A stretch of DNA of 64,000 nucleotides from Bacteriovoracaceae bacterium (GTDB taxonomy: Bacteria > Bdellovibrionota > Bacteriovoracia > Bacteriovoracales > Bacteriovoracaceae): assembly GCA_024711325.1 (NCBI GenBank), contig JANJTC010000005.1, positions 186,001 to 250,000 on the forward strand, written 5' to 3'. The position numbers were made by a program, and so were the translations under genes. Shown piece after piece: positions 1-64,000 of this stretch. The notes beneath the pieces are model-generated. The model saw nothing but the letters and a program-made list of their open reading frames with translations. It was not told the DNA's origin and searched no databases. How positions within the stretch are numbered: position 1 is the stretch's first letter; every line of letters starts with the position of its first letter.

Positions 1-5
1 TTGAA

Positions 6-2924
6 CTAGAGTGAACATTTCTTTTTGAAATTACCCAGGATGAAGCCGGCCTGATTTGCAAATTCTTGAACTTCCAGGACAATTTTTTTGTTTAAATCAC
101 CAATGTTCAATAGATGCCTCTTGCCACTGAAGCCTAATGAAAAAGTTTCGGCCATGCAGGCATAGCATTCATTTTTTGCCAGTGGAAAGATGAAGAAATC
201 AATCGACTGATTATGAGGGATTTGGGCTACTCCACCCAAGTGATAGGTGAGGTCAGGTCTTTGTGTTTCGATTAAGTTAAGCATCTCGGGTTTAATGGAT
301 GGAGGAACAGCAACATCAACAATGACAGCATCCTGTTTAAAGAGGTCAAGGCTTAAAAAACCATTGGATGCACTCGCTCCGCAGAGAACAATATCTGATT
401 CCTTAATTTGGGTGATATCAGATGTTGCGATAAAAACGTTCTTCACTTCCGGAAGCTCCAGGAATTGAAGTAGATCAAGATCTTTATTCCAAAACTTTTT
501 AATGGTCTTCACAACTCTGGAGTCGGAATCCGACTCAGCAATCTCACACAGGACTTTCTTGGTCGCTTGCTGATATTTTAAGCTTGATTCAATCGGAGTG
601 TGATGAATCATGAGGATCTTTCCTACATGATCTGCCATAAGACTTGTAGCTACCGACATAATGTTTCCGGCCGCTCCAATTAAGGCCACAGTAGCGTTGG
701 ATAAATCAACATTTTTATCCGCTGCTGACTTTAGCGCCGATTGAACGGTTAAGCCGATAGTAAAAGCATTACCCGTCGTTAAATTCATTCCATGGGAATT
801 AAGATATAAACCATTACCTGAAATAATTGAAGTAAACTGTCCAAGGCCTACAGTCGTGGCACCCAGTTCCTTGGCAAAATCGAGTGCATTTTGAACTTTC
901 TGAACAACTTTGTATTTATTCTTTGAAATGAATGTCTTTTTTAGTTCTTCCGAAGAAACCGGAATCCCGAGCATGACAATGTCCATTTCTTTTCCGGTCG
1001 AATCAATGATTGTTTGAGCATGATAAACTTCAAATTCTGCCAAGTCTTTTGTTTGTGCAAGTTTGTCCATCAATAGGTCGCCCTCAACACCTCTTAGGGC
1101 ACGTGTAACTTTTCTTACATGGGATTCATCAATTAAGTGGCAAAGAAATACGCTTAAAGGTCTTTGACCAAGTTCAAGGCTGATATTTAATTCAGGTGTC
1201 TGGTCATTTGTTACTGATTGATTAGGATAAATTGCCGACAAAAAATAAGCTATGTTTTTGTCTCGCAGTGCTTTGCATAGATTTGTTAACGCCGCCATCA
1301 TTTCTTCAACTTGAATGATAGAGAAATACATGCTGGGTTGAATCCTGAGAGTCAGACTATTAGACAAGGATGGACTCATTCGCACACCCTCATGATTGAG
1401 GAGTACCGAAGCCATCATATAACCCTGCATGTTTGAATCGCAAATGGTTTTAAACTCAAAACCCATGTTGGCAAGAATATCTGTGAACTCGATTGCAAGC
1501 ATTAAGCCTTTCCCGCGAATTTCTTTTATTACTTCTGGAAATTGATTTTTCAAAGTATCTAAACGTACTGAAAGATAATCGGCCGTTTGCATTCCTGATG
1601 CCACTGGTGAATTTTCACCTTGTAGGATGTCTAGAACTTCAAGAGCAATTGAAGAAGAAAAATCATCATCACTAAAAGTTGAGGTATGGAGGAAACCGAA
1701 TTCTTCAATATACTTTCTTTTATTAACTGAAGTTGCAGCTATCTTCGCTACCCCGCCACCCAGTGATTTTGAAAATGTATAAATATCCGGTGTGATATCA
1801 GTATGAGATGCTGATGCCAGTTTTCCAGTGCGGTACATTCCGGCCTGGATTTCATCAAAAACCAAGAGGAAATCTTCCTGGAGGGAATACTTCTTTAGGT
1901 TGGCAAGAAAGCTGTTATTAATGCTGATCACTCCAGCTTCGCCTTGAATGGGTTCAACGAAAGCTCCTGCCAATAATGAGAAAGAATGACGGGCCCAATT
2001 TACGCCATGGGAGGTATTACTTAAAAGAATCAGATCTTGCCTGGTAGATTGGATGAGTTTTTCAAATTCTTCCTGGCCAATATATTGTGAAATAAAATGA
2101 GTGAATTCATTTTGATCACTTCCCAGATAAAATGAATCTCTAAAACCTTCATTAAAAGTAAGACTTAATGAACCCATGGTCTTTCCATGGAAGGCTTTCT
2201 CCAAAGCAATAAAAGACGGTCTTTGTGAAAGTTGTTTCTTATTGATTTCTCTTACTAAAGAGATAAGTTCATTTATCCCGTGAGAATGCGCAACCTGATG
2301 CAGAAAGTAGGACTTCCTTTCATCATTCATATTTAATAAGCTTATCTTCTCAATCAGACTGGACCTAAGATTGTGGACAAGTTTATTTTTTAAAAGCTCA
2401 TCTGTTCTATTGATCGTCATTAATGCCAGATTGATTTCTTTTTCAATCTCTTGGCCGAGTGCAATCATCTTATGTTTAAAAAAGATAAGGCAATGTTTAT
2501 AGGCAGCTTCCACTGCTTCGGTTCCTGAATTCGTTAAAGTGGTGATCCAGGGACCTTCACCTGTTTCATCAGTCAAAGTATCAGATAGTCGTTTGGCAAG
2601 TTTGCCAGCTTCTTTTCGATTACTTCCTTGAGTAAGTGAAGGCGTTCCTTGCTCCGACCACGCCTGGACTTTGGCCAGTATTGACGGGTGCCGGTGGCCC
2701 AGGATGTTTGCTCCATAACCACCAGTTAAATCAAGTACCTTATAAAGCTTGTTGTTTTGATTATAATAGAGATAGTCGCCTTCACCATGGTGGAAATGCT
2801 TGGTAAGTTCCATCGTTTCCAAAAGCTTGGAAGTCATTGGACGGGCAAAGTACTTAAAGGAATCTTTATGGGAGTCCTCCTCAACTTGAGTCCTGATTGA
2901 AAGCGGTAATTGGTTGTTATCCAT
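6..2924 (-). CDS. Class III aminotransferase fused to acyl-ACP-reductase-like domain
   Basis: The protein has 972 residues. Residues about 30-555 form a fold-type I PLP aminotransferase of class III: TNSGTEAVEAA (131-141), a metal-free PLP-binding Asp in LVFDEIQAG (D357) and the Schiff-base Lys in TFSKSLGGG (K386). A charged helical stretch at about 155-230 interrupts the usual order just before EKAFHGKTMG. Residues about 590-972 resemble cyanobacterial long-chain acyl-ACP reductase: GQFTSII (695-701), LTTGNAFT (715-722), a Rossmann-type ALIGAAGNI (747-755) and YACMAETF (921-928), where C923 matches the acyl-accepting Cys of that family. From the family chemistry I infer that an acyl thioester is reduced to the aldehyde and then transaminated to a long-chain amine. 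TamH of tambjamine biosynthesis is a comparable reductase-aminotransferase fusion. It stands alone on its strand at the window edge. The domain calls are strong; the product is inference. Confidence 0.85.
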   Translation of the reverse strand: MDNNQLPLSIRTQVEEDSHKDSFKYFARPMTSKLLETMELTKHFHHGEGDYLYYNQNNKLYKVLDLTGGYGANILGHRHPSILAKVQAWSEQGTPSLTQGSNRKEAGKLAKRLSDTLTDETGEGPWITTLTNSGTEAVEAAYKHCLIFFKHKMIALGQEIEKEINLALMTINRTDELLKNKLVHNLRSSLIEKISLLNMNDERKSYFLHQVAHSHGINELISLVREINKKQLSQRPSFIALEKAFHGKTMGSLSLTFNEGFRDSFYLGSDQNEFTHFISQYIGQEEFEKLIQSTRQDLILLSNTSHGVNWARHSFSLLAGAFVEPIQGEAGVISINNSFLANLKKYSLQEDFLLVFDEIQAGMYRTGKLASASHTDITPDIYTFSKSLGGGVAKIAATSVNKRKYIEEFGFLHTSTFSDDDFSSSIALEVLDILQGENSPVASGMQTADYLSVRLDTLKNQFPEVIKEIRGKGLMLAIEFTDILANMGFEFKTICDSNMQGYMMASVLLNHEGVRMSPSLSNSLTLRIQPSMYFSIIQVEEMMAALTNLCKALRDKNIAYFLSAIYPNQSVTNDQTPELNISLELGQRPLSVFLCHLIDESHVRKVTRALRGVEGDLLMDKLAQTKDLAEFEVYHAQTIIDSTGKEMDIVMLGIPVSSEELKKTFISKNKYKVVQKVQNALDFAKELGATTVGLGQFTSIISGNGLYLNSHGMNLTTGNAFTIGLTVQSALKSAADKNVDLSNATVALIGAAGNIMSVATSLMADHVGKILMIHHTPIESSLKYQQATKKVLCEIAESDSDSRVVKTIKKFWNKDLDLLQFLELPEVKNVFIATSDITQIKESDIVLCGASASNGFLSLDLFKQDAVIVDVAVPPSIKPEMLNLIETQRPDLTYHLGGVAQIPHNQSIDFFIFPLAKNECYACMAETFSLGFSGKRHLLNIGDLNKKIVLEVQEFANQAGFILGNFKKKCSL

Positions 2925-3096
2925 GCTGACTAATTAGCAAGTCAGATGCCAAGACCGGAGGCCTTAAATGGGTTTGCAGCTATAAAGATTGTTCAAATCC
3001 ATAGAAAGTGTCTAAATTTTTGACACTCGAAAAGATTAAGACTTCCCTCATATTTTTACCAGGTAAACCGAAAAGCCATGCAGACAAGGAGTCTAC

Positions 3097-3879
3097 ATGG
3101 AAACGGCCAAATGGAATTATTTTCAGTATCGTAAGAATCATAATTATCCCATTTACATCCGTTTTAAACAGGACGAATTAAATCCGAAATTTTCACATCT
3201 TTTAAATGAGATGGGCTTTTTAATGTTATCAGAAATTGAATCCAGGAAAATTTCGCTCCAGCGGGCCCAGACCCGAATGCTAACAATACAAAATGCTAAC
3301 ACAAGATTACAGCTTCAAATCAATGGTTCTGACCTTATGGAAAAATATGGGCCAGAGTCACTTTCTCTCCAGATGGGAATGCCGGTTTATACCTATCGAA
3401 AAGTTGGAGTCATGGGGCTTCCCCTTACAAAAACATTATGGGACCTCGCTCTTCATCCTGATTTATCACACACAGATCAAATGGTTGGATTAAGGGTTAT
3501 TCTCGTGAGGTATTTGTCTCAGGCGCTGGCAGAGCAAGGGGTACTTTGTTACTGGGGCACAGTGAAAGATGATGCTGTGATTGTCATGAAGCAGCTTCAA
3601 TCATTTGGCGAAGCTGTTTTAATTGATATTAATAAAAAGGTTATCTTTTCTAATGGAGGAGAAATCAAATTAGGCTCTTCCCTGAAGATCATCCGGAAGG
3701 ATAAAGAGGTGAGCTCTTCAAGAGTCATGTCCCGTGAAGATGTCATTGGGTTCTTAAGTGTCAGCACCTGTTTATTAAGTTTCAATGGGATTACCCCTTC
3801 TATGAAAAAGGCGATTTACGAACTCAGTTCCAATGTCAGTGGCTCTTATGCTTCCAGTGAAAACGCAGTTAATCTCTAG
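3097..3879 (+). CDS. Hypothetical protein, 260 aa
   Basis: No family is recognised. The protein is soluble, with no signal peptide or membrane segment, and is mixed alpha/beta in composition. The start is supported by AAGGAG eight bases before the ATG. It precedes lgt by 35 bp on the same strand, so co-transcription is possible. It is divergent from the aminotransferase fusion; the 172-bp space between them holds the inverted repeat AGTGTC-N9-GACACT (3007-3027). The coding character is good throughout. Confidence 0.7.
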   Translation: METAKWNYFQYRKNHNYPIYIRFKQDELNPKFSHLLNEMGFLMLSEIESRKISLQRAQTRMLTIQNANTRLQLQINGSDLMEKYGPESLSLQMGMPVYTYRKVGVMGLPLTKTLWDLALHPDLSHTDQMVGLRVILVRYLSQALAEQGVLCYWGTVKDDAVIVMKQLQSFGEAVLIDINKKVIFSNGGEIKLGSSLKIIRKDKEVSSSRVMSREDVIGFLSVSTCLLSFNGITPSMKKAIYELSSNVSGSYASSENAVNL

Positions 3880-3914
3880 TTGTCTTCACCTGATTAGTCT
3901 TATAAGCTAATTCA

Positions 3915-4721
3915 ATGAATCAAGCATGGATTGACCCCGTTATCTTTTCTATTGGCCCGTTACAAGTCCGGTGGTATGGCGCTATGTATGTGCTGGGCTT
4001 CATCGTAGGCAGTGCCATCTTAAAATACTTATATGACAAAAAATTCTGGCCTCTTCCTAAAGAAGCTATCGATAAATATGTAACCTGGCTCATCATTGGC
4101 ATGTTTCTGGGAGCAAGACTTTTCTACGTCTTCCTCTATAATTGGGAATACTACTCAGTGAATTTGGTTGATATTTTTGCCGTCTGGAAAGGCGGTTTAT
4201 CTTTCCATGGGGCCGTCTTTGGAATGTGTATTTCGACGCTGTTATTTGCTCGAAAACACAAGCTGCACTTCTTTCAGATTGCCGACTGCCTGGCAGTGGC
4301 CGGAGGTCCAGGGTTATTCTTTGGACGAATGGGTAACTTCATTAATGGCGAACTCTACGGTCGCGTGACTGACTCATGGGCAGGAATCGTTTTCCCAGGA
4401 GGCGGACCATTTCCTAGGCACCCTTCTCAATTGTATGAAGGAGTTTTGGAGGGTATCGTTCTCTTCTTTATTCTATTTTATCTTCATAAACGTCAGCGTT
4501 TTTATGGGATTGTCAGCGCGGTCTTCTTATTAAGTTATGGTATCTTTCGCTTTGGCGTAGAATTCTTCAGAGAACCTGATTCACAATTAGGTTTTTATTT
4601 CGGGTATTTAACGATGGGTCAGATCCTTTGTCTGGGAATGATCATCCTTTCATATTTTATTTATAAGATTGCCGAAAAAGCGAATGTTCCGAATCCGTTA
4701 GTGGCATCTCGTAAAACTTAA
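3915..4721 (+). CDS. lgt: Prolipoprotein diacylglyceryl transferase
   Basis: This integral inner-membrane enzyme moves a diacylglyceryl group from phosphatidylglycerol to the lipobox Cys of prolipoproteins. The 268 residues (E. coli Lgt has 291) contain the family signature GRMGNFINGELYGR (137-150), with the essential Arg and Asn, and GGLSFHGA (93-100) with the conserved His. Several hydrophobic segments span the length. The window encodes several lipoproteins that would be its substrates. Its 3' end overlaps the convergent gene at 4718 by 4 bp. Confidence 0.97.
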   Translation: MNQAWIDPVIFSIGPLQVRWYGAMYVLGFIVGSAILKYLYDKKFWPLPKEAIDKYVTWLIIGMFLGARLFYVFLYNWEYYSVNLVDIFAVWKGGLSFHGAVFGMCISTLLFARKHKLHFFQIADCLAVAGGPGLFFGRMGNFINGELYGRVTDSWAGIVFPGGGPFPRHPSQLYEGVLEGIVLFFILFYLHKRQRFYGIVSAVFLLSYGIFRFGVEFFREPDSQLGFYFGYLTMGQILCLGMIILSYFIYKIAEKANVPNPLVASRKT

Positions 4722-5239
4722 TTCGAAGAATTGGCCTTCTTCATTTTTTGTAGAAGGCTTGTCTGACTTGCATTTTCTTTTTCAACTGCATAAAAGATAG
4801 GGAAGCATGTAATTGTACATGCGGCATTATAGATGTGCTTAAGAGGTTTGGCCTCCCAAGTATAGACAGCTTCTTCCCCAATTTTCTTGTAGGAGGTTTG
4901 TTTACCTAACCGATTAGTAAGAGATTGAAAAAAAAGGTCGTGGAGAAAGTAATTCGGAAGTCTGGCATAAAAGTCCAGGATTACTCCTTCTCGAATTTGA
5001 ACCAGAACCGGAAACTTATATCTCATGTGAGCGACATAGAACTTTAAAGTCTTAATCCCACTTTCTTCACTCATGACTTCACCCTTGCCATACTTTTTCT
5101 CCAGTTCAAGCGAGGCATTATCCGGAAAAAAATCTTTCAAGGCCTCAATGCTGAAATTGTAATTGGGGGTCTCAACTTTTGCGTTTATGTGTTGAAACAT
5201 GAGTAGGAGGCATGGCAAGATGAATAAGAGTTTTAACAT
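4718..5239 (-). CDS. Exported hypothetical protein, 173 aa
   Basis: An N-terminal signal peptide is clear: a Lys, then a Leu/Ile/Phe-rich core of about 16 residues, then a likely cleavage after HINA near residue 20. The mature part is small and soluble with two Cys (CTITC) near the C terminus. No family is recognised. It is monocistronic and convergent with lgt. Confidence 0.7.
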   Translation of the reverse strand: MLKLLFILPCLLLMFQHINAKVETPNYNFSIEALKDFFPDNASLELEKKYGKGEVMSEESGIKTLKFYVAHMRYKFPVLVQIREGVILDFYARLPNYFLHDLFFQSLTNRLGKQTSYKKIGEEAVYTWEAKPLKHIYNAACTITCFPIFYAVEKENASQTSLLQKMKKANSSN

Positions 5240-5507
5240 GCATTAATCTTAGCATCGAAAAGTGCCGATAGGTTCGTAAATGCCAATGATTGACTAAGAC
5301 GCTCAGCCTTTGCAAAAAGCAAAGATTGTTGTTTAAGTAAAGCATGTTATTGGTCCTATCGTGTGAGGCCTACAAATAGTTGTTTTAACTCTATTTGTTA
5401 CTCATCGGGACAAAATTATTTTGCCTTCTTGGGTAGGATATCTAGTTGGTTTATTCTAATTAGAGACATGAAGTATTCTACTTGCTTCAGGAAGATTAAG
5501 GGATGGA

Positions 5508-7004
5508 ATGATGATAAATAAGATGGCCGTTTTGCCGCTTGGGTTTTTGTTTCTTGTTTCGGCATGTTCCACTACTGTTAAAAAGCAAGTGGCAAGCAAT
5601 CAATACAATCCGACAGTTTCCGAGCAAGCCGAGTACTATCGGGTGCAGGAACAGTTAATCGAAAAAGATCTTCCTAACTGCCAAGGGTGTATTCATGGAA
5701 GCGCCCATAAACTTACTTTTACTGCACCTTTAAAAACATATGTAATTTCACCAGAAGCTGCAGCAGAGTTAGGGCTTCAGAATACTGAATTTGATATTCC
5801 TATTACCTGGAATAAACAAACTGCTATGTGGGTGAAGTTCTTCACTGGCAGAGGCCGCCGCCATTTTATCAATTATACTCAAAGAGCCGGACGTTATGCT
5901 CCGGTACTTTCTAAGATCATGGCAGACAATGGATTGCCACGGGATTTGATTTATCTTGCAATGGCCGAGTCTGGTTTCCAAAATCATGCTCGTTCATGGG
6001 CAAAAGCCGTTGGACCTTGGCAATTCATGCCTGCCACCGGGAAGAAGTTCGGTCTGAATATTGATTGGTATGTTGATGAAAGAAGAGATCCCCTTAAGGC
6101 AACGATTGCTGCCGCTAATTATCTTAAAACGCTCCATGGCCTTTTTGGCTCATGGGAACTGGCTACTGCCGGGTACAATGCAGGTGAAGGAAAAATTGGT
6201 CGGGCAATAAAAATGTATCGCACCAAAGACTTCTGGAAAATGTCGAAGGGTCGTTATCTTCGTCCTGAAACTAAAAATTATGTCCCTAAAATCATGGCAC
6301 TCGCCATCATTGGTAAGAACTTAGATGTTTTCGGATTTACTGATATTGAATTTGAGAAGGCCCTGGATTACGAAGAAATCATGGTGAAAGGAAATGCTGA
6401 CTTATATGAAGTGGCAGAAGTCCTGGAATTGGATTTTGAAGAAGTAAAGCGCTACAATCCTGAAATCGTCCGTTGGCAAATTCCACCTTACCTGGAAAAC
6501 TACACTTTAAGAGTACCGGTTGGAGCTAAAGATGCCTGGGAATCTTATGCAGAAAAAGATTCAGTCATCGCTGACAGTTATAAGACCTACGTAACCAATG
6601 GTCGCTCATCTTTGAGCAATATCTCACGCAAGTTCAAAGTTCCGGTTAATGTCCTTCAAACCCTGAATCCGGAAATAGCAAAAGGTTCTCTTACACCCAA
6701 AACTGTCGTTTATTTGCCTTTCCGTGAAGATCATTCCCTTAAGGCCAGCATGTATGCTGATATCTATGAGAAGCCACGAAAGAGAGTGGTCAGACAGCGC
6801 AATTATCAGCGCGTGATCAGTTCTTATGAAAAGAAAGGAAAACTAATTAAAAATCCGACAGTCTATTATACAGTTCGAAAAGGTGATAGTCTTTGGCGCG
6901 TGGCCCAGAGAACCGGGGTTCCAATGGGTACAATCATCAGAACCAACCGCCATATCATTAAGCGTCGTCAAATTCTTCCGGGTGATCGACTGGCCATTCG
7001 TTAA
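5508..7004 (+). CDS. mltD: Membrane-bound lytic murein transglycosylase D-like lipoprotein
   Basis: The enzyme cleaves the MurNAc-GlcNAc bond of peptidoglycan to give 1,6-anhydroMurNAc ends. It has a lipoprotein signal (lipobox LVSAC near residues 16-20) and an SLT catalytic domain at about 135-270, with the catalytic Glu in MAESGF (about residue 154) followed by AVGPWQFMPATGKKFGL and AGYNAGEGKI. LysM-type repeats follow at about 360-405 and 451-498 (VRKGDSLWRVAQRTGV), with a weaker one near 305-340. At 498 residues it is somewhat longer than E. coli MltD (452). A purine-rich SD (AAGGGA) precedes the ATG, and a strong terminator follows at 7031. The anchored protein should act at the outer membrane on the sacculus. 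Confidence 0.93.
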   Translation: MMINKMAVLPLGFLFLVSACSTTVKKQVASNQYNPTVSEQAEYYRVQEQLIEKDLPNCQGCIHGSAHKLTFTAPLKTYVISPEAAAELGLQNTEFDIPITWNKQTAMWVKFFTGRGRRHFINYTQRAGRYAPVLSKIMADNGLPRDLIYLAMAESGFQNHARSWAKAVGPWQFMPATGKKFGLNIDWYVDERRDPLKATIAAANYLKTLHGLFGSWELATAGYNAGEGKIGRAIKMYRTKDFWKMSKGRYLRPETKNYVPKIMALAIIGKNLDVFGFTDIEFEKALDYEEIMVKGNADLYEVAEVLELDFEEVKRYNPEIVRWQIPPYLENYTLRVPVGAKDAWESYAEKDSVIADSYKTYVTNGRSSLSNISRKFKVPVNVLQTLNPEIAKGSLTPKTVVYLPFREDHSLKASMYADIYEKPRKRVVRQRNYQRVISSYEKKGKLIKNPTVYYTVRKGDSLWRVAQRTGVPMGTIIRTNRHIIKRRQILPGDRLAIR

Positions 7005-7030
7005 ATCTCATTTAAAGTTACTGATTGAAA

Positions 7031-7057
7031 AACCCACTCGCAAGAGTGGGTTTTTTA
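7031..7057 (+). terminator. Rho-independent terminator after mltD
   Basis: A perfect 9-bp stem AACCCACTC/GAGTGGGTT with loop GCAA is followed by a T run. It ends only 16 bp before the next start codon, so the next gene's promoter must overlap it or lie in mltD. Confidence 0.9.
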
Positions 7058-7072
7058 TTTTAATATCAGCCC

Positions 7073-8185
7073 ATGAGTTTCGGATTATTAAAGCACTTTA
7101 AAGACAATAAGAGCGGCAACGCTAACACTACGACTTCTAAACACTTTCAACATGTCATCCTAGGTCATGATCTGGGCGCCATATTGAAACTGATGGAGTT
7201 AAAGAGAACAAGACCATCAGAGTCGGTGAGACTTATTTCTACCCGCTCAGTTACCCGGCAAATGTTAATTGAGAACTATGAATTTGGCGTGTCTCAACTC
7301 AGATCAGCAACTGCAGTCGAAAATATCTATAGAAAATATCATGACGCAAAGATTCTTCCTCAGACAGGAGAACCTGTTTTCTATAAAGATGGCAAGTTTC
7401 ATGAATTCAGCGGCCGAGCTAAATCCATGGAGCTTCAAAGCGGAGAAGAGTTTTTCATCAATAAAGGCTACCGTTTTGAGCTCGCCGGCTTCTTTACTAC
7501 TGAGGAGTGGGAGCAGTTTGATTCAATTCTTAAAGATCATTCAGAAATTCGAATTTTTGAATCCATTGAAAAAACTACTCCAGTAGATTTGGTGGAAAAA
7601 CAAGAATGGCTATTAACCTTTAAAGATTTCGCGCGAATCACCTGCGAGAATCTAAATGTCTCCATGTCCCCAAAAAGATTTTTAAATCTGATTCATAACA
7701 AAGAAAAACTTACTCCTGAATTTATTGATGTTTGCACTTCAGTAAATGTTCAAGCAGCGATTTCTGTTACATTTAAGCTGAATAAAGAAATTTTCACAGA
7801 AGAAAAAACACTCTTTATACCTCAGAGCATGACTCATGAGTGGGGCCATTTTATTACAGAATTTGAAAGTTATAACCATCAGAGAAAAGAACAACTTTGC
7901 CATGTCTTATTCTTAATTCATGACGAAGAACCTCAAACAGAAGATTTAGGCAGCAAAATAAAGTTAATGAAGAGAGTGCTTGACCGTGTGTTTACGGACA
8001 TTGAAAAACACATCACCAAGGAATATATCCGCTTTGACGAAGAGATGTTTATCTCTGGGGTTAAAGACGCTGTCATCGAGCAACTTTCATTTGATTATCC
8101 AACATTACGCTTTCTTGGTCAGGTCAGCCCAGTGCCAGCCGAATTGGGCCAGGAAAAGTTTCTTTCACGAGTCTTATTGAATTAG
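7073..8185 (+). CDS. Conserved-looking hypothetical protein, 370 aa
   Basis: No family is recognised with confidence. The N terminus (about 26-45, HVILGHDLGAILKLMEL) looks like a beta-strand/Gly-rich-turn/helix start of a nucleotide- or FAD-binding fold, but the usual GxGxxG is incomplete. The rest is acidic and soluble, with no signal peptide. The ATG has no visible Shine-Dalgarno and follows a terminator by 16 bp, so a leaderless or very short-leader mRNA is possible. A later start would remove the Gly-rich segment. The gene ends 30 bp before an outer-membrane protein gene. Confidence 0.7.
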   Translation: MSFGLLKHFKDNKSGNANTTTSKHFQHVILGHDLGAILKLMELKRTRPSESVRLISTRSVTRQMLIENYEFGVSQLRSATAVENIYRKYHDAKILPQTGEPVFYKDGKFHEFSGRAKSMELQSGEEFFINKGYRFELAGFFTTEEWEQFDSILKDHSEIRIFESIEKTTPVDLVEKQEWLLTFKDFARITCENLNVSMSPKRFLNLIHNKEKLTPEFIDVCTSVNVQAAISVTFKLNKEIFTEEKTLFIPQSMTHEWGHFITEFESYNHQRKEQLCHVLFLIHDEEPQTEDLGSKIKLMKRVLDRVFTDIEKHITKEYIRFDEEMFISGVKDAVIEQLSFDYPTLRFLGQVSPVPAELGQEKFLSRVLLN

Positions 8186-8215
8186 TTGTAATTATATTCT
8201 TAAAAGGGAGATAAC

Positions 8216-8812
8216 ATGAAACTACTCATCGCTATTCTTGTTCTTATGTCAGTTAGTTTAGCTTCCGCACAATCAAAAATTGTAACGATTGATGCTTTCG
8301 ATTTCACTTATACAGGTGGACTTCTTATCAAGTCTGATAATGGAGAAGGCCCGGATCGTGACGAAACAACCTTTCGTTTAAATCTCAACTATGCTCAAAA
8401 TTGGGAGCGTTATGTTGGTCTTATGTGGAAGGGACGTGCTTATATTAACCGTGAAGACGTTGATTTTGGCAGTGATGACTATAAAGAGACTCGCTGGGGT
8501 GGTGCCGCTGGTTTCCTTTATAACTTTCAGTCAGAGAATATGAAAGAATCTTTCTTTGCCAGCGCTATGCTTGGTATTGAAAGGGCCACATATGAAATTG
8601 GTAATCAGGACGATCAGTCAGGATTCAATATCTTTACTGACCTGGAAGCTGGTAAACGTTTTGATCTAGGCCAATATTCAGTGGTTAACATTGCTTATGC
8701 ACCTTCTTTTAGCTTCACTTTCAAGCGTTACGGCGGTGATATCCGTGATGATTATTTCAGATCAGGTAACGAAATTAAGATAAACTTTTTAAAGTTCGAC
8801 ATTCTTTTCTAG
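8216..8812 (+). CDS. Small outer-membrane beta-barrel protein, 198 aa
   Basis: A clean Sec signal peptide (MKLLIAILVLMSVSLASA, cleavage near residue 19) leads into a chain of alternating polar/aromatic strands separated by short acidic turns. It ends in a hydrophobic strand closing with Phe (FLKFDILF), as outer-membrane barrels do. The length suits an 8-strand barrel. AAAGGGAG is well placed before the ATG and a terminator follows directly. Substrate or role unknown. Confidence 0.78.
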   Translation: MKLLIAILVLMSVSLASAQSKIVTIDAFDFTYTGGLLIKSDNGEGPDRDETTFRLNLNYAQNWERYVGLMWKGRAYINREDVDFGSDDYKETRWGGAAGFLYNFQSENMKESFFASAMLGIERATYEIGNQDDQSGFNIFTDLEAGKRFDLGQYSVVNIAYAPSFSFTFKRYGGDIRDDYFRSGNEIKINFLKFDILF

Positions 8813-8817
8813 TCCAA

Positions 8818-8842
8818 AAGGCCACCTCTGGGTGGCCTTCTT
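8818..8842 (+). terminator. Rho-independent terminator
   Basis: The stem AAGGCCACC/GGTGGCCTT (9 bp) with loop TCTG and a short T-rich tail follows the stop codon of the barrel gene by a few bases. Confidence 0.85.
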
Positions 8843-9051
8843 GTTTCATTGCCTCCCTATGATAGGGGCACAAAACGTCAAAAAATTGATACTCATAGAA
8901 CCTCTTTTTGGTCCTACACTAAATCTTCATTCAATAAAAAGGTATTGCCAAAAGAATCTGGCTTGGTGAGACTTATACTAATTAGAATTTTATTTGATTT
9001 AGCTAACCATGGATTGGAATGACAGAACGTCATTTTTTAAAAGGAGATTTC

Positions 9052-10197
9052 ATGAAAAAACAGCTAACAGTTGCACTTGGACTTGCTGTTCTTGCAACAC
9101 CGGTTTTCGCTTCTAAAGCTCGTCTTCAGGCACTAGGTGAAGATTCTTACGGGTCTGCGTACATCAACGACAACCGTAATATCTGGCTTAACGCTGCTCA
9201 AATCAACAATCACAAAGACCTTGTGACTTATGAGTTCGGTGGAAATCAGACAACTGATTCTGCTCAAAATGCTCGTGGCGAAGGTGGCGTTTATAAAGCT
9301 CACGGTAACTTTGTTTATGGTGCTCACTTCGGTGGAGCTTCAAACACTGCTAACGGCATGCGTGCAGCTGCTGGCCTAGCTGGAGCTGACGAAGATAACA
9401 ACATTGATCTTTTCATCGGTGGCGATGCTGGTATGAAATGGGGTGCTAACCTTGGTTATGCAAAGACTGCTGATGAGTCTTCTCCATTAACTGCTGAATC
9501 TATGAGAAGTCGTCTTGGTGTGATCATGGGTGATACTCAAGTTTACGCTAACGTAAATCTTATCAATAATGCAAAAGGCACTAACGGTGTTAAATTTAAT
9601 GGTGAGCTAGGCTATCAAGTTGGTGCGATCCACGCTTGGGAAGGTAACACTCTATTTTTTGATTACCGTTCTTTTGATGCTGAATCTGAAGCGGCTAATA
9701 AGAAAGATGTCTCTCTTATGCAAGCTGAGCTAGGTATTGGTCGTGTTGAGCGTCTGAACGACAAAACAAACCTTTTTGCAAAAGCTTCACTTTTCAATGC
9801 TAAAGTTGATAACGAGCGTACTGCTGGAAACGTTTTCGGTGGTGCAGGATGTACAGCAGGAACTAGTTCTGTTCTAGCTTGTGAAGAATACGAAACTATG
9901 AGAGTTCCAGTTGTTGTTGGTGTTGAAACAGAAGCTGCTACTTGGCTAACTCTTCGTGCTTCAGTTGCTCACGTTGTTTGGGGTTCTGAGGAAGACAAAA
10001 ATGATGAGCGTACAATCGCTAATTCAACTAAAATCAATGCTGGTGCTACTCTGAAGTTCGGTGAACTTTCAGTTGATGGTGTAATTGGTAATGGTGATGC
10101 TACTACTGCAGTTGCAGGTGAAAATACTGCTGCTGGTAACGGAACACTTCGTACTGATAACTTAATGTCTCGCGTTTCTATGACTTACCGTTTCTAA
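9052..10197 (+). CDS. Outer-membrane porin-like beta-barrel protein, 381 aa
   Basis: The start is placed at the ATG at 9052 because AAAAGGAGATTTC lies just upstream and the signal peptide (MKKQLTVALGLAVLATPVFA) begins there. An in-frame ATG at 9019 would add 11 residues in front of it. The mature chain is rich in Gly, Ala, Asn and Asp, has alternating strand patterns and ends in MTYRF with the terminal Phe of barrel proteins. Two Cys in one extracellular-type loop (GAGCTAG and LACEEY) could form a disulfide. Codon use is skewed to GCT, GGT and GTT, unlike most neighbours, which suggests high expression. Probably a major porin-like protein. Confidence 0.82.
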   Translation: MKKQLTVALGLAVLATPVFASKARLQALGEDSYGSAYINDNRNIWLNAAQINNHKDLVTYEFGGNQTTDSAQNARGEGGVYKAHGNFVYGAHFGGASNTANGMRAAAGLAGADEDNNIDLFIGGDAGMKWGANLGYAKTADESSPLTAESMRSRLGVIMGDTQVYANVNLINNAKGTNGVKFNGELGYQVGAIHAWEGNTLFFDYRSFDAESEAANKKDVSLMQAELGIGRVERLNDKTNLFAKASLFNAKVDNERTAGNVFGGAGCTAGTSSVLACEEYETMRVPVVVGVETEAATWLTLRASVAHVVWGSEEDKNDERTIANSTKINAGATLKFGELSVDGVIGNGDATTAVAGENTAAGNGTLRTDNLMSRVSMTYRF

Positions 10198-10223
10198 TCT
10201 TTTCTTAAGACGAAATGATAGTG

Positions 10224-10248
10224 GGCCCGGAGTAATCCGGGCCTTTTT
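10224..10248 (+). terminator. Rho-independent terminator of porin gene
   Basis: The perfect 8-bp stem GGCCCGGA/TCCGGGCC with loop GTAA is followed by TTTTT. Confidence 0.92.
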
Positions 10249-10368
10249 CATTTTTAAGTCCCAAATTGACCCCACTTTTTTCATTTGAGAGCTCCTTGTC
10301 AGGAAAATCCAGAGGTTTTTTCTATTCTTTTCTTGTACAATTTTTTGAAACAATAAGGAGTCTCAACA

Positions 10369-11304
10369 ATGAGAAAAATGATTGCTGTGGCAGCCGTTCT
10401 GGCCGTTACCTCTGCTCACGCTGCAGAAGAACTTAAATTTGGTGATATTAACTACTTCTTAAAAGAAGGTCAGTTCAATGTTTCTGCTGATGTGAACCAA
10501 AGTTACGAGAAGAATAAATATAACAGCACCACACTTGAAACTCGTGGTGTGATCTTCTCGACTCAATTTGCTTATGCTTATAATGATCAATTCAACACAT
10601 TCCTTGGTCTGGATTATGCTTATGACCGAGAGACTGAAGATAAGACAACTGGCTCAAACGCGGATGTTTATAATGATGGTTTAAGTAATCCTTTCATCGG
10701 AGCAAATTATCGTTTGATGAATCAAAATGATGCTAGCTATAACATCGATTTTGGGGCCGTTGCTCGAATCAACATCCAAGATGCTGAAAGAGGTGATTCT
10801 GTCGGACAAAATAGTAAAGATGGTAATTTTGTTGATAGCAGAAGCTCTCTTGAACTTAATGCCCGTATGGGACGCAAGTTTGATATTGCCAATGAATGGC
10901 AGTTAGCGGCCGGTGCAATTTATTTCACTGAAGGTGAAACTACCTTGAAGAATATTGCTGGCGAAACAGAGCTTGAAGATGATTCATCTTTTGATCTTTT
11001 CGTGCGTGCAGCTTATCAGTATCGTCCAGTTAATGAGTTTATGATGTCAATTTCTGCTCAGGCCACTCAGGTAGGCGAAGCAGAATCTGATGTTAAAAAT
11101 GGTGGCAAAATCAAATCTGACTCTCACATGGATTTAGATTTCCGCTTTAATGTGAAGTACCTTATTACTGATAACTTTATTGCTCGTTTAAACTACGGAA
11201 TGTCTCGTAATGCTGATTACGACATTAAAGATCAAGGCAGTAACGAAGAGCTTAAAAATCGTCGTGAAAACTTCTTCGGTCTTGGCGTAGACTTTCTTTT
11301 CTAA
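10369..11304 (+). CDS. Outer-membrane beta-barrel protein, 311 aa
   Basis: A signal peptide (MRKMIAVAAVLAVTSAHA) is followed by about 290 residues of alternating strands with acidic turns, ending in FFGLGVDFLF (terminal Phe). ATAAGGAG precedes the ATG. It is the third barrel gene in a row. Each has its own terminator, so the three are probably separate transcription units. No specific family is recognised. Confidence 0.8.
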   Translation: MRKMIAVAAVLAVTSAHAAEELKFGDINYFLKEGQFNVSADVNQSYEKNKYNSTTLETRGVIFSTQFAYAYNDQFNTFLGLDYAYDRETEDKTTGSNADVYNDGLSNPFIGANYRLMNQNDASYNIDFGAVARINIQDAERGDSVGQNSKDGNFVDSRSSLELNARMGRKFDIANEWQLAAGAIYFTEGETTLKNIAGETELEDDSSFDLFVRAAYQYRPVNEFMMSISAQATQVGEAESDVKNGGKIKSDSHMDLDFRFNVKYLITDNFIARLNYGMSRNADYDIKDQGSNEELKNRRENFFGLGVDFLF

Positions 11305-11459
11305 GATTCTTTGAATTTCCTGGAAGCTATTACGGCTTCCAGGATTTTTTCCCGATCTACTTCAAGTTTATTTTCTTCTATATAATTTTCAATTCTACTA
11401 ATTAGACTTTCAATTTCAGTGAGTTGTTCCAGCAGCTTAATAGAGTGATGAATAATCAT
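11301..11459 (-). CDS. Small hypothetical protein, 52 aa
   Basis: The predicted protein is short, charged and helical (LLEQLTEIESLISRIENYIEEN), and looks like a coiled coil. The ATG at 11459 is preferred because GAGGG lies 8 bases upstream. A TTG at 11507 would run through the palindromic operator. The gene lies just downstream, on this strand, of the TGTTTGATATATCAAACA palindrome, and overlaps the convergent barrel gene by 4 bp. It is real if that operator serves it; otherwise this could be a chance frame. Confidence 0.5.
   Translation of the reverse strand: MIIHHSIKLLEQLTEIESLISRIENYIEENKLEVDREKILEAVIASRKFKES
11318..11350 (+). terminator. Terminator of barrel gene, inside the convergent small gene
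   Basis: Arms TCCTGGAAG/CTTCCAGGA (9 bp, one more C-G pair possible) are followed by TTTTTTCCC. The hairpin lies within the 3' part of the small minus-strand gene at 11301-11459. Confidence 0.88.
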
Positions 11460-11476
11460 AAAAATGGCCCTCTGTC

Positions 11477-11510
11477 TGTATTGTAATACAATTGTTTGAT
11501 ATATCAAACA
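11477..11510. promoter_or_regulatory. Palindromic operator, copy 1
   Basis: The perfect 18-bp palindrome TGTTTGATATATCAAACA (11493-11510) is preceded by TGTATTGTAATACA. The same palindrome with the same flanks occurs at 43171-43188: ATACA two bases before it, and TGTATTG further upstream. It lies between the 52-aa gene on the minus strand (start 33 bp away) and the YejM-like gene on the plus strand (start 110 bp away). Probably a repressor-type binding site; the regulator is not known. Confidence 0.72.
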
Positions 11511-11567
11511 TTGATTTTAAATCTTTTGAAATTTCTAGGAAACTTAGGAACTTACCTACGCCGCTAG

Positions 11568-11596
11568 TTGTAATAGAACCCTGCAGTGATTAGAAT
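11568..11596 (+). promoter_or_regulatory. Candidate sigma70-type promoter for YejM-like gene
   Basis: TTGTAA and TAGAAT are separated by 17 bp and lie 24 bp before the ATG, with GAGG between as SD. Assigned from hexamer match and spacing only. Confidence 0.5.
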
Positions 11597-11620
11597 TAAA
11601 GCATAATAAATGAGGACTTA

Positions 11621-13087
11621 ATGAACCGTAGAAAATTTGTTCTTTCTTGGGGTCGAAAACTTTTTTTTGGTATTTCTTGGCCTCTATCAATTCTTCTGGC
11701 CCTCGTTTCACTTAAAAGTTCCATTCTGCCGGGTTCAACAAGTGAGTGGCTTTATTTCACTTTCAATCTTGTTGGTCATCTGGGTTTGATGAATGCCGTA
11801 GTTTATTTTGTTCTCTATTGTCCTCTCGTCTTACTCATACCTGGTTACTATATCTCTCGTTTCTGGTCACTTACTCTGATCTTGGCATTGAACATATTTA
11901 TTCTGCTTGATGCTGTCTCATTTGCTCAGTATCAAATGCACCTCTCTAGCTTTTTGGGAAAAATTTTTTGGGACGAAGGCCTCGAGCACCTACTGACTTC
12001 ACAACTTGTGGTGATTTTGGTTGCTGTTAGTTTTTTAGCTTTTGCCTTATTTGTCTGGATTCGAGGCGAGACTCATTGGCGAGCGATGCAGGCAAGATTC
12101 AGTAATCCGATTAAAAATTGGTATTTAATTCTCGTCTTACTTTTTGTAATGCTGAGTAAGGTCTTATTTTACTTTGGAAGTATTCGGCCGGAACTAACAA
12201 CTCTTTTGCCGTTGGATTTTTATCCTAAAAAAGAATCATCTTCTGATGATGGCCGGAAATTTTATTATCCTTCAACCCTTACATGCCAGGGAACTCAAAA
12301 TCCTAACTTGGTTGTGATTGCTTTGAAAGAATGGAATAAAAATCAGCTGAATGAAGAAAGTATGCCTCATGTTTATCATATGAAGGATCATGCCGTTAAT
12401 TACGATAACCATCTTGATGTGTCCTTCAACGATCAAGGCGGTTTGTTCTCACTTTTCTATTCTGTTCCTGCGGCTTATGAACCTATAGTTCTCAATATAA
12501 AGCCTTTTTACCTGCATGAAATGAATAAGCGGAACTATGAAGTTCTGGATCTAGGCAGAAATCATTCTGAGGTTTTTAATAAATTTTTGAGCTGGTCTCA
12601 AGAGAGAACAAATAAACAACCTTATTTTTTATCGATGGTGTTGGATTTGGCCGTCAGTGAAGCTGATAGAGTTATTCAAGATGTAATTCTGATCTTGTTG
12701 AAAGTAAATATGCTCACTAATACACATATTGTACTCACTGGAGGATCTTCAGGTAGCGCTCATAATAACATTCCTCTTTTGCATATCACTCCTCAGCGTA
12801 AAAAAGGATATTTCAATCATCCTACTTCTCATTACGATCTTATGCCTTCGCTTATAAATGATATGTGGAATTGTAAAAATGCTTTCAGCTTAACCGGTCT
12901 TGGTTATCCCTTGTCTCAAGCTGGCAGAGATTGGTTACTTCTTTCGGAAAAAGGACATTTTAAAATTCTGGATTTTAAGAACAACTCATCGATTGAAGTT
13001 CTGAATAATTCCTTGATAAAAGAAGGAAGTCCAAGATCTGAATTGATCTTTCCGGCCATCAAAACCCTAAATAGATTTAAGATCTAG
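11621..13087 (+). CDS. YejM/PbgA-like inner-membrane protein (DUF3413 plus degenerate sulfatase-like domain)
   Basis: Residues 1-200 carry five hydrophobic segments in the layout of the DUF3413 domain of E. coli YejM (PbgA/LapC), including the aromatic loop before the periplasmic part. The rest (about 205-488) matches the alkaline-phosphatase/sulfatase fold order: NLVVIALKEW, HVYHMKDHAVNYDNH, HIVLTGGSSG and SHYDLMPSL. YejM senses LPS and controls LpxC stability through the FtsH adaptor LapB. Here the soluble domain is about 100 residues shorter than in E. coli (488 versus 586 in total), and the usual catalytic Thr/metal residues are not visible, so enzyme activity is unlikely. The 3' end overlaps rlmC by 21 bp in convergent orientation. 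The family assignment is from pattern memory. Confidence 0.72.
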   Translation: MNRRKFVLSWGRKLFFGISWPLSILLALVSLKSSILPGSTSEWLYFTFNLVGHLGLMNAVVYFVLYCPLVLLIPGYYISRFWSLTLILALNIFILLDAVSFAQYQMHLSSFLGKIFWDEGLEHLLTSQLVVILVAVSFLAFALFVWIRGETHWRAMQARFSNPIKNWYLILVLLFVMLSKVLFYFGSIRPELTTLLPLDFYPKKESSSDDGRKFYYPSTLTCQGTQNPNLVVIALKEWNKNQLNEESMPHVYHMKDHAVNYDNHLDVSFNDQGGLFSLFYSVPAAYEPIVLNIKPFYLHEMNKRNYEVLDLGRNHSEVFNKFLSWSQERTNKQPYFLSMVLDLAVSEADRVIQDVILILLKVNMLTNTHIVLTGGSSGSAHNNIPLLHITPQRKKGYFNHPTSHYDLMPSLINDMWNCKNAFSLTGLGYPLSQAGRDWLLLSEKGHFKILDFKNNSSIEVLNNSLIKEGSPRSELIFPAIKTLNRFKI

Positions 13088-14215
13088 TTGAACCAAAGTC
13101 TCAAAGTGATTTGTATTGGGGAACATGTCGAAGATTTTAATCTTGGTAATATGATAATAGATTGCAAGTTTCTGTAGATCCTGGCAAAGAGTCTCATGAT
13201 TGCAGCTTGAATAAATAATAATCTCAGGCCTATACTGCAAGAGCAATTTAATTGCCTGCGCTAATCCTCTCCGTGGGGGATTGACTAAAATTATATCAGG
13301 CTCAAAACTTTTAATTTCAAGTTCAATCAAGGCCGCATCCGCACTCTTAAATTTTAAATGAGTGTGTCCGAAAGCTTCTGCAGTACGATTTGCCTCTTTA
13401 ATTGCCTCTTCGTTTATTTCTACACCCATACCCTGCTCAATATATGGAGAGGCAAAAAAACTGAAGGCACCCTGCCCACAGTAAAGTTCCATAAACTTTC
13501 TAAGTTTTGTTTCCTTTACCCATAAGGCAGCCGTTTCATAGAGTTTGGTGGCCACTTCCTGATTGGTTTGAACAAAGGCCCGGGGTCCAAGCATAAAATT
13601 GGTTTCACCCAGTTGATGTAGGATCGATTTTTTATCCGTGATAAAAATTTCTTCTTCACCTTCTAAAAGTGCATGTGCAACAGGCTGTATATTAACTGAA
13701 ATGCATTGAAGGTGCGAAAATTCCTGAAGAAGGATATTCTGATTTTTCCGAATGCGATCAAGTGACTCTTTTGACCTGAGAACAAACCGCAAGTATGTCT
13801 CATGACTTTGTTCAGAGTGAAAAAGAATGATACCTTTGAGCTCTCCGGTTTTGGAGCCAATGTGATAAGGCACTAGCTTTGCCGTTTTAATAAAATCCTT
13901 AAGGGCCGGAAGCATTTCATTAATTTGAGTTACATGCAGAGGACAATGATGAAGCTCCCGACCACGGTCCAGGTCACTTTCTCCCCAGAGACCGATAATA
14001 GGTTCATTCAGAGTACCGGTAACGACCATCTTGGCCTTATTCCTGAATGCAGTAGGAGCGGAATGGATGGGGGAGAGAAATTTTGGATAATCCAAATCAG
14101 CCAAGGCCGTCTCTAGAGCTTTTTCTTTTAAGAGGATTTGATCGGAATAATCCAGTGAGATTAAATCACAGGATCTACAAATGTCTTGATTATAATAACT
14201 GCAAAAAGTCTTCAT
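13067..14215 (-). CDS. rlmC: 23S rRNA (uracil747-C5)-methyltransferase
   Basis: The enzyme makes m5U at position 747 of 23S rRNA using SAM. The 382 residues (E. coli RlmC has 375) start with the Fe-S cluster Cys pattern (C4, C12, C16: CSYYNQDICRSC) and a later Cys in HHCPLH. FRNKAKMVV, ELYCGQGAFS (SAM site), VNPPRRGL and the catalytic Cys in IYSSCNHETL follow in order. No TRAM domain is present, which separates RlmC from RlmD. It diverges from mtgA across 30 bp. Confidence 0.92.
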   Translation of the reverse strand: MKTFCSYYNQDICRSCDLISLDYSDQILLKEKALETALADLDYPKFLSPIHSAPTAFRNKAKMVVTGTLNEPIIGLWGESDLDRGRELHHCPLHVTQINEMLPALKDFIKTAKLVPYHIGSKTGELKGIILFHSEQSHETYLRFVLRSKESLDRIRKNQNILLQEFSHLQCISVNIQPVAHALLEGEEEIFITDKKSILHQLGETNFMLGPRAFVQTNQEVATKLYETAALWVKETKLRKFMELYCGQGAFSFFASPYIEQGMGVEINEEAIKEANRTAEAFGHTHLKFKSADAALIELEIKSFEPDIILVNPPRRGLAQAIKLLLQYRPEIIIYSSCNHETLCQDLQKLAIYYHITKIKIFDMFPNTNHFETLVQLDLKSI

Positions 14216-14245
14216 GCAGTATAATCATACTTGGATTCTTATATT

Positions 14246-15004
14246 ATGAAAGCTTCTCAATTAAAGACAATTGGCCTCAGCGTACTTTACCTAAGTATTG
14301 TAGCTCTCCTTTTGACTCCACTATTTATGTATTTCTCACACGATGTTGAAGTTCTGCGGACGCAGTATCCACATGCTGTCGGGGCCAAAGAAGGATATCC
14401 TCAGTATGAAATGAAAAAGCCCCGACCGCAGGACTGGGTCACTTTGAGTGAAATTTCAAAATATGGTAAATGGGCAATCGTTTTGTCCGAAGACTGGGGC
14501 TTCTATCAACATAGCGGAATTGATCTTAATCAAATAAAAGTTGCCTTAGGCGATATGATAGAAGAACAAAAATTTCGTGGGGCCAGCACCATTACTCAGC
14601 AGATGGTTAAAAATATCTTTCTCTATCAGGACAAAACCTTATGGAGAAAGTTGCATGAAATCATTTTGACTCAAAAAGTAGAGAAGGTTTTAACTAAAGA
14701 TCGGATACTTGAACTTTATTTAAATCGCATTGAGTTTGGTCCTGACCTTTTTGGTATAAAAAAGGCTTCTTACCACTATTTCAAGAAGCATCCACGATGG
14801 CTAACTCCCAAGGAAGCAGCGTTCCTGGCAATGCTATTGCCGAGTCCGAAGCGCTACTATCAGTCTTTTAAGAAAAGAGAACTTACGGATTTTGCAAAAA
14901 AGCGAATCAATGTCATCCTGATGAAGATGCGAATGATGAAAGTAATTAGCCTTGATCAGTATGAAGCAGAGAAATCAGCAGCACTAAGCTGGGAGAAAGA
15001 CTAA
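14246..15004 (+). CDS. mtgA: Monofunctional peptidoglycan glycosyltransferase
   Basis: This GT51 enzyme polymerises lipid II into glycan strands at the inner membrane. The 252 residues have one N-terminal membrane segment (about 5-27), then the donor-site Glu in SEDWGFYQHSGID and the motifs RGASTITQQMVKN, RILELYLNRIEFG and TPKEAAFLAMLLPSPKRY. There is no transpeptidase domain, and the length matches E. coli MtgA. The ATG at 14246 is chosen over a TTG 15 bp upstream. A TATAAT box at 14220-14225 lies too close to be spaced from that TTG. It overlaps trmL (convergent) by 4 bp. Confidence 0.94.
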   Translation: MKASQLKTIGLSVLYLSIVALLLTPLFMYFSHDVEVLRTQYPHAVGAKEGYPQYEMKKPRPQDWVTLSEISKYGKWAIVLSEDWGFYQHSGIDLNQIKVALGDMIEEQKFRGASTITQQMVKNIFLYQDKTLWRKLHEIILTQKVEKVLTKDRILELYLNRIEFGPDLFGIKKASYHYFKKHPRWLTPKEAAFLAMLLPSPKRYYQSFKKRELTDFAKKRINVILMKMRMMKVISLDQYEAEKSAALSWEKD

Positions 15005-15471
15005 ATCAGATGACGTAAGCACTCATAGGCAACAGCAGTGGCCACGTTTGAGAGATTTAATGAACGAATTTCAGTTGAAAACATTGGAAGTTGATAAATC
15101 TGAGAATGATACTCTTGCTCCACTTCATAAGGAATTCCCCGAGTTTCTCCTCCAAAAATTAAATAACAACCTTCAGAGTAGGGGGCTTCATAATGAAGCT
15201 TCTCACCGTTATTCTCATAAAAGAATAATTTTTCCCGAGGAGGGTTTTCTCGGATCAGGAAATCTTCCCAGGAATCAAACTCCTTGAGTTTAACGTGTTT
15301 CCAATAATCCAAACCTGCTCTTCTCACCGCCTTTTCATCAATCTCAAATCCATAAGGTTTAATCAGTATAAGCTCAAGATTTAGTGCCACGCAGGTGCGC
15401 CCGATACTCCCGGTGTTACCGGGAATTTCAGGCGCAAACAAGACGATTTTGAATTTAGGCTTATTTTGCAT
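15001..15471 (-). CDS. trmL: tRNA (cytidine/uridine-34 2'-O)-methyltransferase
   Basis: A SPOUT-class methyltransferase that modifies the wobble base of some tRNA-Leu. The 156 residues contain LFAPEIPGNTGSIGRTC near the N terminus and the trefoil-knot SAM site at the C terminus (LIFGGETRGIP and LNLSNVATAVAYE). The ATG at 15471 lies inside the 3' end of pepA (11-bp overlap) with no own SD, so translation is probably coupled to pepA. Confidence 0.94.
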   Translation of the reverse strand: MQNKPKFKIVLFAPEIPGNTGSIGRTCVALNLELILIKPYGFEIDEKAVRRAGLDYWKHVKLKEFDSWEDFLIRENPPREKLFFYENNGEKLHYEAPYSEGCYLIFGGETRGIPYEVEQEYHSQIYQLPMFSTEIRSLNLSNVATAVAYECLRHLI

Positions 15472-17011
15472 TAACAAGTAAATGGGTCAGAGTGCGAACA
15501 ATCAAACCAGAAGCACCATGTGAAGTGCAGTAAGGGAGATGAGATTGAGAATCTACAACCCCTGCAATGTCTAAGTGGGCCCATTTGATATCGTTTTTAA
15601 TGAACTCTTCCAGAAATGCAGCACCCAACGGAGTTCCCGCTCTCATTGGTGTTCCAATGTTTTTAAGATCAGCAACTTTTGACTTAAGGTCCTGGCGCCA
15701 TTCATTAATGATTGGAAGTTGCCACATATATTCATCTTGATCTTTGGCAGCACTAAGAACTTCGCCGATCCATTTCTGATCATTTCCGAGGATGGCACAA
15801 ACTTGATTGCCGAGTGCTACGAGACAAGCACCTGTGAGAGTTGCCGCATCGATGATGCAATCAGGATTCAGATCACAAGCATAATCGAGAGCATCACCAA
15901 GAATAAGTCTTCCTTCAGCATCCGTATTGAGAATTTCCACCGTTTTACCATTACGGGCAGTCACCACAGAATCAGGCATAGTGGCATATTCATTAACAGC
16001 ATTGTCTGTCATGGCCAGAATGCAGGTGATTTTAACAGGTGCTTTTTCCAGAACTGCTGCACGAAAAGCCCCATAAACAGTGGCCGATCCACCCATGTCA
16101 TTTTTCATATTCATCATACTGCCGCCGGGCTTAAGTGAGTACCCTCCGGTATCAAAGGTGATCCCTTTTCCAACTAAAGCAATGTGTTTAGTTTTAGAAG
16201 TGGACTTGGCAGGTTCATAAGTTAAATGAACAATACGAGGTTCATAAGCTGAACCAGAGTTAACTGACAAAAGCATGCCCATTTTTTCTTTTTGAATTGC
16301 AGCTTTATTTAGAATTTTAACTTTTACACCTTTCAGATTTTTCTTAGCATCTGCTTCAACTCTTCTGGCATATTCTTCAGAATTAAGTACGTTTGGTACT
16401 TCATTGATAAAGTCCTTAATTACTGAGATGGAGTTACAGATGTTTTTAGCTGAGGTCAGCGCTTTTTCAATTTTTTGAGAGTTTTTCTTTTCGACATGTC
16501 CAAGAACCACCGTCATAGAAAGCTTCTCGCTTTTTTTAGACTTGTAGATTTCAAATGAATAGTCAGATAAATAGATAGCTTCAGCGATGAGTTGAGAAGT
16601 CAGGGCCTCATCTCTTAGGGCATTAAATCCTGTCACATCAAATGCAATCGTTTCAAATTTTGCAGCTTTAGCGGCCTTAAAAGCCTTTGCCACTGATTTA
16701 CGGATATCTTCGGCAGTAATTTTTGATTTATCACCAAGGCCAATAACCCAAACGCTTTCACCCGTTGCTCCGGTAAAAGAAAGCGTTTCATCCTTAGCGG
16801 CTTTATAATTTTTAGTCGCCTTTAAATTATCATACTCTTCTTTTAGACCTTTATCAGACCAATGGTCGATTGAAACTGAAGAGTCGGCCTTATCCTCTGT
16901 CTTTTTCTTTTTAGCTGTAGGCTTAGAGGTATTAGTTTTCTGGAAAGCCGTTAAAATTTTTAGTTCAGCACTGAGGAATTGATCCCCGACTGTGTCGAGT
17001 TTAATCTGCAT
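15461..17011 (-). CDS. pepA: Leucyl aminopeptidase (M17)
   Basis: This cytosolic di-zinc aminopeptidase releases N-terminal residues from peptides. It has 516 residues with a divergent Lys-rich N-terminal domain. The catalytic domain carries the metal and active-site motifs GKGITFDTGGYSLKPGG, MKNDMGGSATV and NTDAEGRLILGDAL, the family signature. AAAGGAG precedes the ATG. First gene of a pepA-trmL pair. Confidence 0.96.
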   Translation of the reverse strand: MQIKLDTVGDQFLSAELKILTAFQKTNTSKPTAKKKKTEDKADSSVSIDHWSDKGLKEEYDNLKATKNYKAAKDETLSFTGATGESVWVIGLGDKSKITAEDIRKSVAKAFKAAKAAKFETIAFDVTGFNALRDEALTSQLIAEAIYLSDYSFEIYKSKKSEKLSMTVVLGHVEKKNSQKIEKALTSAKNICNSISVIKDFINEVPNVLNSEEYARRVEADAKKNLKGVKVKILNKAAIQKEKMGMLLSVNSGSAYEPRIVHLTYEPAKSTSKTKHIALVGKGITFDTGGYSLKPGGSMMNMKNDMGGSATVYGAFRAAVLEKAPVKITCILAMTDNAVNEYATMPDSVVTARNGKTVEILNTDAEGRLILGDALDYACDLNPDCIIDAATLTGACLVALGNQVCAILGNDQKWIGEVLSAAKDQDEYMWQLPIINEWRQDLKSKVADLKNIGTPMRAGTPLGAAFLEEFIKNDIKWAHLDIAGVVDSQSHLPYCTSHGASGLIVRTLTHLLVNAK

Positions 17012-17085
17012 GGAAGCTCCTTTATTAAGTCATTCTATTCTGCCATTTCTTGATGGAAAGGTGAATCTAGAGTAACTTGTTATTT

Positions 17086-18216
17086 ATGAAACTTTTGCTC
17101 CAAAGATATCTGGCCGCACAATTTATCCTGCCGCTAGTGGTGAGTACTTTCTTTTTCATCAGCTTTTTGCTGACTTTTGAACTTTTCAGACTAACCGAAC
17201 TCCTGGTTACCCGGGATATTTCCATCTGGTTTACCTTGAAACTCATGGGAAATATCGCTTTGACTTTTATTCCCCTTTCACTGCCAATTGCAGTGTTCTT
17301 CTCAACTATTTATTGCCTGAATCGTCTTTCCAGTGATTCTGAATATATTGCCATGCGTGCAGGTGGGCTGACGAAAGGGCGAATTCTTGTACCCTTTCTG
17401 CTGATTGCGGGTGTACTAACTGCAAGCGTTTATCAGTTAAACCAAAATGTCATTCCTCATTCAAATAAGGCCTTCCGCCAGAAAATTAATTTCCTGACTT
17501 CCAGTGGTCTCCTGGCAGGGATTAAAGAGGGTCAATTTTTTACGTTGATCCCTAATCTAACCTTGTTCGCAACTCGCTCCACAAAGTATGGAAGAAACCT
17601 TCAGGAGGTATTCCTGCATTTAAAGGAGAATGAAAATTCTCATAAGGTTATTCAGGCAGAAAAGGGCGAGTTGATTTTTGAAAGATCACCGGAAACCCTT
17701 TCCGAGAAGCTGACCCTGACTCTCTATAATGGCAATATTATCGGCCAATCTAAAGAATCCAACTTAGAGAAAATTCTTTTTGAGAAATACATTTTTCCTA
17801 TTTCTCAGCAACAATTTGATAACCGTTTTAGCATTAAGGAAACGATGCTGACTTCCCATGAGCTGGAAGGTGTTCTTAAGATGACTGAAGCTGAAGCTGA
17901 AAAAACATATGGTTTTAATAAGAAAGAATTTTTTAATGCGAAGTATGAATTCTGGAACCGAAAAAATGGTGCATTTATTTGTTTCGTTTTTTGTTTTCTG
18001 GGTTTTGCTTTGGGTATTACCGGCAACCGAGGCAAGAGTAAAAACTCAGGCATAATGGGTCTATTATGCCTGCTTCTATATTATGGATTGTACTTCTCTC
18101 TGGTTGGATTCGCCAAAAAGGGGACTATCCCCATTCCTTTGGCGGTTTTTTTCCCGATAACAGTCATGTCCGTTCTTGGCGTTTGGTTTTATAGAAAATT
18201 AGACTGGCAGTCATAG
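17086..18216 (+). CDS. lptF: LptF/LptG-family LPS export permease
   Basis: An inner-membrane component of the Lpt machine, which extracts LPS from the inner membrane. Membrane segments lie at about 12-35, 48-75 and 95-120, then a periplasmic beta-jellyroll part (about 125-275), then three more at about 290-375. The cytoplasmic coupling region contains LSSDSEYIAMRAGGL. The ATG at 17086 is preferred to a TTG three codons upstream. No partner permease or LptB lies nearby, so LptG and LptB would be encoded elsewhere. The assignment to F rather than G is less certain than the family. Confidence 0.85.
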   Translation: MKLLLQRYLAAQFILPLVVSTFFFISFLLTFELFRLTELLVTRDISIWFTLKLMGNIALTFIPLSLPIAVFFSTIYCLNRLSSDSEYIAMRAGGLTKGRILVPFLLIAGVLTASVYQLNQNVIPHSNKAFRQKINFLTSSGLLAGIKEGQFFTLIPNLTLFATRSTKYGRNLQEVFLHLKENENSHKVIQAEKGELIFERSPETLSEKLTLTLYNGNIIGQSKESNLEKILFEKYIFPISQQQFDNRFSIKETMLTSHELEGVLKMTEAEAEKTYGFNKKEFFNAKYEFWNRKNGAFICFVFCFLGFALGITGNRGKSKNSGIMGLLCLLLYYGLYFSLVGFAKKGTIPIPLAVFFPITVMSVLGVWFYRKLDWQS

Positions 18217-18217
18217 A

Positions 18218-19396
18218 CTACTGGGCTTCTTGTCTTTTCTTCAATTCATCCTCTTCAAGTTGCATACGCTTTTGATAATCTTCGGCCGTATACAAGATGT
18301 CATCGCTCGCCTTAGGAAAAAGTGGCAACTTGTACTTAGCATTGCTGTCTTCCGGGAAGACGAGGCTCTTAACTCCGGATTTAGTAGGTGTATTGATTAG
18401 GTAGTTGTTATAAAAGATTTTCGTAACATTAACGTTACCCAGAAAAATTCTGATTTCAGACCCCTGAAGAAATAGATCACTGCCTTTATTGATGATGACA
18501 CTTTCAATCGGATTGGTGTCGATTTTATAACTTAACCAGGTGTTACCATCTATAGCTTTAATATAAACGTTCTGGAGATTGGAATTCATGGAATCTTTAA
18601 TCGGTCTAGGCAGAATAGTTTCATCCATGTTTTCGGGAGCATCAGTTCTGACTGTGAACAGCTTTCCTCTGATCGGCTTGAAGTCAATGTGAGGAAAGTT
18701 ACGGCGAAGTTCGGGAGCTGGTTTAACTTCGACTTTCTTTTCTTCAGCGACAGGAGTGGCAGCAGGAGTCTCAGTAACCTTAGGCTCTTCCTTTTTCTCT
18801 TCAGGTTTGGCCGGTTGATTCACCAAAGCCGAACTTGATTCAATCTTGGGGCCGTGATCTTTCGGTTTCTGAGTGTTTACTTCACTTTCAACGACTGATG
18901 AAACTAATTTATACCCACCTACAAAAAGCAGGATCACTGCTCCAAATATAAGAATGGGAAGAATTGATTTAGTACTTTCAATTAGGGAATCACCACTTTC
19001 AATAACTTCATGAGGAGTGGCCTTAACTTCTTCAGGTGCTTTCGGAGACCCGACATCACCAGTACCTGTGGTCATTAGTTTTGTATGGTTTAGAGCAGGA
19101 AAGGGTTTACCTAAAACTTTTAAATGGGTGTATTCCATCTTAGTAATGGCTTCATCTTTTGGAATACCTAAGATTTTCACATAAGTGGTTACAAATCCCT
19201 TTATGTAGGCCGGACTAGGAAGATTCTTATAATCATTGGCCTCAAGAGCTTTAAGAATGTTTACACTGATTTTAGTTTTCTGAGATAGTTTTTCAAGAGT
19301 GTAATTCTTTTCAACCCTTTTCTGCTTTAAATAATCACCCAATAAGCTCACGCCAGGATTTTGAGGATTATTGTCATTTGTATTTTGCATATCCAT
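18218..19396 (-). CDS. RodZ-like transmembrane helix-turn-helix protein
   Basis: An N-terminal xenobiotic-response-type HTH (about 18-85; LGDYLKQKRVEKNYTLEKLS, ALEANDY, PAYIKGFVTTY) is followed by a linker, one membrane segment (about 147-167), a Lys/Pro/Glu/Ala-rich periplasmic spacer and a C-terminal beta-rich DUF4115-type domain (about 265-350). This is the RodZ architecture, a protein that links MreB to the elongation machinery. The gene directly upstream encodes a PilW/PilF-like TPR lipoprotein, the order also seen in many proteobacteria. Confidence 0.83.
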   Translation of the reverse strand: MDMQNTNDNNPQNPGVSLLGDYLKQKRVEKNYTLEKLSQKTKISVNILKALEANDYKNLPSPAYIKGFVTTYVKILGIPKDEAITKMEYTHLKVLGKPFPALNHTKLMTTGTGDVGSPKAPEEVKATPHEVIESGDSLIESTKSILPILIFGAVILLFVGGYKLVSSVVESEVNTQKPKDHGPKIESSSALVNQPAKPEEKKEEPKVTETPAATPVAEEKKVEVKPAPELRRNFPHIDFKPIRGKLFTVRTDAPENMDETILPRPIKDSMNSNLQNVYIKAIDGNTWLSYKIDTNPIESVIINKGSDLFLQGSEIRIFLGNVNVTKIFYNNYLINTPTKSGVKSLVFPEDSNAKYKLPLFPKASDDILYTAEDYQKRMQLEEDELKKRQEAQ

Positions 19397-19415
19397 TTAC
19401 GCCATCCTTGGTGTA

Positions 19416-20249
19416 TTAGAAATCTGGAGATTCAAGCACCTTCCGTGATGCATGTGACTCTTGAGATCTTTGATTTTCAATATGATTTAATTCAATTGAT
19501 TTTGCCCGTGCTTTAGCTGAGTACTGTGAGTTTTTAAAACGGGTATCAATTTCATCTAATTTTATTCTGGCATCTTCATAACGTCTTAACTCAATCATAG
19601 AGAGGGCCTGATAGTAATGAGGTGCTGGGGACTCATAACAAACCCCCATAGACGCTTCTTTGAAATTTCGCAATGATGAATTAAACTGACGACGGTTGTA
19701 CTGAATCAGACCCAGATGATAATAGGCCGGACAATAGTTATCATCTTCTTTTATTGATTTCTTAAAATAATTCTCGGCTGCCACATTATTCTTGCGTTCG
19801 TTTAGTTCAATCAGACCTAAATTAAAATAAGTCCTGGCCTGCTTGTCATATGTCAGATCTTTCAAAACTTTTTTATAGAGTTTTTCAGCTTCCTGGATTT
19901 TTCCGGCCTTATAATAAATGGAAGCAAGATTAATCTTTGCATCAGAATTATCTTCATTTAGTTTCAAGGCCTGAAATAAATGTTTAATCGCCAGTTCGTT
20001 TTCGCCTTTGAAGTAATAGGCCATTCCCAGATTATTTAATATTTCAGAATTGTTTGGATCTAATTTGTTTGCCTCAAGAAGATTTTTCAAAGCATCTGTG
20101 TACTGCTTATCCATCAAACTTTGAGTACCGGCCCCAAAATATATTTCTGCCTGTTTTGCTTTAAGGTTATTTTTGGAAGCACAAGCTGTTACCAGGAGCA
20201 TAGCAACTACAAGCAATAAGTGAGTTCTGAACTGGCCTAGTGAGAGCAT
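19416..20249 (-). CDS. PilW/PilF-like TPR lipoprotein
   Basis: A lipoprotein signal with lipobox VTAC (near residue 22) is followed by at least five tetratricopeptide repeats between residues about 30 and 235 (for example NSEILNNLGMAYYFKGENEL and ARTYFNLGLIELNERKNN). The PilF/PilW family are outer-membrane pilotins for type IV pilus secretins. No pilus gene is in the window, so that role is inferred from family and from its place before the RodZ-like gene. GGAGGAG lies before the start. The intergenic distance to the next gene is 19 bp. Confidence 0.8.
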   Translation of the reverse strand: MLSLGQFRTHLLLVVAMLLVTACASKNNLKAKQAEIYFGAGTQSLMDKQYTDALKNLLEANKLDPNNSEILNNLGMAYYFKGENELAIKHLFQALKLNEDNSDAKINLASIYYKAGKIQEAEKLYKKVLKDLTYDKQARTYFNLGLIELNERKNNVAAENYFKKSIKEDDNYCPAYYHLGLIQYNRRQFNSSLRNFKEASMGVCYESPAPHYYQALSMIELRRYEDARIKLDEIDTRFKNSQYSAKARAKSIELNHIENQRSQESHASRKVLESPDF

Positions 20250-20316
20250 GGCTCCTCCTGATAAAAATAAGAGTTATTTTATTCTATGTAAGGGGATCAT
20301 TTTTGTAAAATCCTAT

Positions 20317-21417
20317 TCAGCTAATCCTCTCGAGAATGATGAAACTCTCAAAGTGAAAGGTTGAAGGGAAAAAATCAATTAAAAAAGCTTTTTTAAAGCG
20401 GTAGCCCTGGATGTTCTGAAGATCCCGGGCCAATGTGTGGGGATCGCAGCTGACATAGGCCACTTCACGCGGTTTGAGTGCCTCAATCCACTCAAGCAGG
20501 TTCTTCAAACCTGATCTGGGAGGATCGAGAAGTAAGCAATCAACCTTCATGGATCTTCTTCTTAGTTCATTCAGAACATTTCTAAGGGCCCGATCCTCAT
20601 AAAGATCCTGGGACAGGAAGTCTTCTCCAGGTAAGTGTTGGTACATATCAACGCATAAGCGCTTAGAATAATTTAAAGGTTCCGAAAGATTACCATTCCC
20701 ACCAAATAAGTCGAGTAAGACTGTCGGTTGTTCGTAACTCCAATTTTCCTGCAAGACAGTTTTGAGTTTTTGATTCATTTCTTCGAAAACCTGAGTGAAA
20801 CCCCCTTCAGCATAACTCTTATTCCAATTAACCTGAAGTTGATTGGATTTCCAATAAATCTCAACATGCCCTTCCATCGGGGCAGGTGGTGCTTCCTTTT
20901 GCCATTGATCGTTTTCATATAGTCGCTTCAGTTCGCTGAGGACTTCGGGCACTGCGATCAGGCATTGGGGAATCGGGGTTAGTTGAAAAGTTTGAGGGTC
21001 TTTCATGCCTAATAGCTTAGATTTGAGACTATAATGCAGCTGAATCCGGTTGCGATAAGAAAAACGACGTTTGGCCCCAATGACTTCTACCTCGGGTAAA
21101 GGAAGCTTTCTAAAAAGTCTCTGGAAGCTTTCTTTTTTAAAAGATAGTTCCTGAGCGTAATCAACGTGTAGATAGTGGCATGAGGGACAGGTTCCAAAAT
21201 GCACACACTCTGGAATGATCCGCTGGTCTGATGGCTGAGTCAGATGATTTAACCTGGCAAATGCCACTCCCTTTTTCTCAGAGAGGATGGTCGCTTCACC
21301 CTTATCTCCAACCGCGGTCTTGGGGATAAAAGTCACTTTATCTGTAATCTTGCTAACTCCCTGTCCCAAGCTATCCATGCTGGATATCTCAAAAGGGATT
21401 GTACGTTTTTGTCGCAT
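20317..21417 (-). CDS. TrmA/RlmD-family RNA m5U methyltransferase
   Basis: An N-terminal TRAM domain (about 5-60, DSLGQGVSKI to AFARLNHL) is followed by 4Fe-4S ligands CVHFGTCPSC plus a later Cys in IPQCLIAV, the SAM site LLDLFGGNGNLS, LLLDPPRSGL and the catalytic Cys in AYVSCDPHTLARD. TRAM plus cluster fits RlmD (23S rRNA U1939) more than RlmC; the window already has rlmC. At 366 residues it is shorter than E. coli RlmD (433). The ATG at 21417 is used rather than a TTG two codons upstream. Confidence 0.87.
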   Translation of the reverse strand: MRQKRTIPFEISSMDSLGQGVSKITDKVTFIPKTAVGDKGEATILSEKKGVAFARLNHLTQPSDQRIIPECVHFGTCPSCHYLHVDYAQELSFKKESFQRLFRKLPLPEVEVIGAKRRFSYRNRIQLHYSLKSKLLGMKDPQTFQLTPIPQCLIAVPEVLSELKRLYENDQWQKEAPPAPMEGHVEIYWKSNQLQVNWNKSYAEGGFTQVFEEMNQKLKTVLQENWSYEQPTVLLDLFGGNGNLSEPLNYSKRLCVDMYQHLPGEDFLSQDLYEDRALRNVLNELRRRSMKVDCLLLDPPRSGLKNLLEWIEALKPREVAYVSCDPHTLARDLQNIQGYRFKKAFLIDFFPSTFHFESFIILERIS

Positions 21418-21462
21418 GAACAAATCCTAGGAATATTAAAAAAAGAGCGTAAAATCAGGGTC

Positions 21463-23187
21463 ATGAATTATATTATGGGAAGATTGCCCTTGATGCTTGA
21501 AATTTTCATCAATGGCTTTTTTGTCCTCATCTACACATTACAAAAAGTTGGTCAGGCACCGGATCTTTTAGCAAAGCTTCCAATGGAGCTTATTTTAGAT
21601 TACGCCGTCTGGGTAGTTCCCTTAATTCTTTTTATTACCCTTGCTTCAAATTTTTTGAAGAGTGCGGGATTTGAAGATTTTTTCCGGCGTTACATCTTCT
21701 CCCTAATCATCTTTGTTCCAATGGCCATCACCTTTGGTGATATCGAATTTGTTTATTGGCTTTCGGCCGTTCACTTGTTCTCAACCATCATATCCTTTTA
21801 CGAAAAGGATGAAGTCACACCTAATACCTATGTCAGCACCAGTAGCTTTTTATTTCGATTAAAACTCGCTCCAGCTCAGGTTGTGCTTTTATCTTTCGGC
21901 GGATGGATCCTTTTAGGCTCGCTCATCTTAATTCTGCCGGTCTCGGCAGCGGCCGGTAAGAACATAGCTTATATTGATGCACTTTTTATGGCCACCTCTG
22001 CGACCTGTGTGACAGGTCTCTCAACAATTTCTTTGACTGATGATTTTAGTGTCTTCGGTCAAATGATGATCTTAATCCTGGTTCAAGTTGGCGGATTGGG
22101 GATTATGACCCTTTCAAGCTCCATGGCAGTCATCATGGGGAAGAACTTGCAGATGAGAGAACAGGTTATTATGCAGGATGTACTGGATACGTCCAATTCT
22201 CAGGAACTTTTGAGTCTGATTGTTGATATTATCCGGTATACCTTTGTGATTGAATTTGTAGGAGCGATTATTCTTACCATTGGTTTCTACCAGGAAGGTT
22301 TTGAAATTGGTCAGGCCCTTTATTTCGGCTTTTTCCATGCTATAACGGCTTTTTGTAATGCCGGATTCGCTTTATTTAATAACAGTCTGGAAGATTTTAA
22401 ATTCGAACCTGTCATTCATTTAACTATCATTGTCATGATTCTACTGGGAGGAATCGGTTTTTCAGTCATGAAAGATATGGTTACTACCATTAAGTCCAAA
22501 AGGTCTTTAAGAACCTTGTCTGTGCATACTAAAATAGTTCTCTCAATCAATGTCCTATTACTCGCTTTTGGGACCATCTATCTTTTCTTCGGTGAATTCT
22601 TAAACGCCTTTCAGGAAATGGGAATGGGGGAGCGACTCCAGGTCTCTTTTTTCCAGTCTGTTACCACTCGTACCGCCGGATTTAATACAGTAAATCTAAA
22701 TTCTCTTCATCCACATACTCTTTATATGATGATTCTAATGATGTTCATCGGAGCTTCTCCTGGTTCAACCGGAGGTGGAGTGAAGACCACGACTTTTGCT
22801 GTTTTACTTCAATCTGTGACGGCGACCTTAAAAGGTAAGTCCAGCGTGGAATTTTTTGAAAGAAAAGTACCTGCTGCAACCGTTGTTAAGTCCATTGCCA
22901 TTTTTATTGTGTCTTTGATTGTGGTAAGTAGTGGTGTCTTAATCATGATGCGGCTTGAACCGGATAAAAGTTTTCTGGCAGTCTTTTTTGAAGTCACCAG
23001 CGCTTTTGCCACTACCGGATTATCTTTGGGGATAACTCCTTTTCTCACTATGAGTGGGAAGGTCATGATCTCAATTCTCATGTTTGTCGGAAGGGTAGGA
23101 GGTCTTACCCTGGTGCTGGCCGTAGGAAGCCGCGCTGTTGTTCCAAGAAAAGTTGAATATCCAGAAGGTAAAATTTTAATAGGATAG
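21463..23187 (+). CDS. ktrB: TrkH/KtrB-type potassium uptake channel subunit
   Basis: An integral inner-membrane protein of 574 residues from the ATG at 21463. An in-frame TTG lies 54 bp upstream but has no better SD. The four pore loops each carry the K+ filter pattern: ATSATCVTGLST, HAITAFCNAGFALF, SVTTRTAGFNTV and VTSAFATTGLSLG. GASPGSTGGGVKTTT marks the KtrB/NtpJ branch. An extra N-terminal part (about 130 residues, several hydrophobic segments) precedes the conserved core. It is followed after 4 bp by its regulatory subunit gene ktrA. Confidence 0.93.
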   Translation: MNYIMGRLPLMLEIFINGFFVLIYTLQKVGQAPDLLAKLPMELILDYAVWVVPLILFITLASNFLKSAGFEDFFRRYIFSLIIFVPMAITFGDIEFVYWLSAVHLFSTIISFYEKDEVTPNTYVSTSSFLFRLKLAPAQVVLLSFGGWILLGSLILILPVSAAAGKNIAYIDALFMATSATCVTGLSTISLTDDFSVFGQMMILILVQVGGLGIMTLSSSMAVIMGKNLQMREQVIMQDVLDTSNSQELLSLIVDIIRYTFVIEFVGAIILTIGFYQEGFEIGQALYFGFFHAITAFCNAGFALFNNSLEDFKFEPVIHLTIIVMILLGGIGFSVMKDMVTTIKSKRSLRTLSVHTKIVLSINVLLLAFGTIYLFFGEFLNAFQEMGMGERLQVSFFQSVTTRTAGFNTVNLNSLHPHTLYMMILMMFIGASPGSTGGGVKTTTFAVLLQSVTATLKGKSSVEFFERKVPAATVVKSIAIFIVSLIVVSSGVLIMMRLEPDKSFLAVFFEVTSAFATTGLSLGITPFLTMSGKVMISILMFVGRVGGLTLVLAVGSRAVVPRKVEYPEGKILIG

Positions 23188-23191
23188 TTAT

Positions 23192-23887
23192 ATGATTGTA
23201 GCAGTAATCGGTTTAGGGACATTCGGAGCAAAAACAGCTGTCAGGTTATTTGAAAAAGGGGCAGAGGTTCTGGCCATTGATTCAAATCCTGAACTGGTTG
23301 ACCGGATTAAAGATAAGGTTTCTCACGCTGTTTGTATTGATGTGACTCAGGAAAGATCTCTTCGTGCGGTCAGTATTTCTGATGTCGATACGGCGATTGT
23401 CGCGATCGGTGATAACATTGAAATGAGTATCATGTCAGTAGCGATGCTCCGTAAGTTGGGAGTGGGCAGGATTGTCGCTCGTGCTACGACTCAATTGCAT
23501 GAACATGTTTTACGAGAAATTGGAGCTTCCGAAATTATTAAAGTGGAAGAAGAGATGGGAGAGATTGTAGCGAGTAAAATTGCCGCTCCTCACGTTCTTC
23601 AGCGCTACAATTTCGCTGCCGGATACTCAATCGTAGAACTAAAACTGGGTAAATCTTTTGAAGGCAAAACCCTGGTTGAATCGCAGATTCGCCAGAACTA
23701 TTCCTTAAACATTGTTGCTCTTCAAAAAAGAGTTCCCTATATCTCTGAAGAAGGCAAAGCCGCTTACCGGGTTGTGATCAATGATTCTCCACTCCCTATG
23801 GATGTGATTGAAGCCGATGATATTGTGGTTCTGGTAGGTAGTGAAAAAAACCTGGACCGATTGTTCCAGGACTTAGAAGAAGTTTAA
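23192..23887 (+). CDS. ktrA: KtrA/TrkA-type regulatory subunit of potassium uptake
   Basis: An RCK protein of 231 residues: an N-terminal Rossmann domain (VIGLGTFGAKTA, then the ribose-binding acidic IDSNPE) that binds ATP/ADP or NAD(H), and a C-terminal TrkA_C domain (about 140-225, EGKTLVES to DDIVVLVG). It gates the KtrB channel from the cytosolic side. The 4-bp gap to ktrB indicates one operon. Confidence 0.95.
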   Translation: MIVAVIGLGTFGAKTAVRLFEKGAEVLAIDSNPELVDRIKDKVSHAVCIDVTQERSLRAVSISDVDTAIVAIGDNIEMSIMSVAMLRKLGVGRIVARATTQLHEHVLREIGASEIIKVEEEMGEIVASKIAAPHVLQRYNFAAGYSIVELKLGKSFEGKTLVESQIRQNYSLNIVALQKRVPYISEEGKAAYRVVINDSPLPMDVIEADDIVVLVGSEKNLDRLFQDLEEV

Positions 23888-23899
23888 TACGGAGTAAAT

Positions 23900-25069
23900 A
23901 TGCAGCTGTCCCTTAAACGGCGTGTGGCCACAAGTTTCATCATCGCAAACGTTGTTGTTTTAGTGATGGGCTTTACTGTTTTTTTCTTTTTAGATTCCCT
24001 GAATACTCAAATTTCAACCATCACAGTGAATTCCAATAAAATTTCACTTCTCACTGATGAGGTAAGGATATCCGCGGTTTCTATTCTTAAAATGCAGAAG
24101 AAAATCCTGACCAGTAGACCTACCGGCGAAGACCTGAAACGTCTGGAGAACCTGTGCGAAGGTTTTCAGTCTCAACTTCAGCGGCTTGATAGTTTTTATA
24201 CCGAGGTTGAGGCGAAAAAGATCATTTCCAAGATGCAGGGCTATGTTGATTCCCTCAAGACCATTGTAAGTAAATCTTCACTTTTCTATCGAGATGGTGA
24301 AGGTTTATCCACGATCAATGAGTTGACGGATAAAATTCTGGAAGCCTTCTCTGAATTTCAGGATATTCAGTATTTTCAGAATGAACAAAGAGATAAACAA
24401 GTTAAGGCCATCATCGGGGAAACCCGGCGAAATATGTTGATAACTCTCATTATTACATTTCTTGGAACCATCCTTTTATCACTCGTTGTTCCCGGTAAAA
24501 TTGCCATGCCTTTTAAAAAAATCATGGACGCCGTTCGTGAACTTCAGGATGTGAACTTTGATGTTTCTATCTATTATGATCAGGATGACGAGATCGGTGA
24601 GCTAGCAAAAGAGCTCAACAAAATGATCATTAACATGAAAAAATTCGAGCAGCTCAGGACGGACCGGATTTCAGTAGAGCACCGGAAATTCGATACCCTG
24701 GCCAACATGGTGAAAAAGAACATCATGATCGCCAATGCCAAGGGCGAGTTGATTTATATGAATAATACCATGTACGGAACTTTGGAAATGCAATCCGAAG
24801 ACGTTCTTAACAAGAATATTACGGACACCCTGATGCCTGACTCGATTGTTGAAACCTTCGAATTGGCAATTAAACGCCGCTCAAAAATTGAAAATGCCGA
24901 AATCATGATCCCTAAACGTAAGAAAGTGATCGATCCGGTTACCGGAGAGTACATTTTCGAGGACACCGAGGAAGCCTACCAGGGTTATGCCAACGTGATT
25001 CCGATCCGGGCCAAAGAGTCGAATTTGGATTACTACATGATGATTATTTCAAAAGAGGTTTTCGTTTAA
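23900..25069 (+). CDS. Membrane HAMP-PAS sensor-like protein without output domain
   Basis: The 389 residues show a membrane segment at 10-31, a helical extracytoplasmic domain (about 32-177), a second segment at 178-197, a HAMP linker (about 198-250; PFKKIMDAVRELQ and DEIGELAKELNKM) and a PAS-like domain (about 265-385; NIMIANAKGELIYMN, then SIVETFELAIKRRSK). No kinase, GGDEF or methyl-accepting signalling region follows. It starts 12 bp after ktrA, so it belongs to the ktrBA operon and may sense or report K+ or osmotic state. Function is inferred from context only. Confidence 0.75.
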   Translation: MQLSLKRRVATSFIIANVVVLVMGFTVFFFLDSLNTQISTITVNSNKISLLTDEVRISAVSILKMQKKILTSRPTGEDLKRLENLCEGFQSQLQRLDSFYTEVEAKKIISKMQGYVDSLKTIVSKSSLFYRDGEGLSTINELTDKILEAFSEFQDIQYFQNEQRDKQVKAIIGETRRNMLITLIITFLGTILLSLVVPGKIAMPFKKIMDAVRELQDVNFDVSIYYDQDDEIGELAKELNKMIINMKKFEQLRTDRISVEHRKFDTLANMVKKNIMIANAKGELIYMNNTMYGTLEMQSEDVLNKNITDTLMPDSIVETFELAIKRRSKIENAEIMIPKRKKVIDPVTGEYIFEDTEEAYQGYANVIPIRAKESNLDYYMMIISKEVFV

Positions 25070-25111
25070 TACAAAGGCCCGGTTTTGAGCACTAAATATA
25101 GAAGTATATTT

Positions 25112-25402
25112 ATGAATAATGTTCTTTTTATTGTTTTGTGTTCAGTGTTGGCATCTTGTATTCCATCCGACTCGCGTAATAAGATTAAAATATCAGCATC
25201 TGATCGAAACTGCCTCACAGATTTAGATTGTGAAACGGTTAGAACACAATGTTCATGTAGTTGTGGTGAAGGCGTTTCAAAAGAAAAACTTAATAAATAT
25301 CAAGACCTTTTAAACTGCGATCACGATAGAGGTCCGATGTGTAAAATGAACTGTAGCGGAAAAGTTAGGTGCGTAAAGAAAGTCTGTACCTACGTGCCGT
25401 GA
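25112..25402 (+). CDS. Small Cys-rich lipoprotein, 96 aa
   Basis: A lipoprotein signal with lipobox LASC (near residues 12-15) is followed by a short mature chain with about eleven Cys, in clusters such as CLTDLDC, CSCSC and CKMNCSGKVRC. The Cys-x5-Cys start resembles eight-cysteine-cluster secreted domains, probably held by disulfides or binding metal. The ATG at 25112 starts the signal. A TTG 27 bp upstream is possible but not needed. Role unknown. Confidence 0.72.
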   Translation: MNNVLFIVLCSVLASCIPSDSRNKIKISASDRNCLTDLDCETVRTQCSCSCGEGVSKEKLNKYQDLLNCDHDRGPMCKMNCSGKVRCVKKVCTYVP

Positions 25403-25626
25403 TTTCTCTCCCTGAACGGAAAATTTCTCCTTCTTACTCAATTCTATCAAATTTAGTGTAATTTACGACGTCGAAAGGGAGCCAAGTAGCCTAAATACCC
25501 AGAAAAGCATTTTAGTCCTTCTGGCGCAAAGAGTTGATTCTTCCCAATCGGCCTAAAATCTTGGGTGTAGCTTCGATTAAAATAGGTTATAGTTGAGCCT
25601 CACAAATTCAAGGTTTACAAGTATTT

Positions 25627-27429
25627 ATGGACATTAGTCTCATTAGAAATTTTTCAATTATTGCTCACATTGATCATGGGAAATCTACCCTCGCTGATCG
25701 AATCATTGAAATGACCAAATCGATTACTGATCGTGAAAAGTCGGATCGTCTTTTGGATAACATGGATCTTGAGAAAGAGCGCGGAATTACCATCAAGGCC
25801 CAAACAGTACGTTTGCAGTATAAGGCCCAGGATGGAAAAATTTATTTCTTTAATCTAATCGATACTCCGGGACATGTGGATTTTACCTATGAAGTTTCAC
25901 GCTCACTGGCTTCCTGTGAAGGGGCCTTGTTGATTGTTGATGCTTCTCAAGGAATTGAAGCTCAGACTCTCGCTAACGTTTATATGGCGCTTGAGAATAA
26001 TCTGGAAATCATTCCTGTGATCAATAAAATTGATCTTCCTCACGCTGATCCCGAGAAAGTAAAAAAAGAAATTGAAGATGTGATTGGTCTGGATGCTTCA
26101 GAAGCACCTTTGGTTTCTGGAAAATCAGGCATCGGGGTTGATGTACTGCTGGAAGAAATTGTTAAAAAAATTCCACCTCCGAAAGGCGTGGCAACAAATC
26201 TTCTGCAGGCCCTCATTTTTGACTCCTGGTTTGATCCCTATAGAGGGGTGGTGGTTCTGGCCCGTATCATGGAAGGAACACTTAAAGTAAAAGATAAAAT
26301 TAACTTCAAATTTTCCGGTATGGATTATGAAGTTCTTAAACTTGCGGTCAATCAGCCATTTTATCTGGAAGTTCCTGAATTGGGAGCTGGAGAAGTTGGC
26401 ATGATTGTTTGCGGAATTAAAACTGTTCGCGATGTGAAAGTCGGGGATACGATTGTTCATTCCGATAAAAAAGAGCAAACCCCAACCCTTGCTGGCTATA
26501 AAGAAATCAAGCCGATGGTTTTTTGCGGTATCTTTCCAGTTGATTCAGAAGAATATGAGATATTAAAAGAAGCCCTGGAGAAACTGGCCTTGAATGATTC
26601 TTCATTCACTTATGAGCCGGAAGTTTCTCAGGCCTTGGGCTTTGGATTCCGTTGTGGATTTCTGGGTCTTTTACACATGGATATCATTCAAACCAGACTA
26701 GAGCGGGAATTCAATCTGTCACTTATCTCAACTGCACCTTCGTGTAGTTATGAAGTGATTACAAATTCGGGAACTAAAGTCATTGTAGACAATCCGGCCA
26801 AACTTCCGGATCCAGGAATGATCGATACGATTCTTGAACCGACAGTCAAATTATCCATTCACCTTCCTAATGAATTTGTCGGAAAGATTATTAAACTGTG
26901 TGAAGACCGCCGTGGTCGTCAACAGGCCATCAATTATATAACTGAAGACCGGGTCCAATTAATCTACATCCTTCCTCTATCAGAAATGATGTTTGATTTT
27001 TATGATCAGTTAAAATCCCTATCAAAGGGTTATGCTTCCATGGATTATGAACTCCATGAATACATGGAATCAGATATGGTTAAGTTGGATGTACTTTTGA
27101 ATGGAGACAAGGTTGATGCACTTTCAGTCATTACACACCGAAGTACTTCCCAGCAAAAAGGTAAGGATCTTACTCACCGTTTAATGAAAGTGATTGATCG
27201 TCAGCAGTTTGATATCGCAATTCAAGCGGCGATTGGAGCTAAAGTTGTGGCCCGTGAAACCATTAAGGCCCTTCGTAAAAACGTTCTGGCCAAATGTTAT
27301 GGTGGTGACGTTTCCCGTAAGCGTAAGCTTTTAGAGAAACAGAAAGAAGGGAAAAAACGTATGAAAATGGTCGGGAACGTAGAAATTCCTCAAGAAGCCT
27401 TCTTGGCAGTCTTAAAGACTGAAGAGTAG
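25627..27429 (+). CDS. lepA: Elongation factor 4
   Basis: A ribosome-associated translational GTPase that back-translocates stalled ribosomes. Its 600 residues match E. coli LepA (599). GTP-binding motifs are [10 protein letters not shown] (G1), RGITIK (G2), DTPGHVD (G3) and NKIDLP (G4). The unique C-terminal domain ends with [20 protein letters not shown]. The 224-bp upstream gap shows nothing I can assign beyond likely promoter DNA. Confidence 0.98.
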
Positions 27430-27439
27430 AATACCCTTT

Positions 27440-28060
27440 ATGCTCGAAGTAGTTCATGAATATTTAGACAAAGTTTTAGGCCAATACACCCAGGGTGAGT
27501 ACTTCTCTGATTTGAAAGAAGCGAAAGATACTTATTTTTCGTTAACTGGAAAATTAGATGAAGATAAAGAGGAATTTGAATCCAGAATGAATTCGTTCAA
27601 TGACTGGTATATTTTCCAATACCGCCAAAAAGATGGGTCAAAAGTCATTGAAGAATACATCCGCAATCATGAGTTGGAGGAGGACCTCTCCCAGGCACTT
27701 TTGAATGTGAACCATTCTCTTTATGAATTTCATAAAACCAGCTTTAGAAAACAAATCATTTTGAAAGATATTCTTCATGATGAAAAAATCACTTTGAAGA
27801 AAGATCATCCCAATATCAGTCTGGTAGAAGGTGATGTCTTCACTGGAAGAGTGATTAAGTACAAGGGTGAATATTATCTGTTAAGAGGCGTTTGTACTTT
27901 GCCTCAATCTGTAAAATCCATTCTGAAAAAACAGTCAAAAAAAGTAAGAAAGTTAAACAGCTTTGAAGAGGAACTTCGGTTCTTGCTTCAGCTTGAAGCG
28001 CTTAAGACTAAGGCCATGCACTATTCACATATTGATCCGGCCAAAATTTTTATTTTTTAG
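27440..28060 (+). CDS. Hypothetical protein, 206 aa
   Basis: Soluble, strongly charged (Lys/Glu-rich) and mostly helical, with a small beta-rich stretch at about 130-155 (VEGDVFTGRVIKYKGEYYLL). No family is recognised. It starts 10 bp after lepA without a clear SD, so it is likely co-transcribed and translated with lepA. The 3' end overlaps the convergent flippase-like gene by 11 bp. Confidence 0.72.
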   Translation: MLEVVHEYLDKVLGQYTQGEYFSDLKEAKDTYFSLTGKLDEDKEEFESRMNSFNDWYIFQYRQKDGSKVIEEYIRNHELEEDLSQALLNVNHSLYEFHKTSFRKQIILKDILHDEKITLKKDHPNISLVEGDVFTGRVIKYKGEYYLLRGVCTLPQSVKSILKKQSKKVRKLNSFEEELRFLLQLEALKTKAMHYSHIDPAKIFIF

Positions 28061-29009
28061 CTTTGGTCAGGATGTAAGGAATAACTCCGCAGATATTAAC
28101 GGCTAACGTCACTACAAAATACAGATTAAACAGTGAAGCCCCGTTTTCGATTCCTGAAAACTCAAATAATTTTTGAAAAATAGCATGTCCTACACCTAAA
28201 CCAGAAGGTGCCACGGGTAGGGCAAGGGTCATCAATCCTAAAGGGATGAATGCCAGTGCTTGAACAAAATCCATGTTACTTCCGACAAAAGGTCTGATTA
28301 AAGACCAGAAAATCAAGACCCCCATAAATTGCACAATAAGGGACACTCCAATAGCCTTAAGCATATGAGACTTAATTAAAACCAGGTCATCCCATAGCAA
28401 GATAATTTTTTGAAATATTTTTGGAAGACCAATGCTCTCACATCTCCTTAAAAGTTCTCTAATAAGGTGATGGAAAAAGAAAAATATTGAGAATGAAGAA
28501 ATGACTAAGACTGCCAGTATGTAGTTCATATTTAAAAGAGGTCTCATGGCAGGGGCATTTTCCATAATATGCTGACCAAATAACAGCGAACTAATTCCAA
28601 CTAAAAGAATGAGTCCTGAGAGTCCCATGACTCGGTCGATAAGAATGGAAGCAAAAACAAATTTCTTTGAAAAATTTCCATCAAATTTCTGTACGTAAAG
28701 TATTTTTACCAAATCTCCACTTACACTGCCTGGAAGAACCGAACTGAAGAACTGGCCGATCCAGGTGATTTTAAGTAGACCGGAAATGGGGATCTTAACC
28801 TGACTTCGCGCGCGGAGAATCGTTTCCCAACGGTAAGAAATAAGAACAAAGTTTAAGATGCTTAAGATAATGGCCGATGCCACGGCCCAAGGATGATCCT
28901 TAAGACCCATAAGCAGTTTAAAATCAAGTTTACCCGATGAAATGAGCCAGTAAATTAAAGCACCGGCCACCAGGATTTTTAGAGTATTTATGAAAATTGT
29001 TTTCAGCAT
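28050..29009 (-). CDS. Lysylphosphatidylglycerol synthase TM-region (UPF0104/flippase-like) membrane protein
   Basis: About eight hydrophobic segments over 319 residues. The family signature region IGQFFSSVLPGSVSGDLVK, followed by ILIDRVMGLSGL, is typical of the MprF-like flippase domain (YbhN/AglD family). The synthase domain of MprF is absent. Members move or shield lipids in the inner membrane; the substrate here is unknown. It diverges from the nitrilase-family gene. Confidence 0.85.
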   Translation of the reverse strand: MLKTIFINTLKILVAGALIYWLISSGKLDFKLLMGLKDHPWAVASAIILSILNFVLISYRWETILRARSQVKIPISGLLKITWIGQFFSSVLPGSVSGDLVKILYVQKFDGNFSKKFVFASILIDRVMGLSGLILLVGISSLLFGQHIMENAPAMRPLLNMNYILAVLVISSFSIFFFFHHLIRELLRRCESIGLPKIFQKIILLWDDLVLIKSHMLKAIGVSLIVQFMGVLIFWSLIRPFVGSNMDFVQALAFIPLGLMTLALPVAPSGLGVGHAIFQKLFEFSGIENGASLFNLYFVVTLAVNICGVIPYILTKAKK

Positions 29010-29065
29010 GGCATATTGATCTTATAACTGGTCTCTGAATAGGTAAATTTATTATTGAGGGCCTT

Positions 29066-29866
29066 ATGAAGATAGCAGTCATTCAACTTCAATCCGTATT
29101 GGATCCATCACAGAACCTTGCGACCATTAGAAAATTTCTCAAGGAAGCGAATGCTCAGAAGGTGCAGGCCGTATTCTTGCCGGAAGTTTTTTATTCAATC
29201 TCAGACGGGACCAAACCAACTCCTTATTTAGTTGAAGGAAAAAATGAGCATTATGAAGCAATTAGAAGCCTTGCTACTGATTTTGGTCTGTATATTCTTG
29301 GTGGCTCAGCTGCAACCCTGGTAGATGGCAAAGTGATGAACCGTTCATATAACTTTGCTCCTGATGGAACAGAGCTAATGACCTACGATAAAATAAATCT
29401 CTTTACAGTGGATTTATCCAAACATCCCAGTAATACAGTGGTCGATGAGACCAGGGTTTATACTGCCGGAAATACTCCAAAAATACTCCCACTTAAAGAA
29501 TTTAATATCGGCCTTTCTATTTGTTTTGATTTAAGGTTTCCTGAACTTTTCCGGAACTATTCATATCAGGGAGCTAACGTCCTTTCGATTTCTTCTGCCT
29601 TTACCGTACCAACTGGCAAGGCCCATTGGCATACGCTTCTTCGGGCACGAGCGATTGAAAATCAATGTTATGTCATTGCCTCGGCCCAATGGGGTCAGCA
29701 CAATGAAAAAATGAGTACCTTTGGTCATTCTCTGATTGTGGATCCTTGGGGGGAAGTTCTAGCTGATGCTGGTGAAGGTGAGAAAATTATCTATGGTGAA
29801 TTGGAAATAGAGAAATTGGAGTCCATCCGTTCCAGATTGAACGTTTTACGTAATCCTAAGAACTAA
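29066..29866 (+). CDS. Carbon-nitrogen hydrolase, Nit1-like (probable deaminated-glutathione amidase)
   Basis: The nitrilase-superfamily triad is visible: Glu in FLPEVF, Lys in YDKINLF and Cys in SICFDLRFPEL. The 266 residues, with STFGHSLIVDPWGEV near the end, fit the Nit1/Nit2 branch. Nit1 enzymes repair deaminated glutathione, and Nit2 enzymes act on omega-amides; Nit1-like is the closer fit, but this is not certain. GAGGG precedes the ATG. Confidence 0.88.
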   Translation: MKIAVIQLQSVLDPSQNLATIRKFLKEANAQKVQAVFLPEVFYSISDGTKPTPYLVEGKNEHYEAIRSLATDFGLYILGGSAATLVDGKVMNRSYNFAPDGTELMTYDKINLFTVDLSKHPSNTVVDETRVYTAGNTPKILPLKEFNIGLSICFDLRFPELFRNYSYQGANVLSISSAFTVPTGKAHWHTLLRARAIENQCYVIASAQWGQHNEKMSTFGHSLIVDPWGEVLADAGEGEKIIYGELEIEKLESIRSRLNVLRNPKN

Positions 29867-29869
29867 AAG

Positions 29870-30124
29870 CTACATATAAGGATTAGTACCACTTGTGTGA
29901 TCAGTCACATCGACAACTTCTTTGATGTCAGGAAAATTTTGTTTGATGAGTTGCTCAATGCCGCCTTTTAAGGTGGCCTTGGAACTGGAGCATCCTTGGC
30001 AGCCGCCAAAGAATTTCACAAATAAGATATTGTTATCAACATCCACCACTTCGACATTTCCGCCATGTTGAGCGAGAGCAGGACGAATTTGTTGGTCGAA
30101 TAATTTTTCAATTTGGGTAATCAT
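29870..30124 (-). CDS. NifU C-terminal-domain Fe-S carrier protein
   Basis: A short (84 aa) stand-alone NifU-like domain with the cluster-binding CQGCSSS (CxxC) near residue 39 and ATLKGGIEQLI. Such proteins carry or assemble Fe-S clusters. The Fe-S RNA methyltransferases in this window are possible clients, which is inference. It ends 3 bp from the convergent nitrilase gene and is preceded by a small membrane-anchored gene on the same strand. Confidence 0.92.
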   Translation of the reverse strand: MITQIEKLFDQQIRPALAQHGGNVEVVDVDNNILFVKFFGGCQGCSSSKATLKGGIEQLIKQNFPDIKEVVDVTDHTSGTNPYM

Positions 30125-30136
30125 AAAGTTACTATA

Positions 30137-30646
30137 TCACAAGTTAGAAACTTGCTGGTTCTGAAAATCCATGAGCAAGGCCTGTAAGTGTTTAGGTCGG
30201 TTGTTTTTATAGGAGAATGGTGGAACCCAAGTTAAACTTTCAATCACACCTTCAGAAGTAATCTTATAAATTAAACCTTCTTCCGGACTGCCAGCAAAAA
30301 ACCAACTAGGGCGCTTGTTTTCGGAACTGTGATCTTCCATTTGAACTAATGAAAGTTTTCGCATTTCTGGGTCTTGGATTTGGATTTTGCGGTGAAATTT
30401 AACATTGGCACTAGAAACTTTTCCGTCCCTTAAAGTGAAATTAAGCTCAGAACCGTCAGATAAAATATATGTGTAGTGATTTCTGATCAAGGCAGAAGGA
30501 GTTCCAAAATGTTTATTAATTTCAGGAACGGTCATACCTAAGCTTATAGAGCTTAAATTTAAAGGGCGTGAGATTTGATTTTGAGCTGTTTGGTACGCTG
30601 CAAAAATAAGCCCAAGAGTCATTAAGAAATAAATTCCATACTTCAT
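30137..30646 (-). CDS. Membrane-anchored BamE/SmpA-like hypothetical protein, 169 aa
   Basis: One N-terminal hydrophobic segment (about 4-20) is followed by a soluble domain. The stretch SISLGMTVPEINKHFGTPS, then a beta hairpin (YTYILSDGSELNFTLRDGK), looks like the SmpA/OmlA (BamE) fold. There is no lipobox Cys, so the segment may stay uncleaved. The ATG at 30646 is used; a TTG nine codons upstream would place charged residues ahead of the anchor. It lies 12 bp upstream of the NifU-domain gene. Confidence 0.65.
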   Translation of the reverse strand: MKYGIYFLMTLGLIFAAYQTAQNQISRPLNLSSISLGMTVPEINKHFGTPSALIRNHYTYILSDGSELNFTLRDGKVSSANVKFHRKIQIQDPEMRKLSLVQMEDHSSENKRPSWFFAGSPEEGLIYKITSEGVIESLTWVPPFSYKNNRPKHLQALLMDFQNQQVSNL

Positions 30647-30793
30647 GATTGATAGATTTAATCGCTTTCTCAACTTAATGGCCAGATGAAATAGTTGGAA
30701 ACTAGGCTTGTTTATTCTAAAAGGAAGTTTTTAAGGGCAAAAGGATATCAATACTTTTCTAATTTGTATGAGGTCTTCTAATACAACCTAATC

Positions 30794-31714
30794 ATGAAAA
30801 ACCAAAATTTAATCATTCTGACTTCTCCTCCGGCCTCAGGAAAAACCTATTGGATCAATTCTTTTCAAGAAGAAATCCCTCATGAAAAATTGCTGATCAT
30901 TTCCCCCTTGCGCGCCCTGGCCGATGAATGTCGTGAGCGCTGGGTTGAAAAAATGGAATTTATGACTCCTGAAGAGTGGCTGGTGAAAAAACCCCTTCAT
31001 CGACTGGTTATTTTTGATGAATTCCATCTTTTCTTTTATTGGGGCGATACTTTTAGACCTTTGATGTGGGAAGTGTTTTTTGAAATTTCACAAAGTGCAG
31101 AAATAGTTTTTCTTTTAACGGCGACCTTGTCACTTGATATGCAAAACGAGGTGAGGCACTTTAGTGCGCAGTTTGATCAGATCTTTTGGTTTAATCAAGG
31201 TAATCAGATCCTTAAATTCTCTCCTACCAGATACATTAAGGCCCCAGGCAGGAATTGGCTGATTAATCAGATTAAAACAACAGTTCCAAGAACTGATGTG
31301 AACCTTATTTTCTGTAAATATCGGGAGGAGGTTTTCTCTCTGGAAAAAGAATTAACTGATTCAGGCTATGTTTGTCTTTCCTGTGTAGGGGGCGAATCAA
31401 AATACATGGCGGAAAATTTAAAAAAAGTCCCAGCTCCTGATTTTATCATCAGCACTACCGTTTTAAGTCATGGAGTCAATTTACCCAATATCAAAAAGAT
31501 ATACTTCACCTATCAAGTGCAGAATTTGGATTTCTGGATTCAGATGGTAGCTAGAGGCGGACGAAGAGGGGAGGAATATAAAGTCTATGCTTTAGAAAAA
31601 CCACATGTATTAAAATGGAACCCGTTGATTAACCTCTTACTTGTTGCATGGCTAAGCTTAAAACAAAAGTTCTCCCGTCGAACATTATTTTCTTCCTCCT
31701 TTGATTTTGGTTAA
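30794..31714 (+). CDS. Minimal SF2 DEAD/DEAH-type helicase-like ATPase, 306 aa
   Basis: Helicase motifs are in SF2 order: Walker A SPPASGKT (11-18), Ia-like ISPLRALADE, motif II DEFH (75-78), motif III TATLS (about 113), motif V STTVLSHGVNLP and motif VI QMVARGGRRG. The two RecA-like domains are complete but bare, with no accessory domain. This is much shorter than common bacterial helicases. The substrate (DNA or RNA) is not evident, and no neighbour gives a clue. Confidence 0.8.
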   Translation: MKNQNLIILTSPPASGKTYWINSFQEEIPHEKLLIISPLRALADECRERWVEKMEFMTPEEWLVKKPLHRLVIFDEFHLFFYWGDTFRPLMWEVFFEISQSAEIVFLLTATLSLDMQNEVRHFSAQFDQIFWFNQGNQILKFSPTRYIKAPGRNWLINQIKTTVPRTDVNLIFCKYREEVFSLEKELTDSGYVCLSCVGGESKYMAENLKKVPAPDFIISTTVLSHGVNLPNIKKIYFTYQVQNLDFWIQMVARGGRRGEEYKVYALEKPHVLKWNPLINLLLVAWLSLKQKFSRRTLFSSSFDFG

Positions 31715-31777
31715 CTTTAGATGAAACATTCTTAGTTTCTCTGCACTATGAGGTCATACATTTTCCGGGAGGTATGT

Positions 31778-32689
31778 ATGAACAAACTAATTCTCTTAAC
31801 CATAACTTTGCTTTTTAATTTTTCCGTCTGGTCCCAGGGCCAAACCATGAGTCCCGAAGCAAAGAAGACTTATGACGATATCAAAATGACCTTAGGATCA
31901 GTTCCGACATTCTTAAAAGATTTTCCTCAGGAGGGAATTAGTGGTGCCTGGTTGGATATGAAAAATCTGCAATTAAATCCTAACACTAATATTTCGGGAA
32001 AATATAAGGAGTTGATAGGATTGGCCGTCTCGGCTCAAGTACCTTGTAGTTATTGTGTCTATTTCCATACTCAAGCGGCCATATTAAATGGTGCGACTGA
32101 GCAGGAAATTAAAGAAGCTGTGGCGATGGCGGCCACTACCAGAAGGTGGAGCACTATCCTGTCCGGTACGCAGACAAATGAAGCTGAATTTCGAAGAGAG
32201 GTAGATCAGTTGCTGAGTATTCAAAATAAGAATAAGAATCGACAGGCGATGGAAGAGAAACCAGTGGTCGTGGAGATGAAAACTCCCCAGGACGCATACG
32301 CTGATATTGAAAGAACTCTGGGTTTTGTTCCCGCTTACATGAGAAATTATCCCCAACAAAGTATTATAGGTGCCTGGAAAGAAATGAAAGGAATTGAATT
32401 GAATCCGGCCACTGCCATACCGGGCAAATACAAGGAACTAATCGGTCTGGCCGTCGCCTCTCAGATTCCCTGCAGCTACTGCACTTACTTTCATACGCAA
32501 ACGGCTATCTTCAATGGGGCTAATAAGGATGAGTTATTGGAAGCGGTTGCCATGGCCGGAATAACCAGACAATGGAGCACAGTTATAAATGGTCAGCACA
32601 TGGATGAGAAAATGTTCCGGGATGAAACTGATCAAGTCATGAAGTTTCTCAAAGAAAAACAACAGAAAAGTATGACGGTTAAGAATTAG
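31778..32689 (+). CDS. Exported tandem AhpD-fold (carboxymuconolactone decarboxylase-like) protein
   Basis: A signal peptide (about 1-19, ending VWSQ) is followed by two copies of an AhpD-type domain, at about 30-135 and 170-280. Each contains KYKELIGLAV, the redox CxxC with His (CSYCVYFHTQ and CSYCTYFHTQ), AVAMA and RWST or QWST. AhpD-like CxxCxxxH centres act in peroxide reduction. Export to the periplasm is unusual for this fold. The ATG at 31778 is set by GGGAGGT just upstream; an earlier in-frame ATG lies 30 bp before. Confidence 0.85.
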   Translation: MNKLILLTITLLFNFSVWSQGQTMSPEAKKTYDDIKMTLGSVPTFLKDFPQEGISGAWLDMKNLQLNPNTNISGKYKELIGLAVSAQVPCSYCVYFHTQAAILNGATEQEIKEAVAMAATTRRWSTILSGTQTNEAEFRREVDQLLSIQNKNKNRQAMEEKPVVVEMKTPQDAYADIERTLGFVPAYMRNYPQQSIIGAWKEMKGIELNPATAIPGKYKELIGLAVASQIPCSYCTYFHTQTAIFNGANKDELLEAVAMAGITRQWSTVINGQHMDEKMFRDETDQVMKFLKEKQQKSMTVKN

Positions 32690-32705
32690 TTGAATAGAAT
32701 GAGGA

Positions 32706-33485
32706 ATGATTTTTGAAGGTCTAGTCATCCATCGTTTGCCTTATAAAGAACGCGATTTGATCGTGAAGATCTTACTGCGAAATGGACTGGTTGGAAGCTT
32801 TTACATCTATGGCGGACAAGGTGGCGGTAAAAAACACAAGCCAACTGTATTTGAACTTGGCTGCATGATGCGAATGATGATTAAAGATCAACGGATCAAG
32901 CTAGACACTTCAGACCTTATGATTTCCACTGAACATCAGCGCTTGTGGGAACCTCAATCGGTACGTCACGATATCAAAGCTTTTTATCTGGTTTGTCTTT
33001 ACTTCGAGCTTATACAAAAATTTTCCATGCCCTTTCAACAAGGTACCAGCGACTATCACAATCAGGACCAGGAAGGCATTTTCTCAGTCGTCAGTAATGC
33101 TCTCTTCTATATGGAAGATGCTCTGGTCAAAAAGCAATTCAATGCCCATCAACATTTGACTTTATTTATGGTGAAACTTTTATTTCATCTGGGGATTATG
33201 CCGGACACAGATAACTGTTCCTATTGCCAGGTGGATCTTCTGGAGAATGAAGCGGTCGTTTTCATTCCTGCTAACGGTCAGTTTGCCTGTCAGTCATGTT
33301 CCAGTGGCGAAAATGAAAAAGGTTTTTTATTACGCATCAAGAAGGGTTATCAGACAAAGTATCAGGACTATCAGGCTTTCTTAGGAACAAATTTCTCGGA
33401 ATGCGATAAATTGATTCAATACTTTTGTCATCAATATCACCTACGCCCTGTGGAACTTAAGTCCTATTCATTACTTTTTAAGTGA
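32706..33485 (+). CDS. recO: DNA repair protein RecO
   Basis: A recombination mediator that loads RecA with RecR. An N-terminal OB fold (EGLVIHRLPYKERDLIVKIL and the Gly-rich YGGQGGGKK) is followed by a helical region and a C-terminal zinc-finger-like part with CSYC and CQSC. At 259 residues it is similar to E. coli RecO (242). It starts 16 bp after the AhpD-fold gene and overlaps the convergent gmhB by 15 bp. Confidence 0.9.
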   Translation: MIFEGLVIHRLPYKERDLIVKILLRNGLVGSFYIYGGQGGGKKHKPTVFELGCMMRMMIKDQRIKLDTSDLMISTEHQRLWEPQSVRHDIKAFYLVCLYFELIQKFSMPFQQGTSDYHNQDQEGIFSVVSNALFYMEDALVKKQFNAHQHLTLFMVKLLFHLGIMPDTDNCSYCQVDLLENEAVVFIPANGQFACQSCSSGENEKGFLLRIKKGYQTKYQDYQAFLGTNFSECDKLIQYFCHQYHLRPVELKSYSLLFK

Positions 33486-33983
33486 ATGCGCAAAATCCAA
33501 CAAAGTCTTGAAGAAAGGGAAGTCAGAATTATGGGCATGTCTCACTAAAACTCCCTGAACTCCCGCATTCTTTCCGGCCTCAGCGTCCAGTAGTTTATCC
33601 CCTACCATGTAGGAATGTTCAGGACTAATATGGTACTTTTCAATAAGATCCTGGATCATCTTGCCTGAAGGTTTTCGACATTCACATTTATCATCGGGAG
33701 AGTGAGGGCAAATCGCAAAATCTTTGAAGGGGGCCAGCTTTTGTTCTCGCATATCATTTTGAATTTGTTTATGAATAACGTAAACCGCTTCAAGGGAAAA
33801 ATAACCTCTGCCTACACCTGACTGGTTAGTAACCAAAAATAGATCAAAACCTAGATTCTGAAACACTTGCAATGCTTTGATCGTGTCCGGGAAATATTCC
33901 AGTTCTTCGACCCGTGATAAATAGTTCTTATCCAAAATCAAAGTCCCATCACGATCAAGGAAGATAGCTTTCCGTGTTTTAAT
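33471..33983 (-). CDS. gmhB: GmhB-like HAD phosphatase with apparent ATT start codon
   Basis: D-glycero-D-manno-heptose 1,7-bisphosphate 7-phosphatase, a step in making ADP-heptose for LPS. The HAD nucleophile motif FLDRDGT lies near residues 8-14, followed by LVTNQSGVGRG, the GmhB zinc loop CPHSPDDKCECRKP and MVGDKLLDAEAG. The reading frame is closed by TAA directly before ATT at 33983. No ATG, GTG or TTG occurs before DRDGT; the first (TTG at 33941) would delete the catalytic Asp residues. GGAGG sits 8 bases before the ATT, which is ideal, so I place the start there. Length 170 aa (E. coli GmhB 191). Confidence 0.85.
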   Translation of the reverse strand: MKTRKAIFLDRDGTLILDKNYLSRVEELEYFPDTIKALQVFQNLGFDLFLVTNQSGVGRGYFSLEAVYVIHKQIQNDMREQKLAPFKDFAICPHSPDDKCECRKPSGKMIQDLIEKYHISPEHSYMVGDKLLDAEAGKNAGVQGVLVRHAHNSDFPFFKTLLDFAHSLKK

Positions 33984-34016
33984 TTACTTAGCCTCCGTTA
34001 AAGCTTAATATGGCTC

Positions 34017-35729
34017 ATGCTCAAAGTGCTTAAGTTAATGTTCCCATATCTTCGTCCTTTTTGGAAGCAGGCCGTCTTTGCGTCTCTTCTGGCCTTTCCT
34101 CTGGCTGGAATCAAAGCTTACGAAGCTTACCTGGTAAAAGATATCTTTGATAAAGGCTTTGCCGCGGGTTCTTCATCTCAGGATGCCATCTATCTTGCCT
34201 GCATCCTGATTGGTCTGGGTTTAATAAACTATCCCCTTCGCTATTTTCATTATTTTGGTTTAAGACAAATTGTAGATGCTTCAACTCGTCTTATCCGTTC
34301 CCGAATCTACTTAAAGTTTCAAAATCTACCGGCTAAGTATTATTCCCAGCAGAAACAGGGAAACCTGATCTCAACAATCATGAGTGATACTCAGGTATTC
34401 TCGGAAGCTTTTAAAAACTCATTGGAAGTTGTGCGTGAGCCAGTGACGGCCATTGCTCTGCTTGGTGTGGCCTTTTATCATGATTGGCAGTTAACCCTGA
34501 TTATTTTTGCTACCGCTCCCTTATTTATTGTCACTTTTCACTTTACTGGGAAACGCATACGTAAATACGTGAAACTCGCTCAACAAGATAATGCTGAAAT
34601 GACCCATACTGTGAGCGAGGCTTTGGGTGGTCAGAAGATTATTAAAGCCTTTGGTTTAAGAGATTATATCGTTTCACGTTTTGAAAAAGCTCAGGATCTC
34701 TTAATAGCGCACAGAACGAAAAGTAACTCTGCCGAAGAGCATTCTCATCCCCTGGTTGAACTAATTGGTTCCATTGCTTTCGGGGGAGTGATTATTTTTG
34801 CCCACTACCGGATTTCAACCGGTGCTCTTACTACAGGTGGATTTATTTCATTCGTCGCGGCCCTGGCCATGTTCATGGATCCGGTCCGCCGATTCAGTAA
34901 AGCAAATGCTAAATTAAACCAGGCCCAGGCAGCGGCAGTCAGGATTTTTGGATTGTTAGATGTTGAAGAAGAGCCTGAAGCAAGCTTAAAAGAACTCAAA
35001 ACTTTTGAAAGTACAATTGAATTTAAGAATGTCACCTTCTCTTATGGAGAAGGTCCGGTTTTGAAAAATTTTAACCTGATCATCAAAAAAGGTGAGAAAG
35101 TTGGTCTGGTTGGTCTTTCGGGCTCAGGAAAATCGACCCTGGTAAGCCTCCTGCTTCGCTTATATGAAGTTACCGAAGGCCAAATCTTAATTGATGGAGT
35201 GGATATCAATGAGTACAGCCTTATCTCTGTCCGGAAAATTTTTGGTTTAGTCAGTCAGGATATCTTTTTATTTAACGACACTATCCGGGAAAATCTTTGC
35301 ACGGGTGATGAGCATACAGAAGAAGAAATCCGTCACGCCTTAGAAATTTCTTACGCATGGGAATTTGTCAAAGATCTTCCAGCTAAACTTGAAACTTCCA
35401 TTGGTGACAGGGGAGTCAGGCTTTCCGGCGGACAAAGCCAGCGGATAACCATTGCTCGTGCTTTCTTAAAAAATCGTGATGTCCTTCTATTTGATGAGGC
35501 AACCTCGGCCCTCGACAATGAATCTGAAAAGATTGTTCAAGCAGCATTGGAGCGGGTTGCAGGCCATAAGACAGTTGTGGCGGTTGCTCACAGATTGTCT
35601 ACTTTGCAAGACTTCAATCGGATTATTGTGATGAAAGACGGGGTAAAAGTCGAAGAGGGAAGTCACCCTGAGCTGATCGCACAGAATGGCGAATACCGAA
35701 AATTATATGAGCTCTCCCAAAGAAACTAG
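34017..35729 (+). CDS. msbA: MsbA-like lipid exporter ABC transporter
   Basis: A fused half-transporter of 570 residues: a six-helix membrane domain (about 1-310) and an ATPase domain with Walker A GLSGSGKST, Q-loop VSQDIFLF, signature RLSGGQSQRI, Walker B VLLFDEATSAL and switch His in VAHRLST. MsbA flips lipid A-core across the inner membrane. The neighbouring divergent gmhB (33 bp away) belongs to LPS core synthesis and supports that role. Other lipid or drug exporters of the same family cannot be excluded. Confidence 0.85.
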   Translation: MLKVLKLMFPYLRPFWKQAVFASLLAFPLAGIKAYEAYLVKDIFDKGFAAGSSSQDAIYLACILIGLGLINYPLRYFHYFGLRQIVDASTRLIRSRIYLKFQNLPAKYYSQQKQGNLISTIMSDTQVFSEAFKNSLEVVREPVTAIALLGVAFYHDWQLTLIIFATAPLFIVTFHFTGKRIRKYVKLAQQDNAEMTHTVSEALGGQKIIKAFGLRDYIVSRFEKAQDLLIAHRTKSNSAEEHSHPLVELIGSIAFGGVIIFAHYRISTGALTTGGFISFVAALAMFMDPVRRFSKANAKLNQAQAAAVRIFGLLDVEEEPEASLKELKTFESTIEFKNVTFSYGEGPVLKNFNLIIKKGEKVGLVGLSGSGKSTLVSLLLRLYEVTEGQILIDGVDINEYSLISVRKIFGLVSQDIFLFNDTIRENLCTGDEHTEEEIRHALEISYAWEFVKDLPAKLETSIGDRGVRLSGGQSQRITIARAFLKNRDVLLFDEATSALDNESEKIVQAALERVAGHKTVVAVAHRLSTLQDFNRIIVMKDGVKVEEGSHPELIAQNGEYRKLYELSQRN

Positions 35730-35861
35730 AAACTATTGTCCTGCAGCATCACTTCTCATCAATTTAGAATGCGTCAATTGATTTTGGCTTAGTCACGAAC
35801 CCGTTCAATATGGTAAAATTTCGGCGTTTATATTCTTTATTTCTATCATCAGGAGTGCATT

Positions 35862-37181
35862 GTGTCAGAAGAGAATCTGAAGTCCATGGCCGATTTAGTG
35901 GCCCATTCAAAACATCGTGGTTTCATTTTTCAAAGTTCAGAAATTTACGGTGGACTTGGCTCCTGTTGGGATATGGGACCTCTTGGTGTTGAGCTCAAAA
36001 ATAATATTAAACAATCGTGGTGGAAGGCGATGACTTTCCGTGATGATATTGAAGGAGTTGATGCTGCTATCCTTATGCATCCAACAGTTTGGAAGGCATC
36101 CGGACACGTGGATAATTTCACGGATCCAATGGTTGATTGTAAATCTTGTAAGAGTCGTTTTCGTGCGGACAATATTGATCTCACAGCACCTTGTCCGGTG
36201 TGTAAGGCGAAGGATTCTTATACCGAGCCAAGAAATTTCAACTTGATGTTTAAGACCCAAATGGGTCCGGTAGAAGATTCTTCTGCACTGGTTTATCTTC
36301 GACCGGAAACCGCTCAGGGAATTTTTGTGAACTTTTTGAACGTTCAATCAACCATGAGAAGAAAGCTTCCTTTTGGTATTGCTCAGATCGGGAAAGCTTT
36401 CCGGAATGAAATTACGCCTGGGAACTTTATTTTTAGAACCCGCGAGTTTGAACAAATGGAGATGCAATACTTCATCAAGCCGGGCACTCAAGCCGAAGCC
36501 ATGGAGCAGTGGAAAGAACTTCGCTGGAACTGGCACCTTGCCAATGGCCTTCGTAAAGAAAAGCTTCAGTGGAAAAAGCACGATGCTCTTGCTCACTACG
36601 CTGATGCGGCTTTTGATATTGAATATCAATTTGCGCACGGTTGGGGCGAGATGGAAGGAATCCACTCCCGTACAGATTTTGATTTGAAACAACATCAGGA
36701 ATTTTCTGGAAAGAATCTTAACTATGTTGACCAGATGGATGGTAACAAAAAGTATCTTCCATACGTTCTGGAAACTTCCGTCGGCTGTGATCGTTGTATG
36801 CTCGCGGTAATGAGTGATGCTTACCGGACAGAGTTCCCGGGTGATGCTGAGAAAGAAAGAGTGGTGATGCGATTCAAACCAACTCTTGCTCCGATCAAAG
36901 CTGCCATCATGCCACTCATGAAAAAACCGGACCTGGAAGGGCCTGCGACAAAACTTCTTCATGACTTACAAAAAGACTTTAAGTGTGAGTACGATACCTC
37001 CGGTTCAATTGGTAAGCGTTACCGTCGTCAGGATGAGATCGGAACTCCGGCCTGTATCACAGTCGACTTTGATACGCTGACTGATCATGCAGTAACAGTC
37101 CGTGACCGCGATACCATGGTTCAGGAGCGGGTTTCTCTGGATAAAGTGAAGTCATACATTAAAGAAAAATTTTCTCTCTAA
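35862..37181 (+). CDS. glyS: Glycyl-tRNA synthetase, single-chain type
   Basis: A class II synthetase of the alpha2 type (439 aa), not the bacterial alpha2-beta2 form. It starts with [16 protein letters not shown] and has a zinc-ribbon-like insert (CKSC to CPVC), the class II motif 2 region [21 protein letters not shown], split here as [12 protein letters not shown] then [10 protein letters not shown], motif 3 ([13 protein letters not shown]) and a C-terminal anticodon-binding domain. The start is GTG, with AGGAG six bases upstream. It is followed after 13 bp by ppdK. Confidence 0.97.
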
Positions 37182-37194
37182 GGAGAACGTTCAA

Positions 37195-39852
37195 ATGAAA
37201 AAATGGGTTTACAAGTTTTCTGCCGAATTAACTGACGGAAACAAAGACATGAAAGGTCTGCTTGGCGGTAAAGGTGCAAACCTCGCCGAGATGTGTGCCA
37301 TGAAACTTTCAGTTCCTCCAGGCTTTACGGTTTCAACTGAAGCTTGTTTGGACTTTTATAAAACCAATAAAGAAATTTCCAAAGAGATTCGTGACCAGAT
37401 CACTGAATCTCTGGCATGGGTTGAGAAACTGACTGGTAAGAAATTTGGAGATGTGGAAAATCCACTTCTCTTCTCTGTTCGTTCAGGTGCCCGTGCTTCC
37501 ATGCCGGGAATGATGGATACGGTACTGAATTTAGGTCTCAATGATAAAACTGTTCTGGGGATGGCGAAGAAAACCAATAATCCGCGTTTTGCCTGGGATT
37601 CATACCGCCGCTTTATTCAAATGTATTCGAACGTTGTTTTGGGAGTGAATACTTCTCACCTTGAAAGCAATATGGAAGATTTGAAAGAGGCCCGCGGGGT
37701 TCATGAAGATACTCAACTGACAGCTTCTGATTTAGAAGAGCTAGTTAAAGTCTATAAATCAGTCTTATTAGAAGATCATGGCATCGTTTTCCCGCAAGAC
37801 CCTATGGAGCAACTATGGAAAGCGGTTGCAGCCGTTTTTGGGTCTTGGTTCAATAACCGTGCAACTAAATATCGCGAAATGAATAACATTCCTCATGATT
37901 GGGGAACGGCCGTTAATATTCAGTCGATGGTATTTGGAAACATGGGGGATACTTGTGCAACCGGGGTATGCTTTACCCGTGACCCATCAACTGGTGAGAA
38001 AAAATTCTTTGGAGAGTTTTTAGTTAATGCTCAAGGTGAAGATGTTGTGGCGGGAATCAGAACTCCTCAGCCTATTAATGATGCTTCTAAGATGGAATCC
38101 AATAAGCATCATAAAACGCTTGAAGAGATTATGCCTGCTGCTTACGCTGATCTGGTTGAAGATTATCACATGCTTGAGAAGCACTATAAAGATATGCAGG
38201 ACATCGAGTTTACCATTGAGAATGGAAAACTCTGGATTCTGCAAACACGAAATGCCAAGCGTACGGTGAATGCTGCTCTTAAAGTGGCGGTTGATTTAGT
38301 TGCCGAAGGGATGATTACCTCTGATGAGGCCATCTTGCGCATTTCTCCGGAAGATTTAAATCAACTCCTGCATCCACGTCTGGATCCTAAGGCGAAGAAA
38401 ACAATTATCGCAACTGGTCTGCCGGCCTCTCCGGGAGCTGCTTCCGGACAAATGGTCTTCACTTCAGCTCACGCAGAAGAGTGGCATAAGCTTGGTAAAA
38501 AAGTTGTTCTTGTTCGGGCAGAAACTTCTCCCGAAGACATTGGTGGAATGGTTGCTTCCAGCGGGATTCTTACTGCCCGGGGTGGCATGACTTCTCACGC
38601 CGCAGTTGTTGCCCGTGGGATGGGAAAACCTTGTGTCGCTGGTTGCACTGCTCTGGTGATTAATGAAAAAGAAAGAACCTTAACGGTTAAAGGCAAAGTT
38701 TATAAAGAGGGTGACTTCATTACTTTCGATGGCGCCAACGGCGAAGTGTACGAAGGGATTGTGCCAACAATTGAGGCATCCATCACTGCTGACTTTGCGA
38801 CTTTTATGAAATGGGCCGATGCTACCCGTAAGCTTCGAGTGAGAACCAATGCTGACACTCCTGAAGATGCCAAGACGGCCATTCAATTTGGTGCAGAAGG
38901 TATTGGTCTGTGCCGTACTGAGCATATGTTCTTTGCTCCTGAAAGAATTCTCGCTGTTCGTGAAATGATTTTTGCTGAGAACGAAATTAATCGTAAAAAG
39001 GCCTTGGATAAACTTCTCCCATTTCAGCGTACGGACTTTACGGGTCTCTTCAGGGAAATGAATGGTCTTCCGGTTAATATCCGTTTGCTTGATCCACCTC
39101 TCCATGAATTCTTGCCTCATAATGAAAAAGACCAGGAAGAATTGGCGACGGTTTTAGGTTTGAGTCTTAAGCAAATTAAAGAAAGAAATGATTCACTTCA
39201 TGAGTTCAACCCTATGCTGGGTCACCGTGGTTGCCGTCTGGCCGTCACATATCCAGAGATTTATATCATGCAGGTAAGAGCAATCATTGAAGCTGCCATA
39301 GAGTCAGATAAGGCCGGCATTAAAGTCTTTCCGGAGATTATGATACCCCTGACAACCGAACTCAAAGAGTATTCAATGATCAAGGATGTTTGTAAGGAAG
39401 AAATTGAAAAGGTCTTTAAAGAGAAAAACCATACCGTTAAATATAAGATGGGAACGATGATTGAGCTTCCTCGCGCGTGTATCATGGCAGGAGAAATTGC
39501 CCGTGAAGCTGAATTCTTTTCTTTCGGTACCAATGATTTAACTCAGACAACTTTTGGTTTATCCCGTGATGATGCCGGGAAATTTCTTCCAAGCTATACA
39601 CAACTGGGCATTTATCCGCGTGATCCATTTGTCTCAATTGATCAGCAAGGTGTTGGCTTTTTGATGAAGCACGCTGTAAGCGAAGGTAAAAAAACCAATG
39701 CTCACATTCATGCAGGTATTTGCGGCGAGCACGGTGGCGAACCTCAGTCAGTTGAGTTCTGTCACAACATTGGTCTTGATTATGTGAGCTGCTCACCATT
39801 CAGAGTACCAATTGCCCGTCTGGCAGCTGCCCAGGCCGTTTTAAGAGCTTAA
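37195..39852 (+). CDS. ppdK: Pyruvate, phosphate dikinase
   Basis: Interconverts pyruvate, ATP and phosphate with phosphoenolpyruvate, AMP and pyrophosphate. The 885-residue chain has an N-terminal ATP-grasp domain (KGLLGGKGANLAEM, then SVRSGARASMPGMMDT), the swivelling His domain with GGMTSHAAVVARGMGKP (His near 468) and a C-terminal TIM barrel (MLGHRGCRL, FGTNDLTQTTFGLSRDD, GICGEHGGEP). SD AAGGAG is well placed. It probably runs in one unit with glyS. Confidence 0.97.
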   Translation: MKKWVYKFSAELTDGNKDMKGLLGGKGANLAEMCAMKLSVPPGFTVSTEACLDFYKTNKEISKEIRDQITESLAWVEKLTGKKFGDVENPLLFSVRSGARASMPGMMDTVLNLGLNDKTVLGMAKKTNNPRFAWDSYRRFIQMYSNVVLGVNTSHLESNMEDLKEARGVHEDTQLTASDLEELVKVYKSVLLEDHGIVFPQDPMEQLWKAVAAVFGSWFNNRATKYREMNNIPHDWGTAVNIQSMVFGNMGDTCATGVCFTRDPSTGEKKFFGEFLVNAQGEDVVAGIRTPQPINDASKMESNKHHKTLEEIMPAAYADLVEDYHMLEKHYKDMQDIEFTIENGKLWILQTRNAKRTVNAALKVAVDLVAEGMITSDEAILRISPEDLNQLLHPRLDPKAKKTIIATGLPASPGAASGQMVFTSAHAEEWHKLGKKVVLVRAETSPEDIGGMVASSGILTARGGMTSHAAVVARGMGKPCVAGCTALVINEKERTLTVKGKVYKEGDFITFDGANGEVYEGIVPTIEASITADFATFMKWADATRKLRVRTNADTPEDAKTAIQFGAEGIGLCRTEHMFFAPERILAVREMIFAENEINRKKALDKLLPFQRTDFTGLFREMNGLPVNIRLLDPPLHEFLPHNEKDQEELATVLGLSLKQIKERNDSLHEFNPMLGHRGCRLAVTYPEIYIMQVRAIIEAAIESDKAGIKVFPEIMIPLTTELKEYSMIKDVCKEEIEKVFKEKNHTVKYKMGTMIELPRACIMAGEIAREAEFFSFGTNDLTQTTFGLSRDDAGKFLPSYTQLGIYPRDPFVSIDQQGVGFLMKHAVSEGKKTNAHIHAGICGEHGGEPQSVEFCHNIGLDYVSCSPFRVPIARLAAAQAVLRA

Positions 39853-39870
39853 GTATTTTAAAGGGATGAG

Positions 39871-40785
39871 ATGAATAAAATCATAAAAGTAGTTTCATCC
39901 CTTTTGCCTTTTGGCCCTATGGATGCCATAGGCGTAGGTGTAATTGATTTTGAAAATAAAAGCTATGAGGCCTTCGAGGCCAATTACTTTGAAACAGAAG
40001 TTAAATTAAAAACCGAACCGACACTTTATTTTGACCTGGCTTCTTTAACAAAACCGCTGACAAATTCCCTGGCATACTTTCTGAGACCAGATGCCTTCGA
40101 TCCCAACCTTCTTTTATGCTTAAATCATCGCGCTGGCCTACCTTCATGGGGAATTCTTCCTCGACAAGGATGGCAGGAACAGATTCTTAGCTACCCTGTA
40201 AAAGAATCTGAAACGCTCTATTCAGATTTCTCTGCTTTAAGAGTGACACTGGAACTTGCTAAAAAAGGCATTGATCAAAAAAAAATCTGTCAGGATGTCT
40301 GGGATAAGGAAACTCTTTACTGGACCGATTTACCACCTTGGTACCCAACTTTACAGTTTGGTTTCAAGAGAGGATTTCCTAATTTCGGTGAAGTTCATGA
40401 TCCTAATGCCTGGACGATAAAAAAGTTTTGCAGTCATGCCGGATTATTCTCTACGGCCGACGGCCTCTGCCGGACGCTACTTAATTACCAGGCGAAGACT
40501 GATTTTATTTCCCAAGTTAAATCTGAAATGGTGAAGAGTCATAACCGCTTTGTCTATGGTTGGGATCGGGTGATCAATCCTCAAGAAACTCTGGCAGGCC
40601 TTGGTTGTGGTCCCCATACTTTTGGCCATTTAGGTTTTACAGGAACTTCCATTTGGATTGATCCGGATCAAATGAAGGGCCATATTATTCTCTCTAACTC
40701 CACGAAATTTCACTGGTTTGATAAGGATAATCTCAATCATATTCGGCGAGCCGTGGGCGAGCTGGTCTGGTCGGGATCTTACTAA
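39871..40785 (+). CDS. Serine beta-lactamase-like (class C fold) hydrolase
   Basis: Three motifs of the penicillin-binding/beta-lactamase fold are visible: SLTK (58-61) as SxxK, YSD (117-119) in the YxN position and HLGFTGTS (253-260) as the HxG strand. There is no signal peptide, so it is probably cytosolic like many EstB or PBP4*-like esterases. The 304 residues make a short version. It starts 18 bp after ppdK. Substrate unknown. Confidence 0.82.
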   Translation: MNKIIKVVSSLLPFGPMDAIGVGVIDFENKSYEAFEANYFETEVKLKTEPTLYFDLASLTKPLTNSLAYFLRPDAFDPNLLLCLNHRAGLPSWGILPRQGWQEQILSYPVKESETLYSDFSALRVTLELAKKGIDQKKICQDVWDKETLYWTDLPPWYPTLQFGFKRGFPNFGEVHDPNAWTIKKFCSHAGLFSTADGLCRTLLNYQAKTDFISQVKSEMVKSHNRFVYGWDRVINPQETLAGLGCGPHTFGHLGFTGTSIWIDPDQMKGHIILSNSTKFHWFDKDNLNHIRRAVGELVWSGSY

Positions 40786-40817
40786 AGTTAATTGCTCAAA
40801 TAACCGATTATATTAAG

Positions 40818-43127
40818 GTGATAATCCAGACCTTAAGACTTTTTACAGCTATTTTTCTGCTGCAATCACCTGCCTTTGGCGGTGATGAAGCTCTTATCCA
40901 AGCTGTTAAATTTGCGAATCAATCAATGAGGGAGATTCCTCAGCAACTTTCGGAATCATGTTCTGAGCAAAGTTTAGAGCGGGCCTGTCCTCAGGTATTA
41001 CAAAAGAGCTTTCAAGAAATTTATCGCAAGGGAACAGCTGGAACAATTAATGCCATTATTTCAGATGGTCATCTAAAAAATCCCCGTTCGGTTTGCTCCA
41101 GCAGTGCTGCGTATGTTCAGAAAGTAGATATCCAAAAACTTAATCATCAGCTTCAAAAGAATTTCCCGGAAAACCCTCAGCTCTTTGAATTTACCCAAAA
41201 CTGTTCAAGAGGCGCCGATCAATTCATAAGTCGGGAATTTAGTAAAACTGATTTAAATATGGCCCAGGCCTATATGGCCTATGATTTTAATATTAAGAGT
41301 GAGGCCATCAAACAGGCGATGAAGGACCTATTGGATTCAAATGCCCAAATCAGTCTCATCATTCCTGGACCTAAACCTAATTGTAATGAATTTCTCTTTG
41401 GGAAAGTGAAAGATCATTGCCTGGAACTCAATCAATGTCAGAGTCCTGCAAGTAAAGAACACTTTCTGAAAGTAAAAACGGAAGAAGTTGAAATGGCCTT
41501 AAAGGCCCATCAACTATTGCAAAAAGAATATAACAAACTAATGGATGGCACAGGGAAACTTAGTTCTTTGAATCGACAGGAGGCCCGGGTAATAGAAGAA
41601 GATATGGAAAGGATAAAAGAGCTAAGTCCTCTTCTTAAAGGCGAGAAGTTTAAAAAGCTTCTGAAAGTTAAGTCTTCACAAAAAGAGATCCAGGATGCCG
41701 TTAAGGGCCAATTACAGATTTCACAAAATGAAATTAATAAAAAACTAAAAGAATTTAACGGTGCCTATTCATGTTTAAATGGCACTCGCCAAGACTGTGA
41801 TAACTTTGATCATGTGATTAAGCAGGCGCAATATCAAAATCGTGGAACAATTTATCCGAATGCAAAGGAGCTCGCTTTTACTTCTACTCTTCACCAGTGC
41901 ACGGAGAGTGTAAAAGAGGCCCGTAACGATGCAGATGTCATCTTAAACGATGCCGGAATCAATCTGGCCTTAACATTAACTCCCTATGCAATAGTCAATG
42001 GAGTTAAACTTGCAGCAACTCTGGCCAGAACGGCCAGCATCACTTCCAAAGTTACCCGTGCCGAGAACCTTACTGCTAAAACAGGGCTTGCTGCCAATAT
42101 TGGATATGGTGGTTATTATAATTTAAAGGAATTTGATCAGTGCCAACAAGAGATTAAAGAATTTGGTAAACTAGGGGCCGGTCAACATAAAATGTCCTGT
42201 GAGAACATGGACCGTATTCTTGTGAATAACAGTAATAATGCCCGATGTATTACTCAAGCGCTTATTTCTGCGGCCCTTATGACTCCCATGGCAGCTGAAA
42301 GTTTACGGCTTGCCAGGCATTTACCAAAAGTTACACTACCTCATTCGGAGATCAACGCCTTAACTTCCAAAATCAGATCTGGTCAGAGTCTATCTAAGAG
42401 TGAAGAGCTGCTCCTGTTGAATAAACTAAAAGAAAAAAATCCATTGGAAAAACTCCTGGTGAAAGGAGTTTCCCCGGCCGATAAAAGTTTTGCGACACAG
42501 ACGCTGGATAAACTTTTTCTGAAGCAAGATGTTTCTCCTCAGGACTTAATCAAGCTTTCCAAATTAATAAAAGAAAGAAATCCGCCCTTACTCATCATCA
42601 CCAGACAGGATAATGTGGATGATATTATGAACTCTGGAAAAATTTGGGGTAGTACTGAAGGCAGTGTCTACGCGGCCGCAAGACCGGCCGAAACCAAATG
42701 GGATAAAGTTAAAACTGGAGTCTTTGGAGATAAGGAAGGAACATTCATTTTTACTCCTGAAGCAGCAGGTCTGTTTAAACCCCATGAGATCACCGGTCTC
42801 TATAGTGGATTAAAAAATGCGGCCGGACAGTATAAAGGACCTTTTGGAGATATTGTCATTGAGAGTTCAAAGAAAACTATCATTGACGGGAGACCCTATA
42901 TTGTCATTACCAAGGCCCGACGGGCCGGAGCGGCCGGTGAAGATTTGCATAGTGGACAAAATAGTGCCCAGGCCGCAGCCAGATTGGCCGGTAGAAGAAT
43001 TGGTTTGGATCCGTTAGTCACAGGCACGACTGCTATTACTTCCATACAGGCCGCGAGTGTTTTTACGGGGGTTAGCGTCAGCGATATCTTATTGGAATTA
43101 TTTTCAGATCCACCAACTCAACCCTAA
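40818..43127 (+). CDS. Large secreted protein with toxin-like C-terminal domain
   Basis: The 769 residues start from GTG with a Sec signal peptide (about 1-21, cleavage after AFG). The long N-terminal part (22-370) is helical, Gln/Lys-rich and has paired Cys. It is followed by a hydrophobic stretch (about 378-410, ALTLTPYAIVNGVKLAATLA) and a linker. Residues about 588-700 form a compact domain with pattern IMNSGKIWGSTEGSVYAAA, then EGTFIFTPEAAGLFKPHEI and AAGQYKGPFGDIVI. From memory this resembles ADP-ribosyltransferase-type C-terminal domains of polymorphic toxins, such as the TreTu group. No immunity gene is seen on either side. The resemblance is unverified. Confidence 0.6.
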   Translation: MIIQTLRLFTAIFLLQSPAFGGDEALIQAVKFANQSMREIPQQLSESCSEQSLERACPQVLQKSFQEIYRKGTAGTINAIISDGHLKNPRSVCSSSAAYVQKVDIQKLNHQLQKNFPENPQLFEFTQNCSRGADQFISREFSKTDLNMAQAYMAYDFNIKSEAIKQAMKDLLDSNAQISLIIPGPKPNCNEFLFGKVKDHCLELNQCQSPASKEHFLKVKTEEVEMALKAHQLLQKEYNKLMDGTGKLSSLNRQEARVIEEDMERIKELSPLLKGEKFKKLLKVKSSQKEIQDAVKGQLQISQNEINKKLKEFNGAYSCLNGTRQDCDNFDHVIKQAQYQNRGTIYPNAKELAFTSTLHQCTESVKEARNDADVILNDAGINLALTLTPYAIVNGVKLAATLARTASITSKVTRAENLTAKTGLAANIGYGGYYNLKEFDQCQQEIKEFGKLGAGQHKMSCENMDRILVNNSNNARCITQALISAALMTPMAAESLRLARHLPKVTLPHSEINALTSKIRSGQSLSKSEELLLLNKLKEKNPLEKLLVKGVSPADKSFATQTLDKLFLKQDVSPQDLIKLSKLIKERNPPLLIITRQDNVDDIMNSGKIWGSTEGSVYAAARPAETKWDKVKTGVFGDKEGTFIFTPEAAGLFKPHEITGLYSGLKNAAGQYKGPFGDIVIESSKKTIIDGRPYIVITKARRAGAAGEDLHSGQNSAQAAARLAGRRIGLDPLVTGTTAITSIQAASVFTGVSVSDILLELFSDPPTQP

Positions 43128-43150
43128 TCAAGAGGCAGTTTCTCTTAATT

Positions 43151-43192
43151 TGTATTGATGGTGATACATTTGTTTGATATATCAAACAAATG
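43151..43192. promoter_or_regulatory. Palindromic operator, copy 2, overlapping a start codon
   Basis: The core TGTTTGATATATCAAACA (43171-43188) extends here to a perfect 26-bp palindrome at 43167-43192. Its last three bases are the ATG of the PepSY gene. The flanks ATACA (43164-43168) and TGTATTG (43151-43157) repeat those at 11477-11490. There is no room for a leader or SD, so transcription may begin at or next to the ATG. A bound regulator would block it. Confidence 0.78.
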
Positions 43193-44269
43193 AAGAGAAT
43201 CATCCATCAGCTACATCTTTGGCTCGGTTTAACCAGCTCCCTCATCCTTTTTCTAATTTGTCTCAGTGGAACTATTCTTACTTTTCAGCATGAAATTGAA
43301 GAACTAATTCATCCTGAGACCTATCACCTTGCCCCTCAAACTTCCCGCCGCCCTTTGCAGGTGGATGATCTTATTCATCAGCTTGAAATCCATTCAAAAG
43401 GAAAAGTTTCCAGCTTCACCATTCCTTCCGTAAAAGATCGTCCTTATCAATTCATTGTAAAAACAAAACCTACTGATCGCCGCGGAAGGACTCATTATAT
43501 AAACCCTTATAACGCTGAAATATTAAATAATCCGGATTCGAGGTCAGAGTGGTTCTTTCTCTTTTTCCGGATGCACCGCTGGCTTCTCTTAGATCCTGAG
43601 ATAGGGCGACCCATTGTTGGCGTGGCCACCATAATTTTCACATTTCTTCTTTTAAGTGGACTGTATTTATGGTGGCCTAAAAACCCTGTTCATTTGAAAA
43701 ATTCCTTAAGGATAAGATTTAAAGGGAACTGGAAGCGTATTAATTACGATCTTCACAACTCAATGGGATTCTATTCTTTGGGAGTTCTTTTAGTGATGTC
43801 TTTGACTGGTCTATTTTGGTCCTTTGAATGGTATCGGAATCTGGGTTCAGCTGTTCTGCAGACAAAAGTTTTTGATCATGGAAGTAAGCCTTTAGAAGTT
43901 CCTTCTTCCGGTACGAAGCTACCTATTTCTGATGTTCTGAATAAGCTCCCTCCAGAAGGTAAGACCACGGTGGTATTACCTCAAAATGAAGGGTCTGCTT
44001 TAACAGTTTTTAAATACACTGAAGGAATGTTTATCATTTCTTCCAGTGATAAATTTGAACTGGATCCGTATTCTGGAAAAGTTCTCAAACACCAAAAATT
44101 CAGTGATAAACCTTTAGGTCAGAAAATAGCCTCTCTTATCAAGCCTCTTCATACCGGGGAGTTTATGGGGATTATATCTAAAAGTATCTATTTCATTACT
44201 TGCCTGATTGGTACATCACTACCCATTTCAGGTTTTTTCATATGGTTTAATAAAAAAAATAGCAGTTAG
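43190..44269 (+). CDS. PepSY-associated transmembrane protein (PiuB/ferric-reductase-like)
   Basis: The 359 residues start with the typical IIHQLHLWLGLTSSLILF segment, followed by a periplasmic PepSY-type domain, a His-containing membrane helix pair (LFFRMHRWLL and NYDLHNSMGFYSLGVLL) and a C-terminal helix after KPLHTGEF. The His residues inside or beside helices suit heme binding. Members of this family often accompany siderophore or metal uptake. The start codon overlaps a 26-bp palindrome and lacks an SD, so regulated and possibly leaderless expression is likely. Confidence 0.88.
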   Translation: MKRIIHQLHLWLGLTSSLILFLICLSGTILTFQHEIEELIHPETYHLAPQTSRRPLQVDDLIHQLEIHSKGKVSSFTIPSVKDRPYQFIVKTKPTDRRGRTHYINPYNAEILNNPDSRSEWFFLFFRMHRWLLLDPEIGRPIVGVATIIFTFLLLSGLYLWWPKNPVHLKNSLRIRFKGNWKRINYDLHNSMGFYSLGVLLVMSLTGLFWSFEWYRNLGSAVLQTKVFDHGSKPLEVPSSGTKLPISDVLNKLPPEGKTTVVLPQNEGSALTVFKYTEGMFIISSSDKFELDPYSGKVLKHQKFSDKPLGQKIASLIKPLHTGEFMGIISKSIYFITCLIGTSLPISGFFIWFNKKNSS

Positions 44270-44307
44270 ATCTAAGTTGAATTTTCATGGCCCTCTTGTA
44301 GACATCC

Positions 44308-44330
44308 TGGTGTACATTTTTTTTACACCA
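44308..44330. repeat. Inverted repeat upstream of small secreted gene
   Basis: Arms TGGTGTA/TACACCA (7 bp) are separated by nine bases, mostly T. They lie 108 bp before the next start. Could be an operator or a weak terminator; no other copy was noticed. Confidence 0.4.
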
Positions 44331-44438
44331 TTCTGTAAATTGTTCTAAAGCCTGTTTGAGTCCGTGGATTTATTCCATAATCGGAAAATTACAAAACGAC
44401 CGTACTGAATAAATCAGGACAAACTCAACAGGAGATTT

Positions 44439-44768
44439 ATGAAAAAATTTATAACAGCGCTTTTGATTATGGGATCTTTTCAGGCCTTGGCCGCTGATAT
44501 CACCCTTTCACCAGTGTATACAGTGGTAGAAGTTGTAAGGTCAGTTCTTGTCACTGCACTTTCTCCATTCGCTTCAACTACAGCTTCTGTTCAAGCTAAA
44601 GAGCAAATGGCTGCAGTTCGTACGGACGCCCTGAACTTCTTGGCAGATGAATCTGAAGCTTCAGAAATGCTTTCAGCTTCTATCCAGGCACTACGTTCTG
44701 AATTTCAGGAACTAAATGGAATGTCTGATAAGCAGATTGCCGCCTTGATTGTATCTGCTGCTGAATAA
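44439..44768 (+). CDS. Small exported DUF2388-like protein, 109 aa
   Basis: A signal peptide (MKKFITALLIMGSFQALA) is followed by about 90 mature residues, helical, with AKEQMAAVRTDALNFLADES and LSASIQALRSEFQEL. The order fits the small DUF2388 family of pseudomonads as I remember it; function unknown there. ACAGGAG lies before the ATG and a strong terminator follows, so it is its own transcription unit. Confidence 0.75.
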   Translation: MKKFITALLIMGSFQALAADITLSPVYTVVEVVRSVLVTALSPFASTTASVQAKEQMAAVRTDALNFLADESEASEMLSASIQALRSEFQELNGMSDKQIAALIVSAAE

Positions 44769-44789
44769 TCTGATTTTTAAATCTTGCCA

Positions 44790-44822
44790 AAGAAGGCTCC
44801 TTAACAGGAGCCTTCTTTTTAT
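44790..44822 (+). terminator. Rho-independent terminator
   Basis: The 11-bp perfect stem AAGAAGGCTCC/GGAGCCTTCTT with loop TTAACA is followed by T residues. Confidence 0.93.
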
Positions 44823-44935
44823 CATCACATGTCTAAAAGATAGACACTTATTCACCCTCTAAGGATTTGATTTCGTCAGCACGTTGGTCCCGGTTTTGCA
44901 TATTAATCCCAATAATATTTAAACTTGGACCTGAC

Positions 44936-46789
44936 ATGAAAGCTACCTTTCTGATTTTCCCAGCTTTGATCCTGATAAATGCCTTTAGTGCATTTGCAGA
45001 ATTTGATTTAAAGATCGTTAATCCTAATGAGGAATCGCATTTCCAATCGGCCTTGAAGGAAATTAAGGCTGATTTGCCAGAAGAAGTCAAAGATACCCTT
45101 GATCGTGAAATTATCATCAAATTCTCGCACTTAAATGAAAAGCATATTGAGCAATTCAGCGAAAATTGCACAGAAAAGCTCACTCTGGCCAAGGTCAGAA
45201 GAAGGAATCAGTCCTTAATCGAAGTTGACTACGTTCACATGTCCGAATGGAATAAGCCGCTACGTAAAATATCCTGTGCTCATCCAACGAATCATCAGTA
45301 TGTGAAAGCAACTATCATTCATGAAATTTTTCATCTTTATGATAACCAAAAAAAGCTATCTAAAGATAAGTCCTTTTTAAACCTGGCCGGTTTTGTGGCC
45401 CAGGGACTTGTGATAAAGAGTAGAACGAATTTAAATCAATTAGAATCACGCTCCCCAGATCGTTATGAATTTAAAAACTCGACTGAAAGCATTGCTGTTA
45501 ATTTTGAGCACTTTATTTACGATCCTAGCTATAAATGCAGAAGACCGGTCTATTATGATTATCTAGCGGAGAAACTAAAGGTCACACCACATTTAGATTC
45601 AAATTGTGAGAGTAATAAAAAGATCACGATGTCTTCTCAGGGAGTAGAGGGAAGAGTGATGACCCGGTCTTTGGATATGAATCGGCTTTATCAGGTTCAT
45701 TACTTGTTTGCTGGGAAAGGCGAGGCAGTGATGAGTCGCTGGGGCCACTCCATGTTCAGACTAGTGATGTGCGCTCCAGGTAAAGAAATTGGTCCTTCGT
45801 GCCTTAATGATATTTCTCACCATATTGTTATTAGTTTTCGTGCCAACATAGAAGATTTGAAGATGGATTATGCAGACGGCATAAAAGGCAAATATCCTTC
45901 GATGTTATTCTTTTTATCCCTTACAGATGTTCTGGAAGAATATAACAAGGGCGAGTTCCGGGAAGTGTTTTCTCTTCCGTTGAACTTAACCGATGAAGAG
46001 AAAGAAAGATTCCTGCTAAGAAGTACTGAGATGTACTGGAGCTATAAAGGTAAATACTACTTCTTCACAAATAACTGTGCTTCAGAATCTATGAATTTGC
46101 TTAGAGTGGCCCTGAAAGATCATTCTAAGGTTCAGACTAAAAATATTAATACTCCACTTGCGATGTACAACTATCTAATTAAATCCAAAATAGGCGATGC
46201 ATCTGTCCTGGAGGATAAAGCACTGGCCATAAGCAAGGGCCTTTACTTTCCATCTGCTGGTGAAAAGCTGGGGCCTTCCATGGAAGCATTAGGTCTTAAA
46301 AAAGTGAAATTTGCCAAATTTGTTGAAGATAATGATTCTCTAAAAAGAAGATCTTTGTATGAGGCTGCCTTGGCCAAATCCACCAATAAAACTAAAACCG
46401 CTGCCAATGCCTTACGGTTAGAAGATCTGATCGTAAAATCTTTAGAAATCCGCTTCACCAAAGAATTAGGGGCTAAAGTTTTTGGAGATGAACCTGATCC
46501 TAGACTTAAAGATAGTGATTTAGCAGAAAAAATCATCATCATACAAAAACTTTATAAAGAACTTTCTGCCGAAAATTATATTAAAGCGGGATATGGAATA
46601 CCTCTGGAAGAGGAATTTTCAGAAATTCCCCAGGAAAAGATTGATGAAGTCCTGCTTCAACTTAAAAATCACACCAATGACATTAAAACCATTGCCGAGA
46701 CACTACTATTAGAAGAATTAGGTGAACTTAAAGAGGCAATGGAGAATCGAGTGCGCTTATTAAATATTATTATTGAAAGCAACAGATAA
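44936..46789 (+). CDS. Exported HEIFH zincin-like / DUF4105 protein
   Basis: The start is placed at the ATG at 44936, which begins a signal peptide (MKATFLIFPALILINAFSAFA); an in-frame ATG at 44867 has none. The N-terminal region contains HEIFH (129-133), a HExxH zinc-peptidase motif, with STESIAVNFEHF (about 183-194) possibly holding further ligands. A DUF4105 (Lnb N-terminal periplasmic) domain follows from about 250: GKGEAVMSRWGHSMFRLV and FFTNNCASESMNLL (Cys 381), a likely Cys-His thiol-hydrolase core. The final 150 residues are helical. It is followed after 17 bp by an App1-like phosphatase gene. Confidence 0.8.
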   Translation: MKATFLIFPALILINAFSAFAEFDLKIVNPNEESHFQSALKEIKADLPEEVKDTLDREIIIKFSHLNEKHIEQFSENCTEKLTLAKVRRRNQSLIEVDYVHMSEWNKPLRKISCAHPTNHQYVKATIIHEIFHLYDNQKKLSKDKSFLNLAGFVAQGLVIKSRTNLNQLESRSPDRYEFKNSTESIAVNFEHFIYDPSYKCRRPVYYDYLAEKLKVTPHLDSNCESNKKITMSSQGVEGRVMTRSLDMNRLYQVHYLFAGKGEAVMSRWGHSMFRLVMCAPGKEIGPSCLNDISHHIVISFRANIEDLKMDYADGIKGKYPSMLFFLSLTDVLEEYNKGEFREVFSLPLNLTDEEKERFLLRSTEMYWSYKGKYYFFTNNCASESMNLLRVALKDHSKVQTKNINTPLAMYNYLIKSKIGDASVLEDKALAISKGLYFPSAGEKLGPSMEALGLKKVKFAKFVEDNDSLKRRSLYEAALAKSTNKTKTAANALRLEDLIVKSLEIRFTKELGAKVFGDEPDPRLKDSDLAEKIIIIQKLYKELSAENYIKAGYGIPLEEEFSEIPQEKIDEVLLQLKNHTNDIKTIAETLLLEELGELKEAMENRVRLLNIIIESNR

Positions 46790-46806
46790 ATTAAAAGGTA
46801 TTTTTC

Positions 46807-47562
46807 ATGAAAAAACTTATACTCCTTTCACTACTGGTATCCTTTAACTCCTTGGCGGGAATTCAAATCATCAGTGATTTGGATGATACAATAAAGATCA
46901 CCAATTCAGGTAATCTCTGGGAGTCAATTGGCTATGGAAGTGCTCGCAGAAAAGTTTACGCTGGAATGCCGGAATTTCTGGCCGCTTCACGCTCTTATGT
47001 GAATGCCTTGAATGTCATATCTTCTTCACCTCGAATTTTGAAGTATCAGGTTAAAAACCTTCTTAGAAAACATGAAATTCAAACTGAAAACATAGTATTA
47101 AACCGAAACTTCAATCGTCCCGGACATACAGAATATAAGACGAATGCGATTAAAGCTATGCTCGAGGCTTCTACCGACAATTTTATTCTTATGGGAGATG
47201 ATGTTGGAGAAGATCCGGAAATTTATGATGCTATCATTAAACTTTACCCATCCCGGATTCTGGCCAGTTATATTCACATTGTAAAAAATCGTACCGTCCC
47301 AGCAACCGCCATCAAATATTTTACGACGCTTGATCTTGCCATTTTGGAGCATCAAGCTGGTCGTCTGGCCGAAGAGAATGTTAGTGATGTCATCAATTCC
47401 ATCTTCAATGTCCGTGAATTAGAATCAGTTTTTCCTGAATTTTCCTATTGCCCTACGGAACGTTCGAATAATGCATCGTTTAGAGAAGCATCATATTCTG
47501 CTGATGCGTCAGCTCTTAACAATAAACTCACTGAGTACTGCTTACATGAATGGGATGATTAA
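46807..47562 (+). CDS. Exported App1-like HAD phosphatase, copy 1
   Basis: A signal peptide (about 1-17, ending SLAG) is followed at once by DLDDTIKIT (24-32), the DxDxT nucleophile motif of HAD enzymes in the DUF2183/App1 family. App1 of yeast is a phosphatidate phosphatase. Later motifs are VISSSPR (motif II) and MGDDVGEDPEIY (motif IV). The C terminus has two Cys. AAAAGG precedes the ATG. A paralogue lies 1.1 kb downstream beyond an alpha/beta hydrolase. Confidence 0.85.
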   Translation: MKKLILLSLLVSFNSLAGIQIISDLDDTIKITNSGNLWESIGYGSARRKVYAGMPEFLAASRSYVNALNVISSSPRILKYQVKNLLRKHEIQTENIVLNRNFNRPGHTEYKTNAIKAMLEASTDNFILMGDDVGEDPEIYDAIIKLYPSRILASYIHIVKNRTVPATAIKYFTTLDLAILEHQAGRLAEENVSDVINSIFNVRELESVFPEFSYCPTERSNNASFREASYSADASALNNKLTEYCLHEWDD

Positions 47563-47644
47563 AAAGACAAAACATTTAAAATAGGTAAAATAATGTCGTC
47601 ATTGAAGACTTCATTATGAATCAAAACTTTTCAAGGAAGATAAA

Positions 47645-48622
47645 ATGTTACCCCTTTTCCTGGCCAGTCTCATCAGTTTTGCACTTGCTGCTTTTAAACC
47701 TCTCGATCCGGAGTTAAAGAATTATCCTTATCCTTTTCCTGTCGAGTTTCTTGAGGTCAAAGTCAAAAATGAAAAGTATAAAATGGCCTACATGGATCTC
47801 AAACCTGAGGGCCAGATTAGAGGAAATATTCTTCTCCTTCATGGGAAAAATTTCTCGGGAAACTATTGGGAGAAAACAGCTAAGGATTTAGTTAAAGAAG
47901 GTTATCGGGTCCTTATGCCGGATCAAATAGGATTTGGAAAATCCAGTAAACCTGAAATGTTTCCTTATACCTTTCAATTATTGGCCACTTTCACTCATAA
48001 ACTCATGAGTCAGCAAAATTTGAAGAAATATATTGTGGTAGGGCATTCCATGGGAGGCATGCTGGCAACCAGGATGGCCTTAATGTACCCCGAAGAAATT
48101 CAGAAGCTCATTCTGGTTAACCCAATTGGTCTGGAAGATTGGAAAACACTGGTTTCTTATAAACCAGTGACCGAACTTTATCAGTCAGAGCTGAAAAACA
48201 ACGAAGAGAAAATCAGGAATTACCAGAAGGCCAGTTATTTTGATAACAAGTGGAAAGCTGAATATGAAAAGGGAATTGAAATCCTGGTTGGCTGGACCAT
48301 GCATAAGGATTATCCCCGCATAGCCTGGAATGCTGCCTTGACCGCAGATATGATTTTTACCCAACCTGTTGTCTATGAATTCAAAAATCTGCAAATGCCA
48401 ACCTTGCTCCTCTTAGGCACCAGGGATCGTACGGCCTTAGGTAAGGGCTGGGCTTCTGCTGAAATCAAAGAGCAAATGGGCCGCTATGACCTATTGGGGA
48501 AAGAAGTAATAAAGAGCATCCCTCAAGGAACATTAGTGGAGCTTCCGGGGCTAGGGCATATGCCGCAGGTCGAAAATTATGATCTCTATTGGAAGAATTT
48601 ATTGGCATTCATCAAAAAGTAA
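47645..48622 (+). CDS. Exported alpha/beta hydrolase
   Basis: An N-terminal hydrophobic signal (LFLASLISFALAA) is followed by an alpha/beta-hydrolase domain: oxyanion-region LLLHGKNFSG, nucleophile elbow GHSMGG, acid in LLLGTRDRTALG and His in LPGLGHMPQVE. The triad is complete. It lies between two App1-like phosphatase genes and may release acyl chains or other esters. AAGGAAG is a good SD. Confidence 0.87.
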   Translation: MLPLFLASLISFALAAFKPLDPELKNYPYPFPVEFLEVKVKNEKYKMAYMDLKPEGQIRGNILLLHGKNFSGNYWEKTAKDLVKEGYRVLMPDQIGFGKSSKPEMFPYTFQLLATFTHKLMSQQNLKKYIVVGHSMGGMLATRMALMYPEEIQKLILVNPIGLEDWKTLVSYKPVTELYQSELKNNEEKIRNYQKASYFDNKWKAEYEKGIEILVGWTMHKDYPRIAWNAALTADMIFTQPVVYEFKNLQMPTLLLLGTRDRTALGKGWASAEIKEQMGRYDLLGKEVIKSIPQGTLVELPGLGHMPQVENYDLYWKNLLAFIKK

Positions 48623-48641
48623 GAAGTTTAAAGTTTCGTAT

Positions 48642-48671
48642 ATGACAGGAATTAGTTCTAATTCCTGTCAT
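48642..48671 (+). promoter_or_regulatory. Perfect hairpin burying the next start codon
   Basis: Two 13-base arms (ATGACAGGAATTA and its complement) enclose the loop GTTC. The first two bases of the ATG at 48670 are the last two of the right arm. The AGGA that could act as SD (48647-48650) lies in the left arm. Folding would hide both. Confidence 0.75.
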
Positions 48672-49431
48672 GAAAAATTTTATTTTTACCTTCCTTGTTT
48701 TCTTTTCCTTAAACACCTTTGCTTCCATTGCCATATTGAGCGATTTAGATGACACCATAAAAATAACTCAATCCAGCGGCAGTGTGGGAGATTTATTAGG
48801 AGATAAAGTTTTTACGGCCATACCGGATTTTTTCCGGGCCACAAAAGACTACTCCAATGAATTGCACGTTCTTTCGGCTTCACCAGAACTCATCCGGGGC
48901 CATGTCACTCATGTCTTACATAAGCATGTTATCAGGTTTAAGAGCCTGACTTTAAGAGAAAGTATCCTGGAAGATAAATTCGATTTTAAATTACGTGAAA
49001 TTAAACGCATCCTGGACGCGAGTACTGATGATTTTATTTTAATTGGTGATGATTTAGGGGAAGATCCCGAGGTTTATAGCGCTATTGCCGGCCTTTATCC
49101 TAACCGTATTCTCGATGTATACATCCGGGTTATTAATGGCAGGCCTTTAAAAAAGAAAAAATCCCTCACCACCTATTACACTAGTTTTGATCTTTTCTTA
49201 AGAGAGTATGAGGCAGGCCGAATGGGTTACAGTTGGGTCAAGACGGCTTTGGATAAGCTGATAAAAGAAGTTAGAACAGAGTATATCTTTCCTAAAAAAG
49301 CTAAATGTCCTACCACTTATCATGTGTGGCAGTGGCAGTATGAGACCGATTTTTCTAACGATGCCCGTGCCCTGGTCCAGAAACTCACAGCTGCCTGTAG
49401 AGTAAGACAGTCAGTTAATATTCTCCCGTAA
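48670..49431 (+). CDS. Exported App1-like HAD phosphatase, copy 2
   Basis: A paralogue of the gene at 46807 with the same layout: signal peptide (about 1-18), DLDDTIKIT (25-33), VLSASPELI (motif II), STDDFILIGDDLGEDPEVY (motif IV) and a Cys-containing end. It lacks a normal SD, and its ATG sits in the right arm of a perfect 13-bp hairpin, so translation may be controlled. It belongs with the preceding hydrolase and phosphatase genes. Confidence 0.84.
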   Translation: MKNFIFTFLVFFSLNTFASIAILSDLDDTIKITQSSGSVGDLLGDKVFTAIPDFFRATKDYSNELHVLSASPELIRGHVTHVLHKHVIRFKSLTLRESILEDKFDFKLREIKRILDASTDDFILIGDDLGEDPEVYSAIAGLYPNRILDVYIRVINGRPLKKKKSLTTYYTSFDLFLREYEAGRMGYSWVKTALDKLIKEVRTEYIFPKKAKCPTTYHVWQWQYETDFSNDARALVQKLTAACRVRQSVNILP

Positions 49432-49493
49432 AACTCTTCAATCCTTATTGCAGTCTGCTAGAATAGTAGCACGAACTGTAAAAAGGAATGTGA

Positions 49494-50942
49494 ATGGATC
49501 TCTCGAATCTGATCTCTCAAGAAGAGTTAATTAAACGTAGTAGGCAGATAAAAAAAGTTTTTTTCTATCGGATTTGTGGGGCCGGCATGGGACCTGCTGC
49601 TGTGTTGGTTAAACAAGCGGGCTACGATGTGCATGGTGCTGACTCAGCTTTTTATCCTCCAATGAGCACTTTTCTGGAAACAACCGGAATTCCTTTATTT
49701 AAGTTAGAAGAAGCCACTCCTGAATTTCTGAAGCAATATGATTTAATCGTGGTTGGTAATTCTGTTTCTGGCAAAGCCGAAGTGGCGCGAATGATTGAGA
49801 AGGTGGGAGTGCCCTTTACTTCATTCCCTTCCGCACTTGGGTCACTGGTACTTAAAAACAAGAACGTAATTGGTATCGCCGGGACTCATGGCAAGACCAC
49901 TACGACCTATTTCATGACTCAAATGCTGGAGAAACTGGGACAGAATCCAGGGTACCTTGTAGGTGGTATTATTGAAGGGCGTGAGCCTGCCAAATTAGGT
50001 GATAAGTACTTTGTCATTGAGAGTGATGAATATGATTCCGCTTATTTTCATAAAATTTCCAAGTTTCGTTTATACGAATTAAAAAGCATGATTTTAACTT
50101 CACTTGAGTTTGATCATGCCGATATCTTTTCTTCAGTTGAAAAAATTGAAGATGAATTCAGAGATGTCATTCCTGGTATGAAATCAACCCTGATTTTTAA
50201 CCAAGAGTATGCCTCCGCCATGAAACTTTTTAATGAATACTTCGGTAAGAATCCCGAGCAGAAGTGGTACCTCTATGGCGAAGGTTCGGAAATTGGTCCT
50301 CACGATGTCAGAACTTTTGAAAATGGCTCCAGTTTCACTTTAATTTGGAAGGGCGAGAAAGTGTCTTTCGAATCAAGTGTTATCGGTCAGCATAATGTTC
50401 TTAACCTTGCCAGTTGTGTGATCTTCCTCTTGTCCGAGGGATTTTCAATTACTGACGTTCAAAAAGCATCCCTGGAAATTGGAATGGTAAAACGTCGTCA
50501 GGAAGTACGTGGAAGATACCGGGATATGGTAGTGATTGATGATTTCGCCCATCATCCACGGGCCATCACTGTGACCTTAGATGCTATTCGTGCCCGTTTT
50601 AAAAATAAAAAAATTATCACTATCTTCGAACCGATATCGGCGACTGCCCGGAGTGCTATTTTTCAAAGTGAATTCAGGGATTCACTGGCACTGTCAGATA
50701 AAGTGATTATTGCGAAGGCGAGCATTCCAACGACTGCAATAAATGGCAAAGATCTGGATGTGGATAAGCTGGCCCGGGAAATCTCCGGAATGGGGAAACC
50801 AACAGTTTGTGTCAGTAAGCTCGAAGAATTAAGGCACACTATCGATGAGAGCGCAGATAAGGATTCAGTTCTATTGGTATTAAGTAACCGCACCTGTTTA
50901 GGACTTTGGGAGTCGAACTTTGTTCAAGAACTTAAGACTTAA
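49494..50942 (+). CDS. mpl: UDP-MurNAc:L-Ala-gamma-D-Glu-meso-DAP ligase
   Basis: Mpl joins recycled murein tripeptide to UDP-MurNAc. A Mur-ligase of 482 residues with an N-terminal nucleotide-binding start (YRICGAGMGPAAVL), P-loop AGTHGKTTTT, VIESDEYDSA, LEFDHADIF and VIDDFAHHPRAI. The ESDEYDSAYF stretch and the missing MurC-type sequence point to Mpl rather than MurC. AAAGGAA precedes the ATG. The presence of Mpl indicates meso-DAP peptidoglycan recycling, matching mltD. Confidence 0.93.
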   Translation: MDLSNLISQEELIKRSRQIKKVFFYRICGAGMGPAAVLVKQAGYDVHGADSAFYPPMSTFLETTGIPLFKLEEATPEFLKQYDLIVVGNSVSGKAEVARMIEKVGVPFTSFPSALGSLVLKNKNVIGIAGTHGKTTTTYFMTQMLEKLGQNPGYLVGGIIEGREPAKLGDKYFVIESDEYDSAYFHKISKFRLYELKSMILTSLEFDHADIFSSVEKIEDEFRDVIPGMKSTLIFNQEYASAMKLFNEYFGKNPEQKWYLYGEGSEIGPHDVRTFENGSSFTLIWKGEKVSFESSVIGQHNVLNLASCVIFLLSEGFSITDVQKASLEIGMVKRRQEVRGRYRDMVVIDDFAHHPRAITVTLDAIRARFKNKKIITIFEPISATARSAIFQSEFRDSLALSDKVIIAKASIPTTAINGKDLDVDKLAREISGMGKPTVCVSKLEELRHTIDESADKDSVLLVLSNRTCLGLWESNFVQELKT

Positions 50943-52644
50943 GAGTCTTTACCTCACACTTTTTTGCTTCTCACTCAACTCATGCGCTCACTCTGTAAAG
51001 TGGGAGGGGAAGATTTCTGATCACGCCTCTTCTTACCAGAAGGCGCTAAAAAAGTTTAACAGCAAGATTTGTGTGCCAAAAGCTGAAAGCATTTTTGAGC
51101 AGTACCTCAGGGATTACCGTGGGCAGGGTTACTGGATTCCGGAACTTAATGAAGATGTGGATGTTGAGAGCATTAAGGCCTTACTTCCGCAGATGGAAAA
51201 AAAACTTGCCTGGATCAAAAATCAAAAAGAGCAGGTTAAGAAAAAGCCTTTTCCTAAAAATGCTGTAACAGCAAATGCTAAAAAAATCCTGAAAGAGCTT
51301 CTGGATCTAAAAAAGACGGAATTGAACACTGATGAAGAAAAAAAAGTGGCTTCCCGTAAGGCATCATTAAAGCTTTTAAGTCGCTTGCTCAAGACCTATG
51401 AAAAACTGGTCACAGATGTTTCCTTTCTTTCTAGTTTTCAATATCCGGTGGATCATCTGAAAAACCGTAAGGTCCATGATGGATTTAGGGACAAAGAAGA
51501 CCTTGAGTCTGTGAAGATAGCCAATTACACTTTCCTTTACAGGAAGCTTCTGGAAGACGGTGCTTACAATAAGGATCACACTGGTTCTGATATTTATCTC
51601 AGGACTACTCTGGATACTCTGCATTTTGAATTAAATTCTCATGGATTTTATCTAACTGAAGACGCTCGTTATGATTTGGATTTCGTCCTCTCTAAAATTG
51701 AATCAGAATTATCCAAAGGTAAAGATCGCATCATCGAGAGACTTACCGAATGGGAGCAAAGAACCGGAAGGACGTTGGATTTTTACCGTTCACTGACACT
51801 CCCCGAGAATCAAGTGCCTTCCATTGCCGGGGATAAATCCAGTACTGCCAATCGACAGCTCATTCGAGAGCATAATAAGGCGACCAATCGTTTGAAAGAG
51901 TTTGTTTATAGTAAACAAGCGGAAGTATATAATTACTGGCTTAATCAACCGGAATTACCCCGGGCCATTTTTGTTTTAGAAACGATCCTACTAAATGAAG
52001 TCGGAGGTGTTGATGGCGATGAAGCCTTGGAAAGAATGGATGTTGCCCGAGTGGTGATGAATCGTCTGGATAAACCGAAGTACTTGTCCATTGGGAATAA
52101 GGAATTCATTTATCCTTATCTGAAAAAAGTGACATCCGATTTTCATATAAAAAATGAAAGATGGCTGAATGCTTTATTTAAGCAGGGTGAGTTTTCTTTC
52201 ACTTATTATTATATGAGTGGAGTAGCGAAAATTTTCTGTCCAGACATGTCTCCTAATGCCAAAAAACTACGCAAAAAGAACGTGGAAATTGCCCTTCAGG
52301 TTCTAAAAGAGGAAAACACCTCCTTTCAAACCACCCGTTATTTTTCCCGGGCCAGTATGATCGGAAGGATCCATATGGACTCTATCTGGGAAGATTACAT
52401 TCCGTATCCAGAGCGACCGGGATTACTGGCAGAGGGTCAGGAGAGACTTTTAAGCGCTTTTAATAAAGGCGAATACACTTACCTTTATTCTTTTAAAGAT
52501 CCCGCCTTCGAGCTGTATCAGGTGGTTGAAATAAACGGTCGAAATTATGCTTTGGGTGAGAAAAACGGTATCAAACTCTTTTTTGGGCATCGTAATCCTC
52601 ACTATTTTAAATATTTCACCAAGACTGAAATTGGTCCTCAATAG
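50920..52644 (+). CDS. Lipoprotein with possible SleB-like cell-wall hydrolase region, 574 aa
   Basis: Starts with TTG inside the last 23 bp of mpl; GGGAG seven bases upstream supports it. The signal runs to lipobox LNSC (residues 19-22). A long helical middle (about 30-330, Lys/Glu/Leu-rich) precedes a region at about 350-470 with LLNEVGGVDGDEALERMDVARVVMNR, given here as LLNEVGG then DVARVVMNRL. This resembles the Glu-containing core of SleB-type hydrolases; that link is tentative. The coupling with mpl suggests a role in the wall. Confidence 0.7.
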   Translation: MFKNLRLKSLYLTLFCFSLNSCAHSVKWEGKISDHASSYQKALKKFNSKICVPKAESIFEQYLRDYRGQGYWIPELNEDVDVESIKALLPQMEKKLAWIKNQKEQVKKKPFPKNAVTANAKKILKELLDLKKTELNTDEEKKVASRKASLKLLSRLLKTYEKLVTDVSFLSSFQYPVDHLKNRKVHDGFRDKEDLESVKIANYTFLYRKLLEDGAYNKDHTGSDIYLRTTLDTLHFELNSHGFYLTEDARYDLDFVLSKIESELSKGKDRIIERLTEWEQRTGRTLDFYRSLTLPENQVPSIAGDKSSTANRQLIREHNKATNRLKEFVYSKQAEVYNYWLNQPELPRAIFVLETILLNEVGGVDGDEALERMDVARVVMNRLDKPKYLSIGNKEFIYPYLKKVTSDFHIKNERWLNALFKQGEFSFTYYYMSGVAKIFCPDMSPNAKKLRKKNVEIALQVLKEENTSFQTTRYFSRASMIGRIHMDSIWEDYIPYPERPGLLAEGQERLLSAFNKGEYTYLYSFKDPAFELYQVVEINGRNYALGEKNGIKLFFGHRNPHYFKYFTKTEIGPQ

Positions 52645-52683
52645 TCGGCTTTTATTTAAGTTTAATTATTCATAAAATTCTTT

Positions 52684-52712
52684 TTGATAAAACGCGGCAA
52701 CCACGGTATAAA
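52684..52712 (+). promoter_or_regulatory. Sigma70-type promoter of metK
   Basis: TTGATA and TATAAA are spaced by exactly 17 bp. The predicted start lies about 40 bp before the ATG, and CAGGAG (SD) sits in the short leader. No SAM riboswitch fold fits such a short leader. Confidence 0.75.
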
Positions 52713-52757
52713 ACGCCCATTAGATTATTATTTGTTTAGATACCAGGAGCTACGCTT

Positions 52758-53921
52758 ATGTTGAAAGATTATATGTTTACCTCTGAATCAGTAACTGAGG
52801 GTCACCCGGATAAGATTGCTGATCAGATTTCTGATGCAGTCCTGGACGCTATGCTTGCTCAGGATCCTAAGTCACGTGTTGCCTGTGAAACCCTCATCAC
52901 TACTGGTTTAGTTGTAGTTGCTGGTGAGATCACAACTGGTGCTAACGTTGACATCAACGATACTGTTCGTAAGACCATCAGAAAAATTGGTTATGACCAT
53001 TCAGATAAAGGCTTTGATGCCAATACTTGTGGTGTAACAATTGCTGTTGGAAAACAGTCTCAGGATATTGCTGTTGGAGTAAATGAAGGCGAAGGCAAAT
53101 TCCTTGATCAAGGTGCCGGTGACCAGGGTCTGATGTTTGGTTATGCGATCAATGAAACAGATTCGCACATGCCAATCACTATCGATCTATCTCATCGATT
53201 GGCCCAGAAACTTTCTGAAGTCCGCCACAACGGAATTCTCAAAGATCTTCGCGCTGATGGTAAGACTCAAGTTACAGCTCAATATATTGATGGAAAACTT
53301 TCTCGCTTGGATGCGATCGTGGTTTCTACTCAACACGCTGAGAGCATGACTCAAAAACAAATTGAAGAAGGGATCATGGAAGAAGTCATTAAGAAGACTG
53401 TTCCATCTCATTTAATCGATAAAAATACTAAATACTTCATCAACCCAACTGGTCGCTTTGTTATTGGTGGACCTATGGGGGATGCTGGTCTTACAGGTCG
53501 TAAAATCATCGTTGATACTTACGGTGGTCATGGTGCTCACGGTGGTGGAGCATTCTCTGGTAAGGATCCTTCGAAAGTTGACCGCTCAGCTGCCTATGCT
53601 GCCCGTCACATTGCTAAGAACGTAGTTGCTGCGGGACTTGCTGACCGCGCGTTGGTTCAAGTTGCTTATGCCATTGGTGTTGCTAAACCTATGTCTCTTT
53701 TGATTGATACATTTGGTACTGCTAAAGTTGATGAAGCAAAATTAACTGCAGCAATCAATGAACTTTTCGACATGAGACCGAAAGCGATCATTCAACGTCT
53801 TGATCTTCTTCGTCCAATTTATTCTGAAACAGCTGCTTACGGACACTTTGGTCGTACTTCTGCTCAAGGATTCACTTGGGAAAGACTGGACATGGTTGAC
53901 GCTCTTAAAGGCTTCTTCTAA
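52758..53921 (+). CDS. metK: S-adenosylmethionine synthase
   Basis: Forms SAM from methionine and ATP. The 387 residues (E. coli 384) include [51 protein letters not shown] and [16 protein letters not shown], all core motifs. It supplies SAM for the methyltransferases in this window. It has its own promoter and terminator, and the codon bias (GCT/GGT) suggests strong expression. Confidence 0.98.
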
Positions 53922-53930
53922 TCAAATTTC

Positions 53931-53960
53931 AAAGGCCCTCTCCGGAGGGCCTTTTTTTTT
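53931..53960 (+). terminator. Rho-independent terminator of metK
   Basis: The 10-bp stem AAAGGCCCTC/GAGGGCCTTT with loop TCCG is followed by nine or more T. Confidence 0.95.
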
Positions 53961-53995
53961 ACCCATAACTTTCATTTCGCATTAAGATATCTGTT

Positions 53996-54226
53996 ATGCA
54001 GGAAATCTATTTTCTAGCTCGTCACACTCCCTTTTGGGCCATTCCACTTGTTGTATTAAGTGCGGAGTTTGCTTATCTCTTTTGGTTAAAAAGAAAAAAA
54101 GCTTCCGTCACTTTTTGTTTAATCATCGCTTTCATTGGTATTTCTGCCACCACATTTTATGTTTGGGCGGGAGGACCTGAGAAGTCGGTGAAGATCTTAA
54201 AAAAGCTGCACCGCGATCATCAGTAA
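53996..54226 (+). CDS. Small two-helix membrane protein, 76 aa
   Basis: Two hydrophobic segments (about 12-30 and 38-58) are separated by a basic turn WLKRKKAS, with a basic C-terminal tail. By the positive-inside rule the turn should be cytoplasmic. No family is recognised. It is flanked by the metK terminator upstream and a promoter region downstream. Confidence 0.65.
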   Translation: MQEIYFLARHTPFWAIPLVVLSAEFAYLFWLKRKKASVTFCLIIAFIGISATTFYVWAGGPEKSVKILKKLHRDHQ

Positions 54227-54305
54227 GTAGCATCAAAAATTGTCTTACAATTGACACCTATAAATTAAGTTTAGGAAATCATTGAGAATAGTCAGGGTCT
54301 GAAAA

Positions 54306-54333
54306 TTGACACTAAGACTCGGACTCTTGTAAA
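54306..54333 (+). promoter_or_regulatory. Candidate promoter of NtrC-type regulator
   Basis: TTGACA (54306-54311) and TGTAAA are spaced by 16 bp, followed by CGGAGG before the ATG at 54356. A second AATTGACAC lies at 54249-54257, so two TTGACA elements sit 55 bp apart. Confidence 0.5.
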
Positions 54334-54355
54334 TTGTTCTTCTTCGGAGGATCTA

Positions 54356-55870
54356 ATGGACGATATGAATTTCCTGCATCAGAGTTTTGATGGATCACTT
54401 CTTGCGAATTTTCCGCCTATCATCATTGTCGAAGATGATAAGCTTTTGGGGATCTCTCTTAAAAAATACCTCGAACAGACATTAAAATTAAAAGTGCTCC
54501 TGTTTTCGAGTTCGGAAGAGTGTCTAAATTATTTTGGACAATCTCATCCTAAAGAAACTCCTTTCTGCTTGGTAACAGATATTAGTCTTGAGCAGGGATC
54601 GGATGGTCTACTCCTGATTGATATTCTAAAGGATCGCGGTTTTGAGTTTGTATCAATTGCCATGACCGGTTTTGCCAGTGTTGAGACTGCTATTGCGGCC
54701 ACAAAGAAAGGCGTCTTCCACTATCTGACAAAACCCTTTGAACTCGAGAATTTAAAAAAGCTCGTCATTCAGGCATTGCAAACAAAACTCTCAACGGTTT
54801 TCCCGAGAGAGATAATAAGTGAAGGTGAAGGGGTCTTTGCTGATTCTCACCGGTTCCGAATTCCTTCTAAATTAAAAACGGAACGTCCTACTGTAGAGGA
54901 TTCATTTGAAGGCATGATTGGCCGCTCTCGCGCCATGAAAGATGTTTTTGAAAGAATAGGAAAAGTAGCTAAGACTGATTCCACCATTCTCATCATGGGC
55001 CCATCAGGCACGGGTAAAGAGTTAGTGGCTTCAGCGATCCATAAACTTTCCAGCCGTGGACAAAAAAATAGAATCTCTGTAAATTGCGGAGCAATTCCAG
55101 CTGAGCTACTTGAGAGTGAACTTTTTGGGCATGTTAAAGGGGCCTTCACCGGCGCCATCTCAAATCGAAAAGGCCGTTTTGAACTTGCTCAGGGTGGAAC
55201 CATCTTTCTGGATGAAATCGGAGATATGCCTCAGCTTCTTCAGGTAAAACTTTTAAGGGTTTTACAGGAAAGACAGATTGAGCCAGTTGGATCTTCTGAG
55301 AACCTGAATATTGATGTGAGAGTGATTGCCGCTACCCACAGAGATTTGGAAAAAGCTGTTCAGGAAGGAAGGTTCCGCGAAGATCTTTTCTATCGATTAA
55401 ATGTAATCCCAATCAGAATGCCGGCCTTAAAAGAGAGAAGGGAAGATATACCACTTCTTATCTCCCACTTCCTGGATCGTTTTGTTTCTGCTGACCGATC
55501 AAATGAGATTAGCTTTGCTCCACTTACCATGGACCTTCTGATGGGCTACGATTGGCCTGGAAACGTTCGAGAACTTGAGAACGTTATTGAACGACTGGTT
55601 ATCCTGCGTGGAGGATATGAAATTCTTCCTGAGGACTTACCGGCCAAAATTTTCCGCTCTAATCCTCTGGCGACTAATCAGTATAAGACGCTCTTTGAAT
55701 TGCCTGAAGTTGGTGTGGACCTGAAGCAGATTCTATCTGATATTGAAGACTCACTCATTCGACAGGCCATGAACCGGACTCAAGGTAATAAGAATCAAGC
55801 GTCTAAGCTTTTGACTCTTAATCGCACTACGCTGATAGAAAAAATGAAAAAGAAGAATCTGGAAATCTAG
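54356..55870 (+). CDS. NtrC-type sigma54-dependent response regulator
   Basis: The 504 residues form a receiver domain (about 20-145; phospho-acceptor D75, T104, K126), an AAA+ sigma54-interaction domain (about 187-415; Walker A GPSGTGKE 215-222, GAFTGA 262-267, Walker B TIFLDEIGD, arginine-finger region) and a Fis-type HTH at the end (NRTQGNKNQASKLLTLNRTT). All motifs for activating sigma54 holoenzyme are intact. No histidine kinase is adjacent, so the partner must be elsewhere. Confidence 0.95.
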   Translation: MDDMNFLHQSFDGSLLANFPPIIIVEDDKLLGISLKKYLEQTLKLKVLLFSSSEECLNYFGQSHPKETPFCLVTDISLEQGSDGLLLIDILKDRGFEFVSIAMTGFASVETAIAATKKGVFHYLTKPFELENLKKLVIQALQTKLSTVFPREIISEGEGVFADSHRFRIPSKLKTERPTVEDSFEGMIGRSRAMKDVFERIGKVAKTDSTILIMGPSGTGKELVASAIHKLSSRGQKNRISVNCGAIPAELLESELFGHVKGAFTGAISNRKGRFELAQGGTIFLDEIGDMPQLLQVKLLRVLQERQIEPVGSSENLNIDVRVIAATHRDLEKAVQEGRFREDLFYRLNVIPIRMPALKERREDIPLLISHFLDRFVSADRSNEISFAPLTMDLLMGYDWPGNVRELENVIERLVILRGGYEILPEDLPAKIFRSNPLATNQYKTLFELPEVGVDLKQILSDIEDSLIRQAMNRTQGNKNQASKLLTLNRTTLIEKMKKKNLEI

Positions 55871-55913
55871 CTCCTTACCAAATTTTAACTGGTGTTATTT
55901 TGACCACCTTTGA

Positions 55914-55950
55914 AAGTAAGAATACCTTTTCTCAAAAGGTATTCTTACTT
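55914..55950. terminator. Long perfect hairpin after the NtrC-type gene
   Basis: A 17-bp perfect stem (arm AAGTAAGAATACCTTTT) with the 3-base loop CTC. It lacks a long T run (CGTTTCG follows), so termination may be weak or need a factor. It lies 43 bp after the stop codon. This 326-bp intergenic stretch (55871-56196) also holds the 19-bp repeat and a tiny peptide gene. Confidence 0.6.
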
Positions 55951-55959
55951 CGTTTCGAG

Positions 55960-55978
55960 GTCAAAAAGCACCTTTGAC
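55960..55978. repeat. 19-bp repeat with inverted arms, copy 1
   Basis: GTCAAAAAGCACCTTTGAC (arms GTCAAA/TTTGAC, 7-bp spacer) is identical to 56632-56650. TTGACG at its end, then TACTTT after 17 bp, may form a weak promoter for the tiny peptide gene at 56025. CACCTTTGA also occurs once at 55905. Confidence 0.7.
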
Positions 55979-56024
55979 GATATTTCTATTCTCCCTTACT
56001 TTTAAAAGAAATGGAGAAATGAAT

Positions 56025-56096
56025 ATGAATTCTGTTTTATGGGTTTGCTTTATCATGCTCACATTTTTAGTCATGAGTCTTAAACTGCTAAGTTAA
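56025..56096 (+). CDS. Tiny hydrophobic peptide, 23 aa
   Basis: The frame encodes a single membrane helix (SVLWVCFIMLTFLVMSLKLLS) after Met-Asn. GGAG lies eight bases before the ATG at 56025; an ATG two codons earlier is too close to it. The composition and SD favour a real small membrane protein. It sits downstream of the first copy of the 19-bp repeat and 100 bp before the first of the two secreted paralogues. Confidence 0.5.
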   Translation: MNSVLWVCFIMLTFLVMSLKLLS

Positions 56097-56196
56097 ATCG
56101 TTGCACTTGATTTGCTACAAAGATTTTCTATTCATTTCCTCATCACTTCCTCAAGCGCTTATACTCCTGTCTCTTAATTCATCTAAGGAGACCCTT

Positions 56197-56613
56197 ATGA
56201 AAAAATTAGTTTTTTTCACCAGTTTAATTACTTCTCTTGTCGCTTCAGCTGGAGAGTTAAAAGTTATGGATCTACCATCATTAGAAATGTCCCATGGTCA
56301 TGTGACTTCCAGATTCGAGATTGATCTTAATTCTGGTACGGCCGGAGTTTCTGCGACTGTGACCAGAAGAAAACCGGGACGAGGCGGCGGTACAACATAT
56401 ACTCACACTCGTGAAAATATGGTTCCTGAATTGTCCATGGTTGATGGAACCCTTTCTTTATATGTCGATGGTACTATAGTTAATTGTGGAACTATGGGAG
56501 TTACTCGTATCTTTAAGCGCCCGGTTTTGAACCTCAACGGTAATTGTGATTTAGACAGCCGAAGAGTTAAGACCTCTCAGGGACGACGCTTTCAGTTGTT
56601 TATCAAGTATTAA
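56197..56613 (+). CDS. Small exported protein, tandem paralogue 1, 138 aa
   Basis: The start is at 56197 (TAAGGAGACC upstream), where a signal peptide begins (MKKLVFFTSLITSLVASA). The mature part is beta-rich: GELKVMDLPS, GTAGVSATV, VPELSMVDGTLSL, NCGTMGVTR and LNLNGNC. Two Cys are conserved with the paralogue at 56714 and may form a disulfide. An Arg/Gly-rich loop (RRKPGRGGG) is specific to this copy. No family is recognised. Confidence 0.75.
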   Translation: MKKLVFFTSLITSLVASAGELKVMDLPSLEMSHGHVTSRFEIDLNSGTAGVSATVTRRKPGRGGGTTYTHTRENMVPELSMVDGTLSLYVDGTIVNCGTMGVTRIFKRPVLNLNGNCDLDSRRVKTSQGRRFQLFIKY

Positions 56614-56631
56614 TAGTAATCAAGAACCAGT

Positions 56632-56650
56632 GTCAAAAAGCACCTTTGAC
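56632..56650. repeat. 19-bp repeat with inverted arms, copy 2, at the promoter of paralogue 2
   Basis: GTCAAAAAGCACCTTTGAC again. The 3' arm supplies TTGACA (56646-56651), with TAGATT 17 bp further, a fair sigma70-type promoter. The upstream arm would overlap the -35 region, suiting a bound regulator. Confidence 0.72.
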
Positions 56651-56713
56651 AGGAGTTTTAAATTTCCCTAGATTCCGCTGCTATGAAATTTAACACCCTT
56701 TAAGGAGGACCTG

Positions 56714-57127
56714 ATGAGAAGTTTGATTTTAGTTGCTAGTTTATTTGCATCCCTGGCCGTTTCAGCTGGAGAGTTGAAAGTAATCGATGTGCCATCTACT
56801 AAAATGCCTTACGGACATGTTGACACTAAATTTGAAGTTAACTTGAAGGAAGGGACTGCAGGTGTTTCTGCAACTTTTAAGAAAATAAGACCTCGCAAAC
56901 ATCCTCGAATTCAAGTAACAAGTTTTGAATCAATTGTTCCCGAACTCTCTATGGTGGGTGACGATCTGATCCTGGATATTGATGGAACTTCTGTGACTTG
57001 TGGAACAATGGGCATAACCAGAGTTTTTAAACTTCCGGTATTAAAGTTAAATGGTAACTGTCTTCTAGAATCAAAGCGAGTTAGGACGAATAAAGGTACC
57101 CGTTTTCAAGTAGTGCTTAAGTACTAA
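56714..57127 (+). CDS. Small exported protein, tandem paralogue 2, 137 aa
   Basis: A paralogue of the gene at 56197 over its full length: signal peptide (LILVASLFASLAVSA), GELKVIDVPS, EGTAGVSATF, VPELSMVGDDLIL, TCGTMGITRVFK and LKLNGNC, with both Cys kept. The loop is basic (RPRKHPR) here too but different in sequence. AAGGAGG precedes the ATG and a hairpin terminator follows. The tandem copies point to a duplication with divergence of the basic loop. Confidence 0.77.
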   Translation: MRSLILVASLFASLAVSAGELKVIDVPSTKMPYGHVDTKFEVNLKEGTAGVSATFKKIRPRKHPRIQVTSFESIVPELSMVGDDLILDIDGTSVTCGTMGITRVFKLPVLKLNGNCLLESKRVRTNKGTRFQVVLKY

Positions 57128-57136
57128 GGAAATATC

Positions 57137-57162
57137 GATTGCCTCCAGAAATGGAGGCAATC
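57137..57162. terminator. Hairpin between convergent genes
   Basis: The 11-bp perfect stem GATTGCCTCCA/TGGAGGCAATC has loop GAAA. The T-rich tail on the plus strand is interrupted (ATTCTCTTTG). It separates the paralogue pair from the mla operon. Confidence 0.75.
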
Positions 57163-57997
57163 ATTCTCTTTGTTCTGAATTCTTTATAGATTCTCTGATG
57201 AAATATTTTATAACTTTATTTCTCTGGGCCCCGCCGAGAAGAGCGCGAAGCTCATCATGCAAGCTATCATCATAGATAACTGAATTCATAGTACCAGGCC
57301 CTTTCTCTACTCTGGTGAGTATCCGGTCCATGGAAGCCGAAGCTTTATTTAAATTGGCCATGCTCATATTAACATTTGAAATCATCTTGCCCATCTGGGC
57401 AGCTTTTAATTCAGAGGTGACTGATTCAAGATTGCCAGAAGCCTTATTCAGGGAATTCATGGCATCGATGATGGTTTTCCCATCACCCAATTTAACCAGA
57501 ATATGATCCAGCTTATTTAAGATTCTCTCCGTTACCGTGGCAATAGAATCACCCTTGGTAATAATTTTTTTAAGATCTGTCAGATCCTCAGAGATCAGGA
57601 TGTCTTTGTTTGGATTAAAAATTGGAGCATCTTTTGTACCATTATAGATTTCAACAAATTTATCTCCAACCAGACCGGCAGTAGAGATGGATACTTTGGA
57701 ATCTTGCTTGATCCAACGAAGTTCTTTTTCAAGAATCGTCATGATGATTTCCACTTCATCTTCAGAGATAATTTCCACTTCCGTCACAGACCCAACCCGA
57801 ATACCTTTTAACTCAACATATGAGCCGGGTTTAAGATTTGAAACACTTGCTACGCGGGCCTTGATATCAATCTTGGGTTCAAATATGGCACTTTCTTTAC
57901 CAATGCTGGCGATGATGATCATCAGGATTAAAGTAAGGCCGGCCACAAAGGCCCCCACTTTTACCAAGTTGATCTTATCTTTTTTTCTGACTATCAT
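57161..57997 (-). CDS. mlaD: MlaD-like MCE-domain lipid-binding protein
   Basis: An N-terminal membrane anchor (about 14-33) is followed by an MCE domain (about 38-120; VSNLKPGSYVELKGIRVGSV and VSISTAGLVGDKFVEIYNG) and a long helical C-terminal tail. At 278 residues it is nearly 100 longer than E. coli MlaD (183); the tail may extend the hexamer's hydrophobic tunnel. Last gene of the operon, 7 bp after mlaF, with GAGGA as SD. Confidence 0.92.
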   Translation of the reverse strand: MIVRKKDKINLVKVGAFVAGLTLILMIIIASIGKESAIFEPKIDIKARVASVSNLKPGSYVELKGIRVGSVTEVEIISEDEVEIIMTILEKELRWIKQDSKVSISTAGLVGDKFVEIYNGTKDAPIFNPNKDILISEDLTDLKKIITKGDSIATVTERILNKLDHILVKLGDGKTIIDAMNSLNKASGNLESVTSELKAAQMGKMISNVNMSMANLNKASASMDRILTRVEKGPGTMNSVIYDDSLHDELRALLGGAQRNKVIKYFIRESIKNSEQRE

Positions 57998-58004
57998 TCT
58001 ATCC

Positions 58005-58733
58005 TCATTGTCCTAACAAAAAACTTTGTACAAATGGATCATCGCTCTTGTCAAAATCTTCAATGGTTCCATTAAAACCAATTGTACCTTCTTTAAGAAT
58101 AAGTATCCTGTCGCAAATTTTTCTCGCAGTCGGAATATCATGAGTCACGAGAATGCCGGATAATCCCTTACTTTTGAAGCGATTCATCACTTCCAAAACC
58201 ATTTCAACGTTTACCGGATCAAGGCCCGCCGTGGGTTCATCATAAAGCAGTATTTCTGGATTCAAAACCATGGAACGCGCAAGCCCAACTCTTTTTTGCA
58301 TCCCGCCTGATAAGTCGGATGGCATTAATTCTATAGCATCTTCCATATTCACCGTCTTAAGAATATCCCTGACACGCACCTCAACCTGTTCTTCAGTTAA
58401 CTTAGTATGTTCAAAGAGGGGATAGGCGATATTTTCAAAAACCGATATTGAGTCAAACAGTGCAGCGTTTTGGAAGGAGTAAGAAATTTTTGTACGAATT
58501 GCATACAACTGCTGCTCAGTTAAATGATCGATTCTTTTTTGATGGAAATAAACTTCACCTTCATCAATATGCTCCAGGCCTATCAGTGAACGAAGAAGAA
58601 CGGATTTCCCTGTTCCTGAATGTCCTAAAAGACCAATGGTTTCTCCCACTTCTAAAGAAAAGCTAATTCCACGATGAATGATTTTTTCATCGAAACTCTT
58701 TACTAAATTCTTCACTTCTAAAATGTTCATCAT
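58005..58733 (-). CDS. mlaF: MlaF-like ATPase of Mla lipid transporter
   Basis: ABC ATPase: Walker A GHSGTGKS, Q-loop SYSFQNAALFDSI, signature LSGGMQKRV, Walker B ILLYDEPTAGLDP and switch His in VTHDIP. It powers phospholipid movement between inner and outer membrane with MlaE and MlaD. An in-frame TTG at 58745 would overlap mlaE; the ATG at 58733 is preferred, four bases after the mlaE stop. Confidence 0.94.
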   Translation of the reverse strand: MMNILEVKNLVKSFDEKIIHRGISFSLEVGETIGLLGHSGTGKSVLLRSLIGLEHIDEGEVYFHQKRIDHLTEQQLYAIRTKISYSFQNAALFDSISVFENIAYPLFEHTKLTEEQVEVRVRDILKTVNMEDAIELMPSDLSGGMQKRVGLARSMVLNPEILLYDEPTAGLDPVNVEMVLEVMNRFKSKGLSGILVTHDIPTARKICDRILILKEGTIGFNGTIEDFDKSDDPFVQSFLLGQ

Positions 58734-58737
58734 ATGT

Positions 58738-59502
58738 TTAATCAAAGATCAGGATTAAGAGTTTGCTTAAGAAAAAATCGGAAATAAGAATAATGATGGA
58801 TGTTGTAACTACTACCCATGTGGTGGCGGCCCCAACTCCTTTGGTTCCTTCCGTGGTTTGAAATCCCCGATAGCAGGCCACGATGGAAATGATAAAACCA
58901 AAGAACGCACACTTAAACATTGAGCCAAATACATCAGTGAATTGAACAGTTGATAAGACCTTATTGATGTAGAACCCCGCAGGCATGGCGAATTCCGAAT
59001 AAGCAATGGATAGGCCTCCAATAATTCCCATAAAGGCGGAAAGAGTGGCCAATAATGGAAGAGAAAAAATGGTCGCAAGCACCCGGGGAACAACCAATAC
59101 TCTTACAGGGTTGGTTCCTAGCGCCCGAATAGCATCAATCTGTTGGGTAACATTCATCGCTGCAATCTCAGCACTAATGCCTGAACCGATTCTGCCTGCT
59201 ATAAGCAGAGAAGTGAAAATGGGGGCCAATTCTCTCATTAAAGAGAGCGAGACAATTGCCGGAACATATAAAGTTCCGCCAAATTTTGCCAATCCATAAC
59301 CAAACTGCAACGTCATAACCAGACCTGTTACCACGCCTATGACGATCGTGATTGAGAGGGAACCTACACCAAGATTTATGATTTGCTCAAAAAGCCTGCC
59401 CCAATAGAAAGGACGTGTGAATGTACAACAAAAACAGTCTTTCGTTAAAACCACAATCTCGCCCAGAACTTTTAAGTTATGAGTCACATGGGCCTTGATC
59501 AT
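58738..59502 (-). CDS. mlaE: MlaE-like permease of Mla lipid transporter
   Basis: A multi-pass inner-membrane permease of 254 residues: an amphipathic N terminus (FYWGRLFEQIINLGVGSLS), LTGLVMTLQ-type segment VVTGLVMTLQFGYGL, the coupling stretch MRELAPIFTSLLIAGRIGSG and ALGTNPVRVLVVPRVLA. These match MlaE closely. Its start overlaps the stop of the preceding lipoprotein gene (ATGA). Confidence 0.94.
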   Translation of the reverse strand: MIKAHVTHNLKVLGEIVVLTKDCFCCTFTRPFYWGRLFEQIINLGVGSLSITIVIGVVTGLVMTLQFGYGLAKFGGTLYVPAIVSLSLMRELAPIFTSLLIAGRIGSGISAEIAAMNVTQQIDAIRALGTNPVRVLVVPRVLATIFSLPLLATLSAFMGIIGGLSIAYSEFAMPAGFYINKVLSTVQFTDVFGSMFKCAFFGFIISIVACYRGFQTTEGTKGVGAATTWVVVTTSIIILISDFFLSKLLILIFD

Positions 59503-59978
59503 TTAAAGACCACTGTTTTTAAGAAGTCCCCAAAATCTTCATCCTTCTTCTCGGATCCTTCAGGATTGATGGATACAAAATCAAAGTAGCAGTTATTTCT
59601 GCGGGTATTGAGAAGGCGTAAACCAACTTTTACTCCGTCTACTAATCCACTTCCTTCGAGTTTATAAGCTTCTCTGTTTTGAAAAGTGGTATATTCCTGA
59701 ACCACCACTTTGAAATTTTTTACCGTTTTGAAAGTTTTATGGGCCAGCTGCTCAAGTGGTTGTTCCTGAAACTCATCACAAAAGCTGTTAGAGAGAAGAA
59801 TGCGGCCATCCTTACTATTTTCATAGATGTAATCAGAGCGTTTATCTTTGGTGTAGACCCAGTAGGGTTTAGAAAAATGAATGGAATAAGAGGAACCCTT
59901 GGCGGATTTTGGACCTTCATTCCCTTTTATAAAGAATGAACAACTTGATAAAAAGAGAACAGTAACCAGCACCTTCAT
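59499..59978 (-). CDS. Lipoprotein heading the mla operon, 159 aa
   Basis: The signal is very short, with lipobox LSSC at residues 10-13. The mature part is a small soluble domain with Cys in NSFCDEF and RRNNCYFDF. It is neither an MlaC nor an MlaA by sequence. Its 4-bp overlap with mlaE makes it a likely partner of the Mla system, perhaps an outer-membrane component. That role is inference from position. Confidence 0.75.
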   Translation of the reverse strand: MKVLVTVLFLSSCSFFIKGNEGPKSAKGSSYSIHFSKPYWVYTKDKRSDYIYENSKDGRILLSNSFCDEFQEQPLEQLAHKTFKTVKNFKVVVQEYTTFQNREAYKLEGSGLVDGVKVGLRLLNTRRNNCYFDFVSINPEGSEKKDEDFGDFLKTVVFK

Positions 59979-60143
59979 AACGAACCATTTTCAGCGGGTA
60001 ATAGTTAGCAATATTTTAAGTTATTGTATTCCTTCTGGAAATGATGAATGTGTCAAAGGTTCGACTGGACTATTTTGCCGATGGGTAAAATTTGTCTTTT
60101 CCAAATCAAAAATGACGTTACAATGAAAACAGTAGGTAAAAAA

Positions 60144-60202
60144 GACCACATGAAGTGGTCGCAGATTTAAACTCTGCAGCCTCAGTAAAGACAGGAAGTC
60201 TT
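60144..60202 (+). promoter_or_regulatory. Structured leader with three hairpins
   Basis: Consecutive stems: GACCAC/GTGGTC (60144-60160), GCAGA/TCTGC (60161-60177) and AAGAC/GTCTT (60188-60202). The loop of the last one is AGGAA, the SD of the gene at 60208. It matches no riboswitch class I know. Confidence 0.5.
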
Positions 60203-60207
60203 CACGA

Positions 60208-62907
60208 ATGAGAATCTTATCAGCTTTTATAATGACTATTTGTGTGGCCAGTGCGCTGACTGCAACGTCTGTCTTAGCTGACATCATTAATCAAGAAAAT
60301 TTAAAAACTCACCTGCGTTGGAATTTGGTCGTACCACGTGATCAATTCTATATTGTGAAGCGGGGCGAGACGCTTTATATAGAGACGGTTAATCTGGAAA
60401 TGTTTGAAGCCTTGTCTGGCGAAATGGCCAAGCTTAAAACAAATGGTCAGTATGTTGAGAAAATCCAGTATTCAAAAGATAATTTCCCGGCCAAACCTGC
60501 CACCATAGCAGTGAAACTGAAAGATCCTTCAGTCGAGCTTTTCTCTTTCTATCGTGATGCTGACAAGAAATACATTCTGGACTTTTGGATTAACGCCGAC
60601 TTAGTCGCTGAAAAATCTTCTGGCTTTAAAAAGCCATTACCGGTGCCGGTTGAAAATAAACCAGCGATGGTGATGAAGAAAGCTTCGCCTGCCAAGAATG
60701 CTCTTCTAACAAGAAAGAGTGTTATTCAACCAACAGTTGAAGTGGCTTTTACAGATACAAAAGAAAAATCAATCAATCCCACTTATCGTGACTTTCGTTA
60801 TGGGGCGAGCTTCTTATGGGACTATGAACCCATGATACCGCAATTGGAAAAAGATATTAATCTTCAGTCCAAGACTCCGGATGCTCTTTATCCTATAAAA
60901 GATCGGGTTAATCTGGATGATGCTAAAGAAGCTCATATGCAACTTTCCATTAACTTCTACCGTGAAGAAAAATGGGGGCTACTGAATAAATCAATTTCAC
61001 TTTATGAAAAGAAATACGGCAGAGACTCCAACCATGTTCACAATGAATTTCTTAAGGCCAATGCTCTCTTAAAAGGCAATTTGACGAAACCTAATCGCGG
61101 TATCACACAGACGGCGATGGTCATGCTCTCAAACATTAAAGATATGGCGCAGGAATATGAATTAAAGTCGGCCATCCTCCGTTACCTGATCCAGCATAAT
61201 GTAGATTTAAAAGACCATGTGAAAACTTTAGAACTCGCCAAGGAACTATATGTCGAGGCCCGTGGCGATTTTGATCAGAATATTGTCATTCAATCGGCCC
61301 TCACGATTCTTCATTCTTTAGCTGAACTCCGCCAACCTGCTGGTATCGAGGAATTCCTCAAAGAAGAAAAAAATAAGAAAATCGACAGTATCCTTCCACC
61401 TCAGATGAGTATGGCCTATATGAGTTTTGCCTTACTTTCAAAAGGTGAGACTAAAGAACTCATAAAGAGATATCGGGCAGTTGAAAAATCTCTGGTGAGA
61501 CCAGTTCATCCTGCAATTCTTTATAATCTTGGCGAAAGTTTGTTTAGACATGCAGATTATGAAGGGGCCATCAAGGCCTTTGATGAATTCATTGCCTCTT
61601 ATTCGTATTTATTGCAGGCACCACATGCTCGCCTGAGACTTGCTACTGCCTATGAGCTCTTAGATCGTCCCGCCAGCGAGAATCTGGTTCTCTATAAAAA
61701 TGCGATTGATCGTTCAACCTCTCCTGCCATTCGGTATGAAGCCAAGCTTCGTTATGTGGCGATGAATTTAACCCGCAAGTTCAAACCGACTGCTGCTGAT
61801 AAAGAAATGGAAGTTTTCCTTGAGCAGTCACCGGATGAGACCAAGGCGCTGGATCAAAATCTAAAAAAACTTCTTTGGCTTGTTCGTTTGCGTTTATTTA
61901 TTTCAATCAAAGATTACGATAAGGCCCTCTCCTATTTAACTTCGATACCTTTGGATACTCTGAAGCCTGCTGAAAGACGGGTCTTTGAAGGTGACGGAGC
62001 GGAAATTGTATATGGCATTATCCAGGATGCTTACTTAAAAGAAGACTACGCCAAAGTGGTCAAAATTTGGGAAGTTTATAAAGAGAAGTATGAGTCTAAA
62101 GTGGCCAAGAACATCTATATGAACTTTGTTGTTTGTGATGCCTTCATTAAACTTGGACTTTATAAAAGTTATGATCGTGCCCTGGCGAGTTTTAAAAATG
62201 TCCAGAATGAAGAAGCACGCACTTTTCCAGTGTGGGTTGAGCGTTTGAAGACAAATAATCTGGCCCAGATGATTGAAGAATTAAATCTTATCCGTTTGGT
62301 AGCAGACGCCAATTGGCCTGAAGCTGAAGCCAAGTTGGCCTCTTATCCAGTGTCACTTAGGGACTCTTTGAACTACCCGTTCTACCGGGGATTGATTCAT
62401 TTTAACCAGAAAAAGTACTCAGATTCGGTCTTAGAGTTTGAAAAAGTACTGGTAAAACAGAACCCTGCTAACCAGCTTACTCCACGACAAACTGCTGATC
62501 TTTTAATGGGTTATGTGGAGTCTTTATACCAGTTAAAAGACCAGGAACGCTTCAAGACTGTGGTCCGGGCCCTGAACGATGATATAGGTCGCTCAAAGTC
62601 GGCACCAATCTTGAATATCTCCGAGCGAATCAACTATCTCCTCATAGAAGCCTATGCGGGGGAGTCTAATCCTGAATGGAAGGAGCTCGAAGTGATGACA
62701 AAGGCGTTCCGGGAAAAATATCAAAAATCTCCTTACACTGCACGAATTGGATACCTTTATGGGTTATCATTAATAAAGAATGCCAAGGTGCCAGAAGGGC
62801 GTGAGGTATTTACGCTTTTAACGAATGATAAAGATGTTCCTTCTCATATTAAGGAAATGTGTAGAAGTGAATTGGCGACACTAGAATTGATAGAAAAAAA
62901 ATTATAA
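60208..62907 (+). CDS. Large exported TPR-rich protein, 899 aa
   Basis: A signal peptide (about 1-25; FIMTICVASALTATSVLA) is followed by a small N-terminal domain (about 28-140), a Lys/Pro linker (about 145-185) and a long helical solenoid from about 235 with tetratricopeptide-like repeats (for example HPAILYNLGESLFRHADYEG and YPFYRGLIHFNQKKYSDSVL). No enzyme motif is seen. It is followed after 32 bp by the NtrC-like gene and then flgB, so it may act as a periplasmic scaffold linked to motility. That is inference. Confidence 0.8.
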   Translation: MRILSAFIMTICVASALTATSVLADIINQENLKTHLRWNLVVPRDQFYIVKRGETLYIETVNLEMFEALSGEMAKLKTNGQYVEKIQYSKDNFPAKPATIAVKLKDPSVELFSFYRDADKKYILDFWINADLVAEKSSGFKKPLPVPVENKPAMVMKKASPAKNALLTRKSVIQPTVEVAFTDTKEKSINPTYRDFRYGASFLWDYEPMIPQLEKDINLQSKTPDALYPIKDRVNLDDAKEAHMQLSINFYREEKWGLLNKSISLYEKKYGRDSNHVHNEFLKANALLKGNLTKPNRGITQTAMVMLSNIKDMAQEYELKSAILRYLIQHNVDLKDHVKTLELAKELYVEARGDFDQNIVIQSALTILHSLAELRQPAGIEEFLKEEKNKKIDSILPPQMSMAYMSFALLSKGETKELIKRYRAVEKSLVRPVHPAILYNLGESLFRHADYEGAIKAFDEFIASYSYLLQAPHARLRLATAYELLDRPASENLVLYKNAIDRSTSPAIRYEAKLRYVAMNLTRKFKPTAADKEMEVFLEQSPDETKALDQNLKKLLWLVRLRLFISIKDYDKALSYLTSIPLDTLKPAERRVFEGDGAEIVYGIIQDAYLKEDYAKVVKIWEVYKEKYESKVAKNIYMNFVVCDAFIKLGLYKSYDRALASFKNVQNEEARTFPVWVERLKTNNLAQMIEELNLIRLVADANWPEAEAKLASYPVSLRDSLNYPFYRGLIHFNQKKYSDSVLEFEKVLVKQNPANQLTPRQTADLLMGYVESLYQLKDQERFKTVVRALNDDIGRSKSAPILNISERINYLLIEAYAGESNPEWKELEVMTKAFREKYQKSPYTARIGYLYGLSLIKNAKVPEGREVFTLLTNDKDVPSHIKEMCRSELATLELIEKKL

Positions 62908-62939
62908 CGGAAACCAACTAACAACGGACAGGAGGTCTA

Positions 62940-63881
62940 ATGTTATCTCAAGGTTTAACACTTGTAGGCAATCACCCAAAATTCAACAACGCTCTTGAGA
63001 CTGCACGTAATGTTGCTGTCACTAAGACACCAGTTCTGATTTCAGGCGAAGCAGGCTCTGGAAAGAAGGCCCTGGGTGCGTACATCCACAACAATTCAGT
63101 GAGAAAAAATGCTCGTCTGGAAATCGTGGACTGTAGCTTTGATTCACAAACTGTTGAGAAGATCGTCCTTGGTTACCGAGATGATGAAACAGGCCGTTTC
63201 AATCGTGGTGTCCTGGAAGTTGCCAACGGTGGTACGGTAATATTTGCCAACATTGATGCACTGGATGAAAATTTCCAGAAACGCATCTATACTATCCTAC
63301 AAGAGCTGCCAGACTATGAGTTAGACGTCCGTATCCTTGCTACCACTTCGAAAAATCTCTCTAAGCTGGTCGGTGCAGGTAAGTTCTCACGCGCACTTTA
63401 TACTTACTTCAACGGGGCAACGATCGACATGATCGCCCTTCGTGAAAGAGGAACAGACGTGGAATTGATCGCTCGTCACTTCATTGAAGAATTCGCAGCT
63501 GAAAATGAAGCTGGTGATATCTCATTATGTGCTGAGGCTGCCCGCAAGCTGACTGACTACAACTGGAACAACAATCTTTCTGAACTTCGTTCTTTCATCC
63601 GTAAAACTCTCTCAAACATGGAAGGCTCAACACTTGACCTTCAGGCGATTGAGAACGGTGAGCGTAAGGTAGAATTCTCATCTCATGAAACAGATGAAGA
63701 TGGTCTTAAACTTATGTCTTTGAAAGATGCCGAAAAACTTCTTATCAAAAAAGCTCTGGTCTTCACTTCAGAAAATAGAACTCAGGCCGCAAAAATCCTG
63801 GGTGTTTCTATCCGTACTTTGAGAAACAAAATCAATGAGTACAGATCTGAAGGTGCCAGCTACTTTGTTAACTTACGCTAG
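62940..63881 (+). CDS. Degenerate NtrC-like AAA+/Fis-HTH protein
   Basis: The domain order is that of a sigma54 activator without a receiver: AAA+ (about 10-230), then a Fis-type HTH (about 270-305; ENRTQAAKILGVSIRTLRNK). Walker A is GEAGSGKK (36-43). The GAFTGA sigma54-contact loop is missing, replaced by YRDDETGRF, and Walker B reads TVIFANID where the family has FLDE. ATP hydrolysis and sigma54 activation are therefore doubtful. AGGAGGT is a perfect SD. It lies directly upstream of flgB, so it probably controls or tunes flagellar genes. Confidence 0.87.
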   Translation: MLSQGLTLVGNHPKFNNALETARNVAVTKTPVLISGEAGSGKKALGAYIHNNSVRKNARLEIVDCSFDSQTVEKIVLGYRDDETGRFNRGVLEVANGGTVIFANIDALDENFQKRIYTILQELPDYELDVRILATTSKNLSKLVGAGKFSRALYTYFNGATIDMIALRERGTDVELIARHFIEEFAAENEAGDISLCAEAARKLTDYNWNNNLSELRSFIRKTLSNMEGSTLDLQAIENGERKVEFSSHETDEDGLKLMSLKDAEKLLIKKALVFTSENRTQAAKILGVSIRTLRNKINEYRSEGASYFVNLR

Positions 63882-63915
63882 TTTATTTTTAGTATAAATT
63901 GTTGGGGCCATCAGA

Positions 63916-64000
63916 ATGGATGTAAATGACAAAACATTAAAAGCATTAACGACGGCGTTGAATTTCCGTGAGATGCGCCAAGAGCTCATCTCATCTAACG
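63916..64000 (+). CDS. flgB: Flagellar basal-body rod protein FlgB (5' part only)
   Basis: Only 28 codons lie in the window, ending ALNFREMRQELISSN. This matches the conserved FlgB N terminus (RQEVISNNIAN type), a proximal-rod subunit exported by the flagellar type III system. The start is 34 bp after the NtrC-like gene, suggesting the beginning of a flg operon. Confidence 0.8.
   Translation, partial: MDVNDKTLKALTTALNFREMRQELISSN

Follow-up and report, generated by a model that had tools for sequence, protein, structure and literature searches.

Enzymes related to the two halves of the protein described here include: (i) fusions of an aminotransferase and a thioester reductase in a single chain, such as PtTamH of Pseudoalteromonas tunicata and, with the order reversed (reductase first) and a conserved cysteine, PigE (4ppm), which makes the pyrrole precursor of prodigiosin, and (ii) stand-alone enzymes, such as CrmG (5dds) of caerulomycin biosynthesis and the cyanobacterial acyl-ACP reductases (AAR; 6jzq, 6jzu and 6jzy) of alkane biosynthesis. 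PtTamH is a 941-residue aminotransferase/thioester-reductase fusion of the tambjamine YP1 pathway and is the only characterised fusion with the domain order reported below. In vitro, it converts C12-ACP to the C12 amine through an aldehyde intermediate that was seen, uses NADH and not NADPH, prefers plain C12 and, together with TamA (ANL-ACP), forms the C12 amine from the C12 acid (PMC9594044).

In the window (the whole 64,000-nucleotide stretch of Bacteriovoracaceae DNA that was analysed), one minus-strand ORF with an ATG start encodes a single polypeptide of 972 residues with a class III aminotransferase at the N terminus and an AAR-type reductase at the C terminus (Table 1). This fusion had been called from the letters alone, with no strand given, and is confirmed by the ORF, the PF00202 match, and the profile and fold matches. 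Asp357, Lys386, Gly750, Gly753 and Cys923 are invariant in 26 of 26 aligned fusions across phyla, and the AlphaFold model of the whole protein has a mean pLDDT of 86. Comparison with the nearest relative gives a dN of 0.013 and a dS of 0.21 (dN/dS ~0.06); the low dN relative to dS in both halves indicates that the gene is under purifying selection.

The N-terminal half matches PF00202 over residues 46–518 (E 5.7e-58; 197 bits versus a gathering score of 30.5), and its predicted fold is best matched by CrmG (2e-38, Foldseek), which is also the closest aminotransferase by sequence but stands alone. Together with the invariance of Asp357 and Lys386, this bears out the complete class III aminotransferase described by the sequence-only reading. 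The domain carries a long insert that is helical in the predicted model. Stand-alone ORFs that resemble this insert (matching ~residues 160–247 only) persist in three relatives without the full fusion, at the same location and with similar ends; they could be either remnants or small proteins that have been kept.

No Pfam family matches the C-terminal ~400 residues. A single-sequence search relates this half to cyanobacterial AAR (6jzu, 4.5e-6) and to the reductase half of PigE (4ppm), while a profile of the 26 fusions matches AAR with an E of 8.5e-33 and PigE 4ppm, the best C-terminal profile match, with 2.8e-39. The AlphaFold model of the domain (mean pLDDT 89) is closest in fold to AAR 6jzy (Foldseek E 6.7e-19, TM 0.75 on the target), with ~20% identity in the structural match. 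The predicted acyl-accepting Cys923 and the GAAGNI Rossmann turn, both named among AAR landmarks before any alignment was available, hold up: Cys923 falls on Cys294 of AAR in the profile alignment, and the turn aligns with the AAR motif GATGDIG, with Ile755 invariant alongside the two glycines. Structure prediction and comparison with AAR, which had been proposed as a check, return the AAR fold with the cysteine equivalence kept. The TSI and TTGN motifs are likewise common to AAR and the window protein, and Ser699, Thr716, Gly718 and Asn719 are also invariant across the 26 fusions.

The sequence-only reading had seen no biosynthetic cluster, which is an edge effect: the fusion gene ends five bases from the window edge, a lipid-type cluster begins there, and the cluster was missed for this reason. 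The fusion gene converges on a row of plus-strand genes and overlaps the last cluster gene by 9 bp. The two cluster phosphotransferases (PPDK1 and PPDK2) are of the RPH/PigC type, with ATP-grasp and phosphohistidine domains only and a swivel-domain His motif in both; the rifampin phosphotransferase (PMC4844700) and, likewise, PigC serve as the comparison for this domain make-up. The cluster of the window organism encodes neither a dedicated acyl carrier protein nor an acyl-ACP ligase, and Psd and Pss are likewise missing from it. A literature search of open-licence articles found no description of the cluster, which appears to be undescribed in that searchable literature. The cluster appears to be designed for the synthesis and export of an uncommon membrane lipid; the undescribed lipid suggested earlier as the product fits this context, though as a prediction.

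Table 1. Features of the fusion gene, the adjoining cluster and the stand-alone insert-like ORFs (C1, contig coordinates; L045, L155 and L157, loci of relatives).
Feature	Position	Strand	Basis or remark
TamH-type fusion gene, 972 aa	window 6..2924	-	ORF and translation, family matches
Aminotransferase domain, ~residues 22-556	window 1257..2861	-	PF00202; CrmG best by sequence and fold
Long helical insert, residues 134-232	window 2229..2525	-	helices in predicted model
D357 codon, expected PLP pyridine-N aspartate	window 1854..1856	-	invariant in 26 fusions; aligned in CrmG, YgjG
K386 codon, expected PLP Schiff-base lysine	window 1767..1769	-	invariant in 26 fusions; aligned in CrmG, YgjG
AAR-like thioester reductase domain, ~residues 590-972	window 9..1157	-	profile match 6jzq and 4ppm; Foldseek AAR 6.7e-19
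GAAGNI codons, residues 750-755, dinucleotide-binding turn	window 660..677	-	G750, G753, I755 invariant; aligned with GATGDIG of AAR
C923 codon, predicted acyl-accepting cysteine	window 156..158	-	invariant; aligned with AAR C294 and PigE GCMAET
YghO-type acyltransferase, last cluster gene	window 1..14 (3' end); gene C1:184881-186014	+	overlaps fusion by 9 bp
P450	C1:183584-184891	+	family search
PPDK1	C1:181191-183587	+	family search
UbiA	C1:180319-181194	+	family search
CarS-like (CDP-archaeol-synthase-like)	C1:179754-180311	+	family search
Two LolC/E-like permeases	C1:177299-179742	-	family search
LolD-like ATPase	C1:176620-177309	-	family search
LolA-like	C1:175884-176627	-	family search
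Outer-membrane-type protein	C1:174673-175884	-	family search
PPDK2	C1:172378-174696	+	family search
Stand-alone insert-like ORF, 104 aa	L045:9596-9910	-	
Stand-alone insert-like ORF, 99 aa	L155:9303-9602	+	
Stand-alone insert-like ORF, 72 aa	L157:7958-8176	-	

Within the genus, and again in a second genus, the genes follow the order PPDK2-OMP-LolA-LolD-LolC/E-LolC/E-CarS-UbiA-PPDK1-(P450)-acyltransferase-TamH; at least eight more genomes of the family share this order, whether or not they carry the P450. Among 58 related genomes, which share ancestry and are not phylogenetically independent within the genus, the fusion co-occurs with the acyltransferase (14/15 vs 1/43) and with CarS (13/15 vs 3/43). 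On the window side, a 260-residue protein, Lgt, a 173-residue protein and MltD are constant neighbors; as they persist where the cluster is gone, these genes are placed outside it. The 260-residue protein (window 3097-3879, plus strand) is always beside lgt in the genus and has no Pfam or NCBIfam match. Partial cluster losses are noted in L046 and L047. A truncated CarS abuts a truncated fusion gene in G001, and exporter genes directly follow the fusion gene in G009; both are draft genomes, such that assembly error is possible. A second cluster type occurs in other Bacteriovoracaceae and other members of the genus (L040, L041, L042, L043, L052 and L053), with a protein of ~680 residues that has an AAR-like C-terminal half. 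The neighbors of this protein are a male-sterility-type reductase, a diacylglycerol-kinase-like protein and DUF3419 (BtaA-like), joined in several cases by PPDK1, UbiA, acyltransferase and Lol-like exporter genes.

Full-length fusions are 46–73% identical to the window protein in Bacteriovoracaceae (97% in the nearest genome) and 26–30% identical in Desulfobacterales, Planctomycetota, Riflebacteria, Undibacterium, Pseudomonas and many actinobacteria. Outside the two genera, an RPH/PigC-type phosphotransferase gene is nearby in 23 of 37 fusion loci by our count. The other 14, which include Pseudomonas, Photobacterium and several actinobacteria and of which some lie on short contigs, have none nearby; thus, the fusion family has roles in more than one pathway. 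In five Nocardia loci (L075, L078, L084, L085 and L107), the synthase is itself fused to an RPH/PigC-type phosphotransferase, giving ORFs of 1,856–2,022 residues (aminotransferase, AAR and phosphotransferase; one ORF reaches the contig end) with a P450 and a second phosphotransferase downstream in most. Fuller gene sets are found in Desulfobacterales (L065 and L072: PPDK2, TamH, UbiA, DUF3419, PPDK1, acyltransferase and PS decarboxylase), Undibacterium (L064: TamH, PPDK2, CarS, an archaetidylserine-synthase-like protein, PS decarboxylase, PPDK1 and a weak UbiA match) and a planctomycete (L063: PPDK2, acyltransferase, Psd, DUF3419, UbiA and PPDK1). Distant Bdellovibrionota loci are also among those that, as a group, add UbiA, CarS, Psd, DUF3419 or archaetidylserine-synthase-like genes. 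Plasmid matches in Rhodovulum and Streptomyces have other contexts (polysaccharide-type genes and a lone aminotransferase near a polyketide synthase, respectively). In Photobacterium sp. DA100 (L150:6952-21059), where the record is unannotated, a fusion homolog is lined up with ACP-, KAS- and SDR-like ORFs, by our own ORF reading, followed by outer-membrane-type, LolA-like and large RND-like proteins; judged from these ORFs, the row is possibly a different amine lipid pathway. An alpha-oxoamine synthase (BioF/SPT-like) is near the fusion in L137, L164, L168, L169, L170 and L171 (other Bdellovibrionota and Nocardia); in some of these, it is a different enzyme from the genome's main SPT.

The window protein is proposed to be a TamH-type fatty-amine synthase whose amine feeds the neighboring lipid cluster, a reading that is given a probability of about 0.6. 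The C-terminal domain would accept an acyl chain from a carrier-protein thioester on Cys923 and release it as an aldehyde with NAD(P)H, and the N-terminal PLP domain would convert the aldehyde to a primary amine, with glutamate as the probable donor. Both steps are established for PtTamH and are assigned to the window protein by homology and conserved residues. Once passed to the lipid cluster, the amine may undergo, not necessarily in this order: (i) N-acylation by the YghO-type acyltransferase, (ii) phosphoryl transfer or condensation at the expense of ATP, catalysed by the two RPH/PigC-type enzymes, (iii) tailoring by UbiA and the P450, (iv) CTP activation by the CarS-like enzyme, (v) head-group addition, by cluster-encoded Pss/Psd in some relatives and perhaps by housekeeping enzymes in the window organism, and (vi) delivery toward the outer membrane through the Lol-like exporter. 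From the gene content, we infer that the amine would feed an uncharacterised exported phospho-aminolipid. The sequence-only reading had already arrived at a possible one-protein fatty-amine synthase, which is well backed by homology and domain order as well as by the catalytic residues and the predicted folds; the idea is not new, however, as the in vitro activity of PtTamH is published (PMC9594044). A simple N-acyl-alkylamine route offers no obvious role for UbiA and CarS, which counts against this best explanation, as do Met756, the missing carrier-protein, ligase, Psd and Pss genes, the 14 fusion loci that show no phosphotransferase nearby, the low identity (19–21%) of the acyltransferase to YghO and the shared ancestry behind the co-occurrence counts. 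More tentatively, and with doubt outweighing confidence, the product of the cluster may belong to an as yet undescribed class of membrane phospholipids that spans several phyla, in which a TamH-made fatty amine replaces glycerol phosphate or serine as the starting point of the backbone, the head group is added by archaeal-like UbiA/CarS/Pss/Psd enzymes, and, in Bacteriovoracaceae, a dedicated Lol-like system exports the lipid toward the outer membrane.

The acyltransferase raises the matter of sphingolipids. The enzyme of the window organism is 19% identical to YghO over 283 aligned positions (E 4e-13), while that of the Desulfobacterales cluster is 21% identical over nearly the full length (E 2e-20). 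YghO of E. coli is listed as a dihydroceramide acyltransferase, aca (PMC9386255), and yghO is near spt in the E. coli BL21 genome region that was read. A YghO-type acyltransferase, and family relatives with SPT beside the same acyltransferase family, would suit a cluster that is a side branch of classical sphingolipid synthesis; this is improbable, as no strong SPT match (E below 1e-60) was found in 26 genomes of the genus or in G029. The same query has strong matches in 16 of the 58 relatives, all outside the genus. Its weaker matches in G005 and G012, probably bioF, adjoin a class III aminotransferase, while a single match (1e-51) in G020, a 59% complete genome, is of uncertain identity. As SPT is not convincingly found in the genus, the acyltransferase probably acts on another amine, for which the fusion product is an obvious candidate. 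A simple replacement of SPT by TamH was considered but is not proposed: SPT is also missing in genomes of the genus without TamH, and TamH-bearing members of other genera have SPT. Phylogeny confounds a mutual-exclusion test (Fisher p 0.006), which was therefore set aside. Binomial values for co-occurrence, which drew on an assumed background rate and an earlier count, were likewise left out of the argument.

The nature of the substrate can also be read differently. The fusion could, for example, act on a thioester with a hydroxy- or ketoacyl chain or on an intermediate that the cluster itself provides, and so yield a functionalised amino alcohol or base instead of a plain fatty amine; a plain alkylamine lacks the hydroxyl on which head-group chemistry depends, CrmG serves caerulomycin biosynthesis, a TamH relative lies beside KAS/ACP/SDR-type ORFs in Photobacterium (our own ORF reading), and others, in Bdellovibrionota and Nocardia, have an alpha-oxoamine synthase close by. 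This is possible but rather unlikely, given that PtTamH prefers plain C12 (PMC9594044) and that the P450 could install the hydroxyl later. Considerably less probable is a tambjamine- or prodiginine-like alkaloid, formed by PigC-like condensation of a TamH amine tail with a pyrrole aldehyde. TamH and PigC/RedH-family enzymes are both present, and NCBIfam models NF052631 and NF052632 match both phosphotransferases, but far below the curated cut-offs and no better than generic PEP-synthase/RPH models, which score equal or higher; moreover, no bipyrrole genes are seen within the cluster, and CarS, UbiA, Psd and the Lol-like exporter are lipid-type. Least credible is an inactive or structural reductase half that leaves the aminotransferase to work alone. 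Its one foothold is the GxxGxxG motif, in which the first two glycines are present and the third is Met756, one visible departure from PtTamH. PigE has a cysteine at this position, which suggests that the third glycine is probably not essential, and is reported to reduce its thioester (PMC8341465). The invariance of Cys923, Gly750, Gly753, Ser699, Thr716, Gly718 and Asn719 and the low dN/dS of the reductase half also argue for a working domain.

If the amine-derived phospholipid is real, it would represent a new membrane-lipid route. In Bacteriovoracaceae, whose members include well-known bacterial predators, it would also be a candidate for a component of the outer membrane. The product is unlikely to be an archaeal ether lipid as such, as GGGP synthase (PF01884) is absent from each of the 17 cluster- or fusion-bearing genomes searched (7 of 14 controls positive). 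The archaeal-type head-group module (UbiA/DGGGPS, CarS, archaetidylserine synthase and Asd) is resembled here by UbiA and CarS and, in the Undibacterium cluster, by archaetidylserine synthase and PS decarboxylase. By contrast, the cluster combines a fatty-amine synthase with RPH-type phosphotransferases and lacks GGGP synthase. The larger point is a conserved gene set in which a fatty-amine synthase stands together with phosphotransferases, an acyltransferase of the ceramide-synthase type and head-group enzymes that resemble those of archaea. Filing the fusion as a tambjamine-pathway gene was rejected, as the neighbors are lipid-type and no tam cluster surrounds it.

The window protein is distantly related to PtTamH, whose design it shares, and is one more TamH-type fusion, and TamH, a characterised family, is extended to many phyla. 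Landmark spacing is similar between PtTamH (Lys340, Gly707/Gly710 and Cys887) and the window protein (Lys386, Gly750/Gly753 and Cys923), a comparison based on the residue numbers printed in PMC9594044. PtTamH partners with TamA, is encoded in a bipyrrole cluster and keeps the third glycine of GxxGxxG, whereas the window protein has lipid-type neighbors and Met756. The new part is the gene context: a known enzyme design in surroundings unlike the published tam context.

Follow-up and report, generated by a model that had tools for sequence, protein, structure and literature searches.

App1-family genes in a variable slot between SerH and mpl in Bacteriovoracaceae

Described systems and gene content of the locus

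The App1/APP1_cat family is represented by yeast App1p, a phosphatidate phosphatase (Chae 2012, as cited in the available part of PMC12357310). The two bacterial members considered here, App1a and App1b, share with it a HAD core carrying DxDDT, Lys and GDDxxxD motifs and differ from it in their length of ~250 aa, in two C-terminal cysteines and in a predicted signal peptide. Little work seems to exist on App1-family proteins of bacteria: among the literature records available, no paper was found under APP1_cat, PF09949 or COG4850, and DUF2183 led to genome surveys only. A second described group is DUF4105, currently named Lnb_N (PF13387) in Pfam, which is grouped with permuted NlpC/P60 enzymes and includes the lipoprotein N-acyltransferase Lnb of Bacteroides (available part of PMC12994826, 2026). 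The third is the mpl murein tripeptide recycling locus. Our locus has in common with it mpl accompanied by SerH, in other families also by LdcA, and differs from it by a putatively exported phosphatase between SerH and mpl, which we found only in part of the Bacteriovoracaceae. In the accessible parts of the literature on Bdellovibrio (murein peptide ligase, phosphatidate phosphatase) and on Bacteriovorax peptidoglycan recycling, nothing on this locus was seen.

The window, that is the whole stretch of 64,000 nucleotides analysed, belongs to a Bacteriovoracaceae assembly (Bdellovibrionota, Bacteriovoracia) of 3.55 Mb in 7 contigs (G000 in the comparisons). Four adjacent ORFs on the + strand (44936-46789, 46807-47562, 47645-48622 and 48670-49431) belong to a longer + strand run that extends from PpdK (37195) to MetK (52758). 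Comparison of genomes revealed a stable gene order, namely PpdK, SerH, a slot of variable content, mpl, a lipoprotein gene and MetK. The features discussed below are:

39871..40785, + strand: SerH, 5' border of the slot; PF00144 39.3 bits, beta-lactamase fold, without signal peptide
40818..43127, + strand: slot gene for a 769-aa protein, predicted to be exported; no Pfam match over cut-off, present also in G011 and G008
43190..44269, + strand: slot gene for a PepSY_TM membrane protein; PF03929 238.7 bits
44439..44768, + strand: slot gene for a small, putatively exported DUF2388-like protein; PF09498 19.6 bits, under the cut-off of 25
44789..44818, + strand: terminator-like hairpin 3' of the DUF2388-like gene; 13-bp perfect arms, 4-nt loop, T-rich end
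44936..46789, + strand: DUF7844-Lnb, a two-domain protein, predicted to be exported; Pfam matches to DUF7844 (HExxH; 106 bits) and Lnb_N (His, NNC; 83.3 bits)
46807..47562, + strand: App1a, putatively exported App1-family HAD phosphatase, older paralogue; PF09949 66.8 bits
47645..48622, + strand: alpha/beta hydrolase with Ser-Asp-His motifs, secreted-looking; Abhydrolase_1 95 bits
48642..48671, + strand: inverted repeat over the App1b start codon; 14-bp perfect arms, 2-nt loop
48670..49431, + strand: App1b, putatively exported App1-family HAD phosphatase adjoining mpl; PF09949 61.1 bits
49456..49464, + strand: extended -10 promoter-like motif TGCTAGAAT of mpl, 38 nt upstream of its start
49494..50942, + strand: mpl, murein tripeptide ligase, MurC paralogue, 3' border of the slot; best NCBIfam match TIGR01081, 281 bits
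50920..52644, + strand: lipoprotein-like protein of 574 aa; 23-nt overlap with mpl, Hydrolase_2 only 12.9 bits

Motifs, domain matches and predicted export

The first-pass annotation had read the four adjacent ORFs as exported hydrolases whose catalytic motifs are intact, with an App1-type HAD protein on each side of an alpha/beta hydrolase. Adjacency, flanking arrangement and motifs were all recovered: HEIFH lies at window position 45320, DLDDT and GDD occur in both App1 proteins, and the hydrolase carries GHSMGG at 48041 followed by D and H. The label 'hydrolase' is unsafe for the 'DUF4105' protein, since the Bacteroides member of this family is an N-acyltransferase. As to the signal peptides claimed for all four, a crude hydrophobicity and cleavage rule, used in place of a trained predictor, gave convincing export calls for DUF7844-Lnb, App1a and App1b, each with a basic n-region and small residues at -3/-1. 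The hydrolase starts with MLPLFLASLISFALAAF, which contains no basic residue, and its predicted export is therefore less sure. A looser rule also flagged cytosolic proteins, e.g. MetK, and its calls were set aside.

Both App1 proteins belong to APP1_cat (PF09949), scoring far above the curated cut-off of 27.1. The DLDDT, K-containing and GDD motifs of App1a are located at 46876, 47134 and 47194, respectively, and DLDDT and GDD of App1b at 48742 and 49045. In the alignment of 23 App1 members, residues D25, D27, T29, K107, G126, D127, D128 and D132 are invariant in 23/23, and so are two C-terminal cysteines, App1a and App1b included. In HAD enzymes, the first Asp of DxDDT acts as nucleophile together with Mg2+. 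The only solved relative of the App1 profile below E 0.1 was the HAD phosphatase 3mc1, a weak match at E 9e-6, and an AlphaFold2 model of App1b from a 5-row alignment was unusable (mean pLDDT 44). Comparison of G000 with its nearest relative G011 yielded low dN/dS values, rising from 0.020 in App1b through 0.053 in mpl and 0.054 in the hydrolase to 0.114 in App1a and indicating that all four genes are under purifying selection and thus functional. The inverted repeat over the App1b start recurs in G011 and, if G-U pairs are allowed, in G008; G018 and G009 lack it.

DUF7844-Lnb belongs to the Lnb_N superfamily by its domain match and its His/Cys motifs, and it shares the permuted NlpC/P60-type His and NNC motifs with Lnb (NF051878). 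In contrast to Lnb, it scores far under the equivalog cut-off (14.8 versus 550), has an added HExxH domain and resides in a genome that encodes canonical Lnt (200.7 bits) as well as four Lnb_N loci. HExxH, a downstream Glu, GH and NNC are kept in 11/11 aligned rows, which had been preselected for HExxH and N-x-C. Judged by these motifs, the protein may combine a metallopeptidase-like domain with an acyltransferase or thiol hydrolase-like domain. Reading the G011 gene as a pseudogene was rejected; runs of N sit at the apparent break points.

The best solved relative of the alpha/beta hydrolase is 4f0j_A (E 8.5e-93), to which it is similar over almost its full length; the entry name, 'probable hydrolytic enzyme', assigns no substrate.

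Probable descent of the App1 genes within the slot

Both border genes, SerH on the 5' side and mpl on the 3' side, share a contig in 24 of the 36 loci inspected; the others are accounted for by contig ends, SerH not found, SerH fused to PpdK (joined in a single frame in G009) or mpl missing. The slot is without genes in six loci (G024, G014, G016, G035, G031, G033) and elsewhere contains App1 alone, App1 plus others, or only non-App1 proteins. According to Pfam, these alternatives comprise a TonB receptor, a TPR/porin protein, a glutamate synthase-like protein, an acyltransferase 3 and a Fic protein, besides a Peptidase_M91-like protein slightly below the cut-off. The occupants are not all exported, and the non-App1 contents turn over between lineages.

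App1 behaves differently. A profile of the 23 members (A3) was searched in 116 genomes of the order and gave 40 matches of at least 211 bits, 39 of which lie at the SerH-mpl locus, a count that favours locus members because the profile was built from them. The one strong match away from the locus is in G087. The 39 assignments were made by mpl positions and gene maps and include G003 (one copy 3' of mpl), G034 (one copy 5' of SerH), G002 (contig edge after SerH and App1), G022 (SerH but no mpl in the assembly), G015 (App1 and mpl separated by 6 kb of genes on the opposite strand) and several genomes in which SerH falls past the contig end. Locus copies span eight genera (g1, g5, g10, g31, g33, g38, g55, g61), and two copies are present at the locus in nine genomes (G000, G011, G003, G012, G005, G013, G034, G133, G108). 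Weaker App1 matches that could be mapped (g34, G079, G105, the second copy of G087) lie elsewhere, with the exception of the second copy of G108, which is at the locus. The order SerH, App1, mpl recurred in genomes fetched once the pattern had already been described.

In a tree of 65 App1 proteins, two label changes suffice for the 41 slot rows, versus a shuffled mean of 19.7; the fork joining them has a support of only 89/74 and includes G105, whose copy is sited elsewhere in its genome. An earlier 43-row tree needed four changes; there, the three rows limited by contig ends or interrupted had been counted as lying elsewhere. App1a and App1b fall into separate subclades, App1a grouping with copies of G003, G011 and G015, and are not products of a recent duplication. 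A search of genome contigs with App1b returned three named loci, all from Bacteriovoracaceae, and a search of viral contigs found no App1a relative. Among 14 control genomes, PF09949 was present in two, those of Deinobacterium chartae and Corynebacterium glutamicum. Going by tree and gene order, App1 probably arrived in the slot a single time and has remained there in eight genera.

The other two genes follow a different pattern. DUF7844-Lnb homologues above 150 bits were present in 19 of 58 relatives searched, at the App1 locus in just two, G000 and G011, and elsewhere in 17. Six genomes have the hydrolase at this locus (G000, G011, G008, G018, G009, G015). All four genes, which the first-pass annotation had taken for one set, occur together only in G000 and G011, while App1 stays with SerH and mpl rather than with DUF7844-Lnb or the hydrolase. 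The terminator-like hairpin after the DUF2388-like gene, which is absent from the site list of the terminator scan, suggests that DUF7844-Lnb probably opens a new transcription unit.

Possible roles of the App1 pair

Our preferred reading, to which we assign a probability of roughly 0.6, is that App1a and App1b are exported, metal-dependent App1-family HAD phosphomonoesterases, two ancient paralogues from a lineage whose arrival between SerH and mpl was most likely a single event. The genes, their motifs and location, the clustering of slot copies in the tree and purifying selection were observed, while export, activity and substrate are inferred; the catalytic residues and C-terminal cysteines invariant in 23 rows, together with family membership, make an exported phosphomonoesterase the most likely activity. 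According to this scheme, the App1 lineage would have settled between SerH and mpl in Bacteriovoracaceae and then been passed down. The signal peptide would be removed after export, and the HAD core, using the Asp nucleophile of DLDDT, would take phosphate off a phosphomonoester in the periplasm or outside the cell. The hydrolase and DUF7844-Lnb may be later arrivals in the same variable slot, probably with independent jobs. Phosphatidate or lysophosphatidate would be a plausible substrate. In our judgement, which is not a computation, a phosphatidate-like lipid has somewhat less than an even chance, and another envelope or wall phosphate, or a broad substrate range, would each be rather unlikely. 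The pair is ordinary as regards its family; what is unusual is its stable location. An App1 lineage retained by mpl across eight genera, and repeatedly present as tandem copies, offers a good opportunity to find out what exported App1 proteins do.

Among the alternatives, the one that fares best, albeit still improbable, is that App1 is a broad periplasmic acid phosphatase scavenging phosphate, its place kept by chance of inheritance. Exported HAD phosphatases of other families scavenge phosphate, and App1 has changed more quickly than the genes of the frame around it (for G009 and G010, 42-48% in App1b versus 80-84% in mpl). However, the strict core residues, the cysteine pair and the low dN/dS of App1b suggest a defined task.

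Alternatively, App1 could be a periplasmic wall-turnover partner that dephosphorylates a wall-derived or polyprenyl phosphate for SerH-mpl recycling, which we likewise consider unlikely and place second. It would fit with the persistence of App1 by mpl over eight genera while mpl identity drops to 52%, with the clustering of LdcA, SerH and mpl in the phylum and with the App1 copies on either side of mpl in G003. The 62-nt gap between App1b and mpl contains no predicted terminator, yet a conserved extended -10 precedes mpl itself: TGnTAnnAT is found at -28 to -45 of mpl in 21 of 24 genus g1 genomes as compared to at most 1/24 in 300 shuffles, a contrast that the shuffles overstate, since the motif was chosen after viewing the sequences and the genomes are related. 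The 21 include three genomes with an empty slot, and the same interval contained the motif in 0/13 cases before App1b, 0/21 before MetK and 0/15 before SerH. Thus, App1 is probably not simply the operon partner of mpl. Moreover, PpdK and MetK, neither of which relates to the wall, are retained in the frame too, so that even functionally unrelated genes keep their order at this site, and SerH-mpl occurs without App1 in many genomes of the family. Both the promoter-like motif and the conserved PpdK/MetK order weaken a functional tie between App1 and mpl; persistence of App1 may reflect mere conserved gene order. A narrower proposal, that exported App1 is specialised for wall- or carrier-lipid-derived phosphate beside the LdcA-SerH-Mpl route of Bdellovibrionota, is a long shot; if true, it would add a non-phosphatidate function to the App1 family.

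Least probable is that the four proteins co-evolved as an exported set for breaking down the lipids of prey membranes: same-strand neighbours with gaps of 17, 82 and 47 nt, export-like starts, the hairpin ahead of DUF7844-Lnb and, as far as the available sources go, lipid activities of Lnb_N enzymes and App1 in other organisms speak for it, but the proposal is not supported, given that the four genes stand together in two genomes only, that DUF7844-Lnb sits elsewhere in 17 of 19 and that the nearest solved relative of the hydrolase is an unassigned enzyme and no lipase. The comparison illustrates how neighbouring genes for credible exported enzymes may reflect a pattern of inheritance, not a pathway.

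Two observations concern the 3' side of the slot. The TIGR01081 score of mpl (281 bits) is under the cut-off of 388.7; a separate MurC (501 bits) is encoded at G000:C5. The 574-aa lipoprotein gene follows mpl in most Bacteriovoracaceae loci. Assignment of its product as a SleB-type wall hydrolase was rejected, as Hydrolase_2 matches just 2/10 members (best E 0.043); no solved relative was found, and an AlphaFold2 model from a 4-row alignment was unusable (mean pLDDT 41).

In other families of the phylum, SerH lies at most two genes 5' of mpl in 13/13 loci and immediately adjacent to it in nine. An LD-carboxypeptidase-like gene precedes SerH in 7/13 of these loci, the query itself being one. 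This LdcA-SerH-mpl grouping suggests a murein recycling cluster, which may hold more interest than the four-gene finding.

Neighbourhood of SerH and mpl

39871-40785 (+), SerH, 5' border of the variable slot; beta-lactamase fold, without a signal peptide
40818-43127, exported protein of 769 aa, without a Pfam match above the cut-off
50920-52644, lipoprotein-like protein, overlapping mpl and found family-wide

Comparison of the SerH-mpl arrangement outside the Bacteriovoracaceae revealed that SerH lies at most two genes 5' of the murein tripeptide ligase gene mpl in 13/13 loci from the phylum's other families (L052, L064-L073, L095, L096), where an LD-carboxypeptidase-like gene often precedes SerH. 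SerH is a candidate enzyme for murein-peptide recycling. Inspection of the 769-aa protein by eye suggests that its C-terminal part may resemble ADP-ribosyltransferase-like domains. The lipoprotein-like protein, whose family alignment contains numerous invariant residues, could be assigned to no recognised family, and a SleB-like stretch within it is only suggestive.

Elements at App1b and mpl

48642-48671, perfect inverted repeat (14-bp arms, 2-nt loop), which overlaps the start codon of App1b
49456-49464, extended -10 motif 5' of mpl, kept in 21 of 24 genus members

The repeat at the start of the phosphatase gene App1b is retained in the relative G008 with G-U pairs, a hint of an RNA hairpin over the start codon; it was absent from both G018 and G009.

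A third App1-family gene

The genome carries a third App1-family gene distant from mpl (L058, G000:C4:124679-125107). Genes of the same kind are present in most family genomes, mostly as open frames of ~360-390 aa with scores of ~30-42 bits.
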